In this document: positions 1 to 50,923 of the stretch, piece by piece
How positions within the stretch are numbered: position 1 is the stretch's first letter
How the letters are laid out: every line of letters starts with the position of its first letter
IMG/VR virus record: IMGVR_UViG_3300010160_000063
Span: 1-50,923 of that record
Source of the DNA: a virus
DNA: 50,923 nt
Direction: 5' to 3' (one strand)
Position numbers and translations under genes: made by a program
The notes under the pieces: model-generated
The model's database searches: none
Seen by the model: only the letters and a program-made list of their open reading frames with translations
What the model was told of the DNA's origin: nothing

Positions 1-1
1 A

Positions 2-142
2 TCAAGATAACCGCTTGACTTCCATTTCTAACCAATACACTTCGTTATAGTCTTCATCAGTATCCCAACCCTTAGCGATAAGCGTATCTAGGTTTTGCTT
101 GGCTAGGTCTAGGGCTAGTTTTGCGTTTAGTATTTCGTTCAT
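2..142 (-). CDS. Small hypothetical protein (46 aa)
   Basis: ATG at 142 (reverse strand) reads through 46 codons to TGA at 4-2. The product is polar and probably helical, with Leu/Ala/Lys-rich heptads in the first half and an acidic Trp-containing second half. No family is recognised. A purine-rich AAAGAACGGAAA just upstream is a weak ribosome site. One base before the start codon lies the TGA stop of a 16-codon micro-ORF, so translation may be coupled. It is the last gene of the leftward operon visible here and its stop is at the window edge. Confidence 0.6.
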   Translation of the reverse strand: MNEILNAKLALDLAKQNLDTLIAKGWDTDEDYNEVYWLEMEVKRLS

Positions 143-143
143 T

Positions 144-194
144 TCATTTTCCGTTCTTTGTTGTTGTTATTAGTTTAGCGGATAGTGCCGACAT
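144..194 (-). CDS. Micro-ORF (16 aa), possible leader peptide
   Basis: This reverse-strand ORF begins MSALSAKLITT and stops with TGA one base before the 46-aa gene. Its ATG directly follows the TAA of the upstream 21-aa ORF (TAAATG). Its first codons lie in a 38-base element duplicated upstream, whose second copy encodes a similar start (MSANTDRVITT). It could be a translated leader peptide that couples the genes, or only a by-product of a repeated RNA or DNA signal. Expression is unproven. Confidence 0.22.
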   Translation of the reverse strand: MSALSAKLITTTKNGK

Positions 195-260
195 TTATCG
201 GGTAGCGATTACGACAATCAACATTGAGATTGTGATTAGGTTTAGTATTACTAGTGGCAT
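195..260 (-). CDS. Tiny hydrophobic membrane peptide (21 aa)
   Basis: ATG at 260 (reverse strand) follows a purine-rich AAAGGAAAAG, a plausible Shine-Dalgarno region. The 21-residue product is almost entirely Leu/Ile/Val/Ala/Thr with a terminal Arg, which fits a single transmembrane helix. The stop TAA abuts the ATG of the next micro-ORF. Phages encode many such one-helix peptides, but no family can be named. Length and composition alone do not prove it is made. Confidence 0.35.
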   Translation of the reverse strand: MPLVILNLITISMLIVVIATR

Positions 261-313
261 TTTCTTTTCCTTTTCTTTCTTGTTGTTATTACTCTATCAG
301 TATTAGCAGACAT
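251..313 (-). CDS. Micro-ORF (20 aa), basic leader peptide
   Basis: ATG at 313 (reverse strand), begins MSANTDRVITT and ends in a run of Lys/Arg, because the codons overlap the purine-rich ribosome site of the next ORF. It overlaps the start of the 21-aa membrane peptide by 10 bases. A still shorter 6-codon ORF (334-314) ends TAA directly before this ATG. The start resembles that of the micro-ORF at 194. It may be a coupling leader; expression is unproven. Confidence 0.2.
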   Translation of the reverse strand: MSANTDRVITTRKKRKRKCH

Positions 314-334
314 TTATCTACCAAAACACGACAT

Positions 335-552
335 TTTTTTAGTTGTTATCAAGTTGTTATAAAACTCAATAGGGGGTGGAGTAGGGGGGATAGTGTGCTC
401 ACTAAAGAAATTAGGTAGGGGTGTAGTATACTCAAATCATTCACATCTACAAAATATTCAGATTTTTGTCAATTTAAAAATTTTTTCAGAAAATGAGCAA
501 AGTCAATTTTTGCAGGGTATAAAATATTTTTCAGATTTGCAGGGTATTCAGA
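335..552. other. Non-coding stretch with G-runs and a direct repeat
   Basis: No convincing gene is seen. Between 371 and 420 the plus strand has runs of 5, 6 and 4 G, striking in this AT-rich genome and C-runs in the leftward leader. At 511-520 and 538-547 the 10-mer TGCAGGGTAT is repeated directly with a 27-base period. These could be operator half sites for the leftward promoter or simply remnants; the core CAGGGTAT also forms the 3' arm of two terminators elsewhere (about 3592 and 8886). Confidence 0.4.
425..452 (-). promoter_or_regulatory. Candidate leftward promoter
   Basis: On the minus strand, TTGTAG (452-447) and TATACT (430-425) are separated by 16 bases. Transcription would start near 418 and run leftward through a C-rich leader into the micro-ORF chain and the 46-aa gene. 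The -35 match is modest. Confidence 0.35.
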
Positions 553-663
553 TTATCTCTGACCAGGGAATACAAAGTTATATCCAACATAATAAAATAA
601 GCACATAAAGCATATGCCAAATACAATAAAAGCAAATGCTCCAGGATAATCTTTTTGTTTCAT
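553..663 (-). CDS. Small membrane protein (36 aa)
   Basis: ATG at 663 (reverse strand) follows a strong ribosome site, AGGAGAG. The 36-residue product has a short charged N-terminus (MKQKDYPG), one hydrophobic aromatic segment (about residues 9-27, rich in Phe/Ile/Cys/Tyr) and a short polar tail. This is the pattern of a single-pass inner-membrane protein. No family is recognised. It is probably cotranscribed with the zinc-binding gene upstream at 933-724. Confidence 0.6.
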   Translation of the reverse strand: MKQKDYPGAFAFIVFGICFMCLFYYVGYNFVFPGQR

Positions 664-701
664 TTCTCTCCTATGGGTGTATAAATATTTTTGGGGTATA
701 T

Positions 702-719
702 AGAAAGCGAAGCTTTCCT
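702..719 (-). other. Short hairpin between two leftward genes
   Basis: GAAAGC-GAA-GCTTTC forms a 6-7 bp stem with a 3-base loop directly after the stop of the zinc-binding gene. Without a good U-run it is at most a weak terminator or an mRNA-processing or stability structure. Confidence 0.4.
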
Positions 720-723
720 TGAT

Positions 724-933
724 TTACCATCTATCATCTGGACAAGTAGCATCTTGTAAAGTCGTTTTCAACTTCATAAAACATCCACATATTCTACATT
801 TCATAAATGTTTTATTAAAAAATGGACATTCGTTACATATTGCCAAACGCTTTTCTATAAGCTCTTTATCGCTTCTAGGTTCATTTGGGTCAAATAAATC
901 AAAGAATGTTACGTCATCTGTTCTTTTAGGCAT
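724..933 (-). CDS. DUF6171-like zinc-binding phage protein (69 aa)
   Basis: After a polar N-terminal third, the protein carries RLAICNECPFF...MKCRICGCFMKLKTTL...CPDDRW. The paired cysteines (CxxC, CxxCxC and a final CP...W) mark a small zinc-binding domain common in tailed phages, including T4-like phages, and usually called DUF6171; function is unknown. Start: the ATG at 933 has no ribosome site but lies 6 bases after a TGA-TAAAAT extended -10 box, so the mRNA should be leaderless. It is the first gene of the leftward unit and diverges from the gene at 1055. Confidence 0.7.
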   Translation of the reverse strand: MPKRTDDVTFFDLFDPNEPRSDKELIEKRLAICNECPFFNKTFMKCRICGCFMKLKTTLQDATCPDDRW

Positions 934-939
934 ATACTT

Positions 940-948
940 ATTTTATCA
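940..948 (-). promoter_or_regulatory. Leaderless extended -10 promoter (leftward)
   Basis: On the minus strand TGA-TAAAAT ends 6 bases before the ATG at 933, which puts the transcription start at the start codon. It is one of a set of such promoters in this window. Confidence 0.55.
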
Positions 949-1000
949 CACATAGTGCAGCTATGCTGGTTATTGTGTATGGATACTCTATTCACGCCGA

Positions 1001-1028
1001 TTTTTCGAAACGTTTTACCGCCGAAAAA
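1001..1028. promoter_or_regulatory. Inverted repeat between divergent promoters
   Basis: TTTTTCG (1001-1007) and CGAAAAA (1022-1028) flank a palindromic AAACGTTT (1008-1015). It sits just upstream of the -10 box at 1042 and could be an operator for the divergent pair. This is inference from symmetry only. Confidence 0.3.
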
Positions 1029-1041
1029 CTAAATAATCAGG

Positions 1042-1047
1042 TATAAT
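1042..1047 (+). promoter_or_regulatory. -10 box, leaderless start for 1055 gene
   Basis: TATAAT is followed by 7 bases and then the ATG at 1055, with no ribosome site between. No clear -35 box is seen. Confidence 0.5.
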
Positions 1048-1054
1048 AGGCAGT

Positions 1055-1342
1055 ATGACAATGTTAGAATCTGTGCTTGCTTTAGTTATTAGTGTTACTA
1101 CAATTATTACATCATCAGCATTGGGTGTTAGATGGTTAACTAAACACTACTTTGCAGAAATTAAACAAGAAATGAAGCCTAATGGTGGTTCTTCTATTAA
1201 AGACCAGGTTAATAAAATGGAATCAGACATTCTAGATTTAAAAGTTCAGAATCATAAAGGTGAAGAGTATCACGAAAAGCTGGATACTAAAATTGATAGT
1301 TTAACAAAGATGTTTGTTGAATACATTTCTCGTCAGAAATAG
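1055..1342 (+). CDS. Membrane-anchored coiled-coil protein, possible holin-like (95 aa)
   Basis: Residues about 5-27 form one hydrophobic transmembrane segment. The remainder is charged and helical with heptad-like spacing (about 40-90), ending in a basic RQK. This N-in membrane plus coiled-coil layout resembles DUF2746-type actinophage proteins found near lysis genes, so a holin or other lysis-accessory role is possible. The secreted lysin at 4157-3603 is in another transcription unit, which weakens the link. Start at the ATG 7 bases after a TATAAT (leaderless); an ATG two codons on is the alternative. Confidence 0.6.
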   Translation: MTMLESVLALVISVTTIITSSALGVRWLTKHYFAEIKQEMKPNGGSSIKDQVNKMESDILDLKVQNHKGEEYHEKLDTKIDSLTKMFVEYISRQK

Positions 1343-1530
1343 CGAATTTGTTATTATTATTATATTTAATATATATCTTATAACTTAATATATAAATATC
1401 ATCTATCTATCTATATAATATATAGTACCACACATTGAACTTTTGTCAAGCCCTTTTTGTGCTAAATTCATGTAAATTTTGTATAACGATTTTATACACA
1501 GAGTTATCCACAGCCTGTGATATAATATTA
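1343..1530. other. Candidate replication origin: AT-rich stretch plus tandem DnaA boxes
   Basis: From about 1351 to 1430 the sequence is almost pure A/T, with TTA and ATCT repeats: a likely DNA-unwinding element. It is followed by two same-strand matches to the DnaA box TTATNCACA: TTATACACA (1492-1500) and TTATCCACA (1504-1512). A near match lies in reverse orientation at 1478-1486, so that GTATAA (1481-1486) and TTATAC (1492-1497) form a palindrome. A promoter begins immediately after. The site lies where transcription diverges. Origin function is inference. Confidence 0.5.
1518..1526 (+). promoter_or_regulatory. Extended -10 promoter for candidate small RNA
   Basis: TGA-TATAAT lies 5 bases after the second DnaA box. 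A start about 7 bases downstream would be at G1533, the first base of a perfect 8-bp inverted repeat. Confidence 0.5.
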
Positions 1531-1532
1531 CT

Positions 1533-1590
1533 GCTAGTATTTTTGGTGTCTCTCTCACATACCCACCGCCGAAGATACTAGCACTTTTGT
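1533..1590 (+). ncRNA. Candidate structured small RNA (about 55 nt)
   Basis: GCTAGTAT (1533-1540) pairs exactly with ATACTAGC (1575-1582). The 34-base interior holds a possible second helix, GGTG (1545-1548) with CACC (1564-1567). The 3' arm is followed by ACTTTTGTTTG, a weak U-rich release site. The predicted transcription start coincides with the first base of the stem. There is no ORF, and the next gene has its own promoter at 1604. It may be an origin-linked RNA, a regulatory RNA or an attenuated leader. Confidence 0.35.
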
Positions 1591-1603
1591 TTGATTTGTG
1601 GTG

Positions 1604-1609
1604 TATAAT
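1604..1609 (+). promoter_or_regulatory. -10 box, leaderless start for 1616 gene
   Basis: TATAAT is followed by exactly 6 bases and the ATG at 1616. This decides the start: the longer frame opening at GTG 1598 would place its first codons inside the promoter. Confidence 0.55.
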
Positions 1610-1615
1610 ACTAAT

Positions 1616-2002
1616 ATGACCTCATGTTGTCCTGAAGACACCACTTTTGGTGCAGACCCACTTAACGCCAGATGGACTATTGTTCGTGGCGATACAGCTT
1701 CATTCCGTGTTTATTTTCTTGAAGATGATGAAACAACGGCATATACTACTACTGGGTGGACATATTTATCGTATGCCTATAATTTTAAAGGCGAAGTTCT
1801 TGACCAACTAACGGTTACTGTTGGTGCTACTTATGTTGATATTGTTGCACCAAAAGCTATTACACAAACATGGGGTACTGGCTATACGAAAGTAGTTGCA
1901 GAACTAGCTTTCGACCTTCAAGTGACTAAAACTGATGGAACAGTTTGGACTCCAATTATTGGAACTATTACAGTCCTTGGGGAAACTAAAGGAGGATTAT
2001 AA
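1616..2002 (+). CDS. LtfC-like beta-sandwich structural protein (128 aa)
   Basis: The sequence WTIVRGDTASFRVYFLEDDE...WTYLSYAY...VTVGATYVDIVAP...WGTGYTKVVAELAFDLQVT...WTPIIGTITVLGE matches, from memory, the LtfC/p132/Gp6-type beta-sandwich proteins of actinophages. These are small virion or fibre-associated proteins of uncertain role. It is rich in beta-strand residues with a Cys-Cys pair near the N-terminus. It starts a run of fibre genes and is followed 1 base later, after an internal GGAGG, by the collagen-like protein gene. Start chosen at 1616 by the leaderless promoter. Confidence 0.6.
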   Translation: MTSCCPEDTTFGADPLNARWTIVRGDTASFRVYFLEDDETTAYTTTGWTYLSYAYNFKGEVLDQLTVTVGATYVDIVAPKAITQTWGTGYTKVVAELAFDLQVTKTDGTVWTPIIGTITVLGETKGGL

Positions 2003-2003
2003 T

Positions 2004-2483
2004 ATGACAAACCCAATCGTTAAGATTGTACCCATGCCAGGACCAATTGGAGAAACTGGTCCAGCAGCAACACCAACTGTGTACAGCCCAGTATTTTCAA
2101 GTAGTGGTGGGACAACATCACTTACTTTTACAGGAACACCAGCAACAGGCTCATACATGAAACAAGGAAAATTAGTTAATTTTAGAATTAAAGTTCTTTA
2201 TACAACAGTTACTTCTTTTGGCTCAGGAGCTAACAATCAATATAACATAACTTTACCATTTGCACCAGTAGCTGATTATGTATTTAGAAATATGCTTTAT
2301 TTAAAAGGTTCTAATGGCAACCAATATGAACTATCTGCTCATGCTACAATAAATTCAACAACAATGTCTTTGTGGCATTCAGCAGGTTCTGGAAATGAGG
2401 TTGTAATGAATCATTCGGCTCCAGTTTCTGCTGCAACTGCAGATTATTTTTATCTTTCTGGAACATACGAATCTGCAAGCTAG
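2004..2483 (+). CDS. Collagen-like tail fibre-associated protein (159 aa)
   Basis: Near the N-terminus PGPIGETGPAA gives three Gly-X-Y triplets, a short collagen-like stretch typical of trimeric phage fibres. The rest (about 30-159) is Ser/Thr/Gly-rich and beta-like, with no cysteines. It probably assembles as a fibre head or tip that binds the host surface. Start at ATG 2004, 8 bases after GGAGG (1991-1995), although the frame is open from 1935. The ribosome site lies in the end of the preceding gene, so the two are likely cotranscribed. Confidence 0.6.
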   Translation: MTNPIVKIVPMPGPIGETGPAATPTVYSPVFSSSGGTTSLTFTGTPATGSYMKQGKLVNFRIKVLYTTVTSFGSGANNQYNITLPFAPVADYVFRNMLYLKGSNGNQYELSAHATINSTTMSLWHSAGSGNEVVMNHSAPVSAATADYFYLSGTYESAS

Positions 2484-2486
2484 ATA

Positions 2487-2495
2487 TGATATAAT
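2487..2495 (+). promoter_or_regulatory. Leaderless extended -10 promoter for 2502 gene
   Basis: TGA-TATAAT, 6 bases before the ATG at 2502, overlapping the end of the gap after the collagen-like gene. Confidence 0.55.
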
Positions 2496-2501
2496 TTAAC
2501 C

Positions 2502-3569
2502 ATGTCTCCTACCATTACAGCCAATAGCTTGGACGCTACAGTACCAGCCCTATCTGACTCTGCAAATATTGTTACTGCTCTTACCAACTACCACACAGAT
2601 ATCTCTGATGGTGTTGCAGTACTAGCAAGAGCAAACACTTTTACTGCTCCAATAACAATGAGTGCTGCTACTCAACTACTTTTTAATGATGCCACAACAA
2701 CAGAAGGTAGATTTCTTGCGTCCAGCGGTGTAATGTACGCCCAGGCAGGTTCAAGCTCAGGAGATACATCAGCGGAATTACGAATAACTAGAAATGGAAC
2801 AAGCACAACAAACATTTCTGCATTAAAGCTATATGCAGACAATACAACGCTAAATGGAACTCTCAATCTTGTTGCTGGAACAACTAGCATTGCACCAATA
2901 ATTATGACATCTGGTACAAAACTTACAAATCCTAGTGCTGGAGCATTTGAGTATGATGGAAACGTTATTTACGCTACCCCAAAAGTAAATAATACTACAG
3001 CAGGTCGTGGTTTACTGCCAGCACAAAATATTCTTAGATTAAACTCAGATAATACACAGTCGGTTTCTTCTGCAGGTGCTCCAATAACTACAGATTTTTA
3101 TGCTTTCAATAAAAGCATTTACCTTGCTGGTTCTCAAGCATATTTTGTAGAAATGTCAATTAGGGTTTATCACAATTTGACATATAATGGTTCTGGTTCT
3201 GGTTCTATTACATTTTTGCTAAAGGGTCCAACAAATACTAGTTATGAAATTGATACACAAAATCAGATGCTCATGGCAACTCTTGCAACTGCAGGAACAC
3301 CAACATTTGAGTTTTTGTCTGGTCTTGGAGTTAGCAAGGCAATTAGAACCTCATATGCTGCATCTGATAATGGATACTCTATTTTTAGATGGTCTGGAAT
3401 AATTCAGACTGGTTCTGGAGGAGGCAATTTTGGACCAGCATTTACATTAAGTGCAACTGGTAGTGGAGCTACCTATACAACTCAAATGATTGTTAAGACT
3501 GGTTCTTATTGTAAAATTACTGCATTAGGTTCAAGTGCATCAGAAATCAACATTGGCGGATGGGCATAA
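2502..3569 (+). CDS. Tail fibre / receptor-binding protein (355 aa)
   Basis: This is a Ser/Thr/Gly-rich beta protein. The N-terminal about 60 residues (DSANIVTALTNYHTDISDGVAVLARANTF) look like a fibre attachment helix. The middle repeats motifs such as LNGTLNLVAGTT common in trimeric fibres. The C-terminal about 200 residues (from AGAFEYDGN...ATP to ...GWA) are related to the C-terminus of the larger fibre at 4630-6573: both have AGAxEY, a long beta domain and end in (G/A)WA. A shared host-binding head is inferred. The start is set by a leaderless promoter, and a strong terminator follows. Confidence 0.65.
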   Translation: MSPTITANSLDATVPALSDSANIVTALTNYHTDISDGVAVLARANTFTAPITMSAATQLLFNDATTTEGRFLASSGVMYAQAGSSSGDTSAELRITRNGTSTTNISALKLYADNTTLNGTLNLVAGTTSIAPIIMTSGTKLTNPSAGAFEYDGNVIYATPKVNNTTAGRGLLPAQNILRLNSDNTQSVSSAGAPITTDFYAFNKSIYLAGSQAYFVEMSIRVYHNLTYNGSGSGSITFLLKGPTNTSYEIDTQNQMLMATLATAGTPTFEFLSGLGVSKAIRTSYAASDNGYSIFRWSGIIQTGSGGGNFGPAFTLSATGSGATYTTQMIVKTGSYCKITALGSSASEINIGGWA

Positions 3570-3605
3570 AAATACCCCGACCTTTTGAGCCAGGGTATTT
3601 TATTA
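3569..3605. terminator. Bidirectional hairpin terminator
   Basis: AAAATACCC (3569-3577) pairs with GGGTATTTT (3593-3601), a 9-bp stem with a 15-base loop and A/T flanks on both sides. It serves the rightward fibre gene and the leftward lysin gene, which converge here. Confidence 0.8.
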
Positions 3606-4157
3606 ATTTGTTTCTATAAATCTAGTATATGTGACTTTAGTATTCCAATTCATCTTAGTCCATTTTTTAACACTTATAATTTGTGTCCTATGTCCAGGAG
3701 CTGGAGAATGAATCATATTTCCATTACCAATGTATATACCAACGTGTTGTGCTCCAGAATAGTTTTTCCATCCGAAAGCAACTACGTCACCAATTTTTGG
3801 GGTTTTATATTTTTTACCAGAGTTTTTCTGGGCACTTGCACTGTGCTTTAACTCAATTCCGAGTTGTTGATAGGTCCACATTGTTAGACCTGAGCAATCC
3901 CAACCATTAGGGGTATTGCCTGAAAAGACATACCAAGTCTTTCCTACATATTGCTTAAGTTTAGCAATTGCATTATTTAATTTTTTAGTATTTGATTTTA
4001 AGACTATTTGTTTTTCAAAACTAATAGATGGCTTATTATCAAAATTACTTTGTGTTACATTTGAAACAATTGGTTTTTGTACAATACCTTGTGCAGGTGT
4101 TGAACACGTTGTAAGCGTTAAAACCATTACGCCTACTGCAGCAAATTTTTTAATCAT
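3603..4157 (-). CDS. Secreted NlpC/P60 peptidoglycan endopeptidase (lysin)
   Basis: The 184-residue protein opens with a signal peptide (MIKKF, then a hydrophobic stretch, about residues 5-17, before C18). A lipoprotein site is possible but the LTTC box is poor. After a linker, residues about 60-180 form an NlpC/P60 domain: catalytic Cys88 in GWDCSG, His138 in AQHVGIYIG and His150 in MIHSP. Such enzymes cut D-Glu/meso-DAP-type stem peptides and fit actinobacterial walls. The signal peptide implies Sec export, so it may act from outside without a classical holin. It is the only leftward gene within the fibre block. AGGAGG sits before the ATG at 4157. Confidence 0.85.
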   Translation of the reverse strand: MIKKFAAVGVMVLTLTTCSTPAQGIVQKPIVSNVTQSNFDNKPSISFEKQIVLKSNTKKLNNAIAKLKQYVGKTWYVFSGNTPNGWDCSGLTMWTYQQLGIELKHSASAQKNSGKKYKTPKIGDVVAFGWKNYSGAQHVGIYIGNGNMIHSPAPGHRTQIISVKKWTKMNWNTKVTYTRFIETN

Positions 4158-4289
4158 TTTGCTACCTCCTTATTTTTTATGTTGTTACTCTACCGTTAAA
4201 TTGCAACGGTATTCTGGCAGACAGTATTCTTTATGAAGTAGAGTCCGATAAAGCAAAAACTTCCTTGTGGGAAGTTCAATACAATTATA
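4158..4289 (-). promoter_or_regulatory. Promoter and structured leader of the lysin gene
   Basis: On the minus strand an extended -10, TGG-TATAAT (4292-4284), predicts a start near 4277. The RNA would begin with a 7-bp hairpin (AACTTCC/GGAAGTT, 4276-4258) followed by TTTTTG, which resembles an attenuator. A second stem, TACCGTT/AACGGTA (4211-4191), lies before the ribosome site AGGAGG. The leader also holds a relative of the duplicated element at 162-318. Confidence 0.5.
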
Positions 4290-4350
4290 CCAAATATTAA
4301 TGCCAAAAACTACAATTTTAAAATATTTGTTATGTTCACAGAAGACTCTA

Positions 4351-4359
4351 TGGTATAAT
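4351..4359 (+). promoter_or_regulatory. Extended -10 promoter for the 4395 gene
   Basis: TGG-TATAAT predicts a start near 4366 and a leader of about 29 bases with ribosome site GAAAGGAA before the ATG at 4395. It is divergent from the lysin promoter. Confidence 0.55.
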
Positions 4360-4394
4360 CAATATACACAATTAATCTATTCGAAAGGAATATC

Positions 4395-4628
4395 ATGTCA
4401 ATTGATTTCGGTGCTCTTTTAACTACAGAGCAAAAACAAAACCTTCTAACTCAACGTATTCAACAGTTTGCAGCAGAAGGATATCAGCACACCTTGAACA
4501 AGCAAGTAGCAGAGTCAAAAGACCCAATTGATGAAAATCTTTTGGAGCAAGCTAATGATGCAATTGCAACTTTGACTGCAGCCATTACAGAGTATCAGGC
4601 TGAACTTGATAAACTAACAGTAGAGTAG
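4395..4628 (+). CDS. Small helical protein upstream of tail fibre (77 aa)
   Basis: Polar, Gln/Glu/Ala-rich and almost certainly helical, with a C-terminal heptad pattern (ITEYQAELDKL). No family is recognised. It ends one base before the fibre gene at 4630 and shares its promoter. A fibre-assembly or attachment role is only inferred from position. Confidence 0.65.
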   Translation: MSIDFGALLTTEQKQNLLTQRIQQFAAEGYQHTLNKQVAESKDPIDENLLEQANDAIATLTAAITEYQAELDKLTVE

Positions 4629-4629
4629 T

Positions 4630-6573
4630 ATGGCAAATATCCAGCAGCAAAAACGAGGTACTTCAGGTAGATGGTCTGCTTTAGACCCAGTGCTTGCTGC
4701 AGGAGAAATTGGTTACGAAACTGATACAGTAAAATTTAAGATAGGTGATGGCACAACTCAATGGTCGTCCCTATCTTATTTTTCTACTGCTGCAGGTGGA
4801 GGAGGTTCTGGAACAGTAACCTCGGTAGGAATGACGGTTCCTACAGGATTGTCTGTAACTCCATCAACAATTACTACTTCTGGAACATTTGCAATATCTT
4901 TAGCTTCTGGATACTCTATTCCAGATACGACAACACAAGGATATTGGACAACTGCCTACAATGAACGTGCTCAATGGGACGGTGGAAGTACAGGTCTTAC
5001 ACCAGCAACAGGTAGAACATCTTTAGGAGCCACAACTGTTGGCTCAAATATATTTACACTTACAAATCCATCAGCAATTACATTTTTAAGAATAAATGCA
5101 GACAATACAGTAACTGCAAGGTCGGCAGCAAACTTTAGGTCAGACATTGGAGCAGGTAGTGGAGATGGAACAGTTACAACACTATCGGTAGTTTCTGCCA
5201 ATGGTTTTGCTGGAACAGTAGCAAATGCAACAACCACACCAGCCATCACTCTGACAACAAGTATTACTGGTTTGCTTTCTGGTAATGGAACAGCAATTTC
5301 TGCAGCATCTATTGGATATGGAGATACTACAAATCCATATGGTTCTAAAACTACAAACTATGTTCTTGCTGGGCCAGCAGCAGGACCAAGTGCATCACCT
5401 GCTTTCCGTGCATTAGTATCAACAGATATTCCTGACCTATCTGGAACATATGCTTCTCTTGGAGCAGCAACAAATACATTTACTGGAGACATTGCTGTAA
5501 ATGGTGGAGACATTACTAGCACATCAGCTACCCTTGCAATTGCTATGGGAACACCAATTGCTACTTCACCTGGTAGAGCAATTACAATTACTGCTGGTGG
5601 AACCACAAACACAACTGGTACTGGCGGTAGCCTAACTATTACTGGTGGTTCGGCAACTACTGGAACTAGCACTGCAAGTGGTGGAGACATTTTTATTACT
5701 GGTGGTGCTTCAAATACAACAGGTGGTGTTGGTGGAGATGTAACCATCAACGGTGGTCTTGGAAGTGGACCATTATCAAATGGAAATGGCACTATTTCTA
5801 TTGGAACATCAAATACAGACTCTTTAACTATTGGAAATGCAAGTGCTAATATATCAATTACTGGTATCACTACATTCGCAAGTTCAGTAGACCTTAGAGC
5901 AGGTGGAACAGCAGTAGACACAGCCCCACTATACTTTAGTGCATCTAGTTCTGTTTTAAGTACACCAGTTGCTGGTGCTGTGGAGTATAATAATGCAAAC
6001 TTTTTAGCTACCCCATTTACCACATCTGGCAGGGCACTAATTGAATCAAATTATTTCTATTCAAATCAAAGTTCTATTGCTGTTACTGGAACATCTACTG
6101 GTGGTGCTGCTATTTCTGGAAGCGTATTTGGACTTGCTCTTCCATTGGCTACATCTACTGCATATCAAATTGAAGCAACTTTATATTTACAGACATCATA
6201 CACAACAAATGCACCAACTTCGGAAGCCATAACATTTTCATATCCTACTGGCACAACAATACTAGCTGAAGGAAACATTATTCAAAACGTTGCTGCAGTA
6301 ACTACTATATCTACTGCTTCATCATTTTATGCAATGCAACAAAATACTAACAGAACACTTACAGTTGTTACAGCAAGCGGAAACTGGCATAGAATTGTAA
6401 TGCGTGGAATAATTAGAACTTCCACAACAGCTGGAAGTTTTTCTATTAACTTTGGTGGAACAAACGGAATTGCCCCAGCAACCCTAACCCTAACTCTAGG
6501 TGCCGACTCATTTATAAAACTTACACCAATAGGTTCTGCAACATCTAGTAACAGTTTTGGAGCGTGGGCATAA
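4630..6573 (+). CDS. Large tail fibre / spike protein (647 aa)
   Basis: The N-terminal about 50 residues (QQKRGTSGRWSALDPVLAAGEIGYETDTVKFKIGDGTTQWSSL) match the small Mtd_N-like attachment module found at the start of many phage fibres. Next come typical trimeric-fibre segments (YNERAQWDGG, LSGNGTAI). Residues about 320-410 are Gly/Thr-rich imperfect repeats (ITGG, INGG) that would form stacked beta turns. The C-terminal about 200 residues are related to the 2502-3569 fibre and end GAWA. This is probably the main host-recognition fibre. The stop overlaps the start of the next gene (TAATG). Confidence 0.75.
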   Translation: MANIQQQKRGTSGRWSALDPVLAAGEIGYETDTVKFKIGDGTTQWSSLSYFSTAAGGGGSGTVTSVGMTVPTGLSVTPSTITTSGTFAISLASGYSIPDTTTQGYWTTAYNERAQWDGGSTGLTPATGRTSLGATTVGSNIFTLTNPSAITFLRINADNTVTARSAANFRSDIGAGSGDGTVTTLSVVSANGFAGTVANATTTPAITLTTSITGLLSGNGTAISAASIGYGDTTNPYGSKTTNYVLAGPAAGPSASPAFRALVSTDIPDLSGTYASLGAATNTFTGDIAVNGGDITSTSATLAIAMGTPIATSPGRAITITAGGTTNTTGTGGSLTITGGSATTGTSTASGGDIFITGGASNTTGGVGGDVTINGGLGSGPLSNGNGTISIGTSNTDSLTIGNASANISITGITTFASSVDLRAGGTAVDTAPLYFSASSSVLSTPVAGAVEYNNANFLATPFTTSGRALIESNYFYSNQSSIAVTGTSTGGAAISGSVFGLALPLATSTAYQIEATLYLQTSYTTNAPTSEAITFSYPTGTTILAEGNIIQNVAAVTTISTASSFYAMQQNTNRTLTVVTASGNWHRIVMRGIIRTSTTAGSFSINFGGTNGIAPATLTLTLGADSFIKLTPIGSATSSNSFGAWA

Positions 6574-6749
6574 TGGAAGATGAAGTAGTAAAACGTTTTG
6601 GTTGGTGGATAACTTGTCATGGAGAAGAGTGCCCTACTGAAAATGCTAGGCTATATTATGTTACAAACAATGAAGAAAGACCTTCAATAATTTGTGGTCC
6701 CTGCCAAACTGAATATTCTGACATAATTTTTGAGCAAGAATTAACATAG
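6573..6749 (+). CDS. Small cysteine-rich protein (58 aa)
   Basis: The start overlaps the fibre stop codon (TAATG at 6571-6575); the frame extends to a GTG 3 codons earlier but the ATG fits coupling. The protein has Cys-x4-Cys (CHGEEC) and Cys-x2-Cys (CGPC) about 30 residues apart, consistent with a small zinc ribbon, and an acidic C-terminus. No function is known. Confidence 0.6.
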   Translation: MEDEVVKRFGWWITCHGEECPTENARLYYVTNNEERPSIICGPCQTEYSDIIFEQELT

Positions 6750-6778
6750 TTTTACTTTTTTAAAAACTATGGTATACT
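6746..6778 (+). promoter_or_regulatory. Promoter with adjacent inverted repeat for the reductase gene
   Basis: An extended -10, TGG-TATACT (6770-6778), predicts a start near 6785. ATAGTTTT (6746-6753) and AAAACTAT (6763-6770) form an 8-bp inverted repeat that abuts the -10 and could be an operator. Ribosome site AAGGTGG (6800-6806) precedes the ATG at 6814. Confidence 0.5.
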
Positions 6779-6813
6779 TATACTAATCACAGTTATGGAA
6801 AGGTGGAAACACT

Positions 6814-8853
6814 ATGTCGGAATTTTTCTCATTTACCCTACCGAATGATTTTGTTGAAAAGTACAAATCAGTCGAATCACCCTTTGGATTCGTGGATGCA
6901 GGAGGTAATGCTCTTGGAGAAATTACCTTTGTTCGCACCTACTCACGAGTCAAAGAAGACGGAACTAAAGAACGCTGGTACGAAGTAGTACGCAGAGTTA
7001 TTGAAGGTATGTATTCTGTCCAGAAAAACCATGCAAAGGAGAATCGTCTCCCCTGGAATGACTATAAGGCACAGAAGTCAGCACAGGAAGCATTCGATAG
7101 AATGTTTAATCTTAAGTGGACACCACCAGGTCGTGGTATGTGGACATTTGGAACACCACTCACAATGGAAAAGCGTAACTCAGCAGCTCTACAAAACTGT
7201 GCAATGGTATCAACTAAAGACCTAGACAAGAATGACCCAGGTGCTCTTTTTGCTTGGGTGATGGATGCTCTTATGCTTGGTATTGGAGTTGGCTTTGACA
7301 CCCTTGGAAAAGATAAGAATTTTCCAATCTATGCACCAACAGAACCAGAAGTAACTTATGTTGTTCCCGACACTCGTGAAGGTTGGGTAGAAGCAACTCG
7401 TCTTCTAATCAACTCATATCTTCGTTCAGGTCAAAACATCCAGAAGTTTGACTATTCAGAAGTTCGCCCAGAAGGTGCTCCAATTAAAGGATTTGGTGGC
7501 GTAGCCTCTGGTCCAGAACCACTAATCAAACTACACGAAAGAATCAGTCACGTTCTGACTGGTCGTGTTGGAGAACAACTAGATGCTCGTGCCATCGTTG
7601 ACCTTATCAACCTTATTGGTACTTGTGTTGTTTCTGGTAACGTTCGTCGTTCTGCTACTCTTGCACTCGGGGTAGATGGAGATGAAGATTTCCTAAACCT
7701 AAAGAATGCAGATGTATTCCCAGAGCGTAATTCATATGACCCAGAAAACCCAGGTTGGGCTTGGATGTCTAACAACTCTATCGAAGCAACCGTAGGAATG
7801 GACTACGAGAAGTATGTAGACCGCATCGTTGACAATGGAGAGCCAGGATTTATTTGGCTAGATGTTGCTCGTAATTATGGTCGCCTAGCAGACCCTGCAG
7901 ATGGCAAGGACTATCGTGTGATGGGGTTCAATCCGTGTGCAGAACAGCCACTAGAGTCATACGAGCTATGTACCCTAGTAGAAGTACACCTAAACCGTCA
8001 CGAGAGCAAGGAAGACTTCCTACGCACTCTAAAGTTTGCTTACCTATATGGAAAGACTGTAACGCTTCTTCCTACACACTGGCAGCAAACCAACGGCATC
8101 ATGCAGAGAAACCGTAGAATCGGAACATCGCTAACAGGTATTGCATCATTTGCTGACGAGCATGGACTACCTGCCACTCGTGAATGGATGGACGATGGCT
8201 ATAACAAGATTCGTTACTACGATAACAAGTACTCAGAGTGGATGTGTGTTCGTGAATCAATTCGTGTAACCACAGTAAAGCCATCTGGTTCTGTGTCAAT
8301 CCTTTCAGGTGCAACACCTGGTGTTCACTGGGGTCCAGGCGGAAAGTTCTACCTAAGAGCAATTCGTTTTGGAAACACAGACCCAATGCTACACTTGTTC
8401 AAAGCAGCAGGGTATAAGATTGAGGCAGACCTAGTTTCAGCAAATACTTCTGTAGTATACTTCCCGATTGCTTCAGGACAGAAGCGAGCAGAGAAGGATG
8501 TAACTCTATTTGAGAAGACAGCCCTTGCTGCTACTGCTCAGAAGTACTGGTCAGACAATGGTGTTTCAGTAACGCTATCATTTGATACCGCAACTGAAAA
8601 GCAGCATATCTCTTCTGTACTAAATATGTATGAGGGACAGCTAAAGGCAGTTTCATTCTTGCCAATGGGAAACACAGTTTACCCACAGCAGCCATACTCT
8701 GAAATTACAGAAGAAGAGTACGACTACTACATTGGAAGACTAGCAAAGATTGACTTCTCTGCTATCTATGACGGCGTAGACAATCTTGAGGCACAGGGTG
8801 AGGCATACTGCACCACTGACTACTGTGAAATCAAAATTCCAGACAAAAAGTAA
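6814..8853 (+). CDS. Class II (B12-dependent) ribonucleoside-triphosphate reductase, monomeric
   Basis: 679 residues, slightly shorter than the Lactobacillus leichmannii enzyme. All diagnostic residues of that family are visible. C129 (LQNCAM) matches the disulfide Cys119. C375 and E377 in NPCAEQ match the thiyl Cys408 and Glu410. C386, 11 residues after C375, matches Cys419. The C-terminal pair C666/C671 (CTTDYC) matches the 731/736 re-reduction pair. It makes dNTPs from NTPs using adenosylcobalamin, independent of oxygen, so replication depends on host B12. It has its own promoter and terminator inside the tail-fibre region. Codons are richer in C/G third positions than in the fibre genes, consistent with high expression. 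Confidence 0.92.
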   Translation: MSEFFSFTLPNDFVEKYKSVESPFGFVDAGGNALGEITFVRTYSRVKEDGTKERWYEVVRRVIEGMYSVQKNHAKENRLPWNDYKAQKSAQEAFDRMFNLKWTPPGRGMWTFGTPLTMEKRNSAALQNCAMVSTKDLDKNDPGALFAWVMDALMLGIGVGFDTLGKDKNFPIYAPTEPEVTYVVPDTREGWVEATRLLINSYLRSGQNIQKFDYSEVRPEGAPIKGFGGVASGPEPLIKLHERISHVLTGRVGEQLDARAIVDLINLIGTCVVSGNVRRSATLALGVDGDEDFLNLKNADVFPERNSYDPENPGWAWMSNNSIEATVGMDYEKYVDRIVDNGEPGFIWLDVARNYGRLADPADGKDYRVMGFNPCAEQPLESYELCTLVEVHLNRHESKEDFLRTLKFAYLYGKTVTLLPTHWQQTNGIMQRNRRIGTSLTGIASFADEHGLPATREWMDDGYNKIRYYDNKYSEWMCVRESIRVTTVKPSGSVSILSGATPGVHWGPGGKFYLRAIRFGNTDPMLHLFKAAGYKIEADLVSANTSVVYFPIASGQKRAEKDVTLFEKTALAATAQKYWSDNGVSVTLSFDTATEKQHISSVLNMYEGQLKAVSFLPMGNTVYPQQPYSEITEEEYDYYIGRLAKIDFSAIYDGVDNLEAQGEAYCTTDYCEIKIPDKK

Positions 8854-8865
8854 AAACTCACAGAG

Positions 8866-8900
8866 ATGCCCTGTCATTAATTTGGCAGGGTATTTTTGTT
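8866..8900 (+). terminator. Intrinsic terminator after the reductase
   Basis: ATGCCCTG (8866-8873) pairs with CAGGGTAT (8886-8893, one G-U pair), followed by a T-rich run. Confidence 0.75.
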
Positions 8901-8907
8901 TGTAGTG

Positions 8908-8916
8908 TGGTAAAAT
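8908..8916 (+). promoter_or_regulatory. Extended -10 promoter, near-leaderless, for 8925 gene
   Basis: TGG-TAAAAT is followed by 8 bases and the ATG at 8925. It rules out the GTG at 8907, which lies inside the promoter. Confidence 0.5.
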
Positions 8917-8924
8917 TAATTATC

Positions 8925-11900
8925 ATGGCAAACTCTTCCAATCTTTATGCAGACAAAATTCTACAACAGCACCCATTAGCTTTGTGGACACTAGATAGTG
9001 ATGCCAAATATCTATCTTTAATTACAGATGCACAAAGAAGTTTATCCACTAACTGGACTTTTACCTCAAGTTTTTTGGGTACAACCACAACTGAATTAAA
9101 CCCTAAACTTGGAACAACAGTATCATTGCTGTATAAAGATGGCGTTAATTCTGGAACATTTTTTACAGCAACAAGTGATTTTACATTTAACTCAAATAGC
9201 GATAGTTTTACTATTGGTGCATATGTTTCAAAAGCAAGTCCATATATTACACAGATTGCGATAGGATATGATATTGGTGGAACAATTACATATTCAACTC
9301 CAACCATTACAATTACAGAAGATATGTATAATTATCAATATGTTTCTGCTACTTTTAATACCACGGTTACTGGAGCAAAAGTTGTTTTAAGATTTAATTA
9401 TTCTGCTCCAGCATCTGCAGACAGAGTTGCTGTTATGGTTAATGGACTTACCGTTGGAAAATGGGCAGAAGATTTTAACGTAGAAGACTTAGGAAGTCAA
9501 AAATCAACAATTCCAACAACAATAGCTATTCCAAAAACATCTGGTATTTTAGCATCACAATATAATACAGCTTTTAATCAACCAACAGGAACCTATACAG
9601 ATAAGCAAGGATATTATGTTGTTCAAGGCGATGTCTCCTATGCAAGAAATACTGGACATCCAATGGTTTATGGTTGCACAAATTCTACTAAGATTTATCC
9701 ATATACCGCAAATGAACCATCGCTGATTCTTCCAGGGTATGGATTTTTAAATGAAGTAGATAAGTATAAAACAAAAACATATGAAATGTGGTTAAAGATA
9801 AATTCATCTACATTGTCAATGAAAAGAATAATGGGTCCAATATCTAGTAATGATGGACTATATGTAGATTTAGCAAATTTAATTCTTAAGGTAGGAACTA
9901 ACTTTATTTCATATTATATTGGTGAATGGGATAGACCAATGTTAGTTCAAATTGTAACTTCACAAAGTAGTGCAGAAATGTTTATAAATGGAGATAGTGT
10001 TGGAAATCTTAAATATGATATCAAAGACATATTACTTTCTGAATATTATTATCCAACAACTTTAGACAATAAAATTATTAACTCTAATTTTGAAAATCAT
10101 AACGTTGGCTGGGGAACCAGAAATGGAACGAATGCTCGCTCTACTGGTGATTCTTTTATAGGCTCTGCATCAATTCTTTACACTGTTGGCTCTACTGGAA
10201 CAACTGGTGGTATCAATACAGTAACAGCCCCAACAACGGTTGCTATTACTGCTGTTACTCCAAGTTCTCCATCTGTTGGCTATGTAAAATATACAGGAAA
10301 TAATATTTATTCCGTAGGTGATACTGTAACAACCTCTAACTTAGCACCAGCAGGATATAACGGAACATTTACTGTTACGGAAGTAACAGACACATATTTT
10401 GTTGTTGCTAATGCCACAACCACAACCGTAACAGATGGTATAGGTTCATCTACATCTACAAATACAAAACTAATTCCAATATCTCCTGGAAATACATACA
10501 CTTATTCTATTTACATGAAAGATGTAAATACAGGAAAGCAATATAACAATGTAATAGATTATTATGACTCATCGCTAGGTTTGATTTCTGGAAGTTCATC
10601 TATTGGACCAGCAACAACAATTTCGTCTTCAGATTGGACAAGAGTAACTTATACTTTTACAGTTCCAGAAACCGTCGGAACATCTCCAACTGTTCCAGCA
10701 TATGCAAGACCTTATACATATTCAAGCACAACATTTGCAGTAGGTGATTCTGGAAAAACTGTGTATTATGATGGGGCATTATTCCAACAATCTACATTAG
10801 CTAATCCATATGTTTATAGAACACCAGCATCAAATATAGAACAAGACTGGATAGGCTTTTATGCTCATTCTAATGTTTCATTAGAAGTATCTTGTGTTGC
10901 TGTATATAATTATGGAATTACAAAATCAACAGCTTTATCTAGATTTTCTTATGGTCAAGCAGTAGGTTTTCCAAAAGATGTGGTGTCTGCTTATTCTGGT
11001 TCAGCAATTGTTCCAGACTATACTCTTGCAAAATATGCTAATAATCAAAATTATGGAGTGTCACAATCTAATACTTGGAAAAGTGCAGTAACAAATAATA
11101 ATTTTATTGTAGACAAGGATACACTTTCAACACCAAATTATACTTTGCCAATAATTGAGATAGAGCCATCTAGCACACTAACTCAAACAGATATGCTAAA
11201 TGCATTATCATCAATTAATGCAACGTACTTTGACCTTCAACCAAACAGCACTTGGAATGGAATAGAGTCAAGAATATCTTTTAATAACTTTAAACAAATT
11301 TCAAATGATATTGATATGTTCTATACAGTATTTGATAAATCAGAAAATAACACAGACACTAAGCAAATTATTTTTCAAATTGTAGATATAAATAAACCTA
11401 AAAATTATTTAGAAGTATCTATTTTAAATAATACTCTTGGATATTATTTTTACTACAATTCAGATACCGCTTCAACGCTTGCAACTTTTAGTGCATCATC
11501 ACTAAATACTAAATATGCAGCTGCAATAAATATTACAAATTTAGTTACAAAAAATTCAAATTTTTCAAAGTTTTTTGCCAATAGAGAAAATCTAAAAATT
11601 TATGTTGGCGGTTCAAAAGATTTTACAGACGACCAAACATTTACTGGAAAAATATACATAGTTGGTTTTGGTGATTTAAGAAACTATGGCAAGGTATCTT
11701 CATCATTTAATCCCGATGGATACTATTCAACTATAACAGCAGGAAGTTTAAACACACACATTGCAAATTATACTCTTTTATTAAATAATGGTTGGAGTGG
11801 ACAATCATTTATGGATATTGCAGTAAATTCATATTGGCAAGATATTGTTCCTCTAAGTCGTCTTGCAAAAACGGTAGATGGTCAGTATAGACTTGATTAC

Positions 11901-13076
11901 CTACAATTTAACGTTGACTATCCAAATCAAATAGATGCTACAAGTGCAGATACTAAAACATATCTAACTTTTCAAACTGGCGGAAACCCAGATATCACAA
12001 CATTTGCAAACACAACAATTGTTGGAACAGATAGATATCTAAATATTACTAGTGCTTGGACAAATACTAAATATCAAGTAACTGATGGAACAGTTGTATA
12101 CATACCAACAAATGTTTCATCTAGTACATTAACGCTAGGAATTCATATAGAAACAAACAGTCCTGGAGTTATTATGAATCCGACCAACATAAGACATTTA
12201 CAAATTGCTGCACAAGCAATTGGTTCAAGTACAACAATTGGAACAAACGGAGATGAACTTATTTCTTTTGGAGCAGGAAATAATCCTATACTTATTTCTA
12301 AGTCTAATGACCCATATTATTATTTAACATCACAGTCTGGATTTAGGGTGGTAGGAACAAATGCATCAACTAGGGGATATTATTCAAATATAAATAAAGA
12401 CAAGTATGATGATTTTAGTATTGGTGCTATTCAATTTTCAGCAAAGTTCCCATTAACACAATTTGCAAATACTGAAACATTAATGTTTGAATTAGAAAAT
12501 GTTGATGATTCAACGAAGGTAAAGTTTTATGTAATTGGAGAAACATCAGCTTTGACTAGAGGTAGAATTTATGCCAAAGACCAATCTGGAGCAGCATACA
12601 CAAGCTTAAAGTATTATCTAAATGGTGTAGAGGTAGATAGAGCGATTGTTTCTATAGATGAATGGTTTATGCTAGGCATTAAGTTTACAACTGATTATAG
12701 CCTTAACTCAAAAGCTGGAAAGTTTAATTTCTCTGGCAAACAATTAATAAATCATTTTGAGTATTTCCAACCAAACTCAAGTCAAAGAAATTCACCAATA
12801 TACATATATCCAAAATGGATTAATGTTAGATATTCTGCAATTGCATCAAAAACATGGAATGACTATACTGCATTAACTTGGCAAGATGTGGCAACAAGTC
12901 CAGCAACATCAGTATTTGTTGGTACAAATCCATCAAATATTCAGGAAGTATTTTCTGGAACAGGTAAAAAGATTGTTGGAAAAGACTATTCGTATCCATA
13001 TCTAATACCACAATCGTTCTTATATAGAGCATTTATGGCAATAGAGACTACCACATCTGACGCAATACCTCTATAA
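8925..13076 (+). CDS. Large multidomain tail adhesin with LamG-like and carbohydrate-binding domains (1383 aa)
   Basis: N-terminal PLALWTLD is typical of phage adhesins. Residues about 30-180 look like a galactose-binding-type jelly roll. About 285-370 (YEMWLKI...AEMFINGD) is a LamG/concanavalin-like domain. About 385-610 is a carbohydrate-binding jelly roll (NSNFENHNVGWG ... TYSIYMKD ... WTRVTYTFTVP) split by an inserted 70-residue FCCH-like module (about 441-509). Further ConA-like regions are at about 770-920 and near 1170-1290. A surface-polysaccharide binding role is likely. It lies just before the head genes and is read as a single gene from its own promoter. Confidence 0.75.
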   Translation: MANSSNLYADKILQQHPLALWTLDSDAKYLSLITDAQRSLSTNWTFTSSFLGTTTTELNPKLGTTVSLLYKDGVNSGTFFTATSDFTFNSNSDSFTIGAYVSKASPYITQIAIGYDIGGTITYSTPTITITEDMYNYQYVSATFNTTVTGAKVVLRFNYSAPASADRVAVMVNGLTVGKWAEDFNVEDLGSQKSTIPTTIAIPKTSGILASQYNTAFNQPTGTYTDKQGYYVVQGDVSYARNTGHPMVYGCTNSTKIYPYTANEPSLILPGYGFLNEVDKYKTKTYEMWLKINSSTLSMKRIMGPISSNDGLYVDLANLILKVGTNFISYYIGEWDRPMLVQIVTSQSSAEMFINGDSVGNLKYDIKDILLSEYYYPTTLDNKIINSNFENHNVGWGTRNGTNARSTGDSFIGSASILYTVGSTGTTGGINTVTAPTTVAITAVTPSSPSVGYVKYTGNNIYSVGDTVTTSNLAPAGYNGTFTVTEVTDTYFVVANATTTTVTDGIGSSTSTNTKLIPISPGNTYTYSIYMKDVNTGKQYNNVIDYYDSSLGLISGSSSIGPATTISSSDWTRVTYTFTVPETVGTSPTVPAYARPYTYSSTTFAVGDSGKTVYYDGALFQQSTLANPYVYRTPASNIEQDWIGFYAHSNVSLEVSCVAVYNYGITKSTALSRFSYGQAVGFPKDVVSAYSGSAIVPDYTLAKYANNQNYGVSQSNTWKSAVTNNNFIVDKDTLSTPNYTLPIIEIEPSSTLTQTDMLNALSSINATYFDLQPNSTWNGIESRISFNNFKQISNDIDMFYTVFDKSENNTDTKQIIFQIVDINKPKNYLEVSILNNTLGYYFYYNSDTASTLATFSASSLNTKYAAAINITNLVTKNSNFSKFFANRENLKIYVGGSKDFTDDQTFTGKIYIVGFGDLRNYGKVSSSFNPDGYYSTITAGSLNTHIANYTLLLNNGWSGQSFMDIAVNSYWQDIVPLSRLAKTVDGQYRLDYLQFNVDYPNQIDATSADTKTYLTFQTGGNPDITTFANTTIVGTDRYLNITSAWTNTKYQVTDGTVVYIPTNVSSSTLTLGIHIETNSPGVIMNPTNIRHLQIAAQAIGSSTTIGTNGDELISFGAGNNPILISKSNDPYYYLTSQSGFRVVGTNASTRGYYSNINKDKYDDFSIGAIQFSAKFPLTQFANTETLMFELENVDDSTKVKFYVIGETSALTRGRIYAKDQSGAAYTSLKYYLNGVEVDRAIVSIDEWFMLGIKFTTDYSLNSKAGKFNFSGKQLINHFEYFQPNSSQRNSPIYIYPKWINVRYSAIASKTWNDYTALTWQDVATSPATSVFVGTNPSNIQEVFSGTGKKIVGKDYSYPYLIPQSFLYRAFMAIETTTSDAIPL
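10245..10450 (+). repeat. FCCH-like module copy A (in 8925 gene)
   Basis: It encodes an about 70-residue unit: ITAV(T)PS.P.VG.V.YT..N.(F/Y).(V/I)GD.V....L.P(A/S)GYNGT...T......F.VAN.TT..VTD. Other copies are in the genes at 29845 and 30741. Confidence 0.75.
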
Positions 13077-13078
13077 TA

Positions 13079-13087
13079 TGGTATACT
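13079..13087 (+). promoter_or_regulatory. Leaderless extended -10 promoter for 13094 gene
   Basis: TGG-TATACT, 6 bases before the ATG at 13094. It is the first promoter of the head operon. Confidence 0.55.
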
Positions 13088-13093
13088 ATTGGT

Positions 13094-13483
13094 ATGAGAA
13101 AACCAGAAAAAGAACCAATGGACGCTATGGAAAGAGCGTTATCCAGTGCTAAAATCCAAGTTATTGACAAACACTATGACTGGGGACTATATGTTTGGAT
13201 TAGAGAGAATGGTAAGCCGTTCCTAGATAATGAAGGAAATATTCTAAACATCCCTTCAAAAAAGAATGATACTGAACAAGTTAAAAAACTTAAAGACGCA
13301 GCTACATATTGGGGAGAGCCAAACGGTACCCCACTATTCTATCCTGGTCTTGGAAGAATTTCAGATGAAGAACACAGCGAGCAGGTGGACAGAATGAAGC
13401 AAGGTCTTATTCCAAATCTAAATGACCTTGGTGCTGTAAAAGCTGCTCAAGACACTATTGCACTTTATGGAGATGAAGAATAA
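13094..13483 (+). CDS. Conserved hypothetical protein upstream of portal (129 aa)
   Basis: Charged, soluble and mixed alpha/beta, with YDWGLYVWIRENGKPFLDNEGN in the first third and GTPLFYPGLG later. No family is recognised. The last base of its stop is the first base of the portal start (TAATG), so the two are translationally coupled, which suggests a virion or packaging accessory role. It occupies the place where a terminase would usually be, but has no Walker or nuclease motifs and is far too small. Confidence 0.65.
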   Translation: MRKPEKEPMDAMERALSSAKIQVIDKHYDWGLYVWIRENGKPFLDNEGNILNIPSKKNDTEQVKKLKDAATYWGEPNGTPLFYPGLGRISDEEHSEQVDRMKQGLIPNLNDLGAVKAAQDTIALYGDEE

Positions 13484-15090
13484 TGGAAGAATATGAATAC
13501 AGAATTCCTGCATCGCTATCGGAACTTGAAGAAGAACGTAATCAGTTTGCAGAACAAGACCCATTCACTAAATCATGGGACGATGTAAAAACTCTCAACG
13601 GTCTTAACTCTAATTTTAAGAGAAGAATAAGTCGTTCATTTACCAAAGCAGAACCCTCAGCACAATACATAGATAGTGCTATGGGTATTAGTTCTGGTAT
13701 TAATGGAGCACAGTCAAAAGAGATTAATCCAGGAACAGTATTTAGAAATGTCTATGGACTCTTTGACGTAATCACGCCACCTTGGAATCTGTTCGAACTT
13801 GCAAACTATTATGACACATCATTTGCTAATCACGCAGCCATTGATGCAAAAGTAGAAAACATTGTTGGTCTTGGTTATATGTTCCAAACAACTCGCAAGA
13901 CCATGATGATGCTAGAAGCGTCAACCAATGAATCTGCCACAGAAAAAGCTCGTAAACGTTTAGAACGAGCCAAGGTAGAAATTAATGACTGGATAGAATC
14001 ACTAAATGATGAAGACTCTTTTACAAATACCATGATGAAAGTCTACACAGATGTTCAGTCAATGGGTAATGGATATCTTGAGATTGGTAGAACAACCACA
14101 GGAGAAATTGGTTACCTTGGTCATATCCCAGCAGTAACAATGCGTGTTCGTAGACTTAAGGACGGATACGTTCAGATTATTGCAGACAAGGTTGTTTATT
14201 TCCGTAATTTTGGGGCAACCAATCAAAACCTAATTACTGACGACCCACGACCAAATGAGATTATTCACTTTAAAGAATACTCTCCACTAAACACTTACTA
14301 TGGTGTTCCAGATATTATTTCTGCAATTACAGCACTACAAGGTGACCAGCTTGCATCACAATACAATATCGACTATTTTGGCAATAAGGGTGTCCCACGT
14401 TACATCATTACTTTAAAGGGAGCAAAGCTATCGTCTGACGCAGAAGATAAAATGTTTAGATTCTTGCAGACTAGCCTAAAAGGTCAAAACCATAGAACAC
14501 TTTATATTCCACTTCCAGGAGACTCAGAAACAAACAAGGTTGAGTTTAAAATGGAACCTGTTGAGAATGGTGTCCAGGAGGCATCATTTAATGAATATCG
14601 TATTCGTAACCGTGATGACATTCTTGTTGCTCACCAAGTTCCACTTTCAAAAATTGGTGGTGGTGATGCAGGAGGAGTTGCAGCAGCACTAGCACAAGAC
14701 CGAACATTCAAAGAGCAGGTAGCAAGACCAGCACAAACATCACTAGAAAAAATGATTAACAGAATAGTAAAAGAAAAGACAGACCTCTTAGAATTTAAGT
14801 TTAATGAACTTACTCTTACAGACGAAGTTGCTCAGTCACAAATTCTTGAGCGTTATGTTAAAACTCAGATTATGCTTCCAGACGAAGCTCGTGAAGTTCT
14901 TGGTCTTCCACAAAGACCAGATGGCGATGGCTCAACACCTATGGAACTATCGGCAAGACAGGCAACTGATGCTCGTGCTAATCTAGCAGGGAATAGGGCA
15001 AGGGATGCTGAAAGAGCAAACAATGCATCTGACAGCACTGCAACTATTGCTGGAAGAAACGCACAGGGTGAGGGAAGAGCTTCTCAATAA
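13483..15090 (+). CDS. Portal protein
   Basis: 535 residues, normal for HK97/PBSX-type portals. Recognisable features are the N-terminal PPWNLFELANYYDTSFANHAAIDAKVENIVGLGY region, GNGYLEIGRT, EIIHFKEYSPLNTYYGVPDIISAI and QYNIDYFGNKGVPRYII, followed by a helical stem and wing. The C-terminus is Ala/Arg/Gln-rich, as in many portals. Twelve copies form the ring at the capsid vertex through which DNA is packaged and ejected. The start overlaps the preceding stop codon. Confidence 0.88.
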   Translation: MEEYEYRIPASLSELEEERNQFAEQDPFTKSWDDVKTLNGLNSNFKRRISRSFTKAEPSAQYIDSAMGISSGINGAQSKEINPGTVFRNVYGLFDVITPPWNLFELANYYDTSFANHAAIDAKVENIVGLGYMFQTTRKTMMMLEASTNESATEKARKRLERAKVEINDWIESLNDEDSFTNTMMKVYTDVQSMGNGYLEIGRTTTGEIGYLGHIPAVTMRVRRLKDGYVQIIADKVVYFRNFGATNQNLITDDPRPNEIIHFKEYSPLNTYYGVPDIISAITALQGDQLASQYNIDYFGNKGVPRYIITLKGAKLSSDAEDKMFRFLQTSLKGQNHRTLYIPLPGDSETNKVEFKMEPVENGVQEASFNEYRIRNRDDILVAHQVPLSKIGGGDAGGVAAALAQDRTFKEQVARPAQTSLEKMINRIVKEKTDLLEFKFNELTLTDEVAQSQILERYVKTQIMLPDEAREVLGLPQRPDGDGSTPMELSARQATDARANLAGNRARDAERANNASDSTATIAGRNAQGEGRASQ

Positions 15091-15132
15091 AAGTGTGTTA
15101 CAATATAATAACAATACTTGTAAAAAAGGGTA

Positions 15133-15138
15133 TATAAT
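15133..15138 (+). promoter_or_regulatory. -10 box upstream of protease-scaffold gene
   Basis: TATAAT ends 9 bases before the ATG at 15148, with only AAGG as a weak ribosome site between. It is nearly leaderless. Confidence 0.4.
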
Positions 15139-15147
15139 TAAGGTAAC

Positions 15148-16425
15148 ATGACTATTCAAAAAGCTCATTGGGATACCGATGGCGACAACGTTCGCTTATC
15201 GATGCCATTTAATAAAGTAGACAAAGAGAGGCGTATCGTCTCTGGCTTCGCCACACTCGATAACGTTGATAGACAGAATGATATTGTCACGCCCGAAGCC
15301 TCAATGAAGGCATTCCAAAAATTTCGTGGCAACATTCGTGAAATGCACCAACCAGTAGCCGTTGGTAAAATGGTCTCATTTAAAGAAGACAAATACTTTG
15401 ACCCAGAAACAAAAAAGATGTATTCTGGTATTTACGTATCCACATATATTTCAAAGGGTGCTCAAGACACTTGGGAGAAAGTTCTAGACGGAACTCTTTC
15501 TGGTTTTTCTATTGGCGGTAAAATGAACAAATATGATACTGCCTATAATGAAGAACTTTCAAAAAAAGTTCGTATCATTAAAGACTACGACCTGATGGAA
15601 CTATCTCTAGTCGACACCCCTGCAAATCAATTTGCAAGTATTCTTTCTGTTGAAAAGATAGATGGAGTTGATGTTTTCAAAGGTGAAAGCATTGAAACAC
15701 TTATCGAAAATGTATTCTGGGATGCTGAATCAGGATTAGTCCTGCTTTCAGAAAAGGAAACAGAGGTAAGCCCAACAACTGGGGTACCTATGCAGAACAT
15801 TGGTTTCGTTGAGAAAAATGATAACGAAAAAACAGAAATGCTAAAGTTCTTAGTTAATAGTGCTAAAGGCATTAACGTTACTAAGATAAATAAGGAGAAT
15901 GATAACATGGCAATCGAAATCGTAAATGAAGAAGTAGCCGAAGTCGCTCCAGAGGCAGAAGTTGTAGTTGACGCTCCTGCTACAGAAGAAGTTGTTGAGA
16001 CTGTTGTTGCAGAAGAAGCCGTAGAGGCTCCTGACGTTGACGCAGACCCAGCCATTGTAGAAGAAGTTGTAGAAGAAGTTGTTGGTGAAGACGAAGCAAT
16101 TGCTAAGTCAGTTACCGAACTAACTTCAACTGTTACAACAGCCTTTAGCGACATCACAGCAATTGTCAAGTCACTAGCAGATGCAAATGCATCACTAGCT
16201 AACGACTTGGCAGAACTTAAAAAGTCAGTAAATTTTGTATCAGCAAAAATTGAAGATGCAGAATCAGACTTTAACAATTTCGGAAAGCGAATTGACGCAG
16301 TAGAAGCAGATACCGCTTTCCGTAAATCTGGAGACCTCAGTGAGGTTCTACAGCATCAACCAGAACAGGTTGAGAAATCCCTATGGGGCGGAAGTTTCCT
16401 CAAAACATCCGATTTGTTTAGATAA
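15148..16425 (+). CDS. Prohead protease fused to scaffold (XkdF-like)
   Basis: Residues 1-170 are a HK97/XkdF-type maturation protease: VSGFATLDNVDRQNDIVTPEA, catalytic His67 in REMHQP, the serine motif LSGFSIGG (Ser118/Ser121) and MELSLVDTPAN. Residues about 254-425 are a Glu/Ala/Val-rich acidic stretch and then a long coiled coil (about 330-395), as in scaffolding proteins. The protease would release scaffold and trim capsid protein during maturation. A strong internal ribosome site and in-frame ATG at codon 254 would give a separate scaffold. The major capsid gene follows. Confidence 0.85.
   Translation: MTIQKAHWDTDGDNVRLSMPFNKVDKERRIVSGFATLDNVDRQNDIVTPEASMKAFQKFRGNIREMHQPVAVGKMVSFKEDKYFDPETKKMYSGIYVSTYISKGAQDTWEKVLDGTLSGFSIGGKMNKYDTAYNEELSKKVRIIKDYDLMELSLVDTPANQFASILSVEKIDGVDVFKGESIETLIENVFWDAESGLVLLSEKETEVSPTTGVPMQNIGFVEKNDNEKTEMLKFLVNSAKGINVTKINKENDNMAIEIVNEEVAEVAPEAEVVVDAPATEEVVETVVAEEAVEAPDVDADPAIVEEVVEEVVGEDEAIAKSVTELTSTVTTAFSDITAIVKSLADANASLANDLAELKKSVNFVSAKIEDAESDFNNFGKRIDAVEADTAFRKSGDLSEVLQHQPEQVEKSLWGGSFLKTSDLFR
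15907..16425 (+). CDS. Internal in-frame start: scaffolding protein (172 aa)
   Basis: AAGGAG (15892-15897) lies 9 bases before an in-frame ATG at 15907, which is codon 254 of the protease gene and the exact beginning of the scaffold part (MAIEIVNEEV). This is a better ribosome site than the one for the full protein. Separate scaffold made by internal initiation is known for lambda (Nu3 within C). Here it is inferred from sequence. Confidence 0.6.
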   Translation: MAIEIVNEEVAEVAPEAEVVVDAPATEEVVETVVAEEAVEAPDVDADPAIVEEVVEEVVGEDEAIAKSVTELTSTVTTAFSDITAIVKSLADANASLANDLAELKKSVNFVSAKIEDAESDFNNFGKRIDAVEADTAFRKSGDLSEVLQHQPEQVEKSLWGGSFLKTSDLFR

Positions 16426-16451
16426 ATCAAATTCACTAGGAGGTGAAAATT

Positions 16452-17573
16452 ATGTCGGAAGAAATTATTAATAAAAACTATCCAGGTTCAGGTGGTTACA
16501 CTGCAGCAGAAGTAAATGCTCAGGGTGGCTTTGCATCTGGAAACATTGGTGGTGTAACTAGCCCAGGTGCTTCAACACTTGGTAACATCCCAACTGCACA
16601 ATTTGGTGTAACAACTGGTCCAAACGCTGTTACTCCATCCTACGATGCCAACCCAACTTTTGCTGGTGCTGGTATTCTACGTCCTGAACAGGCTCGTAGA
16701 TTCATCGAATACGTTTGGGACGGTACTGTTCTTGCTAAGGACGGTCGTCGTGTAACAATGCGAGCTAACACAATGGAACTTGAAAAGGTTAACGTTGGAG
16801 AGCGTGTTATTCGTGCTGCCAACCAAGGTGATGCAACCTACACAAACGCAGGTGCTACATTCACTAAGGTTGAACTTACTACCAAAAAGATTCGTCTTGA
16901 CTGGGAAGTATCATCCGAAGCCCTTGAAGACAACATCGAAGGTGCTGCTCTTGAAGACCACCTAGTTCGTTTGATGACACAGGCTTTTGCTAATGACATC
17001 GAAGACCTAGCAATCAATGGTACTGGTACAGGTGCGAACGCATTCCTTAACATTATGGAAGGTTTCGTAAACCGTACTAAGACTGATGGTTGGGCACACG
17101 AATACGTTGCTACAGTTACAGCTAACGCATTCACACCAGAAGTACTACAGCAAGTTGTTGACCGCCTACCACGCAAGTATCGTGCTCTAAAGACTGGTCT
17201 AAAGTTCTACGCAGGAACTTCAGCATTCCAGGGCATCGTACGTCAAAATGGTACAAACAACAACAACATTTGGTCATACGAGTACCGCAATCAGTACCTT
17301 AACGGTAATGACATTGTACTTGGTGACGCTCGTGTTACTCGTGTACTAGGTATTCCAGTTATGGAAGTTCCTTACTACCCAGAAGGTTTCGTAGACCTTA
17401 CCTTCCCAAGCAACCGTATTTGGGGTTTCCAGAGAGATATCACTGTAAACCGCTTCTACGTGCCAAAGAAGGACACAGTTGAATACACCGTATTCGTACG
17501 TTTCGGTATTCAATGGGAAGAACAAGACGCTATCGCATACGTTGACAGCGACTCAATCGACTCAAGCCTATAA
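16452..17573 (+). CDS. Major capsid protein (HK97 fold)
   Basis: 373 residues. After a Gly-rich N-terminus of about 65 residues come PEQARRFIEYVWDGTVL, ERVIRAANQGDATYTNAGATF, TTKKIRLDWEVSSEALEDN, DIEDLAINGTG and YYPEGFVDLTFPSNRIWGFQRDI, which fit the phage capsid family used by PBSX-like elements. The context after protease-scaffold and before a very strong terminator agrees. Start: ATG 16452, 7 bases after AGGAGGTG; the frame also opens at a GTG 9 bases earlier inside the ribosome site, so that is rejected. Confidence 0.9.
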   Translation: MSEEIINKNYPGSGGYTAAEVNAQGGFASGNIGGVTSPGASTLGNIPTAQFGVTTGPNAVTPSYDANPTFAGAGILRPEQARRFIEYVWDGTVLAKDGRRVTMRANTMELEKVNVGERVIRAANQGDATYTNAGATFTKVELTTKKIRLDWEVSSEALEDNIEGAALEDHLVRLMTQAFANDIEDLAINGTGTGANAFLNIMEGFVNRTKTDGWAHEYVATVTANAFTPEVLQQVVDRLPRKYRALKTGLKFYAGTSAFQGIVRQNGTNNNNIWSYEYRNQYLNGNDIVLGDARVTRVLGIPVMEVPYYPEGFVDLTFPSNRIWGFQRDITVNRFYVPKKDTVEYTVFVRFGIQWEEQDAIAYVDSDSIDSSL

Positions 17574-17594
17574 TCTTGAGTTAACCCACTTAGA

Positions 17595-17630
17595 GGGGGT
17601 AGGGGCTTCGGCTTCTATCCCCTTTTGGTT
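17595..17630 (+). terminator. Very strong intrinsic terminator after capsid gene
   Basis: A 12-bp stem (17595-17606 with 17611-17622, three G-U pairs) is closed by a C(UUCG)G tetraloop and followed by TTTT. It ends the high-level capsid transcript. Confidence 0.9.
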
Positions 17631-17641
17631 TATTAATCTGT

Positions 17642-17647
17642 TATAAT
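17642..17647 (+). promoter_or_regulatory. -10 box for connector operon
   Basis: Overlapping TATAAT sequences (17642-17652) sit between the capsid terminator and the ribosome site CGGAGGAATA before the ATG at 17663. Confidence 0.4.
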
Positions 17648-17662
17648 ATAATCGGAGGAATA

Positions 17663-18037
17663 ATGTCAGAACAAAAAATCACTCAGGTTGAAAAGACCGC
17701 AAATGAATTTGGTATTTCTGTTTCAAAAATTGAAGCGGTAGAAGAAGAAAATGTTGTAATAACTATACCAAAGAAAAAGACCAACACAAAAGCTTCAGCA
17801 GATTCAATAATTAATAATACAATTGGCTCTAGCATTGAAAAAGAAGAACCTAAAAAGGAAGAACTTAAAAAGAAAAAGGTTGCACTGTATTCTAGCAGAA
17901 ATGTTTTTTGGGAAGGTGTGGGAGAAGTCCAACGTGGCTACAACTTTGTAACACAAGAACAAGCCGATAAATGGATGACTAGAATTCACATTAGATTTGT
18001 TACACCAAAAGAAATTAAAGAGGCATTTGATAATTAA
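17663..18037 (+). CDS. Hypothetical head protein (124 aa)
   Basis: The N-terminal two-thirds is low-complexity and Lys/Glu-rich (about residues 35-72). The C-terminal about 50 residues form a compact domain (VALYSSRNVFWEGVGEVQRGYNFVTQEQADKWM..I..R). This domain occurs in small proteins just after the capsid gene in actinophages; a head decoration or connector role is inferred from position. Start set by GGAGG 5 bases upstream. The stop overlaps the next start codon. Confidence 0.6.
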   Translation: MSEQKITQVEKTANEFGISVSKIEAVEEENVVITIPKKKTNTKASADSIINNTIGSSIEKEEPKKEELKKKKVALYSSRNVFWEGVGEVQRGYNFVTQEQADKWMTRIHIRFVTPKEIKEAFDN

Positions 18038-19245
18038 TGGAAATCATTAAAGTAAATTCTGGAACACCACAAAGCACAACAGGCTGGACATACAAAAATT
18101 TTGCAACAAATAAATTTGTATTTACAATAGACTTTCCAGATAGCTTTAGTGGGTCTACTGCATATTTGGTAGTAACAGATATGCTTGACTTTAGCATTGT
18201 TTATGAAGTAGGTTGGACTAGGGTTTCGTTTAATGGAATTGATGTTGTTGTTCCACTTAAATATGATGCAGACTACAAGGTTCAGGTTTATTCTGGAACA
18301 AGTGCTATTCCAAGTAATTTATTTTTTGAGGACTACTACGAAGTTCGTAGACCATATGTAGACCCCACCACAAAATCAACAGTAGCAAGTGAGGTAGCCA
18401 AATATAAAGACCAAGAAGCACTAGCACGAGCAATTATTGACTCTATTGTTACAGATGGATTTTATTATAAACGACACCTAATTAATACTCTTGGTTTGGG
18501 TAGTGATTATCTTGCTGTTTGGGATAACCTAAAAAGAGTTATTGCTTTATATGAAAACAATGTTCTTGTTTATAAAGATGAAGACAATATTGAAATTACA
18601 GGATTTTGGGATGCTAACCCAACATCAAACAGTAATCTTGGTCTAAAAACACTTAGTAAGTTAGATTATTCTGTAGGAGATATTGTTACAATTCAAGGTT
18701 CAACCAATCTTGACGGAACATACACTATATATGAATTGTTAGAAAATGCTGGATTGTATGGACTTAGACTTACAGGTAAAACCATAACATCTGCACAAGT
18801 TTCTGCAGAAACTAAATTTGGTTCTGTTAAAAAATATTGGACATCTCAATATGTATTCACGCCAGACCAAACCGCATTAACCCTAGACTATACTGGCGAA
18901 ATAAATAGAAGAGAATCAACTCCATCAATTTTTCCAGCTGGTTCCTCAGACTATATTGGTCTTATGTACGGTGGTCGTGGATTTGCTGCTGGTAACGATT
19001 ATACAATTGTTGGTGAAGATGGATACCTAATGGTCCCATCTGACATTAAAAAAGCAACTGAAATGATTATTGACGACATTGAATGTGGAAGACTTGATTA
19101 TTATAAAAGATACATCAATGCCTACAATACTGACCAATTTGATGTTAAGTTTGATACTGCTGTTTTTGAGGGAACAGGAAATATTCTTGTAGATAAAATT
19201 TTATCTAAATATTTCAAGACTATTACTCACCCAGGGGTGTTGTAA
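18037..19245 (+). CDS. Head-to-tail adaptor-like protein (402 aa)
   Basis: Position (first of four overlapping connector genes after capsid) and a helical C-terminal half (VPSDIKKATEMIIDDIECGRLDYYKRYIN) fit a head-tail adaptor that sits under the portal; this is inference. The N-terminal about 120 residues are beta-rich. Between about 185 and 250 (ITGFWDANP ... DYSVGDIVTIQGSTNLDGTYTI ... LTGKTIT) is a divergent copy of the FCCH-like module of the tail proteins. At 402 residues it is much longer than usual adaptors, apparently because of these extra domains. Confidence 0.55.
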   Translation: MEIIKVNSGTPQSTTGWTYKNFATNKFVFTIDFPDSFSGSTAYLVVTDMLDFSIVYEVGWTRVSFNGIDVVVPLKYDADYKVQVYSGTSAIPSNLFFEDYYEVRRPYVDPTTKSTVASEVAKYKDQEALARAIIDSIVTDGFYYKRHLINTLGLGSDYLAVWDNLKRVIALYENNVLVYKDEDNIEITGFWDANPTSNSNLGLKTLSKLDYSVGDIVTIQGSTNLDGTYTIYELLENAGLYGLRLTGKTITSAQVSAETKFGSVKKYWTSQYVFTPDQTALTLDYTGEINRRESTPSIFPAGSSDYIGLMYGGRGFAAGNDYTIVGEDGYLMVPSDIKKATEMIIDDIECGRLDYYKRYINAYNTDQFDVKFDTAVFEGTGNILVDKILSKYFKTITHPGVL

Positions 19246-19694
19246 TGGCAATATGCGAAACCACAGATTTTTTATTTCCAATGCTTGCAGATGTTTATTA
19301 TCCAATAGTTGAGCAAGGTGCTTATGGAGATGTAAAAAGAAACTGGGTATTAGATAAAAGTATTTCATGTGCATTTGTTGCTAGTGGTTTAAAAAATAAA
19401 AAAGACATTCAACCAGATGCTAAACTAAATATTGATAATGCTTTAAATGGTAGGGTAAGAACCGATATAAGATTTTCAAGTGAAGACGAAAGAAATGCTC
19501 TCACAAATATTCTAATAACTAATATTAGAGATAAGAATAGCAATGTTATTTATTTAGAAACTTCTGGTTCACGTTCTGGACAGCCAACAATATTTGAACT
19601 TGCAACATTTGAGCCAGTGGTTGGTCCATTTGGAAGTGTAGAGTATTATAAAATAATTGTTAAACGTTCAGAAAATCAAGGAACGGACATATGA
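19245..19694 (+). CDS. Head closure / stopper-like protein (149 aa)
   Basis: Beta-rich with IFELATFEPVVGPFGSVEYYKIIVKRSE at the C-terminus, a pattern seen in head-closure proteins. The start overlaps the previous stop (TAATG) and the end overlaps the next start (ATATGA). The assignment rests mainly on order: adaptor, stopper, neck, tail terminator. Confidence 0.5.
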   Translation: MAICETTDFLFPMLADVYYPIVEQGAYGDVKRNWVLDKSISCAFVASGLKNKKDIQPDAKLNIDNALNGRVRTDIRFSSEDERNALTNILITNIRDKNSNVIYLETSGSRSGQPTIFELATFEPVVGPFGSVEYYKIIVKRSENQGTDI

Positions 19695-20353
19695 TAACAG
19701 TAAAATTTGATGATAAAAATTTATTTAGAGACATTATGAATATTGCAGAATATTCAAACGGATATGTTGACGGTGCTAAATTAGGTAAGACAAAATTTTT
19801 AAATGAACTTGGTGCTAGTGCAGTAGAAATAGCAAAACAATTTATTGATACTAATGCAAAACTTGACCCACAAAGACTACATCATGTTTATGAATGGTAT
19901 ATGACTGGAAGCCCAGAAGCAAGGCTATACGATATTGACTATACTCTTACATCTAATAATCTTGTTTTTACATATTCATTTAAACAATCACAATCTATAA
20001 GCAGAGGGTCTACTACACCATTTTTTAATAAAGCAGAAATTATGGAAAAGGGAATTCCAATTACTATTAAACCCAAAAACTCAAGTGTTCTTGTATTTCA
20101 AAATGGTGAAGAAACTATCTTTACGCCCAATCCTATTCAAATTAATAAACCAGGTGGAGAAGTTCAGGGACAATTTACCCATGTTCTTGATATGTTTTTT
20201 AATAGATATTTTACTCAATCTTTTTTGCAAGCATCTGGAATTGCATATAATTTAGAAAATCCAGCAGAATTTCACAAACATTTAAAAAAGAATGCTAAGC
20301 GTTCAGAGGGTGTTAAAGCAGGGTATAATTGGATAGTAGGAGCAATCAAATGA
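19691..20353 (+). CDS. Neck / tail-completion protein, HK97 gp10-like (220 aa)
   Basis: The N-terminal half is helical (LFRDIMNIAEYSNGYVDGAKLGKTKFLNELGASAVEIAKQFIDTNA) and the second half holds a conserved-looking GxxITIKPKNSSVLVFQNGEE segment. This resembles HK97 gp10-type proteins, which join head and tail. Longer than typical (about 130-150). It overlaps its neighbours by 4 and 4 bases. Confidence 0.5.
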   Translation: MITVKFDDKNLFRDIMNIAEYSNGYVDGAKLGKTKFLNELGASAVEIAKQFIDTNAKLDPQRLHHVYEWYMTGSPEARLYDIDYTLTSNNLVFTYSFKQSQSISRGSTTPFFNKAEIMEKGIPITIKPKNSSVLVFQNGEETIFTPNPIQINKPGGEVQGQFTHVLDMFFNRYFTQSFLQASGIAYNLENPAEFHKHLKKNAKRSEGVKAGYNWIVGAIK

Positions 20354-20880
20354 CAGCAACATCTATATTAAATACACCAATGCTTTGGGTAAATCATTAC
20401 CTTCAAGAAAAGTTAGAGGCATTGGGATTTAGCTCCATACCATTTTTCCCAACAACACCATCTACCATTGACAACTTAACATCAAGTTTTCCAGAAGGTG
20501 GAATTATGTGTACATATGACAGACTTATTCGTATGCGTAGAAAGCCATTTCCACATATTAAATGTGAACAAGCTTTGTATTATTTTTATGCCACAGCAGA
20601 AAACTCAGTTGTCAATATGATTAAGATTACAGAAAAAATTCTAAGACTAATGGACCGTGAAGACGAAACTGCAGAAGAAATAAATAAATGGCAAAAAGAT
20701 AAAGGTTCTATTACCGTAGAGGGAGAAACTATTCAGCCAAACTTTTATTTTCATAGCTTTAAGGTATATCAGTTAGAAGAGGTCAGGGATGTCATTGATT
20801 TTGGCACTGCTCGGACCTATGGTGGTAATAAAATTATAATTGAATTTGATTACCATATGGTTATTCAAGACTCAATTTAA
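20350..20880 (+). CDS. Tail terminator protein (176 aa)
   Basis: It starts at ATG 20350 in an ATGA overlap with the previous gene; the frame is open from TTG 20329, which is rejected. The mixed alpha/beta sequence (TPMLWVNHYLQEKLEALGF...YYFYATAENSVVNMIKITEKILRLMDRED...FYFHSFKVYQLEEVRDVIDFGTARTYGGNKIIIEFDYH) fits tail terminators, which cap the tail tube and join it to the head. It is the last gene before the major tail protein. Confidence 0.6.
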   Translation: MTATSILNTPMLWVNHYLQEKLEALGFSSIPFFPTTPSTIDNLTSSFPEGGIMCTYDRLIRMRRKPFPHIKCEQALYYFYATAENSVVNMIKITEKILRLMDREDETAEEINKWQKDKGSITVEGETIQPNFYFHSFKVYQLEEVRDVIDFGTARTYGGNKIIIEFDYHMVIQDSI

Positions 20881-20894
20881 TCATAAACGCAAGT

Positions 20895-20900
20895 TATACT
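20895..20900 (+). promoter_or_regulatory. -10 box for major tail gene
   Basis: TATACT predicts a start near 20907 and a leader of about 50 bases ending in ribosome site GAGGTG before the ATG at 20958. Unlike many genes here, this highly expressed gene has a leader. Confidence 0.45.
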
Positions 20901-20957
20901 TATATTGAGGAAACACCCATAACCATAAATTCCATAAGAAATAGAGGTGAAAAAATT

Positions 20958-21644
20958 ATGGCATATCAAAGAGGTACAAGCTCCAACATTATCGTTGGTG
21001 CAGCAGCACTTTACGCTTATGAAAACGGCGAAATGGCTTACTCAAATCTACCTGCTGCATCATCAGATGCATCATATAGAGAAACTCTGAGCAACAACAC
21101 CAGCTTCCGTAACGTAGGTTACACTAGCAATGGTATTGACCTTACATTTGCTCCAGATTTTGGTGAAGTAAGCGTTGACCAGGTTCTTGACGTAGCTAAA
21201 CTCTACAAGCAGGGCATGACAGTTAACCTTAACACAAGCTTTGCAGAGGCTACCCTAGAAAACTTGCTTCTTTCCTTGGCTCGTCCAAGAACAGATGCAT
21301 TCGTTTCAAGTGGTACTGGTGGTCTAACTGGAGAGGACACTCTACAGTTATCCGCTGGAGACATCGGTGACTGCCCAATCGAACGTGGTTTGGTTGCGGT
21401 AGGACCAGGAACTGGTGACTGTGCAGCAGGAAGTACAATTGAACGTATTTACGTTGCATATCGTGCAATTTCTATTGACAGTGTTACTGTATCCGCAAAA
21501 CGTGATGCAGCAACAATGTTCGACGTTTCATTCCGTCTACTTCCTAATAACTCAGGAACATACGGAAGAATTGTAGACCGCACACTCGCAGCAGGTAACA
21601 AGACTGGCTATCCAACATCTAACGTTACTAGCGATTCATTCTAA
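20958..21644 (+). CDS. Major tail protein
   Basis: 228 residues, beta-rich, with a strong ribosome site and a strong terminator directly after, as expected for the most abundant tail protein. Recognisable features include GAAALYAYENGEMAYSNLPAASSDASYRETL, DLTFAPDFGEVSVDQVLDVAKLYKQGM and a C-terminal VSFRLLPNNSGTYGRIVDR. It polymerises around the tape measure to form the tail tube. Codon use, like that of the capsid gene, looks more optimised than in neighbours. Confidence 0.82.
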   Translation: MAYQRGTSSNIIVGAAALYAYENGEMAYSNLPAASSDASYRETLSNNTSFRNVGYTSNGIDLTFAPDFGEVSVDQVLDVAKLYKQGMTVNLNTSFAEATLENLLLSLARPRTDAFVSSGTGGLTGEDTLQLSAGDIGDCPIERGLVAVGPGTGDCAAGSTIERIYVAYRAISIDSVTVSAKRDAATMFDVSFRLLPNNSGTYGRIVDRTLAAGNKTGYPTSNVTSDSF

Positions 21645-21664
21645 AAATAACTTAATAGTTGAGG

Positions 21665-21696
21665 CTCCCCTAACTTTGGTTGGGGGAGTTTCTTTT
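21665..21696 (+). terminator. Strong intrinsic terminator after major tail gene
   Basis: A 10-bp stem (21665-21674 with 21679-21688), TTTG loop and a following T-rich run. Confidence 0.88.
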
Positions 21697-21705
21697 TGCT
21701 ATAAT
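21697..21705 (+). promoter_or_regulatory. Leaderless extended -10 promoter for long chaperone
   Basis: TGC-TATAAT begins inside the terminator's U-run and ends 6 bases before the ATG at 21712, so a new leaderless mRNA starts at that codon. Confidence 0.6.
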
Positions 21706-21711
21706 AGATAC

Positions 21712-22407
21712 ATGGCTACTAAAATATATGAATCAGGATTTATACAATTAATTGATGGAACAGTTTTACACATTAATCCACTCAAGATAGTTTATCTTAG
21801 AGATTTTATGGATGAATTTTCCAATTTTGGAAAAGCTCAATCAGAAGAAGAAACAATGGATATTTTACTTATTTGTGGAGCAATCGCAATGAGACAATAC
21901 CATCCACAAATAGCAACAAAAGAATTGCTAGAAGACTCAATAGATATGGATACTTTATATGACCTACTAGATTTTTCTGCAGGTATTCAGTTAAAGAATA
22001 AAGAAGAAACACAAGATACTCCACAGAAACAGGTATCAGACAATCCACCAACATGGGAAAATATGGACTTGGCAGCACTTGAATCAGAAGCATTTTTGCT
22101 GGGTATTTGGAAAGACTATGAAGAGCTAGAAAAATCATTATCATTACCAGAACTAATGAGTACACTAAATGCTAAGAGAGACGCAGACTATGCTGAAAAG
22201 AAATTTCTTGCTGCTATCCAGGGTGTAGACCTAGATGAACAATCTGGTAAAAATAATGAACCAGATGCATGGGAATCAATGAAAGCTAGAGTATTTAGTG
22301 GTGGAGCAACAAGTGACCCAGATGATATCCTAGCCCTACAAGGAACAAATGCACAAAAAGCTGGATTCGGTATTGGTATGGGACTAGCTTATGAAAAGTG
22401 GGACTAA
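21712..22407 (+). CDS. Tail assembly chaperone, long form (231 aa)
   Basis: Residues about 8-98 (IQLIDGTVLHINPLKIVYLRDFMDEF...MDILLICGAIAMRQYHP...DMDTLYDLLDFSAGI) are clearly paralogous to the next gene. The extra C-terminal 130 residues (WENMDLAALESEAFLLGIWKDYEELEKSLSLPEL...KKFLAAIQGVDLDE) resemble the frameshift-extended part of chaperones such as lambda gpGT, which bring tape measure and tail-tube proteins together. Start 21712 is set by the leaderless promoter; the GTG at 21676 lies in the terminator. The reading frame is continuous and no frameshift is needed. Confidence 0.72.
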   Translation: MATKIYESGFIQLIDGTVLHINPLKIVYLRDFMDEFSNFGKAQSEEETMDILLICGAIAMRQYHPQIATKELLEDSIDMDTLYDLLDFSAGIQLKNKEETQDTPQKQVSDNPPTWENMDLAALESEAFLLGIWKDYEELEKSLSLPELMSTLNAKRDADYAEKKFLAAIQGVDLDEQSGKNNEPDAWESMKARVFSGGATSDPDDILALQGTNAQKAGFGIGMGLAYEKWD

Positions 22408-22421
22408 TCAATCTGTTCTAT

Positions 22422-22439
22422 GTTATAATTGTTTATAAC
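22422..22439 (+). promoter_or_regulatory. Promoter with palindrome for short chaperone
   Basis: GTTATAA-TTGT-TTATAAC is a perfect 7-bp inverted repeat that overlaps the -10 box TATAAT (22424-22429). A start near 22436 gives a short leader with ribosome site AGGAGG (22444-22449). The palindrome may be an operator. Confidence 0.45.
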
Positions 22440-22453
22440 CTATAGGAGGCAAA

Positions 22454-22774
22454 ATGGCAACCACCATTAACGAAGCAAAAGAAATCACTCTGCCAGATGG
22501 AACAGTTATTACTGTACGTCCACTTAAGATTTCTCTTCTACGTGACTTTATGAAAAAGTTCACAAGCATTGAAGAAGTTGCAGAAGACAACGATAAATCA
22601 ATGGATATTCTAATGGAATGCGTAAGCATTGCAATGCGTCAGTACAAGCCAGAACTGGCTGAAGACCCATCAAAGCTAGAAGATATCCTAGACCTACCAA
22701 CCGTATACCAAATTATTGAAGAAGCATCAGGCGTAGCCTTGGGTGGAACTCAATTTATCGGTGGTAAAAACTAA
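22454..22774 (+). CDS. Tail assembly chaperone, short form (106 aa)
   Basis: ITLPDGTVITVRPLKISLLRDFMKKF...SMDILMECVSIAMRQYKPEL...LDLPTVYQIIEEASGVAL aligns along its length with the N-terminal domain of the preceding chaperone. It corresponds to the short (gpG-like) form. It has its own promoter and a better ribosome site than the long form, so excess short form could be made without ribosomal frameshifting. Directly upstream of the tape measure gene, the usual place. Confidence 0.75.
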   Translation: MATTINEAKEITLPDGTVITVRPLKISLLRDFMKKFTSIEEVAEDNDKSMDILMECVSIAMRQYKPELAEDPSKLEDILDLPTVYQIIEEASGVALGGTQFIGGKN

Positions 22775-22792
22775 TAAAAGAGGTAATAATGA

Positions 22793-25700
22793 ATGTCTGA
22801 TTTCGAGTCCAAAGTAAGAATTGATATTGATGCTAGTCAAGCACTAGCACAAATCAAACTTCTTCAAAGACAGATTTCAGACTTTCATTCCTCAATGGCT
22901 AAGGGTAGTGCTACAGCCAATCTAAAATCACTACAAATGCAACAGTCACTAGTTGACACAATTAATGCAACTGGTCAATACTCAGCACAGATGAAAACTG
23001 TTGCATCATCTACACAAGCTTTTACAACATCACTTGAAAAAAATAAATTATCTCTAAACCAGTATTTTAGATATGCTGGTGGTGCTTCCAGAAGTTTTGG
23101 TAAATTCTTTAAAACAGAAATGGATACCATTCAAAAGGTAGCCATTGAAAGAGTCAAGGACCTACAGACTCAATATATTAAAATGGGTCGTGATGCAAAT
23201 GGTGCTCTTAAAACAATTGCTGTTAGACCACTTGCACTTGACATGGAAAACCTGTCAACTAAAACACAGATTGCTGCACAAAAGCAACAGCTTTTAAATC
23301 AACTACTAAAACAAGGTTCTACCAACCTTCTAAACTTTGGTAAAAACACACAATGGGCTGGTCGTCAGCTTATGGTTGGTTTTTCTATTCCACTCGGTAT
23401 TCTTGGAGCAACTGCTGCCAAAACATTTATGGAAATGGAAAAGCAAGCAGTTGCATTTAAACGTGTTTATGGAGACAGCTTTACACCATCTACTGAAGCA
23501 GATAGAATGCTTAAACAGGTCAAAGACCTAGCATCTGAATTTACTAAATATGGAGTTACAGTAGAAAAGACTATGGAGTCTGCTGCTAAAGCAGCTGCTA
23601 CTGGTAAAATGGGGGCAGACCTACTTGCTCAAGTATCAGAATCAACACGTCTATCAGTATTAGGTAACGTAGAACAACAAAAAGCATTAGAGACAACAAT
23701 CTCTCTAACAAATGCTTTTGGAACATCTGCTGACGAACTTCGTGGAAAAATTAACTTTCTAAACGCAGTTGAAAACCAAACTGTAACATCTATTGAAGAC
23801 CTGACAACTGCTATTCCAAAAGCAGCACCAGTTATCAAGCAACTTGGTGGTAACGTAGAAGACCTGTCATTCTTCCTTACAGCAATGCGTGAAGGTGGTA
23901 TCAATGCATCCGAAGGTGCCAACGCTCTAAAGTCTGGTCTTGCATCTCTCATTAATCCAACTAACAAAGCAAGCAAAATGCTTGAAGGTTTTGGAATTAA
24001 TATTTCAAGCATTGTTGAAAAAAATAAAGGAGATGTAAAAAATCTTGTTATTGACTTTGCAAAAGCACTAGATACACTAGACCCTCTAAATCGTGCTCGT
24101 GCTATTGAGCAACTGTTTGGCAAGTTCCAATTCTCACGTCTATCTACATTGTTCCAAAACGTAATTAAAGACGGTAGCCAAGCAGCAAGAGTTCTAGAAC
24201 TAACTAAACAATCATCTGCAGAACTTGGAATTCTTGCTCAACGAGAGCTTAATCGTATTTCATCATCACCAATGTATAAATTCCAAAAAGCAGTAGCTGA
24301 CTTTAAAAAAGAACTTGCCCCTGTTGGTGAAGAATTTATTAAAGCTGTTACACCACTTATTAAATTCGGTACAGATGTTCTTAAATCATTCAATAATCTT
24401 GATGGCGGAGTAAAGCAATTTATTATTACAACTACAGGTGTTATTGCTGGTCTTGGACCAATCATGCTTATGACATTTGGTTTGATTGCTAACGGTGTTG
24501 CTAACCTTATCAAAGGTTTCTCTTTTGTAAAGAGTATATTTAATAAAACAACTACTGCATCACAGGTTCTTGGTGAAACTACTAACTATATGACACAACA
24601 GCAAATTGAAGCTGCTGCAGTTGCTGCCTCATTAGACCAGGTACACAATAAACTTACACAATCATTTACTGTAGAAGCAAAAGCAGTAGCAAATCTAGCA
24701 GCACAATATGAAAAAGCTATTTCTGCACAAGTTGCATTTAGTGGTGTTGCTGCAGGTGGAGGAAAAGGAAAGGCTAAAGCAGCACCTAAAAAATACGCTA
24801 GTGGTATTTTTAGTGTTCCTGGTCCTAAAGGTGCTGGAGATATTGTTCCAGCAATGCTTGCTCCAGGTGAAGCAGTTATTCCTGCAGGACCAGCACAAAA
24901 ATATCGTGGTTTTATTAAGGGAATGATTGCTGGAAAAATTCCAGGATTTAATAAAGGAAAGATGGATGCTCGTCAAAAAGTAAGGGCGGCTCCAAAAACA
25001 ATCATAGAGCAAGTTAGAGCATTGTTTGAGGCTGGTTGGTTTGGTCAAAAAGAAGAACAAGCAGCCATTAAAAAACAAGTGATTGCAGAAGCAGATGCTA
25101 GAGGATTAGTAGATACAGAAGACAAAAAAGCAAGAAGCAACTTTTTAGCAAAATATGGATTTGGAAAAGCTGGACCAGTAGACAGTACCCATATATCGTC
25201 AATGGGTGACGATAAAACCTTTACATCTAAAACAGTTTTACCAGACCATAGAGCACTAAATCAAGTATTTGCAGATGCCGTAGAAGGAAGAATTAGCAGA
25301 GACGGAAAAACAAGTGCTGTTGGAGATATCTTAAAAGATAAAAAAATTATTGCAAAAATGGCTGCACAGTCTGGGCTAGATGAAAAAACCTTAGTAAAAG
25401 AATTGAAAAAAATGGACCCAAGAAGAGTTGGTGGAGCAGTATATCCAACAACTGAATCTGGTATAAAAGCTTTGCAATCTTTTTATCAAAATACTGATAG
25501 ACCAACTCCTGGAACAAGGATAGCTTCTGCTGGACTTAGAGAAAGACTAAAAGTTGGTGGAAAAGCTGGAGGGTTTATTGAAGGAGCTAAAGCTGGAGGC
25601 AAAATAAGACTTAACCCTAAGCTTGATGACAAGGCATTAGAAGAGCAAAAGGCAAAAATTGATAACTCTCAAAATAAAGAAAAAAAGAGACAAACTACGG

Positions 25701-28700
25701 CTATTAAAAAGAATACATCTGCTATCAATGCAGAGACTGCCGAAACAAAAAAAGGAACTAGAACAAAGCGTGATGCAAATAAAGCTGCAGCAAAAACAAA
25801 ACCAACACCAACAATTGCTGTAACGGAACAACTTGGTAATGGAATTACAAAAACCACTGGTGTCGATAAAAATGGTAAAGAATATGTTCGTTATAATAAT
25901 GGAAAACGTTTTGCCACCAAAGATGAAATAGCTGCAGCAACAAGGGAAACACCTGCATCCAAGAAAACAAGTAGATTTGGAAAAGTTGGTTCATTCCTTT
26001 CCAGAAGAGGTGTTCTTGGTGGAGCAGGTATGGCTGCCAGTATGGGTGGCAGTATGCTTGGTGGAGACATTGGAAATACTATTGCCAATGTTGGAAACGC
26101 TGCATTTATTGCCGATGTAGGTAGAAGCTTTATTCCACAAGGAGTAAAAGCAAAACTTGCTACATTTGGAGTAGAAAAACTACTTCCAATACTTAAAAAT
26201 CTTGCTCCAATGTTTTTAAAGTTGGGTCTTGTGCTGACAGTAGCGACAACAGCATATGAAATATTTACAGCAAATGCTAAAAAACAAGCAGAAATTTCTA
26301 AAGCAGTTGTAGATACTTTGTCTATGACAAAAGATAGACTAGATAAAGTTAATGAATTCTTTGGAACAGATGCAAAACTATCTGGTATTAGAACTTTGTC
26401 TGTTGCTGGTGAAGGTCAAACAGGAAAACAGGCAAGCCTTGCAGAGCAGTTTAGAACAAGTGACCAATTTAAATCTCTTTATGGAGACCAGGCAAGCAAA
26501 TTACGTGGAGCAACAGATAAGCAATTTGCAATAACAATGCAATCACTAGCACTTGATTTATATGGTCAAGGTGTTGGTGCTGAACAGGTACAAATTATTG
26601 TTGATGCTATTAAGAAAGAAGCTCAAAAAACAAACGTTGTTATTAAATTTAAAGATTTAACCTTAGATACAGAAACAGGAAGACAAAATCTAGCTAAAAG
26701 TATCAAGGAAATTACAGATGGTATGGTAAAAGAACTTCAGTCTCAAAGAGATTGGCTTGGTCTTAACTGGCTAGCTTCTGCAAATATAGATGCATACACT
26801 TCACAACTAAGTGGATTTGTTTCCGCATTATCTCAAGAATTTGAAAAAGGTAGAATATCTGTAACAGAGTTTGAATCATCATTTAGCAAAATTAAGCAAA
26901 GTTTTAATGCTGCCGAACAAGCAAATCCTGGAGATGGAATTGTTTACCTAAATAAAGTATTGAAAGAGGTTAGTCCAGAAGTTTCAACTGCTGCAGCATT
27001 AATATCAAATCTATCAGATAAGGCACTAGTATTAAAACTAGCTATGAAGGGTGCTGCGTTAAGTAGCCAACTTCTTGCCGATGTCTCTATAGGAAATGCT
27101 GATGCAAAAAAATATCTTTTATATTTAGATAAGTTTGAAAATGAAAAACATGCAAAGTTAATAAAACAACAAAAAGTTATTACTGGAATTACTAATCAAC
27201 AAAAAAATCTTCAAAAACAAGAAACAGCAGTTAATGATTTATATGATAAAAGAATCACTGCACTTGAAAGAATTGATGCACTAAATCAATCAATTTCAGA
27301 TAGACAAAAAGGACAACTTGATTTAGCAGATGCCCTTTCTCAAGGTGACGTATTCCGTGCTGCTCAAGCAATGCAACAAATTAGAGCAGATGAAGCAAAG
27401 GTTGCATTAGAACAACAGAAAAATGTTCTTCAGGACCAGAGAGATACAAAGACTGGTTCATTACAAAATCAACAAGACAACTTAGACAGTTCAGCAAGTT
27501 CTGCTCAGTCTAAACTTACTGAGATTAGCAACGAACAGCCAAAACCATACGAGAATACTAAAATAAAAGGAATGACTGTAGAACAACTTACAATTACAAA
27601 AAATAATGCTGCCTCAATTATGAAAAATCCATTTTTAACAACTGCTTTAAATGTAGGTTCTGGTGGTATTTGGGGAACAATATCTAATTTTATAGGAACA
27701 CTTCTATCTAACTTTAAGTTTGCTGACGGTGGACACATTACAGGTGCAGGTAGCGGAACAAGTGATTCAATACCTGCCATGCTTTCAAATGGTGAATATG
27801 TTATTAGAGCAAATGCTGTAAAGGCTATTGGAACTCATACCCTTGACAAACTAAACCATGCAGAAAAATTTGCTAATGGTGGACTAGCAGGATTTAGACA
27901 GTCCGAACATAAAGTTCCTGGTAAAAAACGTTTTGGTCTTAATGATATTGCTGCTGGATTGACTAACCCAATCATTCAAGGTGGAGCACATGGAACAGAT
28001 GTGATGGGTGGTTTTGCAACTGCAGAGTCATATATGAATGTAGCTTCTGGTAAGGGAGGATTTTTTGATTACCTAACCGCAATTCTTACACCACTTGCAC
28101 TTACTGGATTTGGTGGAGCAAGCAAAGCAGGAGCTGTAGGAGCAAAGGCACTTCTGTCAACAGGAAAAGTTGGTGCTGCAAAAGCAGCTTATACAGCAAA
28201 AATGACTGAAATGCTTGCAGCTAAAGCAGGTAAAGCTACAGCAAAAGCATTTAATCCATCTAAGCCAGCAACTGGAGGAGAATATCTAAAAGCCCTAAAA
28301 CTTGAAGGATTTACAAATTTTCCAGCTGGCAAAAAGTATGACTCTCCGTTATGGAACGCAGCAAGAAGTAAATTTGGAGACATTCCTAGCGATAGCAGTG
28401 TTAGAGCAACACCATTCACTTTGGCAAAAACTGGCATAGGATTTTCACAATCAAAGCTTGCAGGTCTTCAGGCAACAGAGGCAGGAGTAAAATATGCTTT
28501 ACGTAATGGTGTAAGTAATTTTACTGAGGGAATTTTGAGTCATCCAGATTTTCCTCAATGGCAACAAGCTGGATTAAGTAAAGACCACTTAAATAATTTA
28601 GTTCCTTGGAATTTGGGTTCTTCTAACTTTAATTTTGGAGAATTTCTAAGACAATCACTTCAAGCCAAAAACCAAGCAAAAAATTCATTAACTGGAGCTA

Positions 28701-29845
28701 ATGATTTATTAAATAGTAAATCTCCATATCTAGCTCTTCAAAAAATGCTTTGGAGTATGCATGAAACAAAAGTAGATAAAAAATTGGCACAGGGTCTTGG
28801 ATTCAATATGCCATCAAAAACTTTGGCAAAACTTATTAGCGTCCTTCCTCCTAATATTGCTGCACTATTTTTCAACAAAACAGCTAGACATAGAAGCAAT
28901 AACATTATTGAAGAACTATATCACCCACAAGACATTCCAATAGAAAATGGTCAGGTATATGGACCAGGAACTTATTTTGCACAAACCCCAGAAATTTCCG
29001 ATAAGATGTTTAGCGGTTTTGGAAATCAAGTACACGGTATGAGCGTAACTCCAAAAGCAGCATTAAAAACTTTGTTTGGAAAAGGATATATTGATAGCAA
29101 CAAATTAGCAAAAGAATATATAAAAATACATGGAACACAATCTGGTATTCAAAAACAAGCAAATATTTCTGGAAATCAATGGAGAGCACACGTAGGAAAT
29201 CAACTAGACCAAATGCCTTGGAATGACAAACTCATTCAGGGTCTATTATCTAAGGGTTATATTGGATATAAACATGGAGACGCTTTGACCAACTGGTTGG
29301 TTGGTGTTCCAAATTCTGGATATGGACTAAAACATATTGAATCAAATTTGGGTAGTTCTATGACAATGAAAAAAAATAACAATCCAATGTTAAATTATGT
29401 AAAAAATATGTTTGGTAATCAACTTGGCTTAACAAGAAATCAAAATGTTCCGCTTCTTGACATGATTTCACAATTTTTAAATGGAAAAGTAAAGCCTAAA
29501 ACTTCTAGTGGATTTACATCTATCGAAGGACTTGCAAACGGTGGACTTGTAAACATTCCTCACTTTAAAAATGGCGGTATGTTCCGTACAGGATATGCTG
29601 GTGGTGGACTTGCAAAACTTCACGATAAGGAGTTTGTAATGAACCCTGGGGCAGTTAGAGAATATGGCGTAGGAAACCTAAAGGCTATGAATAATGGCAC
29701 ATACAACAATGGTTCCGTGTATAATAGTTATGGAGTAAATATCAATGTTGGTGGTTCTAATTCAAATGCCAGCGACATTGCACGAACAGTTATTAGAGAA
29801 ATCAAAAAGATTGATTCTCAACAAATTAGGAGCACTAGAATTTAA
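22793..29845 (+). CDS. Tape measure protein with embedded extra domains (2350 aa)
   Basis: The N-terminal coiled coil and TP901-type region (NKLSLNQYFRYAGGASRSFGKF; TFMEMEKQAVAFKRVYGD; AMREGGINASEGANALKSGLASL) identify it. Hydrophobic segments lie at about 540-575 and 1138-1160. Gly-rich loops such as GDIVPAMLAPGEAVI (about 680) and GTSDSIPAMLSNGEYVI (about 1660) are typical of the family. At about 1.5 angstrom per residue the tail would be near 350 nm. Two unusual insertions are seen: about 725-930, unrecognised, and about 2030-2185, ADP-ribosyltransferase-like (LYH ... YGPGTYFA). The last stop base overlaps the next start. Confidence 0.88.
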   Translation: MSDFESKVRIDIDASQALAQIKLLQRQISDFHSSMAKGSATANLKSLQMQQSLVDTINATGQYSAQMKTVASSTQAFTTSLEKNKLSLNQYFRYAGGASRSFGKFFKTEMDTIQKVAIERVKDLQTQYIKMGRDANGALKTIAVRPLALDMENLSTKTQIAAQKQQLLNQLLKQGSTNLLNFGKNTQWAGRQLMVGFSIPLGILGATAAKTFMEMEKQAVAFKRVYGDSFTPSTEADRMLKQVKDLASEFTKYGVTVEKTMESAAKAAATGKMGADLLAQVSESTRLSVLGNVEQQKALETTISLTNAFGTSADELRGKINFLNAVENQTVTSIEDLTTAIPKAAPVIKQLGGNVEDLSFFLTAMREGGINASEGANALKSGLASLINPTNKASKMLEGFGINISSIVEKNKGDVKNLVIDFAKALDTLDPLNRARAIEQLFGKFQFSRLSTLFQNVIKDGSQAARVLELTKQSSAELGILAQRELNRISSSPMYKFQKAVADFKKELAPVGEEFIKAVTPLIKFGTDVLKSFNNLDGGVKQFIITTTGVIAGLGPIMLMTFGLIANGVANLIKGFSFVKSIFNKTTTASQVLGETTNYMTQQQIEAAAVAASLDQVHNKLTQSFTVEAKAVANLAAQYEKAISAQVAFSGVAAGGGKGKAKAAPKKYASGIFSVPGPKGAGDIVPAMLAPGEAVIPAGPAQKYRGFIKGMIAGKIPGFNKGKMDARQKVRAAPKTIIEQVRALFEAGWFGQKEEQAAIKKQVIAEADARGLVDTEDKKARSNFLAKYGFGKAGPVDSTHISSMGDDKTFTSKTVLPDHRALNQVFADAVEGRISRDGKTSAVGDILKDKKIIAKMAAQSGLDEKTLVKELKKMDPRRVGGAVYPTTESGIKALQSFYQNTDRPTPGTRIASAGLRERLKVGGKAGGFIEGAKAGGKIRLNPKLDDKALEEQKAKIDNSQNKEKKRQTTAIKKNTSAINAETAETKKGTRTKRDANKAAAKTKPTPTIAVTEQLGNGITKTTGVDKNGKEYVRYNNGKRFATKDEIAAATRETPASKKTSRFGKVGSFLSRRGVLGGAGMAASMGGSMLGGDIGNTIANVGNAAFIADVGRSFIPQGVKAKLATFGVEKLLPILKNLAPMFLKLGLVLTVATTAYEIFTANAKKQAEISKAVVDTLSMTKDRLDKVNEFFGTDAKLSGIRTLSVAGEGQTGKQASLAEQFRTSDQFKSLYGDQASKLRGATDKQFAITMQSLALDLYGQGVGAEQVQIIVDAIKKEAQKTNVVIKFKDLTLDTETGRQNLAKSIKEITDGMVKELQSQRDWLGLNWLASANIDAYTSQLSGFVSALSQEFEKGRISVTEFESSFSKIKQSFNAAEQANPGDGIVYLNKVLKEVSPEVSTAAALISNLSDKALVLKLAMKGAALSSQLLADVSIGNADAKKYLLYLDKFENEKHAKLIKQQKVITGITNQQKNLQKQETAVNDLYDKRITALERIDALNQSISDRQKGQLDLADALSQGDVFRAAQAMQQIRADEAKVALEQQKNVLQDQRDTKTGSLQNQQDNLDSSASSAQSKLTEISNEQPKPYENTKIKGMTVEQLTITKNNAASIMKNPFLTTALNVGSGGIWGTISNFIGTLLSNFKFADGGHITGAGSGTSDSIPAMLSNGEYVIRANAVKAIGTHTLDKLNHAEKFANGGLAGFRQSEHKVPGKKRFGLNDIAAGLTNPIIQGGAHGTDVMGGFATAESYMNVASGKGGFFDYLTAILTPLALTGFGGASKAGAVGAKALLSTGKVGAAKAAYTAKMTEMLAAKAGKATAKAFNPSKPATGGEYLKALKLEGFTNFPAGKKYDSPLWNAARSKFGDIPSDSSVRATPFTLAKTGIGFSQSKLAGLQATEAGVKYALRNGVSNFTEGILSHPDFPQWQQAGLSKDHLNNLVPWNLGSSNFNFGEFLRQSLQAKNQAKNSLTGANDLLNSKSPYLALQKMLWSMHETKVDKKLAQGLGFNMPSKTLAKLISVLPPNIAALFFNKTARHRSNNIIEELYHPQDIPIENGQVYGPGTYFAQTPEISDKMFSGFGNQVHGMSVTPKAALKTLFGKGYIDSNKLAKEYIKIHGTQSGIQKQANISGNQWRAHVGNQLDQMPWNDKLIQGLLSKGYIGYKHGDALTNWLVGVPNSGYGLKHIESNLGSSMTMKKNNNPMLNYVKNMFGNQLGLTRNQNVPLLDMISQFLNGKVKPKTSSGFTSIEGLANGGLVNIPHFKNGGMFRTGYAGGGLAKLHDKEFVMNPGAVREYGVGNLKAMNNGTYNNGSVYNSYGVNINVGGSNSNASDIARTVIREIKKIDSQQIRSTRI
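28900..29350 (+). other. ADP-ribosyltransferase-like segment inside tape measure protein
   Basis: Residues about 2030-2185 read EELYH (His2044), then YGPGTYFA (2056-2063) with Ser2069 six residues on, and end in SKGYIGYKHGDALTNWLVGVPN...LKHIE. This ordered pattern, LYH / GxGxYF(A/T)...S / GYxGY...(V)VP..I, recalls the PARP-like and polyvalent-protein ADP-ribosyltransferase fold (H-Y-x group). The usual HG after LY is HP here, and no third catalytic Glu is obvious. Activity is unproven; structure prediction is needed. Confidence 0.4.
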
Positions 29846-30741
29846 TGGCAGATAATTATGCAGAATATTTAAATGGTAGAAAGAAATATTCTCGTCCACA
29901 AGCAATGCTATGGGCAGATAATTCTGGAACATTTTCAGTAAGAGAAGCAGCAAATATTACTGCAGTTACTCCATCAAATCCTGCTGTTGGTAGTGTAAGA
30001 TATACTGCTGCAAATAATTTTGCTATTGGAGATTTTGTCAATATTGATGGACTTCTTCCAGCTGGATATAATGGAACATATGCAGTTACTGGAGTTACTC
30101 CAACATTTTTTGTTGTTACAAATACAACTACCGCAGGAGTTACAGATGCTATTGGTGTTGCTGGAAAAGCTTCCTACGTTCCAACTGGAACAGAAATTAA
30201 CTCAAATGATACTCCCAATAACTTTCTTATTTTATCCGATGATAACAGAGGTGCAATAGATTTTTCTCAACAAAGAATTGAAAATAGAAGAAGAACTGTA
30301 AATGGTCGTATGCGTTCATACCATACTGCTGACAAACTCCAAATATCAGTTTCTTGGGATATGCTGCCATCTCGTTCATTCTCAAATGACCCTAATTTTA
30401 ATCTAGCTACTGGTGCTGTAACTACTACTGGATATAGTGGTGGTGTAAAAACAGCAGACCCAAATATCTATGGAACATATTTATTCCAATACACAACTGA
30501 TGGCGGTGCTGGTGGTGCAGAAATTCTTGACTGGTATGAAAACAACAAAGGTTCTTTCTGGGTTTACTTATCCTACGACAAATATCCCAACTTTGAGAAT
30601 GCTGGAGATAAGTATAAACATCTAGCAGAATATAGTCAGGTACTAGAAATGTTTATTTCAGACTTTTCTTATTCTGTTGTAAAACGTGGTGGCACTAACT
30701 TTGATTTTTGGAACATTAGCGTGACCCTGGAAGAGGCATAA
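29845..30741 (+). CDS. Distal tail / minor tail protein (298 aa)
   Basis: It follows the tape measure with a TAATG overlap, the position of the distal tail protein (Dit-like). The N-terminal 35 residues (YLNGRKKYSRPQAMLWAD) and residues 115-298 (LSDDNRGAIDFSQQRIENRRRTVNGRMRSYHTADKLQISVSWDMLPSRS...LEMFISDFSYSVVKRG..FDFWNISVTLEEA) form one beta domain found in actinophage minor tail proteins. An FCCH-like module is inserted between them (about 38-107). Confidence 0.65.
   Translation: MADNYAEYLNGRKKYSRPQAMLWADNSGTFSVREAANITAVTPSNPAVGSVRYTAANNFAIGDFVNIDGLLPAGYNGTYAVTGVTPTFFVVTNTTTAGVTDAIGVAGKASYVPTGTEINSNDTPNNFLILSDDNRGAIDFSQQRIENRRRTVNGRMRSYHTADKLQISVSWDMLPSRSFSNDPNFNLATGAVTTTGYSGGVKTADPNIYGTYLFQYTTDGGAGGAEILDWYENNKGSFWVYLSYDKYPNFENAGDKYKHLAEYSQVLEMFISDFSYSVVKRGGTNFDFWNISVTLEEA
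29956..30165 (+). repeat. FCCH-like module copy B (in 29845 gene)
   Basis: It encodes ITAVTPSNPAVGSVRYTAAN..., GD at the same spacing, then PAGYNGTYAVTGV and FFVVTNTTT. It is inserted between the two halves of the distal tail domain. Confidence 0.75.
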
Positions 30742-33700
30742 TGTTTACAGTACAAACAAAGACAGCAACTATTACTAATGCGGTCTCGGACGGCTCTACA
30801 ATCGTCTACACCGCCACAAACACCTTTGTTGCTGGAGATATTGTCCATATTTCTGGAATAACTCCATCAGTCTTTAACATACCAGATGCAGTTATTACAT
30901 CAAGAACATCCTCAAATTTTACCATTGCAAGCACAAAAACAGGAACCTATTCTAGTGGCGGTATTGCAGTATACGATGAAGTAAAAAATCATACTATTAG
31001 TGAGTCTACAATTAGAACACAAAGTTTAGTTCTTGCAGAGTGGAATTTAAATTTAGCAAATAATATTGCTAAAATTGGTAACTATCGTTATAGACCATCA
31101 GATTTTAGTAGTCCGTTTACTACAATTGCAACAACATATAGTTCTAATGATACTGCAAATAATTATACAAATGCAACATATGCAGACATACTCATTGATG
31201 GTGGATATGAAGATGATGGCACACCATACTTTTCTCAATCAAGAAATGAGCAGCAAAAACTTTTAATGTCTTTAGAAGATTGTTTTGGCAAAAATAGACC
31301 ACGTTCTGGAATTAATAAATTAATGTTTTTTCCAACTGCAAGAAATATTCCTTCAAGTAATGAGCATATGGCACAAAGACCAAGATATTATGTTGCAAGT
31401 AAAGATGATAATTTTAAATATTGGTCATCTTTTAGAACAGAAGTTTTAAGTGCAACAATTACTGGAGTATCTAGGTCTACACCATCTGCTGGTAATGTTA
31501 CATACACTGCAAATAATAATTTTGTTCCTTATCAAACTGTGCACATTAGTAATCTATCTCCTTCAGAATATAATGGAACTTTTCGTGTTGAAGAATGCAC
31601 TAGCACTACTTTTACTGTTGTAAATTCATCAACAACATCATTAATAAATCAAAATGGAACAGCTATTTCAGATGATATTGCTCGTGGTGTTTCCGAATCA
31701 AATTCATCGGGGTATGGATATTATATTGATGATGCAGCACCATTTGTTGTATATACAGAAGCTGTTCCAGCAAATAGAATTGTAGTAAAAATGCAAACTC
31801 ATATTGGAACATATGATATGAGTAATGGGGCTAGTGGAGACCAGTTTTATGGAGATTATAACAAACAAGCTCCAGCAGGTTGGTCAATCCAAAAATTAGA
31901 TTCACTAGATTCAACAATTACCGCAGTGACCCATTCTGAACCATCTATTGGTAATGTTACCTACACCGCAAGCAATTCTTTTTCTGTTGGAGATACTGTA
32001 GTAATTACTGGTCTTGCTCCTTCTGGATATAACGGAACAAGAACAATTACAGAAGCAACATCAAGTTATTTTGTTGTTGCTAATGCTACAACTGCGACGG
32101 TAACTGATTCCAATGGAACAGCTACTGTGTCTGATAAATGGCAAACTTTAGAGTATTTTTATCCAGGACAAACTCGTGATGATGGCGAGACTCCAATAAT
32201 TAAAGAAGATGGTTATGTAGAGCTTGAATATGGTCTTGTTATCCCTTCTGGATATGAAACTACATTTTATTATGCTGGAGATTATGCTACAGCATCTAGT
32301 CTTCCAGTTGCATCCAATGTTGGATATGGATATTTGGTTGGAGCAAGTTCTTCAACTCCTGGACAATGGTATATTTATAATGGCAGTACATATGATTCTC
32401 CAGTTACCGCATCATATAGCTGGAGACTTCACGAAGAAACTGTAAATAGATTTACCCCATTTGCAAAAGATTTAACAAATCCATCAACATATGGTTCAGG
32501 TCTTTACCGTGAGTTTGATTATATAAAAGGTTTAAGAATTGTTGTAGAAGAAATGACAAAAGGAAACATTCCATTTGATTTGATTGAGATATCACCAAGA
32601 CTTGCTGTAGACCTTTCAGATAAAACAACTGGATTTTCCGTAAAGAAACACGCATCTGATTTAGGAAATAGTGGTATGCCTGTTGGTCAACTTTTAGCAG
32701 GTACTGGAGACCTAAACTTATTTGATTACGACCAAGCATTTAATCCAAACAATACAAACAGTATTATCAATAAATTTATTGCTAAAAATTTACAAGTTAA
32801 GCTATATGAAATTGTTGTAGATGTAAATGATTCCGACTATTATTATCCAATTAAAACTATGAACTGTGATGGCTTTCCAGATTATTCTGCATCAGATAGA
32901 AGCGTAACTCTACAACTTCGTGACCAGTTTACTATGTTTGAGTCAATGGTAGCACCACAAGTATTTGTGAGAGATGTATCCATAAGTTGGGCTATTGCAA
33001 CAATATTTGATTCAATTGGATTTTCTAATTATGTTTTTAAAAGAGTTGATGGAACAAAAGACCCAATTATTCCATACTTTTTTATTGCACCACAAACAAG
33101 CGTAGCCCAGGTATTACAAGATTTAGCGGTATCTACCCAGCATATGATGTTCTTTGATGAATACAACAATTTTATTATTATGAGTAAAGAATATGCAATG
33201 CCAACAGTAGACCAACGCTCTACAGATTTTGCTCTTTATGGCTCACAAGATTACAACACATCATCAACTGGATTAAACAATAGTATTAAATTTAAAAATT
33301 CTAAGCTTGCAAATATTTTGGGTATTAATTCTAAAATTAGTGATATATATAATGCTGGAAAAATCAACTATAGTGCAAGAAGTATTAGAAAGTCTATTGC
33401 AGAAATTAAGCAAGCATACAACGTAGATAATTATAGAACATGGATTTATCAACCAACACTGCTTTGGGAAGCACCACCAGAACAAAATACAAAAAGTATT
33501 AACCAGGTCAATAACCAAAGTTCTGGATATGCCCTAACGGCTATACCGCTTAATTCAACCCTGTCTACAGCAGTACCAGAGCCAAAATCAGCAACGTTAG
33601 GATTGGTAGCTACTCTTACAGCTGGAAGTACAACAGTAACCTTGACCACTGGCTCAACAACCAATTTTGCTGTTGGACAAACACTTACAAAAAATAGTGG

Positions 33701-36134
33701 CACTGGTGCCTTTGGCAACGGCGTTAAAATTTCTGAGATTATCTCTAGTTCACAATTTAGAACAAATGCTGAACACAGCACAAGTGGTTCTATAACATTT
33801 AGTGCAGATTTTATTATGACAAATAACATTCTTGACCTAAACGAAGGTGTATATTGGATGCCAAGATATAACGGATACTTCTATGCTAACGGTGAAATCA
33901 TTAAATATGATGCTGTCGAATATACTATTGAAGAAGTAGGCGACGTGTGGATTTCTAGTGTTCAAGAATATGCAAACTATTTTTCAAAACTTAAATTTGC
34001 TAAAAAGATTTATCCAACAGGAAGAGTTAGAATTTATTCAAAGATTGATGAAACTGGAACATCTATTGCTCAACATGGTAGAGGACAATTTGGTACAGAA
34101 GTTGTAGAACACCCTGCAGGTCTATCTGATATCTGGAAAGACTCAACGAGACGAAAAGGTTTTATAATGAAGTCAGAATATCTTTTTGATAATAAAACTG
34201 CAGGAGCTACTGAAAATGGAGCTGCTGGTGCCACCTTTAGTGGAACAATTACTGCTGTGTCTCCGTCTACACCATCTGCTGGAAGCGTTAGATATACTGC
34301 AAATAATAATTTTGCTGTTGGAGATACTGTAGTGGTTTCTGGTTTAGCCCCTTCTGGATATAACGGAACTTTTACAATTACAGCAAGAACAGCAACAAAC
34401 TTTACAGTTGCTAATTCAACAACCACAACTGTAACAGATTCTAATGGAAATGCTGCAGCTAATACGCCAACAACAATTGCTCAAAAATCTGCAAAAATTC
34501 AAGAAAAAATTAAAAATGTTTTAATTTCTATAGATGGAGAGTCAAACCAAGATGGCATAAGAGCACGAACAAGAGCAGAGCGTGGGGGTAGCGTTCAATC
34601 TTCTGCTTTAGTGTTTTCTGGACCATCATTAAAAGATTTATATAATAAAAAAATTAAACCTAGAGATATGGTTACCTACATTCCAAAACAATTAGATGAA
34701 ACTTATCGTCATTTTGGAACAAGACTAAGAATACTAGGAAGTCCAGTTCAAACTCCTGGACAAAAAGAAATACTTACAACACAAAATGTAGACAATGGTA
34801 TAAGATTATATGATGGTTTAAAAATAACTGGTGGCTCTGCTGGACTAGCCTTTATGTTAGATAAAAGTTCAAGTACAAACAATGGTTATTATTTTGAAAT
34901 AGCAGCATTGTCATATGATGGAACAGATAAATCTACTACCCTTGACAACATTTTCTTCTATAAAGTAAAAAAAGACACAAGCTCTTCTAATGCAATACCA
35001 GTTTATCTATATAGTGGTCAAGCAACAATTTTGGTAGACCAAGGAGAGTTTGTTGGTCAATCAAGAACCATGGCTGAAAATTATCCAACCGTTTATGACA
35101 TAGCAGTAGAGTATGAAACACTTAGTTCAAAATGGAAAAGATTTTATTTATACATAAATAATTCATTAATTGCAGTGGTAGATGACAAAGATTCTCTACC
35201 AATTAAAAAGAATATGGCAATGTTTGTACGAGGTACTACAAAGGCAATGTTTGAAAATATTTATGCAATTAGAAAACGATATGAAAAAAATCCAAATTCA
35301 ATTATTTCTGCACCACCAATACAATCTAGAACAATTTTTGATGATGATTCTATTTCAACAAATGAAGGATTAACTAAGTATGCAATTAGTGGAATGGTTC
35401 AAAAAACATTCTTATCAAATGTTGGTGGCTCAGGGGCAGAACACAATTTATATTTTGATGAATTTGGAACTATTATGCGAGAAGCAGCATATTTTAATAT
35501 TAAATATGATAAGGCATATCCAGCATTAACTGCAAAAATGAGTCCAACAATAAGTTCTTTCAAGGGCTATACCGTTTCTAAATTTACTCCAAATGCTTAT
35601 GGTGCAGAATTTATGGTATTTAACTGTACAGACACAATTCTTATGGTTGGTCCAGATACTGGAAACTATTTAAGAATTCAGGGAGTAACTTTGACCGACG
35701 AAGTTGCCACAACATTGACTGTAGATGATTATTATAATAAAAGGTCAGACTTTTCTAATCCAACATTTAGCGGTACAAAGTTGGAAACCGTTGACCTATA
35801 TAATCAATACATAGATATTAAAAACAGTAGAACAACATATGGCATAAAAGAGTTTGACATTAATGCAAAGTATATACAAGACCAAGATGTTGCTAATGAA
35901 CTTATGGGTTGGCTAATATCTAAAATTTCAAAACCTAGAAAAGCTGTTGGAGTTGAAGCTTTTGGAGTTCCATATGCCCAATTGGGAGATATTGTTACAG
36001 TTGATTATGTTGATGAAGATAATGTTAATCAAATATCATTAACATCAGATTCTAGATATGTTGTGTATTCATCTGAATATAGTTATTCAGAAGATGGTCC
36101 AAAACAAACAATTTATTTAAGTGAGGTACAATAA
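30741..36134 (+). CDS. Large minor tail / tail-tip hub protein (1797 aa)
   Basis: Position after the distal tail gene and size fit the baseplate hub or tail-associated protein that contacts the cell. Four FCCH-like modules lie at about residues 9-78, 240-310, 393-463 and 1170-1238, and a related GSTTVTL...FAVGQTL module at about 950-1020. The region about 560-780 (RGLRIVVEEM...FDLIEISPRLAVDLSD...DFPDYSASDRSVTLQLRDQF) is typical of actinophage minor tail proteins. About 1350-1515 is LamG-like. The C-terminus (QLGDIVTVDYVDED...RYVVYSSEYSYSEDGPKQTIYLSEVQ) resembles hub-type ends. The start overlaps the previous stop. Confidence 0.7.
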   Translation: MFTVQTKTATITNAVSDGSTIVYTATNTFVAGDIVHISGITPSVFNIPDAVITSRTSSNFTIASTKTGTYSSGGIAVYDEVKNHTISESTIRTQSLVLAEWNLNLANNIAKIGNYRYRPSDFSSPFTTIATTYSSNDTANNYTNATYADILIDGGYEDDGTPYFSQSRNEQQKLLMSLEDCFGKNRPRSGINKLMFFPTARNIPSSNEHMAQRPRYYVASKDDNFKYWSSFRTEVLSATITGVSRSTPSAGNVTYTANNNFVPYQTVHISNLSPSEYNGTFRVEECTSTTFTVVNSSTTSLINQNGTAISDDIARGVSESNSSGYGYYIDDAAPFVVYTEAVPANRIVVKMQTHIGTYDMSNGASGDQFYGDYNKQAPAGWSIQKLDSLDSTITAVTHSEPSIGNVTYTASNSFSVGDTVVITGLAPSGYNGTRTITEATSSYFVVANATTATVTDSNGTATVSDKWQTLEYFYPGQTRDDGETPIIKEDGYVELEYGLVIPSGYETTFYYAGDYATASSLPVASNVGYGYLVGASSSTPGQWYIYNGSTYDSPVTASYSWRLHEETVNRFTPFAKDLTNPSTYGSGLYREFDYIKGLRIVVEEMTKGNIPFDLIEISPRLAVDLSDKTTGFSVKKHASDLGNSGMPVGQLLAGTGDLNLFDYDQAFNPNNTNSIINKFIAKNLQVKLYEIVVDVNDSDYYYPIKTMNCDGFPDYSASDRSVTLQLRDQFTMFESMVAPQVFVRDVSISWAIATIFDSIGFSNYVFKRVDGTKDPIIPYFFIAPQTSVAQVLQDLAVSTQHMMFFDEYNNFIIMSKEYAMPTVDQRSTDFALYGSQDYNTSSTGLNNSIKFKNSKLANILGINSKISDIYNAGKINYSARSIRKSIAEIKQAYNVDNYRTWIYQPTLLWEAPPEQNTKSINQVNNQSSGYALTAIPLNSTLSTAVPEPKSATLGLVATLTAGSTTVTLTTGSTTNFAVGQTLTKNSGTGAFGNGVKISEIISSSQFRTNAEHSTSGSITFSADFIMTNNILDLNEGVYWMPRYNGYFYANGEIIKYDAVEYTIEEVGDVWISSVQEYANYFSKLKFAKKIYPTGRVRIYSKIDETGTSIAQHGRGQFGTEVVEHPAGLSDIWKDSTRRKGFIMKSEYLFDNKTAGATENGAAGATFSGTITAVSPSTPSAGSVRYTANNNFAVGDTVVVSGLAPSGYNGTFTITARTATNFTVANSTTTTVTDSNGNAAANTPTTIAQKSAKIQEKIKNVLISIDGESNQDGIRARTRAERGGSVQSSALVFSGPSLKDLYNKKIKPRDMVTYIPKQLDETYRHFGTRLRILGSPVQTPGQKEILTTQNVDNGIRLYDGLKITGGSAGLAFMLDKSSSTNNGYYFEIAALSYDGTDKSTTLDNIFFYKVKKDTSSSNAIPVYLYSGQATILVDQGEFVGQSRTMAENYPTVYDIAVEYETLSSKWKRFYLYINNSLIAVVDDKDSLPIKKNMAMFVRGTTKAMFENIYAIRKRYEKNPNSIISAPPIQSRTIFDDDSISTNEGLTKYAISGMVQKTFLSNVGGSGAEHNLYFDEFGTIMREAAYFNIKYDKAYPALTAKMSPTISSFKGYTVSKFTPNAYGAEFMVFNCTDTILMVGPDTGNYLRIQGVTLTDEVATTLTVDDYYNKRSDFSNPTFSGTKLETVDLYNQYIDIKNSRTTYGIKEFDINAKYIQDQDVANELMGWLISKISKPRKAVGVEAFGVPYAQLGDIVTVDYVDEDNVNQISLTSDSRYVVYSSEYSYSEDGPKQTIYLSEVQ
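31458..31670 (+). repeat. FCCH-like module copy C (30741 gene, second copy)
   Basis: Encodes ITGVSRSTPSAGNVTYTANNNF...LSPSEYNGTFRV. Diverged from the other copies (lacks the GD). Confidence 0.65.
31917..32130 (+). repeat. FCCH-like module copy D (30741 gene, third copy)
   Basis: Encodes ITAVTHSEPSIGNVTYTASNSFSVGDTVVI... Very similar at the DNA level to copy E, for example across GTTGGAGATACTGTAGT and TCTGGATATAACGGAAC. Confidence 0.75.
34248..34455 (+). repeat. FCCH-like module copy E (30741 gene, fourth copy)
   Basis: Encodes ITAVSPSTPSAGSVRYTANNNF...GDTVVVSGLAPSGYNGTFTIT. Long stretches of near-identical DNA with copy D indicate recent duplication or gene conversion. Confidence 0.75.
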
Positions 36135-36811
36135 TGGTAGGAATAAGTAATATTTCTTCTTCAGATGGTGGCGGAAAAAAAGATAGAACAACTGGATATA
36201 ATTTTGGTCATCCACTTTTACCAAATGCTGGAACAATTATTTCAGATAATTCGATAAACCCAACACCTTGGACCTTTATGGCATATCCAGATGCAATAGA
36301 AAGAAAACTTGCTTCTGGTGGCTTTAATACTGGCGATGGAAGTGGTAATCCAGTAAGCACTCCATCTAGAGAAACTAGTATTAATCAAATAAACTTTAAT
36401 GAACAAACCATGACCCCCGAAGCTTTTGAAGATTTAATTCTTGAAGATATTGGCGGTAGAGAATTACTTACTTTGTCTAGGCACGACAGCTTAATTGGAA
36501 TTACGGCACCAAAATATTCACCAATTAAAAATATTAGTGCTACTTTACTTGCTAACTCTCCAATAAATATTGCACCAAATCCAAATAGCACAATAGATTT
36601 TTTCGATACCTTTTCTATTTTACTATCATCATATATACCGACAGATGCAGAACTTAATGCCTTGGATGCAGGTTATAAAAAATATTATTTATATTATGAA
36701 CCATCTATCAATTCGTTTATCATTAATGCTTCCAACATATTCAATAACGAAGGGGTAGAGGTAGAATTCATTACATTCAGTTCTTTGAATGATGATACAA
36801 TATATACATGA
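36134..36811 (+). CDS. Minor tail protein, hypothetical (225 aa)
   Basis: The N-terminal 60 residues are Gly/Ser/Asn-rich, the middle is acidic and helical (MTPEAFEDLILEDIGGRELL), and the C-terminal part is beta-rich with IPTDAELNALDAGYKKYYLYYEPS. No family is recognised. Overlaps on both sides (TAATG and ATGA) tie it to the tail-tip operon, so a baseplate role is inferred. Confidence 0.6.
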   Translation: MVGISNISSSDGGGKKDRTTGYNFGHPLLPNAGTIISDNSINPTPWTFMAYPDAIERKLASGGFNTGDGSGNPVSTPSRETSINQINFNEQTMTPEAFEDLILEDIGGRELLTLSRHDSLIGITAPKYSPIKNISATLLANSPINIAPNPNSTIDFFDTFSILLSSYIPTDAELNALDAGYKKYYLYYEPSINSFIINASNIFNNEGVEVEFITFSSLNDDTIYT

Positions 36812-37905
36812 TAACTAATAGCGGAATAAATCTTTTATCTAAATATATAGCTGGACAGCTACCAACATTTGCTTCACACATTGCTATTGGATGTGGACCA
36901 AACGCATTATCTTCAGCCAGCTCTTTTTCAAGCTTACCTTATTCTACAAAAACATCTATGGATTTAGAGATGATACGCATTCCAATTACATCTCGTGCTG
37001 TAAGAATTATTGGTACAGATTCTTATGTTGTTTTTACAGGAGAACTTCCGTCAGCAGATAGATATGCATTTACAGAAATTGGAATTTACCCAGCAGAAAA
37101 AAGCAATACACCAGGTTCTGTAGACAGCACTGTGATAAGTAATTTTAGTAATGCTGAATCATGGATTGCACACAATAATACAGCTTCTAGCGAACTCAAT
37201 GTTGAGTCAGAGGTTGAAATATCTGGTTCAATTAATCCTGCTAGTGGAGATTCTGTGTTTATTTTAAACTCAGACAATGCCATGTTTGCTGGAGATAGAC
37301 TTACAAGACAAGAGCAACCAAGATATTTAAATGAAGCAATTGCTATTAAAGGAAACTATTCGTCTGTTTCTAGCGGTTCACTTGTATATACTGGAAAACA
37401 TATTCATAAATTTGGAGTGGACCTATCAGCACTTGATGCTGCTAATGAAGTAGTAGATGAATTAAGGCTTGGATTTTCAGTAGTAAGTACATCAGCAGTT
37501 GATGCATCAAATCCAGGTTCAACAGATATAAAAATAGCAATTGATTTTTGTAGTAACGACCCAAATGCCGCAGCCCCAACGGTATACGCAAGATGGGAAA
37601 TAAATCCAACAGTTACATCAACAACTAGATATCAGGTAGCATCTACAAAACTATACCCACTAACAAAAACAGCCACATTTACATGGTCTCAAGTACAATA
37701 TATACGAATTTATGCAAATATAAATAGTTCTGCAAACTACTACCTACTACTTGACGCACTTCGTTTTGAAAATCTTTCAGCAATAGACTCACAATATTCT
37801 TTGGGTGGATATACTGTTGTTGTTAATACAAATTCTCAACCTATTATTAAAGAAGAAAATGGTGCTAGTTTAATAGAGTATAGGTTTAAAGTGGATGTGG
37901 CATAA
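36808..37905 (+). CDS. Minor tail protein with N-terminal tail-attachment domain (365 aa)
   Basis: It begins MITNSGINLLSKYIAGQLPTFASHIAIGCGPNAL and contains VVFTGELPSADRYAFTEIGIYPAEK, a pattern seen at the N-terminus of phage side-tail proteins that dock onto the baseplate. Residues about 110-330 look like a carbohydrate-binding jelly roll (NFSNAESWIAHNN ... VDLSALDAANEVVDELRLGFSV ... ARWEI ... QVQYIRIYANI...YYLLLDALRFEN). It probably contributes to host-surface binding. Confidence 0.65.
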   Translation: MITNSGINLLSKYIAGQLPTFASHIAIGCGPNALSSASSFSSLPYSTKTSMDLEMIRIPITSRAVRIIGTDSYVVFTGELPSADRYAFTEIGIYPAEKSNTPGSVDSTVISNFSNAESWIAHNNTASSELNVESEVEISGSINPASGDSVFILNSDNAMFAGDRLTRQEQPRYLNEAIAIKGNYSSVSSGSLVYTGKHIHKFGVDLSALDAANEVVDELRLGFSVVSTSAVDASNPGSTDIKIAIDFCSNDPNAAAPTVYARWEINPTVTSTTRYQVASTKLYPLTKTATFTWSQVQYIRIYANINSSANYYLLLDALRFENLSAIDSQYSLGGYTVVVNTNSQPIIKEENGASLIEYRFKVDVA

Positions 37906-38447
37906 TGACCATACAAAAATTTAGTGTGCCAGCAAAAGAGTTTCCTTTAATTTTTTCTGACGGTAGTTATCATATTAGATACAGAATGAATACTGAAAAT
38001 AAGCAAATTGCATCAGACTGGTCAGACATATATTCAATTTTTATTAATACTGACCCAGAAAAAACCACTGCAGAATTCATACTTAATGAACAAGAGATAA
38101 ATCTAACTATATCACCAACCTATGACAATCTAGCAATATTAATAAAAAGTGATTCAATAAAAAATTCTCTTTTTTCAAATATGAAATATGACTTTTATGT
38201 GAAATGGGCATATAGTGAAGCCAGTCCAGTGTATGATACAGATTGGACATATGTTGGAGAAAAATCATCTTCAGAAGCATATCTTACAGTTCCAAATAAT
38301 CCAAGAGCATATTATGTAAAGGCAAGAATTCAAATTGCAACTTACGATAAAGTAATTTCTAATAATGTTAAGCTTGTAGAAAGTACGGAGGGAATGTCCA
38401 CAACCTATGTTGCCGTTACTGGTAACATTGACGGAGGTGTGATATAA
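37905..38447 (+). CDS. Minor tail protein, beta-rich (180 aa)
   Basis: The sequence (YHIRYRMNTENKQIASDWSDIYSIFINTDP ... YDFYVKWAYSEASP...YDTDWTYVGEKSSSEAYLTVPNNPRAYYVKARIQIATYDK) suggests fibronectin-type or similar beta sandwiches. The start overlaps the preceding stop codon (TAATG). A structural tail role is inferred from context only. Confidence 0.6.
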   Translation: MTIQKFSVPAKEFPLIFSDGSYHIRYRMNTENKQIASDWSDIYSIFINTDPEKTTAEFILNEQEINLTISPTYDNLAILIKSDSIKNSLFSNMKYDFYVKWAYSEASPVYDTDWTYVGEKSSSEAYLTVPNNPRAYYVKARIQIATYDKVISNNVKLVESTEGMSTTYVAVTGNIDGGVI

Positions 38448-38448
38448 T
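38440..38448 (+). promoter_or_regulatory. Leaderless extended -10 promoter for 38455 gene
   Basis: TGA-TATAAT, 6 bases before the ATG at 38455. It overlaps the end of the preceding gene. Confidence 0.55.
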
Positions 38449-38454
38449 TACATT

Positions 38455-38910
38455 ATGGCTATTTTAGAAACTCCAGCACAAGGCACAATTATTGACGTTG
38501 CCTACTTATCAAACATTGTTCAGACATTAAATAAGTTTGCAACAGATTATGGTTCACAAAAGAACTCTATTGTTTCAACTCAAAGACAGGCTGCCGATAC
38601 AACTGTAGCAACACCAAACCTAGCTTTTTCAGCTGGTAGAGTAATGGTAACATCAGATAACAATAGCAAGACAAAAGATGTTATTCCATTTACATTTGAA
38701 TTTAATAAAAGTTTTAAGTATCCACCAACTGTTACTTTTACCCCACAATCTTCTGCAACAGGACTAAAGAGCAATACATCAAATGTTTCTGTTGTGATTA
38801 ATGAAGTTACAAACAATAAAGTTAAGGGAACTGTTTACTTTAATTCAGAAGCAAGAAATGTAAATATTTATATTCATGTTATTGCTATCGGCTTACCTGT
38901 TGGTGTTTAA
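38455..38910 (+). CDS. Possible receptor-binding protein, H-type-lectin-like (151 aa)
   Basis: The N-terminal about 45 residues are helical and would trimerise (YLSNIVQTLNKFATDYGSQKNSIVSTQRQA). Residues about 75-151 (PFTFEFNKSFKYPPTVTFTPQSSATGLKSN...VVINEVTNNKVKGTVYFNSEARNVNIYIHVIAIG) recall the strand pattern of H-type lectin domains in phage tail tips. It has its own leaderless promoter, separate from the operon before it. The lectin assignment is tentative. Confidence 0.55.
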   Translation: MAILETPAQGTIIDVAYLSNIVQTLNKFATDYGSQKNSIVSTQRQAADTTVATPNLAFSAGRVMVTSDNNSKTKDVIPFTFEFNKSFKYPPTVTFTPQSSATGLKSNTSNVSVVINEVTNNKVKGTVYFNSEARNVNIYIHVIAIGLPVGV

Positions 38911-39431
38911 TGGATAGAGAAGCATATAACAGTGCTCCAGTAATTCCAGGCAGTAAAAAGGTTTGGTTTCTTAATGGAGACCTTGTAAGAATACATCACC
39001 TAAATCGCTCTAACGGAATTATGTCTGTATACAATATTATTAAAGACCAGATTGAAAGTTGTCTTGTTACTGATTTTAAACGCAATCGCAAAAAAGCATA
39101 TACTGTTGGAGAAACAGCAACTTTAGTAAATCGACACAAAAAGTATTTACCCAATCTTATGAAGCGTGGTGTAATCCCACATCCAACAGGTGGTCAAAAA
39201 GGTGGGGCAACTGGATGGCAAGTAAGAAGTTATTATTCAGAGTTGCAGGTTCACGAAATTCGTGATATACTAGCTACCTACCACATTGGACAACCACGTA
39301 AAGATAAATTAATTACCAACGATATAACTCCTACAAAACAGGAGTTGACAAGACGTATGGGTGATGGTATACTTACATATACAAGGACCGAAGACGGTCG
39401 TTTTATTCCAGTTTGGAACGAAGAAATTTAA
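38910..39431 (+). CDS. MerR-like helix-turn-helix DNA-binding protein (173 aa)
   Basis: Residues about 65-125 (KKAYTVGETATLVNRHKKYLPNLMKRGVIPHPTGGQKGGATGWQVRSYYSELQVHEIRDILA) form a MerR/excisionase-type winged helix: the (Y/F)TVGE..., NLMKRG and Y(Y/F)S..QVHEI elements are in order. The N-terminal part (VWFLNGDLVRIHHLNRSNGIMSVYNI) resembles a small beta domain. Located between structural and replication genes, it may control the late or replication promoters; this is inference. Start overlaps the previous stop. Confidence 0.65.
   Translation: MDREAYNSAPVIPGSKKVWFLNGDLVRIHHLNRSNGIMSVYNIIKDQIESCLVTDFKRNRKKAYTVGETATLVNRHKKYLPNLMKRGVIPHPTGGQKGGATGWQVRSYYSELQVHEIRDILATYHIGQPRKDKLITNDITPTKQELTRRMGDGILTYTRTEDGRFIPVWNEEI
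39365..39373 (+). promoter_or_regulatory. Extended -10 promoter for replication genes
   Basis: TGG-TATACT inside the end of the MerR-like gene predicts a start near 39380, about 65 bases before the first replication-block gene. It may be autoregulated by the MerR-like protein. Confidence 0.45.
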
Positions 39432-39446
39432 CGAGAGAGTATGGGT

Positions 39447-39656
39447 ATGGAGAACGAGAATACTAAAGTAACAGTTGGTCTAGGATATACATTAAACCTA
39501 GGCAACTTCCAATCACTACGCATTGACATTAGCGTAAGTGACAACAAGCGTGAGGGTGAAAATACCAATGACGCATTTGAGCGTGTTTACGCATTTGTAG
39601 AAAAGAAGCTTACCGACAAGGTAGCAGAGGCACAGTCGGAGACTGAAAACAAATAA
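39447..39656 (+). CDS. Small conserved hypothetical protein (69 aa)
   Basis: A beta hairpin-like first half (VTVGLGYTLNLGNFQSLRIDISVSD) and helical second half (DAFERVYAFVEKKLTDKVAEA) are seen. Similar small proteins lie at the head of replication clusters in actinophages; function is unknown. ATG 39447 is chosen because GAGAG is then at a good distance (about 8 bases); ATG 39441 is the alternative. The stop overlaps the next start (TAATG). Confidence 0.6.
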   Translation: MENENTKVTVGLGYTLNLGNFQSLRIDISVSDNKREGENTNDAFERVYAFVEKKLTDKVAEAQSETENK

Positions 39657-39964
39657 TGGCTGAACGCAAAGACCGAATGGCTTTGCTCTCTCGCTATGCT
39701 AAACTTCACACAAAGCATTATGAAGAGCGAGTAACGCTTAATCTAAATGTAGAACAATGGGCAGCAGATGCCCTTATTGAATCCTATGGATTACCAGAAT
39801 GCTATGACATTCTAGATTATTATTTTGAAACAAGTCCAAACCCAAGCTGGAAATGGTTTGCAAATTATGCAGACCGAATTGTAGATGCTATTGAGGCTAG
39901 AAAACAAGACCAGGCAGAGAGAGCCGAACGTAGGGCGAAAGCCAAGGAGTGGTTAAATGAGTAA
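39656..39964 (+). CDS. Putative helicase-associated / loader-like small protein (102 aa)
   Basis: All-helical, with a conserved-looking core (QWAADALIESYGLPECYDILDYYFETSPNPSWKWFANYADRIVDAIE) and a basic C-terminal helix (QDQAERAERRAKAKEW). Its position directly before a DnaB-type helicase, overlapping it by 8 bases, suggests a loader or accessory role; no motif proves this. Confidence 0.55.
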   Translation: MAERKDRMALLSRYAKLHTKHYEERVTLNLNVEQWAADALIESYGLPECYDILDYYFETSPNPSWKWFANYADRIVDAIEARKQDQAERAERRAKAKEWLNE

Positions 39965-41177
39965 TACAGAATCAAAGTTAATATCGGCAGTCTTGCAAGA
40001 CAAGCAAGTTCACGTATTGCTACAGGCAAACGTAGATAATATTCTTAGAACACACAATGATATTTGGACTTTTGTTCGCAACTATTCAGAAGCCAATGGC
40101 ACAGTTCCTCCTACCTCGCTGGTAGTCGAAAAGTTCCGTGACTTTATTCCTGTAGATGGCGTTGGAGCAACTAAGTATCACCTAGAAGAACTACAGGCTG
40201 AATTCCTTAATGATAGCCTTAAAGATGTGCTACGCTCAACTGCTGCAGATGTACAGTCTGGTCAGGGTACAAAAGCCCTAGAAGACCTAATTGCTAAAAC
40301 CTCAGAACTACGAAAGAATACAGCAGTCATTCGTGACATTGATGCAACAGACCTAGACTCTGCTGTAGCATACTTTGAAAACTTAGCTAGACAACAAGAA
40401 CTTGGTGCCATTGGTATTAAGACTGGTCTTGCTGGCTTTGACAACTATCTACCTGCAGGTATCATGCCAGGTCAGCTAGGTGTTTTCCTAGCCTATCCAG
40501 GTATTGGTAAGTCTTGGATGGCTCTATACTTTGCGGTACAAGCTTGGAAACAAGGCAAATCACCACTAATTATCTCACTTGAAATGTCAGAGACAGAAGT
40601 TCGTAACCGTGTATTTACAATTATGGGTGAAGGTCTTTGGTCACACCGTAAAATGAGCAATGGTCAGGTAGAGATTGAGGACCTAAAGCGTTGGCATAAG
40701 AAAGAACTTGCTGGTAAGCCAGAATTCCACATCATCTCTAACGATAATGGTGGAGAAGTTACACCATCAGTTATTCGTGGAAAGATTGACCAGTATAAGC
40801 CAGACCTAGTTATTGTAGATTATTTGCAACTAATGTCGCCTAATCAGAAGTCGGATAACGAAACGGTACGTATGAAGAACCTTTCTCGTGAACTAAAGCT
40901 TATGGCTATTAGCGAAGAGATGCCTATTATTGCTATCTCGTCTGCAACACCAGATGATGTTAATAAATTAGATACTGTTCCTACCTTGGGACAAACTGCA
41001 TGGTCACGCCAGATTGCTTACGATGCTGACTGGGTGCTTGCATTAGGTCGTGCCACTAACTCCGACATCATTGAATGCGTATTCCGTAAAAACCGTAATG
41101 GCTTTATGGGTGAGTTTATTGTTCAGGCAGACTTTGACAAGGGTTATTACCGATACAAGGATTTTGAAGAAAACTAG
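39957..41177 (+). CDS. DnaB-like replicative DNA helicase
   Basis: 406 residues. The N-terminal about 130 residues form a reduced DnaB_N-like helical domain. The RecA-type motor has Walker A AYPGIGKSW (Gly182-Ser186), SLEMSETEVRNR (DnaB motif), Walker B LVIVDYLQLM (Asp288) and a later GRATNSD/FRKNRNG region that includes the C-terminal arginine finger area. It unwinds DNA 5'-3' ahead of the phage polymerase. It is shorter than bacterial DnaB (about 450), as in many phages. Confidence 0.88.
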   Translation: MSNTESKLISAVLQDKQVHVLLQANVDNILRTHNDIWTFVRNYSEANGTVPPTSLVVEKFRDFIPVDGVGATKYHLEELQAEFLNDSLKDVLRSTAADVQSGQGTKALEDLIAKTSELRKNTAVIRDIDATDLDSAVAYFENLARQQELGAIGIKTGLAGFDNYLPAGIMPGQLGVFLAYPGIGKSWMALYFAVQAWKQGKSPLIISLEMSETEVRNRVFTIMGEGLWSHRKMSNGQVEIEDLKRWHKKELAGKPEFHIISNDNGGEVTPSVIRGKIDQYKPDLVIVDYLQLMSPNQKSDNETVRMKNLSRELKLMAISEEMPIIAISSATPDDVNKLDTVPTLGQTAWSRQIAYDADWVLALGRATNSDIIECVFRKNRNGFMGEFIVQADFDKGYYRYKDFEEN

Positions 41178-41178
41178 T

Positions 41179-41184
41179 TATAAT
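41179..41184 (+). promoter_or_regulatory. -10 box, leaderless start for 41190 gene
   Basis: TATAAT, 5 bases before the ATG at 41190; the intervening GGGG could alternatively act as a weak ribosome site. Confidence 0.4.
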
Positions 41185-41189
41185 GGGGT

Positions 41190-41531
41190 ATGGTCAATAT
41201 ACACCACAAACCAGTTAAACATTTTTTCTTGGATGGTAAAATCCACGATGATGCAGCTATCGGTAGACTTAAAATTGAATACATCAGATTAGTCACCGCA
41301 GAAATGCGTCTATCTGGATATGTTCCAAGACTTGACATTGACCCAGATTTTACGATAGAATTTAATAGCACAACAGAATATTTTACATTTCAATTATCAA
41401 TGTATGGAACTTATGTAGGAAGAAGAAAGAGCGAATGGATTACAGGAATAGACGGAACAGTAGCGTATACACGCCAGAACAAATCAAACGAATCCTTGCA
41501 GGGTCAGGAATCAGCGTCGAATCAGAAGTAG
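41190..41531 (+). CDS. Small hypothetical protein overlapping primase (113 aa)
   Basis: Residues 1-85 look like one alpha/beta domain (KIHDDAAIGRLKIEYIRLVTAEMRLSGYVPRLDIDPDFTIEFN). The last about 32 residues are polar low-complexity and lie in the region that also encodes the primase start in another frame. It sits between helicase and primase. No family is recognised. Confidence 0.65.
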   Translation: MVNIHHKPVKHFFLDGKIHDDAAIGRLKIEYIRLVTAEMRLSGYVPRLDIDPDFTIEFNSTTEYFTFQLSMYGTYVGRRKSEWITGIDGTVAYTRQNKSNESLQGQESASNQK

Positions 41532-42376
41532 ATTCTGATTACATTATTTTCTGTCCTTTCCATAATAACCATCGCTCACCTGCTGGTGAAATTGATAAAC
41601 GTTCTGGCTTTTTCTTTTGTTTTTCCTGTCAGCACGTTTGTGACCTAACTGCTTTTGTTATGCACACTTCTAATCGCACTTACTTTGAGGCAGTACGCTT
41701 TATTAAATCTAAAGAAACAGAGTCTGACCTTTCTTATCAGATTAATCAAGCATTGGTAGTTAAGCCAGACTACAATCCATACGATGAATTACAAATTAAA
41801 CGACTAAGCCAACAAGCATTAGAGTCACCACGAGCAATGAGATATTACTCAGGAAGGCTCATAAACGAAGCCTCAGTACGCAAATTTGATTTGGGGTATA
41901 GTGAGAAGCAAGATATGGTTACAATCCCTGTAGCGTCCCCTGACGGCGTTTCTGTGGGGTTTGTGGGTCGCTCAGTAGAGGGTAAAGAGTTTAAAAATAC
42001 ACCAGGACTACCAAAGAGCAAAGTCCTATTTAATCTACATAGAGTAAAAGCATCTAGTAAAGTTTATGTAGTTGAATCATCATTTGATGCTATTCGACTT
42101 GACCAATGTGGTTTTCCTGCAGTAGCAACACTTGGAGCAAACGTATCCAAGATTCAAACAGACCTACTTCAAAAGTATTTTAATGAGATTTATGTCATTG
42201 CAGATAACGATGAAGCTGGCGGTAACATGAAAGACAAACTTATAGAGCGTCTTGGAAGTCGTGTTAGCGTTATTAAATTAGATAAACAATATAAGGATAT
42301 TGGCGATATGTCAGATGATGCAATTAAAAATATTGAAGAATCATTTGACAATACTATCGCTAGTATGCTAAACTAG
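41435..42376 (+). CDS. DnaG-like DNA primase
   Basis: 313 residues: an N-terminal CHC2 zinc finger (C40, H43, C62, C65: CPFH ... CFSC), then a short linker and a TOPRIM domain with Glu214 (VVESSFDAIRL) and Asp257/Asp259 (IADNDEAGG). It makes RNA primers; the helicase-interaction domain of cellular DnaG is missing or very short. The start must lie before the conserved TPEQIKRIL, and the only candidate is ATG 41435, so it overlaps the previous gene by 97 bases in the -1 frame. Confidence 0.85.
   Translation: MDYRNRRNSSVYTPEQIKRILAGSGISVESEVDSDYIIFCPFHNNHRSPAGEIDKRSGFFFCFSCQHVCDLTAFVMHTSNRTYFEAVRFIKSKETESDLSYQINQALVVKPDYNPYDELQIKRLSQQALESPRAMRYYSGRLINEASVRKFDLGYSEKQDMVTIPVASPDGVSVGFVGRSVEGKEFKNTPGLPKSKVLFNLHRVKASSKVYVVESSFDAIRLDQCGFPAVATLGANVSKIQTDLLQKYFNEIYVIADNDEAGGNMKDKLIERLGSRVSVIKLDKQYKDIGDMSDDAIKNIEESFDNTIASMLN
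42366..42374 (+). promoter_or_regulatory. Weak extended -10 upstream of ssDNA-binding gene
   Basis: TGC-TAAACT, near the end of the primase gene, predicts a start near 42381. The ribosome site AAGGAGAA precedes the ATG at 42412. Promoter match is weak. Confidence 0.3.
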
Positions 42377-42411
42377 TAATCCGCTAAAAATACATATAAG
42401 GAGAATAAAAT

Positions 42412-43077
42412 ATGAGCGTAATTAGAGGGCTAAAAGATATCAGTGCATTAGTTGATAAGCCAAAATATGATAGCAGTGCAAATGGTGGACAGAAGGTACG
42501 CTGGGTAAAACTAGCCGATGGTCAGTCTGCTAAAATTCGTTTTGTTGAGGAGCTAGACCAAGACTCAGCAAACTACAGCGAAGACCGTGGACTTTCAGTG
42601 GTTATCGCAGAACACACCAATCCAAAGGATTACAAGCTTAAGGCTGCTTGTACCATCGACTCAGAGGGTCGTTGCTATGGTTGTGAAATGGCTCGCAAGG
42701 AGCCTAAGTCTGGTTGGCGTTCACGCCTACGCTTTTACTGCAACGTCATTATTGACGATGGCACAGAGGCTGCCTATGTGGCTGTCTGGTCACAGGGTAT
42801 TTCAAAGCAATCAGCATTCAACACTATCCGTGAGTATGCTCTAGAGACTGGTTCAATCTCAAACCTTGAGTGGAAGATTAAGCGTAATGGTCAGGGAACT
42901 GAAACCAACTACACCCTACTTCCAACCAAGCCAGATTCAGAACCATACACCTGGGGAACTGTTGAGTCATTTGACCTTGAAAAGGTTGTTCGTGAAGTTG
43001 CTTATGCAGAGCAGGAGAATTTTTACTTCGGCTTTGGTCAGGCTGCTTCGGTAACCTCAAGCAATACAGACTGGTAA
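42412..43077 (+). CDS. Putative single-stranded DNA-binding protein (gp32-like, 221 aa)
   Basis: The N-terminus has basic and aromatic residues, then KVRWVKLADGQSAKIRFVEEL, a typical OB-fold entry in gp32-like phage proteins. C-x7-C-x2-C (CTIDSEGRCYGC) with a neighbouring His could bind zinc as in T4 gp32. Then FYCNVIIDDGTEAAYVAVWSQGISKQSAFNTIREYA, and a tail ending SSNTDW (aromatic tip). It would coat single strands at the fork and recruit polymerase. Its place between primase and polymerase supports this. No direct proof of the fold. Confidence 0.6.
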   Translation: MSVIRGLKDISALVDKPKYDSSANGGQKVRWVKLADGQSAKIRFVEELDQDSANYSEDRGLSVVIAEHTNPKDYKLKAACTIDSEGRCYGCEMARKEPKSGWRSRLRFYCNVIIDDGTEAAYVAVWSQGISKQSAFNTIREYALETGSISNLEWKIKRNGQGTETNYTLLPTKPDSEPYTWGTVESFDLEKVVREVAYAEQENFYFGFGQAASVTSSNTDW

Positions 43078-43090
43078 AAACCACTGAGCT

Positions 43091-43111
43091 GGGCATCTCC
43101 GTAAACTGCCC
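43091..43111 (+). other. Inverted repeat between ssDNA-binding and polymerase genes
   Basis: GGGCA (43091-43095) and TGCCC (43107-43111) could form a 5-bp hairpin without a T-run, perhaps an mRNA stability element or weak pause site. Confidence 0.3.
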
Positions 43112-43143
43112 CACACAAACTTTTAATTCTAACGAAGGAAATA

Positions 43144-46100
43144 ATGAGCTACGCTCCACTTCACGTTCACACCCACTACAGCCTATTTGATGGCATTGCC
43201 ACACCACAGGAGTACGTTGACCGTGCCGTTTCTATTGGCATGACATCTATCTCAATCACAGACCACGGCTCACTATCTGGACACCGTGAAATGTATCGTG
43301 CTGCAAAGACTGCAGGTATCAAGCCAATTCTTGGTGTTGAGGGGTACATCTGTAAAGACCGCTTTGACCACGAAGAAAAAGATAAGACAGACCTTATCAA
43401 TCTAAACTATAATCACCTTATCATCCTTGCAAAGAATGCACAGGGTCTTGAAAACCTTAACAAACTAAATGAACTGGCTTGGACAGAAGGATTCTTTAAG
43501 AAGCCACGCATGGATTGGGAGATTCTAGCTAAGTACAAAGAAGGTCTAGTCATTACTTCTGGATGTCTTTCAGGTTTTCTTTGCAAGGCTATTGAAGCAG
43601 ATAACCTTGCTGTTGCTAAAGAACATATTAAGTGGGCTAAAGAAGAGTTTGGCGATAACTATTACATTGAGGTTATGCCACATAATCCAGCAGAGGTGAA
43701 CAAGATGCTTCTTGACCTTGCCGACGAGTTTGGTATTAAGCCTGTTGTTACTCCAGACTGCCACCACGCAGACAAGTCACAACGTGATATTCAAGAACTT
43801 AAACTTATCCTAAACTCTTACTCTAATAAAACTGAGAAAGAAGTTAACTTTGCAGGTACACAAAAGTATGACAGCCTTATGGATAAATTAGATTACCTAT
43901 ATGGTGCAGACCGTCAGATGTCATTCAAGAATTTTGAGATTCACCTCCTATCCGATGAAGAAATGCGTAATGCTATGCTTGCCCAGGGTATTGACCGTGA
44001 AGATATGTATCAAAACAGCAAGGACATTGCAGACCAGATTGAAGACTACGATATCCAAGACCACCTAGACTTGCTTCCAGCACAATATGTTAATCCAGAC
44101 CAAGAGCTATATGACCTAGCTATTGAAGGATTAAAGATTCGTAACGTAGCAGATAAACAGGAATATCTAGACCGTCTAGATGAAGAACTTCAGATTATTA
44201 AAGACAAGAAGTTCGGTCCTTACTTCCTAGTTGTTCGTAATATGATTAACTGGGCTAAGAAAGAAGACATCATGGTTGGACCAGGACGTGGTTCGGCAGC
44301 TGGCTCTCTTCTTTGCTATGCTCTAGGAATCACAGACGTAGACCCTATTCAGCATGGTCTTTTGTTCTTCCGATTCATTAACCCAGAACGTAACGACTTT
44401 CCAGACATTGACACAGATATTCAAGATTCAAGACGTGAGGAAGTAAAGGATTATCTAGTTCGTCAGTATCGTCACGTTGCATCTATTGCAACATTTCTTC
44501 AGTTCAAGGGTAAGGGTATTGTTCGTGACGTTGCTCGTGTTCTAAATATCCCACTACCTGACGTAAACAAAGTACTTAAGCTTGTTGATGACTGGGATGA
44601 ATACCTAACCTCTAAATCAACTGCAGAATTCAGAGAGAAGTATCCAGAGATTGAAGAGTATGGCGAGCAATTACGTGGTCGTATTCGTGGTACTGGTATC
44701 CATGCTGCAGGTGTTGTAACGTCCAAGGAGCCTATCTTCAAATTTGCCCCACTAGAGACACGCACTAGTCCTGGCAATAAGGAACGTATTCCTGTTGTGG
44801 CGGTAGACATGGAAGAAGCAGAACGTATTGGTCTTATTAAGATTGACGCACTTGGTCTAAAGACTCTATCTGTTATCCAAGATACTATAAAAATTATTGA
44901 AGAACGAACTGGCGATAAGATTGACCTACATAAAATTGATATGGAAGATAAAAAAGTTTATGCTATGTTATCTGACGGATTCACAAAGGGTGTGTTCCAA
45001 TGTGAAGCTACTCCATACACAAACCTAATAGTCAAGATGGGTGTAAAGAACTTTTCAGAACTTGCTGCATCTAACGCTCTAGTTCGCCCAGGTGCTATGA
45101 ACACCATTGGTAAAGATTACATTGCTCGTAAGCACGGTAAGCAAAATCTAGATTATAAACACCAAATTCTAAAAGCATTCACCGAAGAGACTTATGGATG
45201 TATCTTGTATCAGGAACAAGTTATGCTTGCCTGTACAGAACTTGGTGGTATGACAATGGCTGAGGCTGACAAGGTTCGTAAGATTATTGGTAAGAAAAAA
45301 GATGCTAATGAATTTAAACAGTTCCAAGACCAATTTGTTGCAGGTGCCTCTCGCTACCTATCACCAAATGTTGCAGAAGAGTTGTGGCACGACTTTGAGG
45401 CTCACGCAGGGTACTCATTTAATAAGTCACACGCCGTGGCATACTCAACACTATCATACTGGACAGCCTGGCTTAAGAATAGCTATCCAATTGAATTCAT
45501 GTATTCACTTCTTAAGAATGAAAGTGATAAGGATGCTCGTACAGAGTATCTAATCGAAGCAAAGCGTATGGGAATCCCTGTTCGTCTACCACACATTAAC
45601 GATTCGGGTATGGACTTTACAATCGAAGGAAAAGGAATCCGCTTTGGACTTTCAGCAATCAAATACATTTCTGACAACATTGCTTCTAAGTATATTGATG
45701 CTCGCCCTTTTAGCTCCTACAAACAACTTGAGGAGTTTACTTTTGGCAAGGGGAATGGCGTTAATAGTCGTGCCCTTCAGGCTCTTCGCCTTGTTGGTGC
45801 TGCAACTTTTGATGATAATCCTCGCAACGATGATGAAGTTAAAGAAAATCTTTACGAATACTTGAACCTACCAGAGTTTAATGTATCTATTCCACAACAC
45901 TATCACGCATTTATTAATGACGTAGAAGAGTATGAGGAGAAAGGTTCATTTATTCTTATGGGAATGATTAAGGGCATCAAACGTGGCAAGGGCTGGAGTC
46001 GTGTAGAGATTCTAGACAAGACTGGTAGTACTGGAATCTTTGACGAGGAACAGTCAGTTATTGAAGCAGGTCGTACCTACATCATTCTTGCAAGCGATAA

Positions 46101-46419
46101 CAGAATTGTAACGGCAATTCCTGCAGATGAAATTAAGGGAAGCCAAACAGGACTAATCAAGATTCTTAATTTCCGTATGCTACCATACAAAGAAGATGAA
46201 CTATTTGTTGTATCATTTAAGCCACGAGTTACCAAGACAGGTAAGAAGATGGCTTCCCTAGTCTTAGCAGATGGTGCTAGAGACTTACACAGCGTTACAG
46301 TCTTTCCCACAGCTTTCTCAAAGGCTTACATGAAGATTGATGAGGGTAACGCATATAAATTCTCTTTGGGTAAAACTAAAGACGGAACAACTATTATGGA
46401 GGATGTATTTAATGTTTAA
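43144..46419 (+). CDS. dnaE: DNA polymerase III alpha subunit (DnaE type) with active-looking PHP domain
   Basis: 1091 residues. Residues 1-210 form a PHP domain with all nine metal ligands of the Mycobacterium DnaE1 exonuclease: H7, H9, D16, H41, E66, H91, C141, D205, H207. The palm carries PDIDTDI (Asp423, Asp425) and KIDALGL (Asp568), and GPGRGSAAGS (about 378) is the canonical nucleotide motif. The C-terminal part has HhH-like and OB (about 930-1010) regions. It replicates the phage genome and may proofread itself. The ribosome site is GAAGGAA. Its stop overlaps the next start. Confidence 0.92.
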   Translation: MSYAPLHVHTHYSLFDGIATPQEYVDRAVSIGMTSISITDHGSLSGHREMYRAAKTAGIKPILGVEGYICKDRFDHEEKDKTDLINLNYNHLIILAKNAQGLENLNKLNELAWTEGFFKKPRMDWEILAKYKEGLVITSGCLSGFLCKAIEADNLAVAKEHIKWAKEEFGDNYYIEVMPHNPAEVNKMLLDLADEFGIKPVVTPDCHHADKSQRDIQELKLILNSYSNKTEKEVNFAGTQKYDSLMDKLDYLYGADRQMSFKNFEIHLLSDEEMRNAMLAQGIDREDMYQNSKDIADQIEDYDIQDHLDLLPAQYVNPDQELYDLAIEGLKIRNVADKQEYLDRLDEELQIIKDKKFGPYFLVVRNMINWAKKEDIMVGPGRGSAAGSLLCYALGITDVDPIQHGLLFFRFINPERNDFPDIDTDIQDSRREEVKDYLVRQYRHVASIATFLQFKGKGIVRDVARVLNIPLPDVNKVLKLVDDWDEYLTSKSTAEFREKYPEIEEYGEQLRGRIRGTGIHAAGVVTSKEPIFKFAPLETRTSPGNKERIPVVAVDMEEAERIGLIKIDALGLKTLSVIQDTIKIIEERTGDKIDLHKIDMEDKKVYAMLSDGFTKGVFQCEATPYTNLIVKMGVKNFSELAASNALVRPGAMNTIGKDYIARKHGKQNLDYKHQILKAFTEETYGCILYQEQVMLACTELGGMTMAEADKVRKIIGKKKDANEFKQFQDQFVAGASRYLSPNVAEELWHDFEAHAGYSFNKSHAVAYSTLSYWTAWLKNSYPIEFMYSLLKNESDKDARTEYLIEAKRMGIPVRLPHINDSGMDFTIEGKGIRFGLSAIKYISDNIASKYIDARPFSSYKQLEEFTFGKGNGVNSRALQALRLVGAATFDDNPRNDDEVKENLYEYLNLPEFNVSIPQHYHAFINDVEEYEEKGSFILMGMIKGIKRGKGWSRVEILDKTGSTGIFDEEQSVIEAGRTYIILASDNRIVTAIPADEIKGSQTGLIKILNFRMLPYKEDELFVVSFKPRVTKTGKKMASLVLADGARDLHSVTVFPTAFSKAYMKIDEGNAYKFSLGKTKDGTTIMEDVFNV

Positions 46420-46747
46420 TGAAGTATCAACACGCTTGCACGAGATTGCAGTAGAAAAAGGTTTTTGGGATGTGATTAAAGATGCTCCACAAGAGCAGGT
46501 AGACATCTTTATGACTAAACAACTAATGATGATTGTGTCAGAGGCTGTGGAGGTTATGGAGGCTATTCGTAAGTCGCATGGTCCAGAAGCAATTGCAGAC
46601 GAAGTAGCGGATATCCTTATTCGTACATTTGACCTGTATGCTGGGCTGGTCGAATATGAATATACCAACGTATCTCTTGACGAAGCATTTGAAAATAAGA
46701 CAGCATTTAATAAATCACGACCACAGAAGCACGGAGTAAAGTTTTAA
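46412..46747 (+). CDS. MazG-like NTP pyrophosphohydrolase (111 aa)
   Basis: SEAVEVMEAIRK (ExxE) and DEVADILIRTFDL (ExxD) are the four acidic ligands of the all-alpha MazG/dUTPase-like fold, which hydrolyses nucleoside triphosphates. Possible roles are cleaning altered dNTPs or lowering stringent alarmone. GGAGG (46398-46402) precedes ATG 46412, which overlaps the DnaE end; the frame opens at 46337 but the earlier starts lie in the polymerase gene without a ribosome site. Confidence 0.8.
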   Translation: MFNEVSTRLHEIAVEKGFWDVIKDAPQEQVDIFMTKQLMMIVSEAVEVMEAIRKSHGPEAIADEVADILIRTFDLYAGLVEYEYTNVSLDEAFENKTAFNKSRPQKHGVKF

Positions 46748-47757
46748 TGACGACTATTGAGGAAGCTTTAGCATCACTAGACCCAAAAATTAGAAAACGC
46801 TTAACAACTGGTGTAGGCTTTACTACAACCTTTCAAAAAACTCCTAGTCATGGTCTTAATCGTGCTCTTAACGGTGGACTTCCGTATGGTCGTCAAGTAT
46901 TGGTTTGGGGAAGTAAGTCTTCTGCCAAGTCTTCGTTGTGTCTTCAAATGATTGCTCTAGCACAAGAAGAGGGTAAGCTATGTGCCTGGATTGATGCAGA
47001 GATGTCTTATTCTGAAGACTGGGCTAAAAGACTTGGGGTAGACACAGACAATCTTATTGTTTCTCAGACTCGCACTATTAACGAAATGGTAGACGTTGGT
47101 ACTGCTCTTATGAACGCAGGTGTTGATATAATTGTTATTGACTCCATTACATCACTTCTACCAGCAATTTATTTTGAAAAGGGAACAGATGAACTTAAGG
47201 AATTGGAAAACACTAAGCAAATCGGTGCTGAGTCAAGAGACTTTAGCAATGCTTGGAAGATGCTTAACTATGCTAACAACAAAGTTAAGCCTACTATGCT
47301 TGTTCTTATTTCTCAGTCTAGGAATAATATTAGTGCTATGTATACTTCTCAGCAGCCTAGCGGTGGTCAAGCTACTAAGTTTTATTCATCGACTGTTATC
47401 AAGTTATTCAGTTCCGAATCAGACAATCAGGCTATTAAAGGAAAGATTGCTGTTGGAGATAAACTCATTGAGGAAAAAGTTGGACGAAAAGTTCGTTGGG
47501 AAGTCCAATTTTCCAAGACATCGCCAGCCTTCCAGTCTGGGGAGTACGATTTTTATTTCCGTGGGGACGTTGGCATTGATAGCGTTGGTGACCTCGTGGA
47601 TACTGCAGAGATAATGGGTATCGTAAGCCGAACAGGGGCTTGGTACATACTACCAGATGGCTCAAAACTTCAGGGTAGAGAAGCATTTGTTAATCGTGTT
47701 CGTGAAGACCTAGACCTACAAGATTCAATTAGGGCACAGGTCAATGGCGAAGTATAA
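46747..47757 (+). CDS. RecA-like recombinase
   Basis: 336 residues, close to bacterial RecA minus its C-terminal domain. Walker A is degenerate: GSKSSAKSS (55-63), with Ala60 where RecA has Gly (GPESSGKTT). Then follow IDAEMSYSEDWAKRLGVD (RecA EHALD-type), IIVIDSITSLLP (Walker B), MLVLISQSRNNISAMY and GGQATKFYSS (loop L2 end), all in canonical order. It promotes strand exchange for phage recombination or recombination-dependent replication. The ends overlap neighbours by 1 and 14 bases. Confidence 0.85.
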   Translation: MTTIEEALASLDPKIRKRLTTGVGFTTTFQKTPSHGLNRALNGGLPYGRQVLVWGSKSSAKSSLCLQMIALAQEEGKLCAWIDAEMSYSEDWAKRLGVDTDNLIVSQTRTINEMVDVGTALMNAGVDIIVIDSITSLLPAIYFEKGTDELKELENTKQIGAESRDFSNAWKMLNYANNKVKPTMLVLISQSRNNISAMYTSQQPSGGQATKFYSSTVIKLFSSESDNQAIKGKIAVGDKLIEEKVGRKVRWEVQFSKTSPAFQSGEYDFYFRGDVGIDSVGDLVDTAEIMGIVSRTGAWYILPDGSKLQGREAFVNRVREDLDLQDSIRAQVNGEV

Positions 47758-47923
47758 CATCTACCCTGGCACATTTGTTTGTCATGTTTGTAGAGCAGAA
47801 GTAAAAACATTAAGGTCATATCCAGAATTAAAACAGCTAACTTGGATGTGTCCAGAAAAACATCTTAGTAGTGTTGACCTAAAGACCAAAAAAAGAAAGG
47901 TAGATTATGAGCGAAAAGAGTGA
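47744..47923 (+). CDS. Small zinc-ribbon-like protein (59 aa)
   Basis: A start ATG inside the end of the RecA gene and a stop inside the next gene leave it complete in another frame. MAKYNIYPGTFVCHVCRAEVKTLRSYP...WMCPEKHLS has CHVC and a later CPEKH, a small zinc knuckle. Proteins with this opening lie beside RecA in several actinophages. Function is unknown. Confidence 0.7.
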   Translation: MAKYNIYPGTFVCHVCRAEVKTLRSYPELKQLTWMCPEKHLSSVDLKTKKRKVDYERKE

Positions 47924-48194
47924 GAGTAAACGTATTGGTGCTAAACAACACAAAAACTCTGGTCGTGGAACTCATAAAGGAGATGCCTCTTGGGAAAACT
48001 TTACAGTTGACTTTAAAGAAGTTGGCAAATCTTTTACCCTTAACAAAGAAGTCTGGGCTAAGGCGACTACAGATGCTATTCGTAATGGAAATGACCCTGC
48101 TATTGTTGTAGTGCTTGGCGACTCAGGCATCAAGACAAGGCTTGCAGTCATAGAACTTTCCCTACTTGAACAAATCCTATCCGATAGTGTATAA
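47907..48194 (+). CDS. Putative PD-(D/E)XK Holliday junction resolvase-like nuclease (95 aa)
   Basis: The pattern KNSGRGTHKGDASWENFTVDFKEVGKSFTLNKEVWAKATTDAI..PAIVVVLGD resembles small archaeal-type (Hjc-like) or phage junction resolvases: a Gly-Arg region, GDA, then DFK as the (D/E)xK element and KSFTL...W.K. This is a recombination nuclease by inference; it is shorter than Hjc (about 120-140) and an additional RuvC-like protein is encoded nearby. It overlaps the zinc-ribbon gene by 17 bases. Confidence 0.45.
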   Translation: MSEKSESKRIGAKQHKNSGRGTHKGDASWENFTVDFKEVGKSFTLNKEVWAKATTDAIRNGNDPAIVVVLGDSGIKTRLAVIELSLLEQILSDSV

Positions 48195-48195
48195 T
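48190..48195 (+). promoter_or_regulatory. -10 box for 48222 gene
   Basis: TATAAT overlaps the end of the resolvase-like gene and predicts a start near 48202; the leader holds AAGGA (48211-48215). Confidence 0.45.
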
Positions 48196-48221
48196 AGAAG
48201 TACAACAACTAAGGAATTAAA

Positions 48222-48533
48222 TTGGAAACAATAGAACACAAAACAACAATTGAACAGATAAATGGTTTAGCAGAAATTGCTGACTACATGGAAGACGAGG
48301 AGCTGACTACCGCACTAGCCTTTATTGCTAAGTTAATTATTAAACCAGACATTCCACTAAATGTTGCAACCGTGGAGATTGTACGCTTGCAAGCAATTGC
48401 AGCTAAAATGTCCTTCAAAGCCACATGGCTAACTAACGTAGAAAAAGGAGACAGAGCGAAAAAGAATATTTACTACACCGCTGCAGAGGCTATTAACAAC
48501 CTTGTATCGGCTCTTAAATATATTACTCGCTAG
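48222..48533 (+). CDS. Conserved hypothetical protein (103 aa)
   Basis: The start is TTG, 6 bases after AAGGA; no ATG is available upstream of the well-formed protein (METIEHKTTIEQ...). The protein is all-helical (LAEIADYMEDEELTTALAFIAKLI...IVRLQAIAAKMSFKATWLTNV...IYYTAAEAINNLVSALKYI). Similar small helical proteins occur beside the Cas4-like gene of actinophages; function is unknown. Confidence 0.65.
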   Translation: METIEHKTTIEQINGLAEIADYMEDEELTTALAFIAKLIIKPDIPLNVATVEIVRLQAIAAKMSFKATWLTNVEKGDRAKKNIYYTAAEAINNLVSALKYITR

Positions 48534-48540
48534 TGTTGAT

Positions 48541-49344
48541 ATGGCAAAAAGTTTATTGCAACAAGTAATGCTCAAGGTAGAAGACAAAGTTTCTTCTCGT
48601 CCATCATTCATTGACAAGGAAGCCCTAATTGAAAAAATTAATTCTGGATATACTGTTAATCGTGTAGATAAGTTTCAAACAAAGAAGTCATTTGCACCAA
48701 GCACAATTGCATTTTCTCATGGAGAATGTCCTCGTTACTGGTATCTAGCCTTTGAGGGTGCAAACTTTACAGACAATGCAGATGCTTATGGTGGTGCCAA
48801 CATGACTGCTGGTACAAAGTCACACGAGCGTATCCAGGAAGCTATGGGAAATGTCCCTGGACTTCTCGTGGATTCAGAATTTAAAATAACCTATGACGAC
48901 CCACCTATCTTTGGATATGGTGACGTTATGCTTAACTGGGAAGATGCAAACCTTCTTGGTGAAATTAAAACAATGCCAAACGAAGGCTTTGAATATCGTA
49001 AAATTGCAGGTAAACCAAAAACTGGTCACCTGATTCAGTTGCTTATTTATATGAAGATTCTAAATAAAAGTAAGGCAATCTTGATTTATGAAAACAAGAA
49101 CAATCACGAACTTTTGATTTTTCCTGTAGAATTAAGTCAGTACTATTTTGAGTGGGTAGAGAACGCTTTTGAGTGGATGAGAAATGTTCGAAGGGCATGG
49201 GAAGATAAAACCCTGCCAGAGAAGAACTATCGCTCAAATTCAAAGATTTGTAAGACGTGCCCCATTAGGGAAGCGTGTGACAATGCTGGTTCTGGAGTGA
49301 TTAAAATCAAATCTCTGGAGCCATTAGATGACAAAGCATTGTGA
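48541..49344 (+). CDS. Cas4-like PD-(D/E)XK exonuclease with iron-sulfur cysteines
   Basis: 267 residues. Asp128 (GYGDVM), Glu141 and Lys143 (GEIKT) form the nuclease core, and Gln (LIQLLIYM) follows as motif QxxxY-like. Four cysteines (C63 in GECPRYW; C237, C240, C246 in CKTCPIREAC) match the Fe-S cluster of Cas4/AddB-type nucleases. It probably resects DNA ends for RecA. There are no cas1/cas2 genes. ATG 48541 is chosen; the frame is open from TTG 48502 inside the previous gene, without a better ribosome site. Confidence 0.85.
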   Translation: MAKSLLQQVMLKVEDKVSSRPSFIDKEALIEKINSGYTVNRVDKFQTKKSFAPSTIAFSHGECPRYWYLAFEGANFTDNADAYGGANMTAGTKSHERIQEAMGNVPGLLVDSEFKITYDDPPIFGYGDVMLNWEDANLLGEIKTMPNEGFEYRKIAGKPKTGHLIQLLIYMKILNKSKAILIYENKNNHELLIFPVELSQYYFEWVENAFEWMRNVRRAWEDKTLPEKNYRSNSKICKTCPIREACDNAGSGVIKIKSLEPLDDKAL

Positions 49345-49618
49345 GTGGTGTGACAACAAGTTCACACAAAAAGTAAAGTACCAAATTTATTGTTCTGCTG
49401 ATTGCAGACAGTTAGCTACTAAAGAAAAAATTGCTCAAAGATACATTCAAGAAAGAGCAAAAAAGAGGTCGTTAATTAAAAGGTTTTGCAAATCTTGTGG
49501 ACATTTATTGTCTATGTATAATGAAACTCAGTTGTGTGAACTTTGTGACGTTAATCCAAAAGATGTTTCTAAAGCACTAAAAGATATCAGAAAGTTGATT
49601 GACGGTGAATCTGAATAA
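49328..49618 (+). CDS. Zinc-finger protein, two Cys clusters (96 aa)
   Basis: CEWCDNKFTQKVKYQIYCSADC and later CKSCGHLLSMYNETQLCELC each have two CxxC or CxxxC pairs, so two small zinc ribbons are joined by a basic helix (KIAQRYIQERAKKRSLIKR). DNA or RNA binding is plausible. It overlaps the Cas4-like gene by 17 bases and the next gene by about 14-20. Confidence 0.7.
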   Translation: MTKHCEWCDNKFTQKVKYQIYCSADCRQLATKEKIAQRYIQERAKKRSLIKRFCKSCGHLLSMYNETQLCELCDVNPKDVSKALKDIRKLIDGESE

Positions 49619-50180
49619 ACTAAAAGCTAAACCTAAAAAGTTTTGTTCTATCGATGCTAGTACAAATACCCTAGCCTTTGCTATTTTTGACGGTAACAAA
49701 ATTATTTCTTGTGGCAAGATTAACTTTACAGGCATTACAACTTTTGATAAAGTTATGGATGCTGCTAAAAAAACTAAAGCATTATTTGATGAGTTTGACT
49801 TTGATGCAATTATTATTGAACACACAGTTTTTATGAATAGTCCTAAGACAGCAGCACAGCTTGCTACTGTACAGGGAGCACTACTAGGAGCTGCAGGTTT
49901 GGCTGGGGTAAAGAAAATTGGTTCCGTATCCCCGATGACCTGGCAAAACTATATTGGTAACAAAAAGATAACAAAAGAAGAAAAGGCAGCAATCGTAAAA
50001 GCAAATCCTGGTAAGTCAGTATCTTGGCTTAAGAACGAAGAACGCAACATTCGTAAGCAAAGAACAATAAACTATATTAATATTAACTATGATAAAACCT
50101 TAACAGATGATGATGTTGCAGATGCTTGTGCAATTGGTCACTGGGCATTAGCAAACTGGGATAAGGCATTTGGGTATTGA
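49605..50180 (+). CDS. RuvC-like Holliday junction resolvase
   Basis: About 191 residues. The RNase H-type core shows FCSIDASTNTLAFAIFD (first Asp), FDAIIIEHTVF (Glu), QLATVQGALLGAAG and DDDVADACAIGHW (final Asp pair), in the order of RuvC. It cuts four-way junctions before packaging. The start is uncertain: GTG 49605 or TTG 49599 both fit; no ATG is available before the conserved FCSIDAS. Confidence 0.75.
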   Translation: MNLNKLKAKPKKFCSIDASTNTLAFAIFDGNKIISCGKINFTGITTFDKVMDAAKKTKALFDEFDFDAIIIEHTVFMNSPKTAAQLATVQGALLGAAGLAGVKKIGSVSPMTWQNYIGNKKITKEEKAAIVKANPGKSVSWLKNEERNIRKQRTINYININYDKTLTDDDVADACAIGHWALANWDKAFGY

Positions 50181-50184
50181 CATT

Positions 50185-50340
50185 ATGGCAAATAAGTTGT
50201 ATACTAACATGGAGTGGTTGAAAAAGCGTTACCACTTAGACAAGAAAACACCACAGGATATTGCAAAAGAATGCGGTACTAGCGTAGAAACAATCTACGT
50301 CTATCTAGCTAAATTCGGATTAAGGAAATCAAAGCGATGA
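50185..50340 (+). CDS. Small helix-turn-helix protein (51 aa)
   Basis: MEWLKKRYHLDKKTPQDIAKECGTSVETIYVYLAKFGLRKS reads as a homeodomain/Fis-like or sigma-4-like HTH (TPQDIAKECGTSVETIYVYLAKFGL). It may bind the phage's promoters or act in replication. It starts 4 bases after the RuvC-like stop and overlaps the next gene by 4 (ATGA). Confidence 0.75.
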   Translation: MANKLYTNMEWLKKRYHLDKKTPQDIAKECGTSVETIYVYLAKFGLRKSKR

Positions 50341-50576
50341 GTAAAGATTTAAAAATTACAGTAGACCAAGTAAACCATCCACAACACTACATATCTGACC
50401 CCAGTGGTGTTGAGTGTATTCAGATTACTAGACATCGAAACTTTAATGTTGGAAATGCATTTAAGTATTTGTGGAGAGCAGGTCTAAAGGATGAATCTAA
50501 AACCATACAAGACCTAGAGAAAGCAATGTTTTACATTCAAGACGAAATTAAACGACTACAGGGAGAATACAAGTAA
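50337..50576 (+). CDS. DUF3310 protein, gp1.7-like nucleotide kinase family (79 aa)
   Basis: VNHPQHYISDPSGVECIQITRHRNFNVGNAFKYLWRAGLKDESKTIQDLEKAMFYIQDEI matches the family signature (VNHPxHY, SGxECI, NAFKYLWRAG, DLxKAxxY). T7 gp1.7, a family relative, is reported to phosphorylate dTMP and GMP analogues; whether this short form has activity is unknown. Overlaps both neighbours (ATGA; TAATG). Confidence 0.85.
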   Translation: MSKDLKITVDQVNHPQHYISDPSGVECIQITRHRNFNVGNAFKYLWRAGLKDESKTIQDLEKAMFYIQDEIKRLQGEYK

Positions 50577-50881
50577 TGGGACGCAGACGTAAATATACAG
50601 CACCAACAATTTCACTAAAGTTTAACAGAGAAGAGTCTTTTGTCTTAAATGATTTTGAAATCAATCGTGGTGATATAATTAAAGTTAAGGATGAACATGG
50701 CAGCAGGTTCAAGGTTGATTACTATGTAACTAACACTGAGACTGGGGCAGACTGGGTAGATTGTTTTGAAATTATCAATAAAGTTCCATCGGTATTTCGT
50801 TCTTTCAAGGTAGACCGTGTAAAGCGTATACCAACCAGAGGCAAGAGGAGTAAGCGTGTCAACGGAAGCACAATTAATTGA
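50576..50881 (+). CDS. Small basic hypothetical protein (101 aa)
   Basis: Begins MGRRRKYTAPTISLKF and has a beta-rich centre (FVLNDFEINRGDIIKVKDEHGSRFKVDYYVTN) followed by a basic end (KRIPTRGKRSKRVNG). SH3-like or Tudor-like strands are suggested; nucleic acid binding is plausible. No family is recognised. The start overlaps the DUF3310 stop, and the next gene starts inside its end. Confidence 0.65.
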   Translation: MGRRRKYTAPTISLKFNREESFVLNDFEINRGDIIKVKDEHGSRFKVDYYVTNTETGADWVDCFEIINKVPSVFRSFKVDRVKRIPTRGKRSKRVNGSTIN

Positions 50882-50923
50882 ACACCTTGACCAAGTAAAT
50901 AAGGTCGTAGAAAAGTATCTACA
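50856..50923 (+). CDS. Partial gene cut by the window edge (GTG start)
   Basis: GTG 50856 follows a strong ribosome site, GAGGAG (50845-50850), and gives 22 codons (MSTEAQLIEHLDQVNKVVEKY...) before the window ends. The peptide is helical; no family can be assigned. It overlaps the previous gene by 26 bases. Confidence 0.6.
   Translation, partial: MSTEAQLIEHLDQVNKVVEKYL

Follow-up and report, generated by a model that had tools for sequence, protein, structure and literature searches.

A conserved hairpin, predicted to be a small RNA, at a fixed place in genomes of uncultivated actinophages

Short untranslated RNAs are known from several phages. OOP, 24B_1, and AgvB of enterobacterial phages are transcribed from their own promoters and have proposed RNA contacts, mostly in temperate phages of gamma-proteobacteria, and several of these RNAs use Hfq (PMC12197685, PMC4104026). 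The hairpin family described here would resemble them in size, in being untranslated, in having its own promoter and in its proposed contacts, whereas it consists of a single hairpin with a fixed loop, occurs in many actinophages and shares no sequence with them. HK022 put RNA and lambda nut offer another likeness, a hairpin that is needed as RNA and lies where a phage transcript begins or close to that point. Those elements, compared here by description, act in cis on long operons; in contrast, the gene next to the present hairpin is self-promoted and, in many members, a T-tract comes right after the stem. 6C RNA (Rfam RF01066) is likewise a small actinobacterial RNA with C-rich loops, but it is bacterial and has two stem-loops. 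Finally, bacterial and phage origins with DnaA boxes have an A/T-rich run and tandem TTATCCACA boxes, as does the locus in the clade of the present virus. Unlike at such origins, the boxes here are not kept family-wide, the GC skew shows no turn at the site, and related genomes have similar pairs at other places. Phage small RNAs are a known kind; in the sources searched, this hairpin family appears to be new, as does its architecture.

The locus, its neighbor genes, and the probable hosts

The window, that is, the whole stretch of DNA analysed, is an entire IMG/VR virus record of 50,923 bases. It is probably a fragment, because close relatives read whole measure 64-95 kb and the first bases of one of them (G035, 92.9 kb) recur at its end. 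The features of the locus are as follows.

1055-1342, + strand: gene for a 95-aa protein with an N-terminal hydrophobic stretch and a weak phrog_9869 match, upstream of the hairpin and co-directional with it
1351-1430, no strand: A/T-rich run, its position kept in relatives, some of them without the hairpin
1492-1512, + strand: tandem pair of TTATNCACA boxes (DnaA-type), spaced at a 12-bp period and lying in the -35 region of P1; confined to one clade
1518-1526, + strand: P1, extended -10 promoter TGA-TATAAT, the promoter of the small RNA, with a predicted start at 1533
1533-1591, + strand: predicted hairpin small RNA, with a 16-bp stem (1533-1548 with 1567-1582), the loop UCUCUCUCACAUACCCAC (1549-1566) and a short T-rich tail
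1555-1566, + strand: best-conserved part of the loop, UCACAUACCCAC in the window and CUCAUACCCAC in most relatives
1604-1609, + strand: P2, -10 element TATAAT, 6 nt 5′ of the ATG of the tail-tip gene; a leaderless mRNA is predicted
1616-2002, + strand: gene for an Ig-like tail-tip/baseplate protein, phrog_1084 (unknown function), the constant downstream neighbor of the hairpin

A sequence-only reading had placed this site between divergent gene sets, which is wrong: the genes on both sides (1055-1342 and 1616-2002) lie on the + strand, and in 60 of 66 relatives the hairpin and the nearest ORF before it share one direction. The same reading rightly put the site far from the replication genes, namely those for a DnaB-like helicase (39957), a primase (41435), and an SSB (42412). 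In one relative (L004:4290-4760), the spacing from the 95-aa gene to the A/T-rich run is longer than in the others, with an apparent inserted ORF on the reverse strand that might encode an HNH-type endonuclease. Farther along the window, a 1389-aa ORF (8907-13076) lies between ribonucleotide reductase and the portal region; it matches nothing in PHROGs and nothing significantly in Pfam.

Where that part of the contig is present, the hairpin is found almost always directly 5′ of one and the same Ig-like tail-tip gene. The protein model is Ig-like (AlphaFold pLDDT 86.5), its best solved matches in Foldseek are the tail tip/baseplate proteins of T5 and DT57C, and phrog_1084 is matched in 22/22 members. 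A search for this gene in phage records and species genomes found none. WhiB, a marker of actinophages (PMC10202952), exceeds the cut-off in 20 of the 35 records and so suggests that the hosts are actinobacteria; the window itself has no WhiB match. The freshwater setting mentioned below is inferred from this host group.

A family with variable stems and one loop

The 8-bp inverted repeat noticed at the outset, GCTAGTAT at 1533-1540 with ATACTAGC at 1575-1582, can be read in the sequence. The structured element is real but was described too small, since the repeat is the base of a 16-bp hairpin spanning 1533-1582. This hairpin folds with -21.8 kcal/mol (z = -7.0), and none of 200 shuffles folds as well. 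Relatives were collected with the upstream 95-aa gene, with the downstream gene and by two DNA scans. At the same place in the relatives obtained via the 95-aa gene there are hairpins whose stems differ and which have one loop in common. About 95 distinct family sequences are present in uncultivated actinophage contigs.

An alignment of 42 dereplicated, diverse members (A2) reveals compensatory, two-sided change at all 15 modelled stem pairs, with 94.1% of the stem cells pairing. The covariation score is 0.694, compared with 0.344 for shuffled and at most 0.214 for slid alignments, and two-sided changed cells number 144 versus 35.3 in shuffled ones. Taken with the promoter at the stem base, this conserved family with compensatory change lends strong support to the putative structured small RNA that had been suspected here. 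Over the same alignment, the stem holds 64 G.U cells versus 5 A.C cells, so the folding molecule is the + strand as RNA. This excess of G.U pairs over A.C mismatches, as well as the promoter tied to the stem base, argues against an element acting as single-stranded or cruciform DNA, for example in packaging, nicking, or recombination. The single copy at a constant position in each genome would fit such an element, which we consider barely credible.

A covariance model (R1) was derived from 42 sequences, some of them taken from loci later searched. It scores the hairpin of the window at 63.1 bits (1524-1591) and detects the hairpin in 74 of 82 sources, nearly all just 5′ of the tail-tip gene, a count that describes distribution and is no independent test because R1 was partly trained on these loci. 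Among additional loci obtained by the loop 16-mer alone, R1 detects the hairpin in 57/61. When whole records were searched, 33 of 37 were positive, each with a single copy apart from weak reverse-strand shadows at the same site. Comparison therefore supports the assignment of 1533-1582 to a conserved, single-copy family of predicted hairpin RNAs of actinophages.

The loop, (G)UCUCUCAUACCCACC, is nearly invariant across the 42 diverse members, the stem varying freely. Its usual form is GUCUCUCAUACCCACC, and that of the window's clade is UCUCACAUACCCACC. Of 77 loci picked by the tail-tip gene alone, 70 have exact ATACCCAC in the 150 nt before the gene. Among the seven remaining loci, the hairpin of L015 stands before an inserted gene, those of L058 and L067 are found by R1 (the motif of L067 being UCUCUUACCCACC), and the other four (L014, L039, L047, and L081) have no family member in the R1 search. 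The invariance of the 8-mer in a set of 97 hairpins is a product of how that set was collected and is not used as evidence. At L231 (13061-13076) and L279, the exact loop 16-mer occurs in another setting, away from any tail-tip gene and beside GTGAGTATGAG, which is able to pair with it. These two cases, together with L269 and L280, have the 16-mer without the family hairpin and are probably due to chance.

The family is sharply defined and common in uncultivated actinophages, and Rfam does not contain it. No Rfam 15 model reaches its gathering score in the window; at E up to 10 there are only chance-level matches, none of them bacterial, and the 6C RNA model has no match. In catalogued phages, neither the hairpin nor the tail-tip gene was found at the sensitivity used. 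A stem-restricted pattern had zero matches in 84,980 prokaryote species genomes; this pattern misses part of the family, the window's own form included, because it needs CTAG-type stems and the common loop. In a string search of the literature, no paper gave the loop sequence in connection with a phage. Words that start with "actino" or "mycobacteriophage" are absent from a 2025 review of phage small RNAs.

Promoters, the T-rich tail, and possible modes of action

TGA-TATAAT is confirmed at 1518-1526, and the expectation that a transcript would begin at the first stem base fits the spacing from the -10 element, in the window and in most members. An extended -10 element (TGN-TANNNT) is found 5′ of 93/97 candidate hairpins, with TATG in 71. 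Of the 77 hairpins measured, 50 have 6-7 nt between this element and the stem, and many of the other distances result from the folding program extending the stem into the promoter. With this spacing in most members, the first stem base is the expected start of transcription.

After the stem, at least 4 T in 8 nt are present in 72 of 89 members; by a stricter measure, a T-run of 4 or more, 59 of 97 members have it. Termination is therefore not universal, a long T-tract being absent in part of the family. A stem with a T-rich tail between two co-directional genes could simply be an intrinsic terminator that stops transcripts coming from the upstream gene, its loop having no function. Such a terminator does not need a conserved loop, yet the loop is the best-conserved part; in addition, a promoter points into the hairpin, and part of the family has no T-run. 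We regard this explanation as improbable.

A promoter of the P2 type is located 6-9 nt 5′ of the ATG of the next gene behind 91/97 hairpins, with an SD-like sequence in one only. In these 91, the next gene lacks a Shine-Dalgarno site and is served by a leaderless promoter of its own, so it does not need P1. Extended -10 elements TGN-TATA(A/C)T occur also at window positions 2487, 13079, 21697, 38440, and others, several of them 6-9 nt before an ATG, and suggest that leaderless mRNAs may be common in this phage. A different arrangement is found in a clade of four loci (L015, L242, L282, and L262), where an SD-bearing gene without a promoter of its own comes right behind the hairpin and the T-tract is reduced. 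The inserted gene (L015:2227-2906 and its counterparts) has about 205-209 aa, lies between hairpin and tail-tip gene and perhaps encodes a 2OG-Fe(II) oxygenase, as read from its sequence. A promoterless SD gene behind the hairpin, combined with a reduced T-tract, suggests that P1 is active. This arrangement is a natural experiment, which helps to separate the terminator from the function of the loop.

Two modes of action may be considered for an RNA that starts in this way. The hairpin could act in cis: placed at the 5′ end of the P1 transcript, it would modify RNA polymerase, bind an elongation factor (as HK022 put and lambda nut do), or be a regulated attenuator of the tail-tip operon. This is the main rival of a small RNA acting in trans, though in itself rather unlikely in our estimate. 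Strict synteny favors it, for the hairpin stands always directly 5′ of the same gene where that contig part is present; furthermore, it sits at the predicted transcript start, and in the inserted-gene clade it would be the 5′ leader of an mRNA. Against a cis element speak the downstream gene's own leaderless promoter in 91/97 and the T-tract of many members, which should end the P1 transcript.

The best explanation, to which we give about an even chance, is a discrete small RNA that would act in trans via its loop. The product would be an RNA of about 50-60 nt with a stem and a fixed, nearly G-free loop. The stem would serve as protective scaffold and terminator, and the invariant loop (UCUCUC-AUACCCACC) as contact surface. 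The partner would most likely be a conserved host molecule, either a host RNA with a G-rich stretch (such as GGUGGGUAU) to which the loop would pair, or an RNA-binding protein of the host that the loop would titrate. This trans-acting RNA is favored because the stem pairs covary and the loop is fixed, the promoter is tied to the stem base, the next gene is self-promoted and the hairpin is single-copy. Several points were counted against it: strict synteny with one gene, which a cis role would fit too; the part of the family without a long T-tract; no partner in the phages' own genomes; and a pairing with rRNA like that of shuffled loops. The searches behind the last two points are as follows. 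Across 35 records, with the hairpin excluded, GTGGGTATGAGAG with up to 2 mismatches has about 35-40 matches versus about 59 for the reversed control, with no recurring target gene, and the window contains no perfect loop complement longer than 9 nt outside the locus. The rRNA was rejected as the loop partner: in 23S of E. coli, taken as a proxy, there is an 8-nt match, and 17 of 60 shuffled loops pair at least as stably.

More tentatively, and with clearly less than even confidence, the family could be a widespread riboregulator of actinophages, undescribed before: a minimal hairpin RNA whose invariant loop would capture the same conserved partner, a host RNA or an RNA-binding protein, in many different actinobacterial hosts. 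If this is true, the loop as bait could fish out that partner in bacteria that rank among the most abundant of fresh water. The contrast in evolution between stem and loop makes the loop well suited as a bait, and a pull-down with it, or expressing the hairpin in trans in a cultured actinobacterial species, could reveal the partner directly.

The A/T-rich run and the DnaA-type boxes

The locus had been taken for a candidate DnaA-dependent phage origin, with the adjacent RNA as a possible primer or regulator of initiation. Its sequence elements are real. The run at about 1351-1430 includes the A/T-richest 80 bp of the whole window (91% A+T), and the boxes are present as TTATACACA at 1492-1500 and TTATCCACA at 1504-1512, with a reverse near-match at 1478-1486. 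Two boxes less than 40 bp apart occur in 0 of 200 first-order Markov sequences of the window, so that the pair is above chance. Single boxes are not enriched in the window (3 versus 3.9 expected; with one mismatch, 60 versus 86).

The pair TTATNCACA-N3-TTATCCACA is found at the same place in the window, L004, L007, L029, and L190, and L002 is identical to the window here. Since the pair is kept in L004 despite diverged flanks, it is conserved in the window's clade. Conservation among relatives thus holds for a small clade (5-6 of about 70 loci) and fails beyond it, about 65 relatives with the same hairpin lacking the pair. Similar box pairs recur elsewhere in the three relatives of the window's clade that were read whole: at two more places in G009, at five in G034, and at two in G035, where one of them is a run of four box-like repeats (310-352). 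G020 has no boxes at the hairpin and one similar pair elsewhere.

An origin in which DnaA binds the boxes and the A/T-rich run is the unwinding element would agree with the tandem boxes conserved in one clade and with the run, which is the A/T-richest 80 bp of the locus in 56/63 relatives. The run is present also in the four loci without the hairpin. Against an origin here stand about 65 relatives with the same layout and no boxes, the similar pairs elsewhere in the same genomes, and the GC skew: instead of a turn at the site, the detrended extremes are 16-23 kb away in the three larger relatives read whole (G020, G034, and G035), a test limited by gene-strand bias. Box conservation, the other box clusters and skew reject the origin as the main explanation, and we hold it to be very improbable. 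A role of the RNA as replication primer has no support either, because the RNA would be transcribed away from the A/T-rich run and would end, in most members, at a T-rich tract. The box pair fits best as a promoter-associated site used by one clade, in which transcription from P1 may be adjusted by DnaA or by another protein that recognizes this site.

Tandem TTATCCACA repeats are located at G035:310-352 (L214; four box-like), G034:57058-57078 (L221), and G020:112362-112382 (L229), each followed by a shared element resembling TTACTGATT. Those of G034 and G035 lie within about 250 bp of the detrended GC-skew maximum. These three sites are better candidates for an origin or terminus than the hairpin locus.
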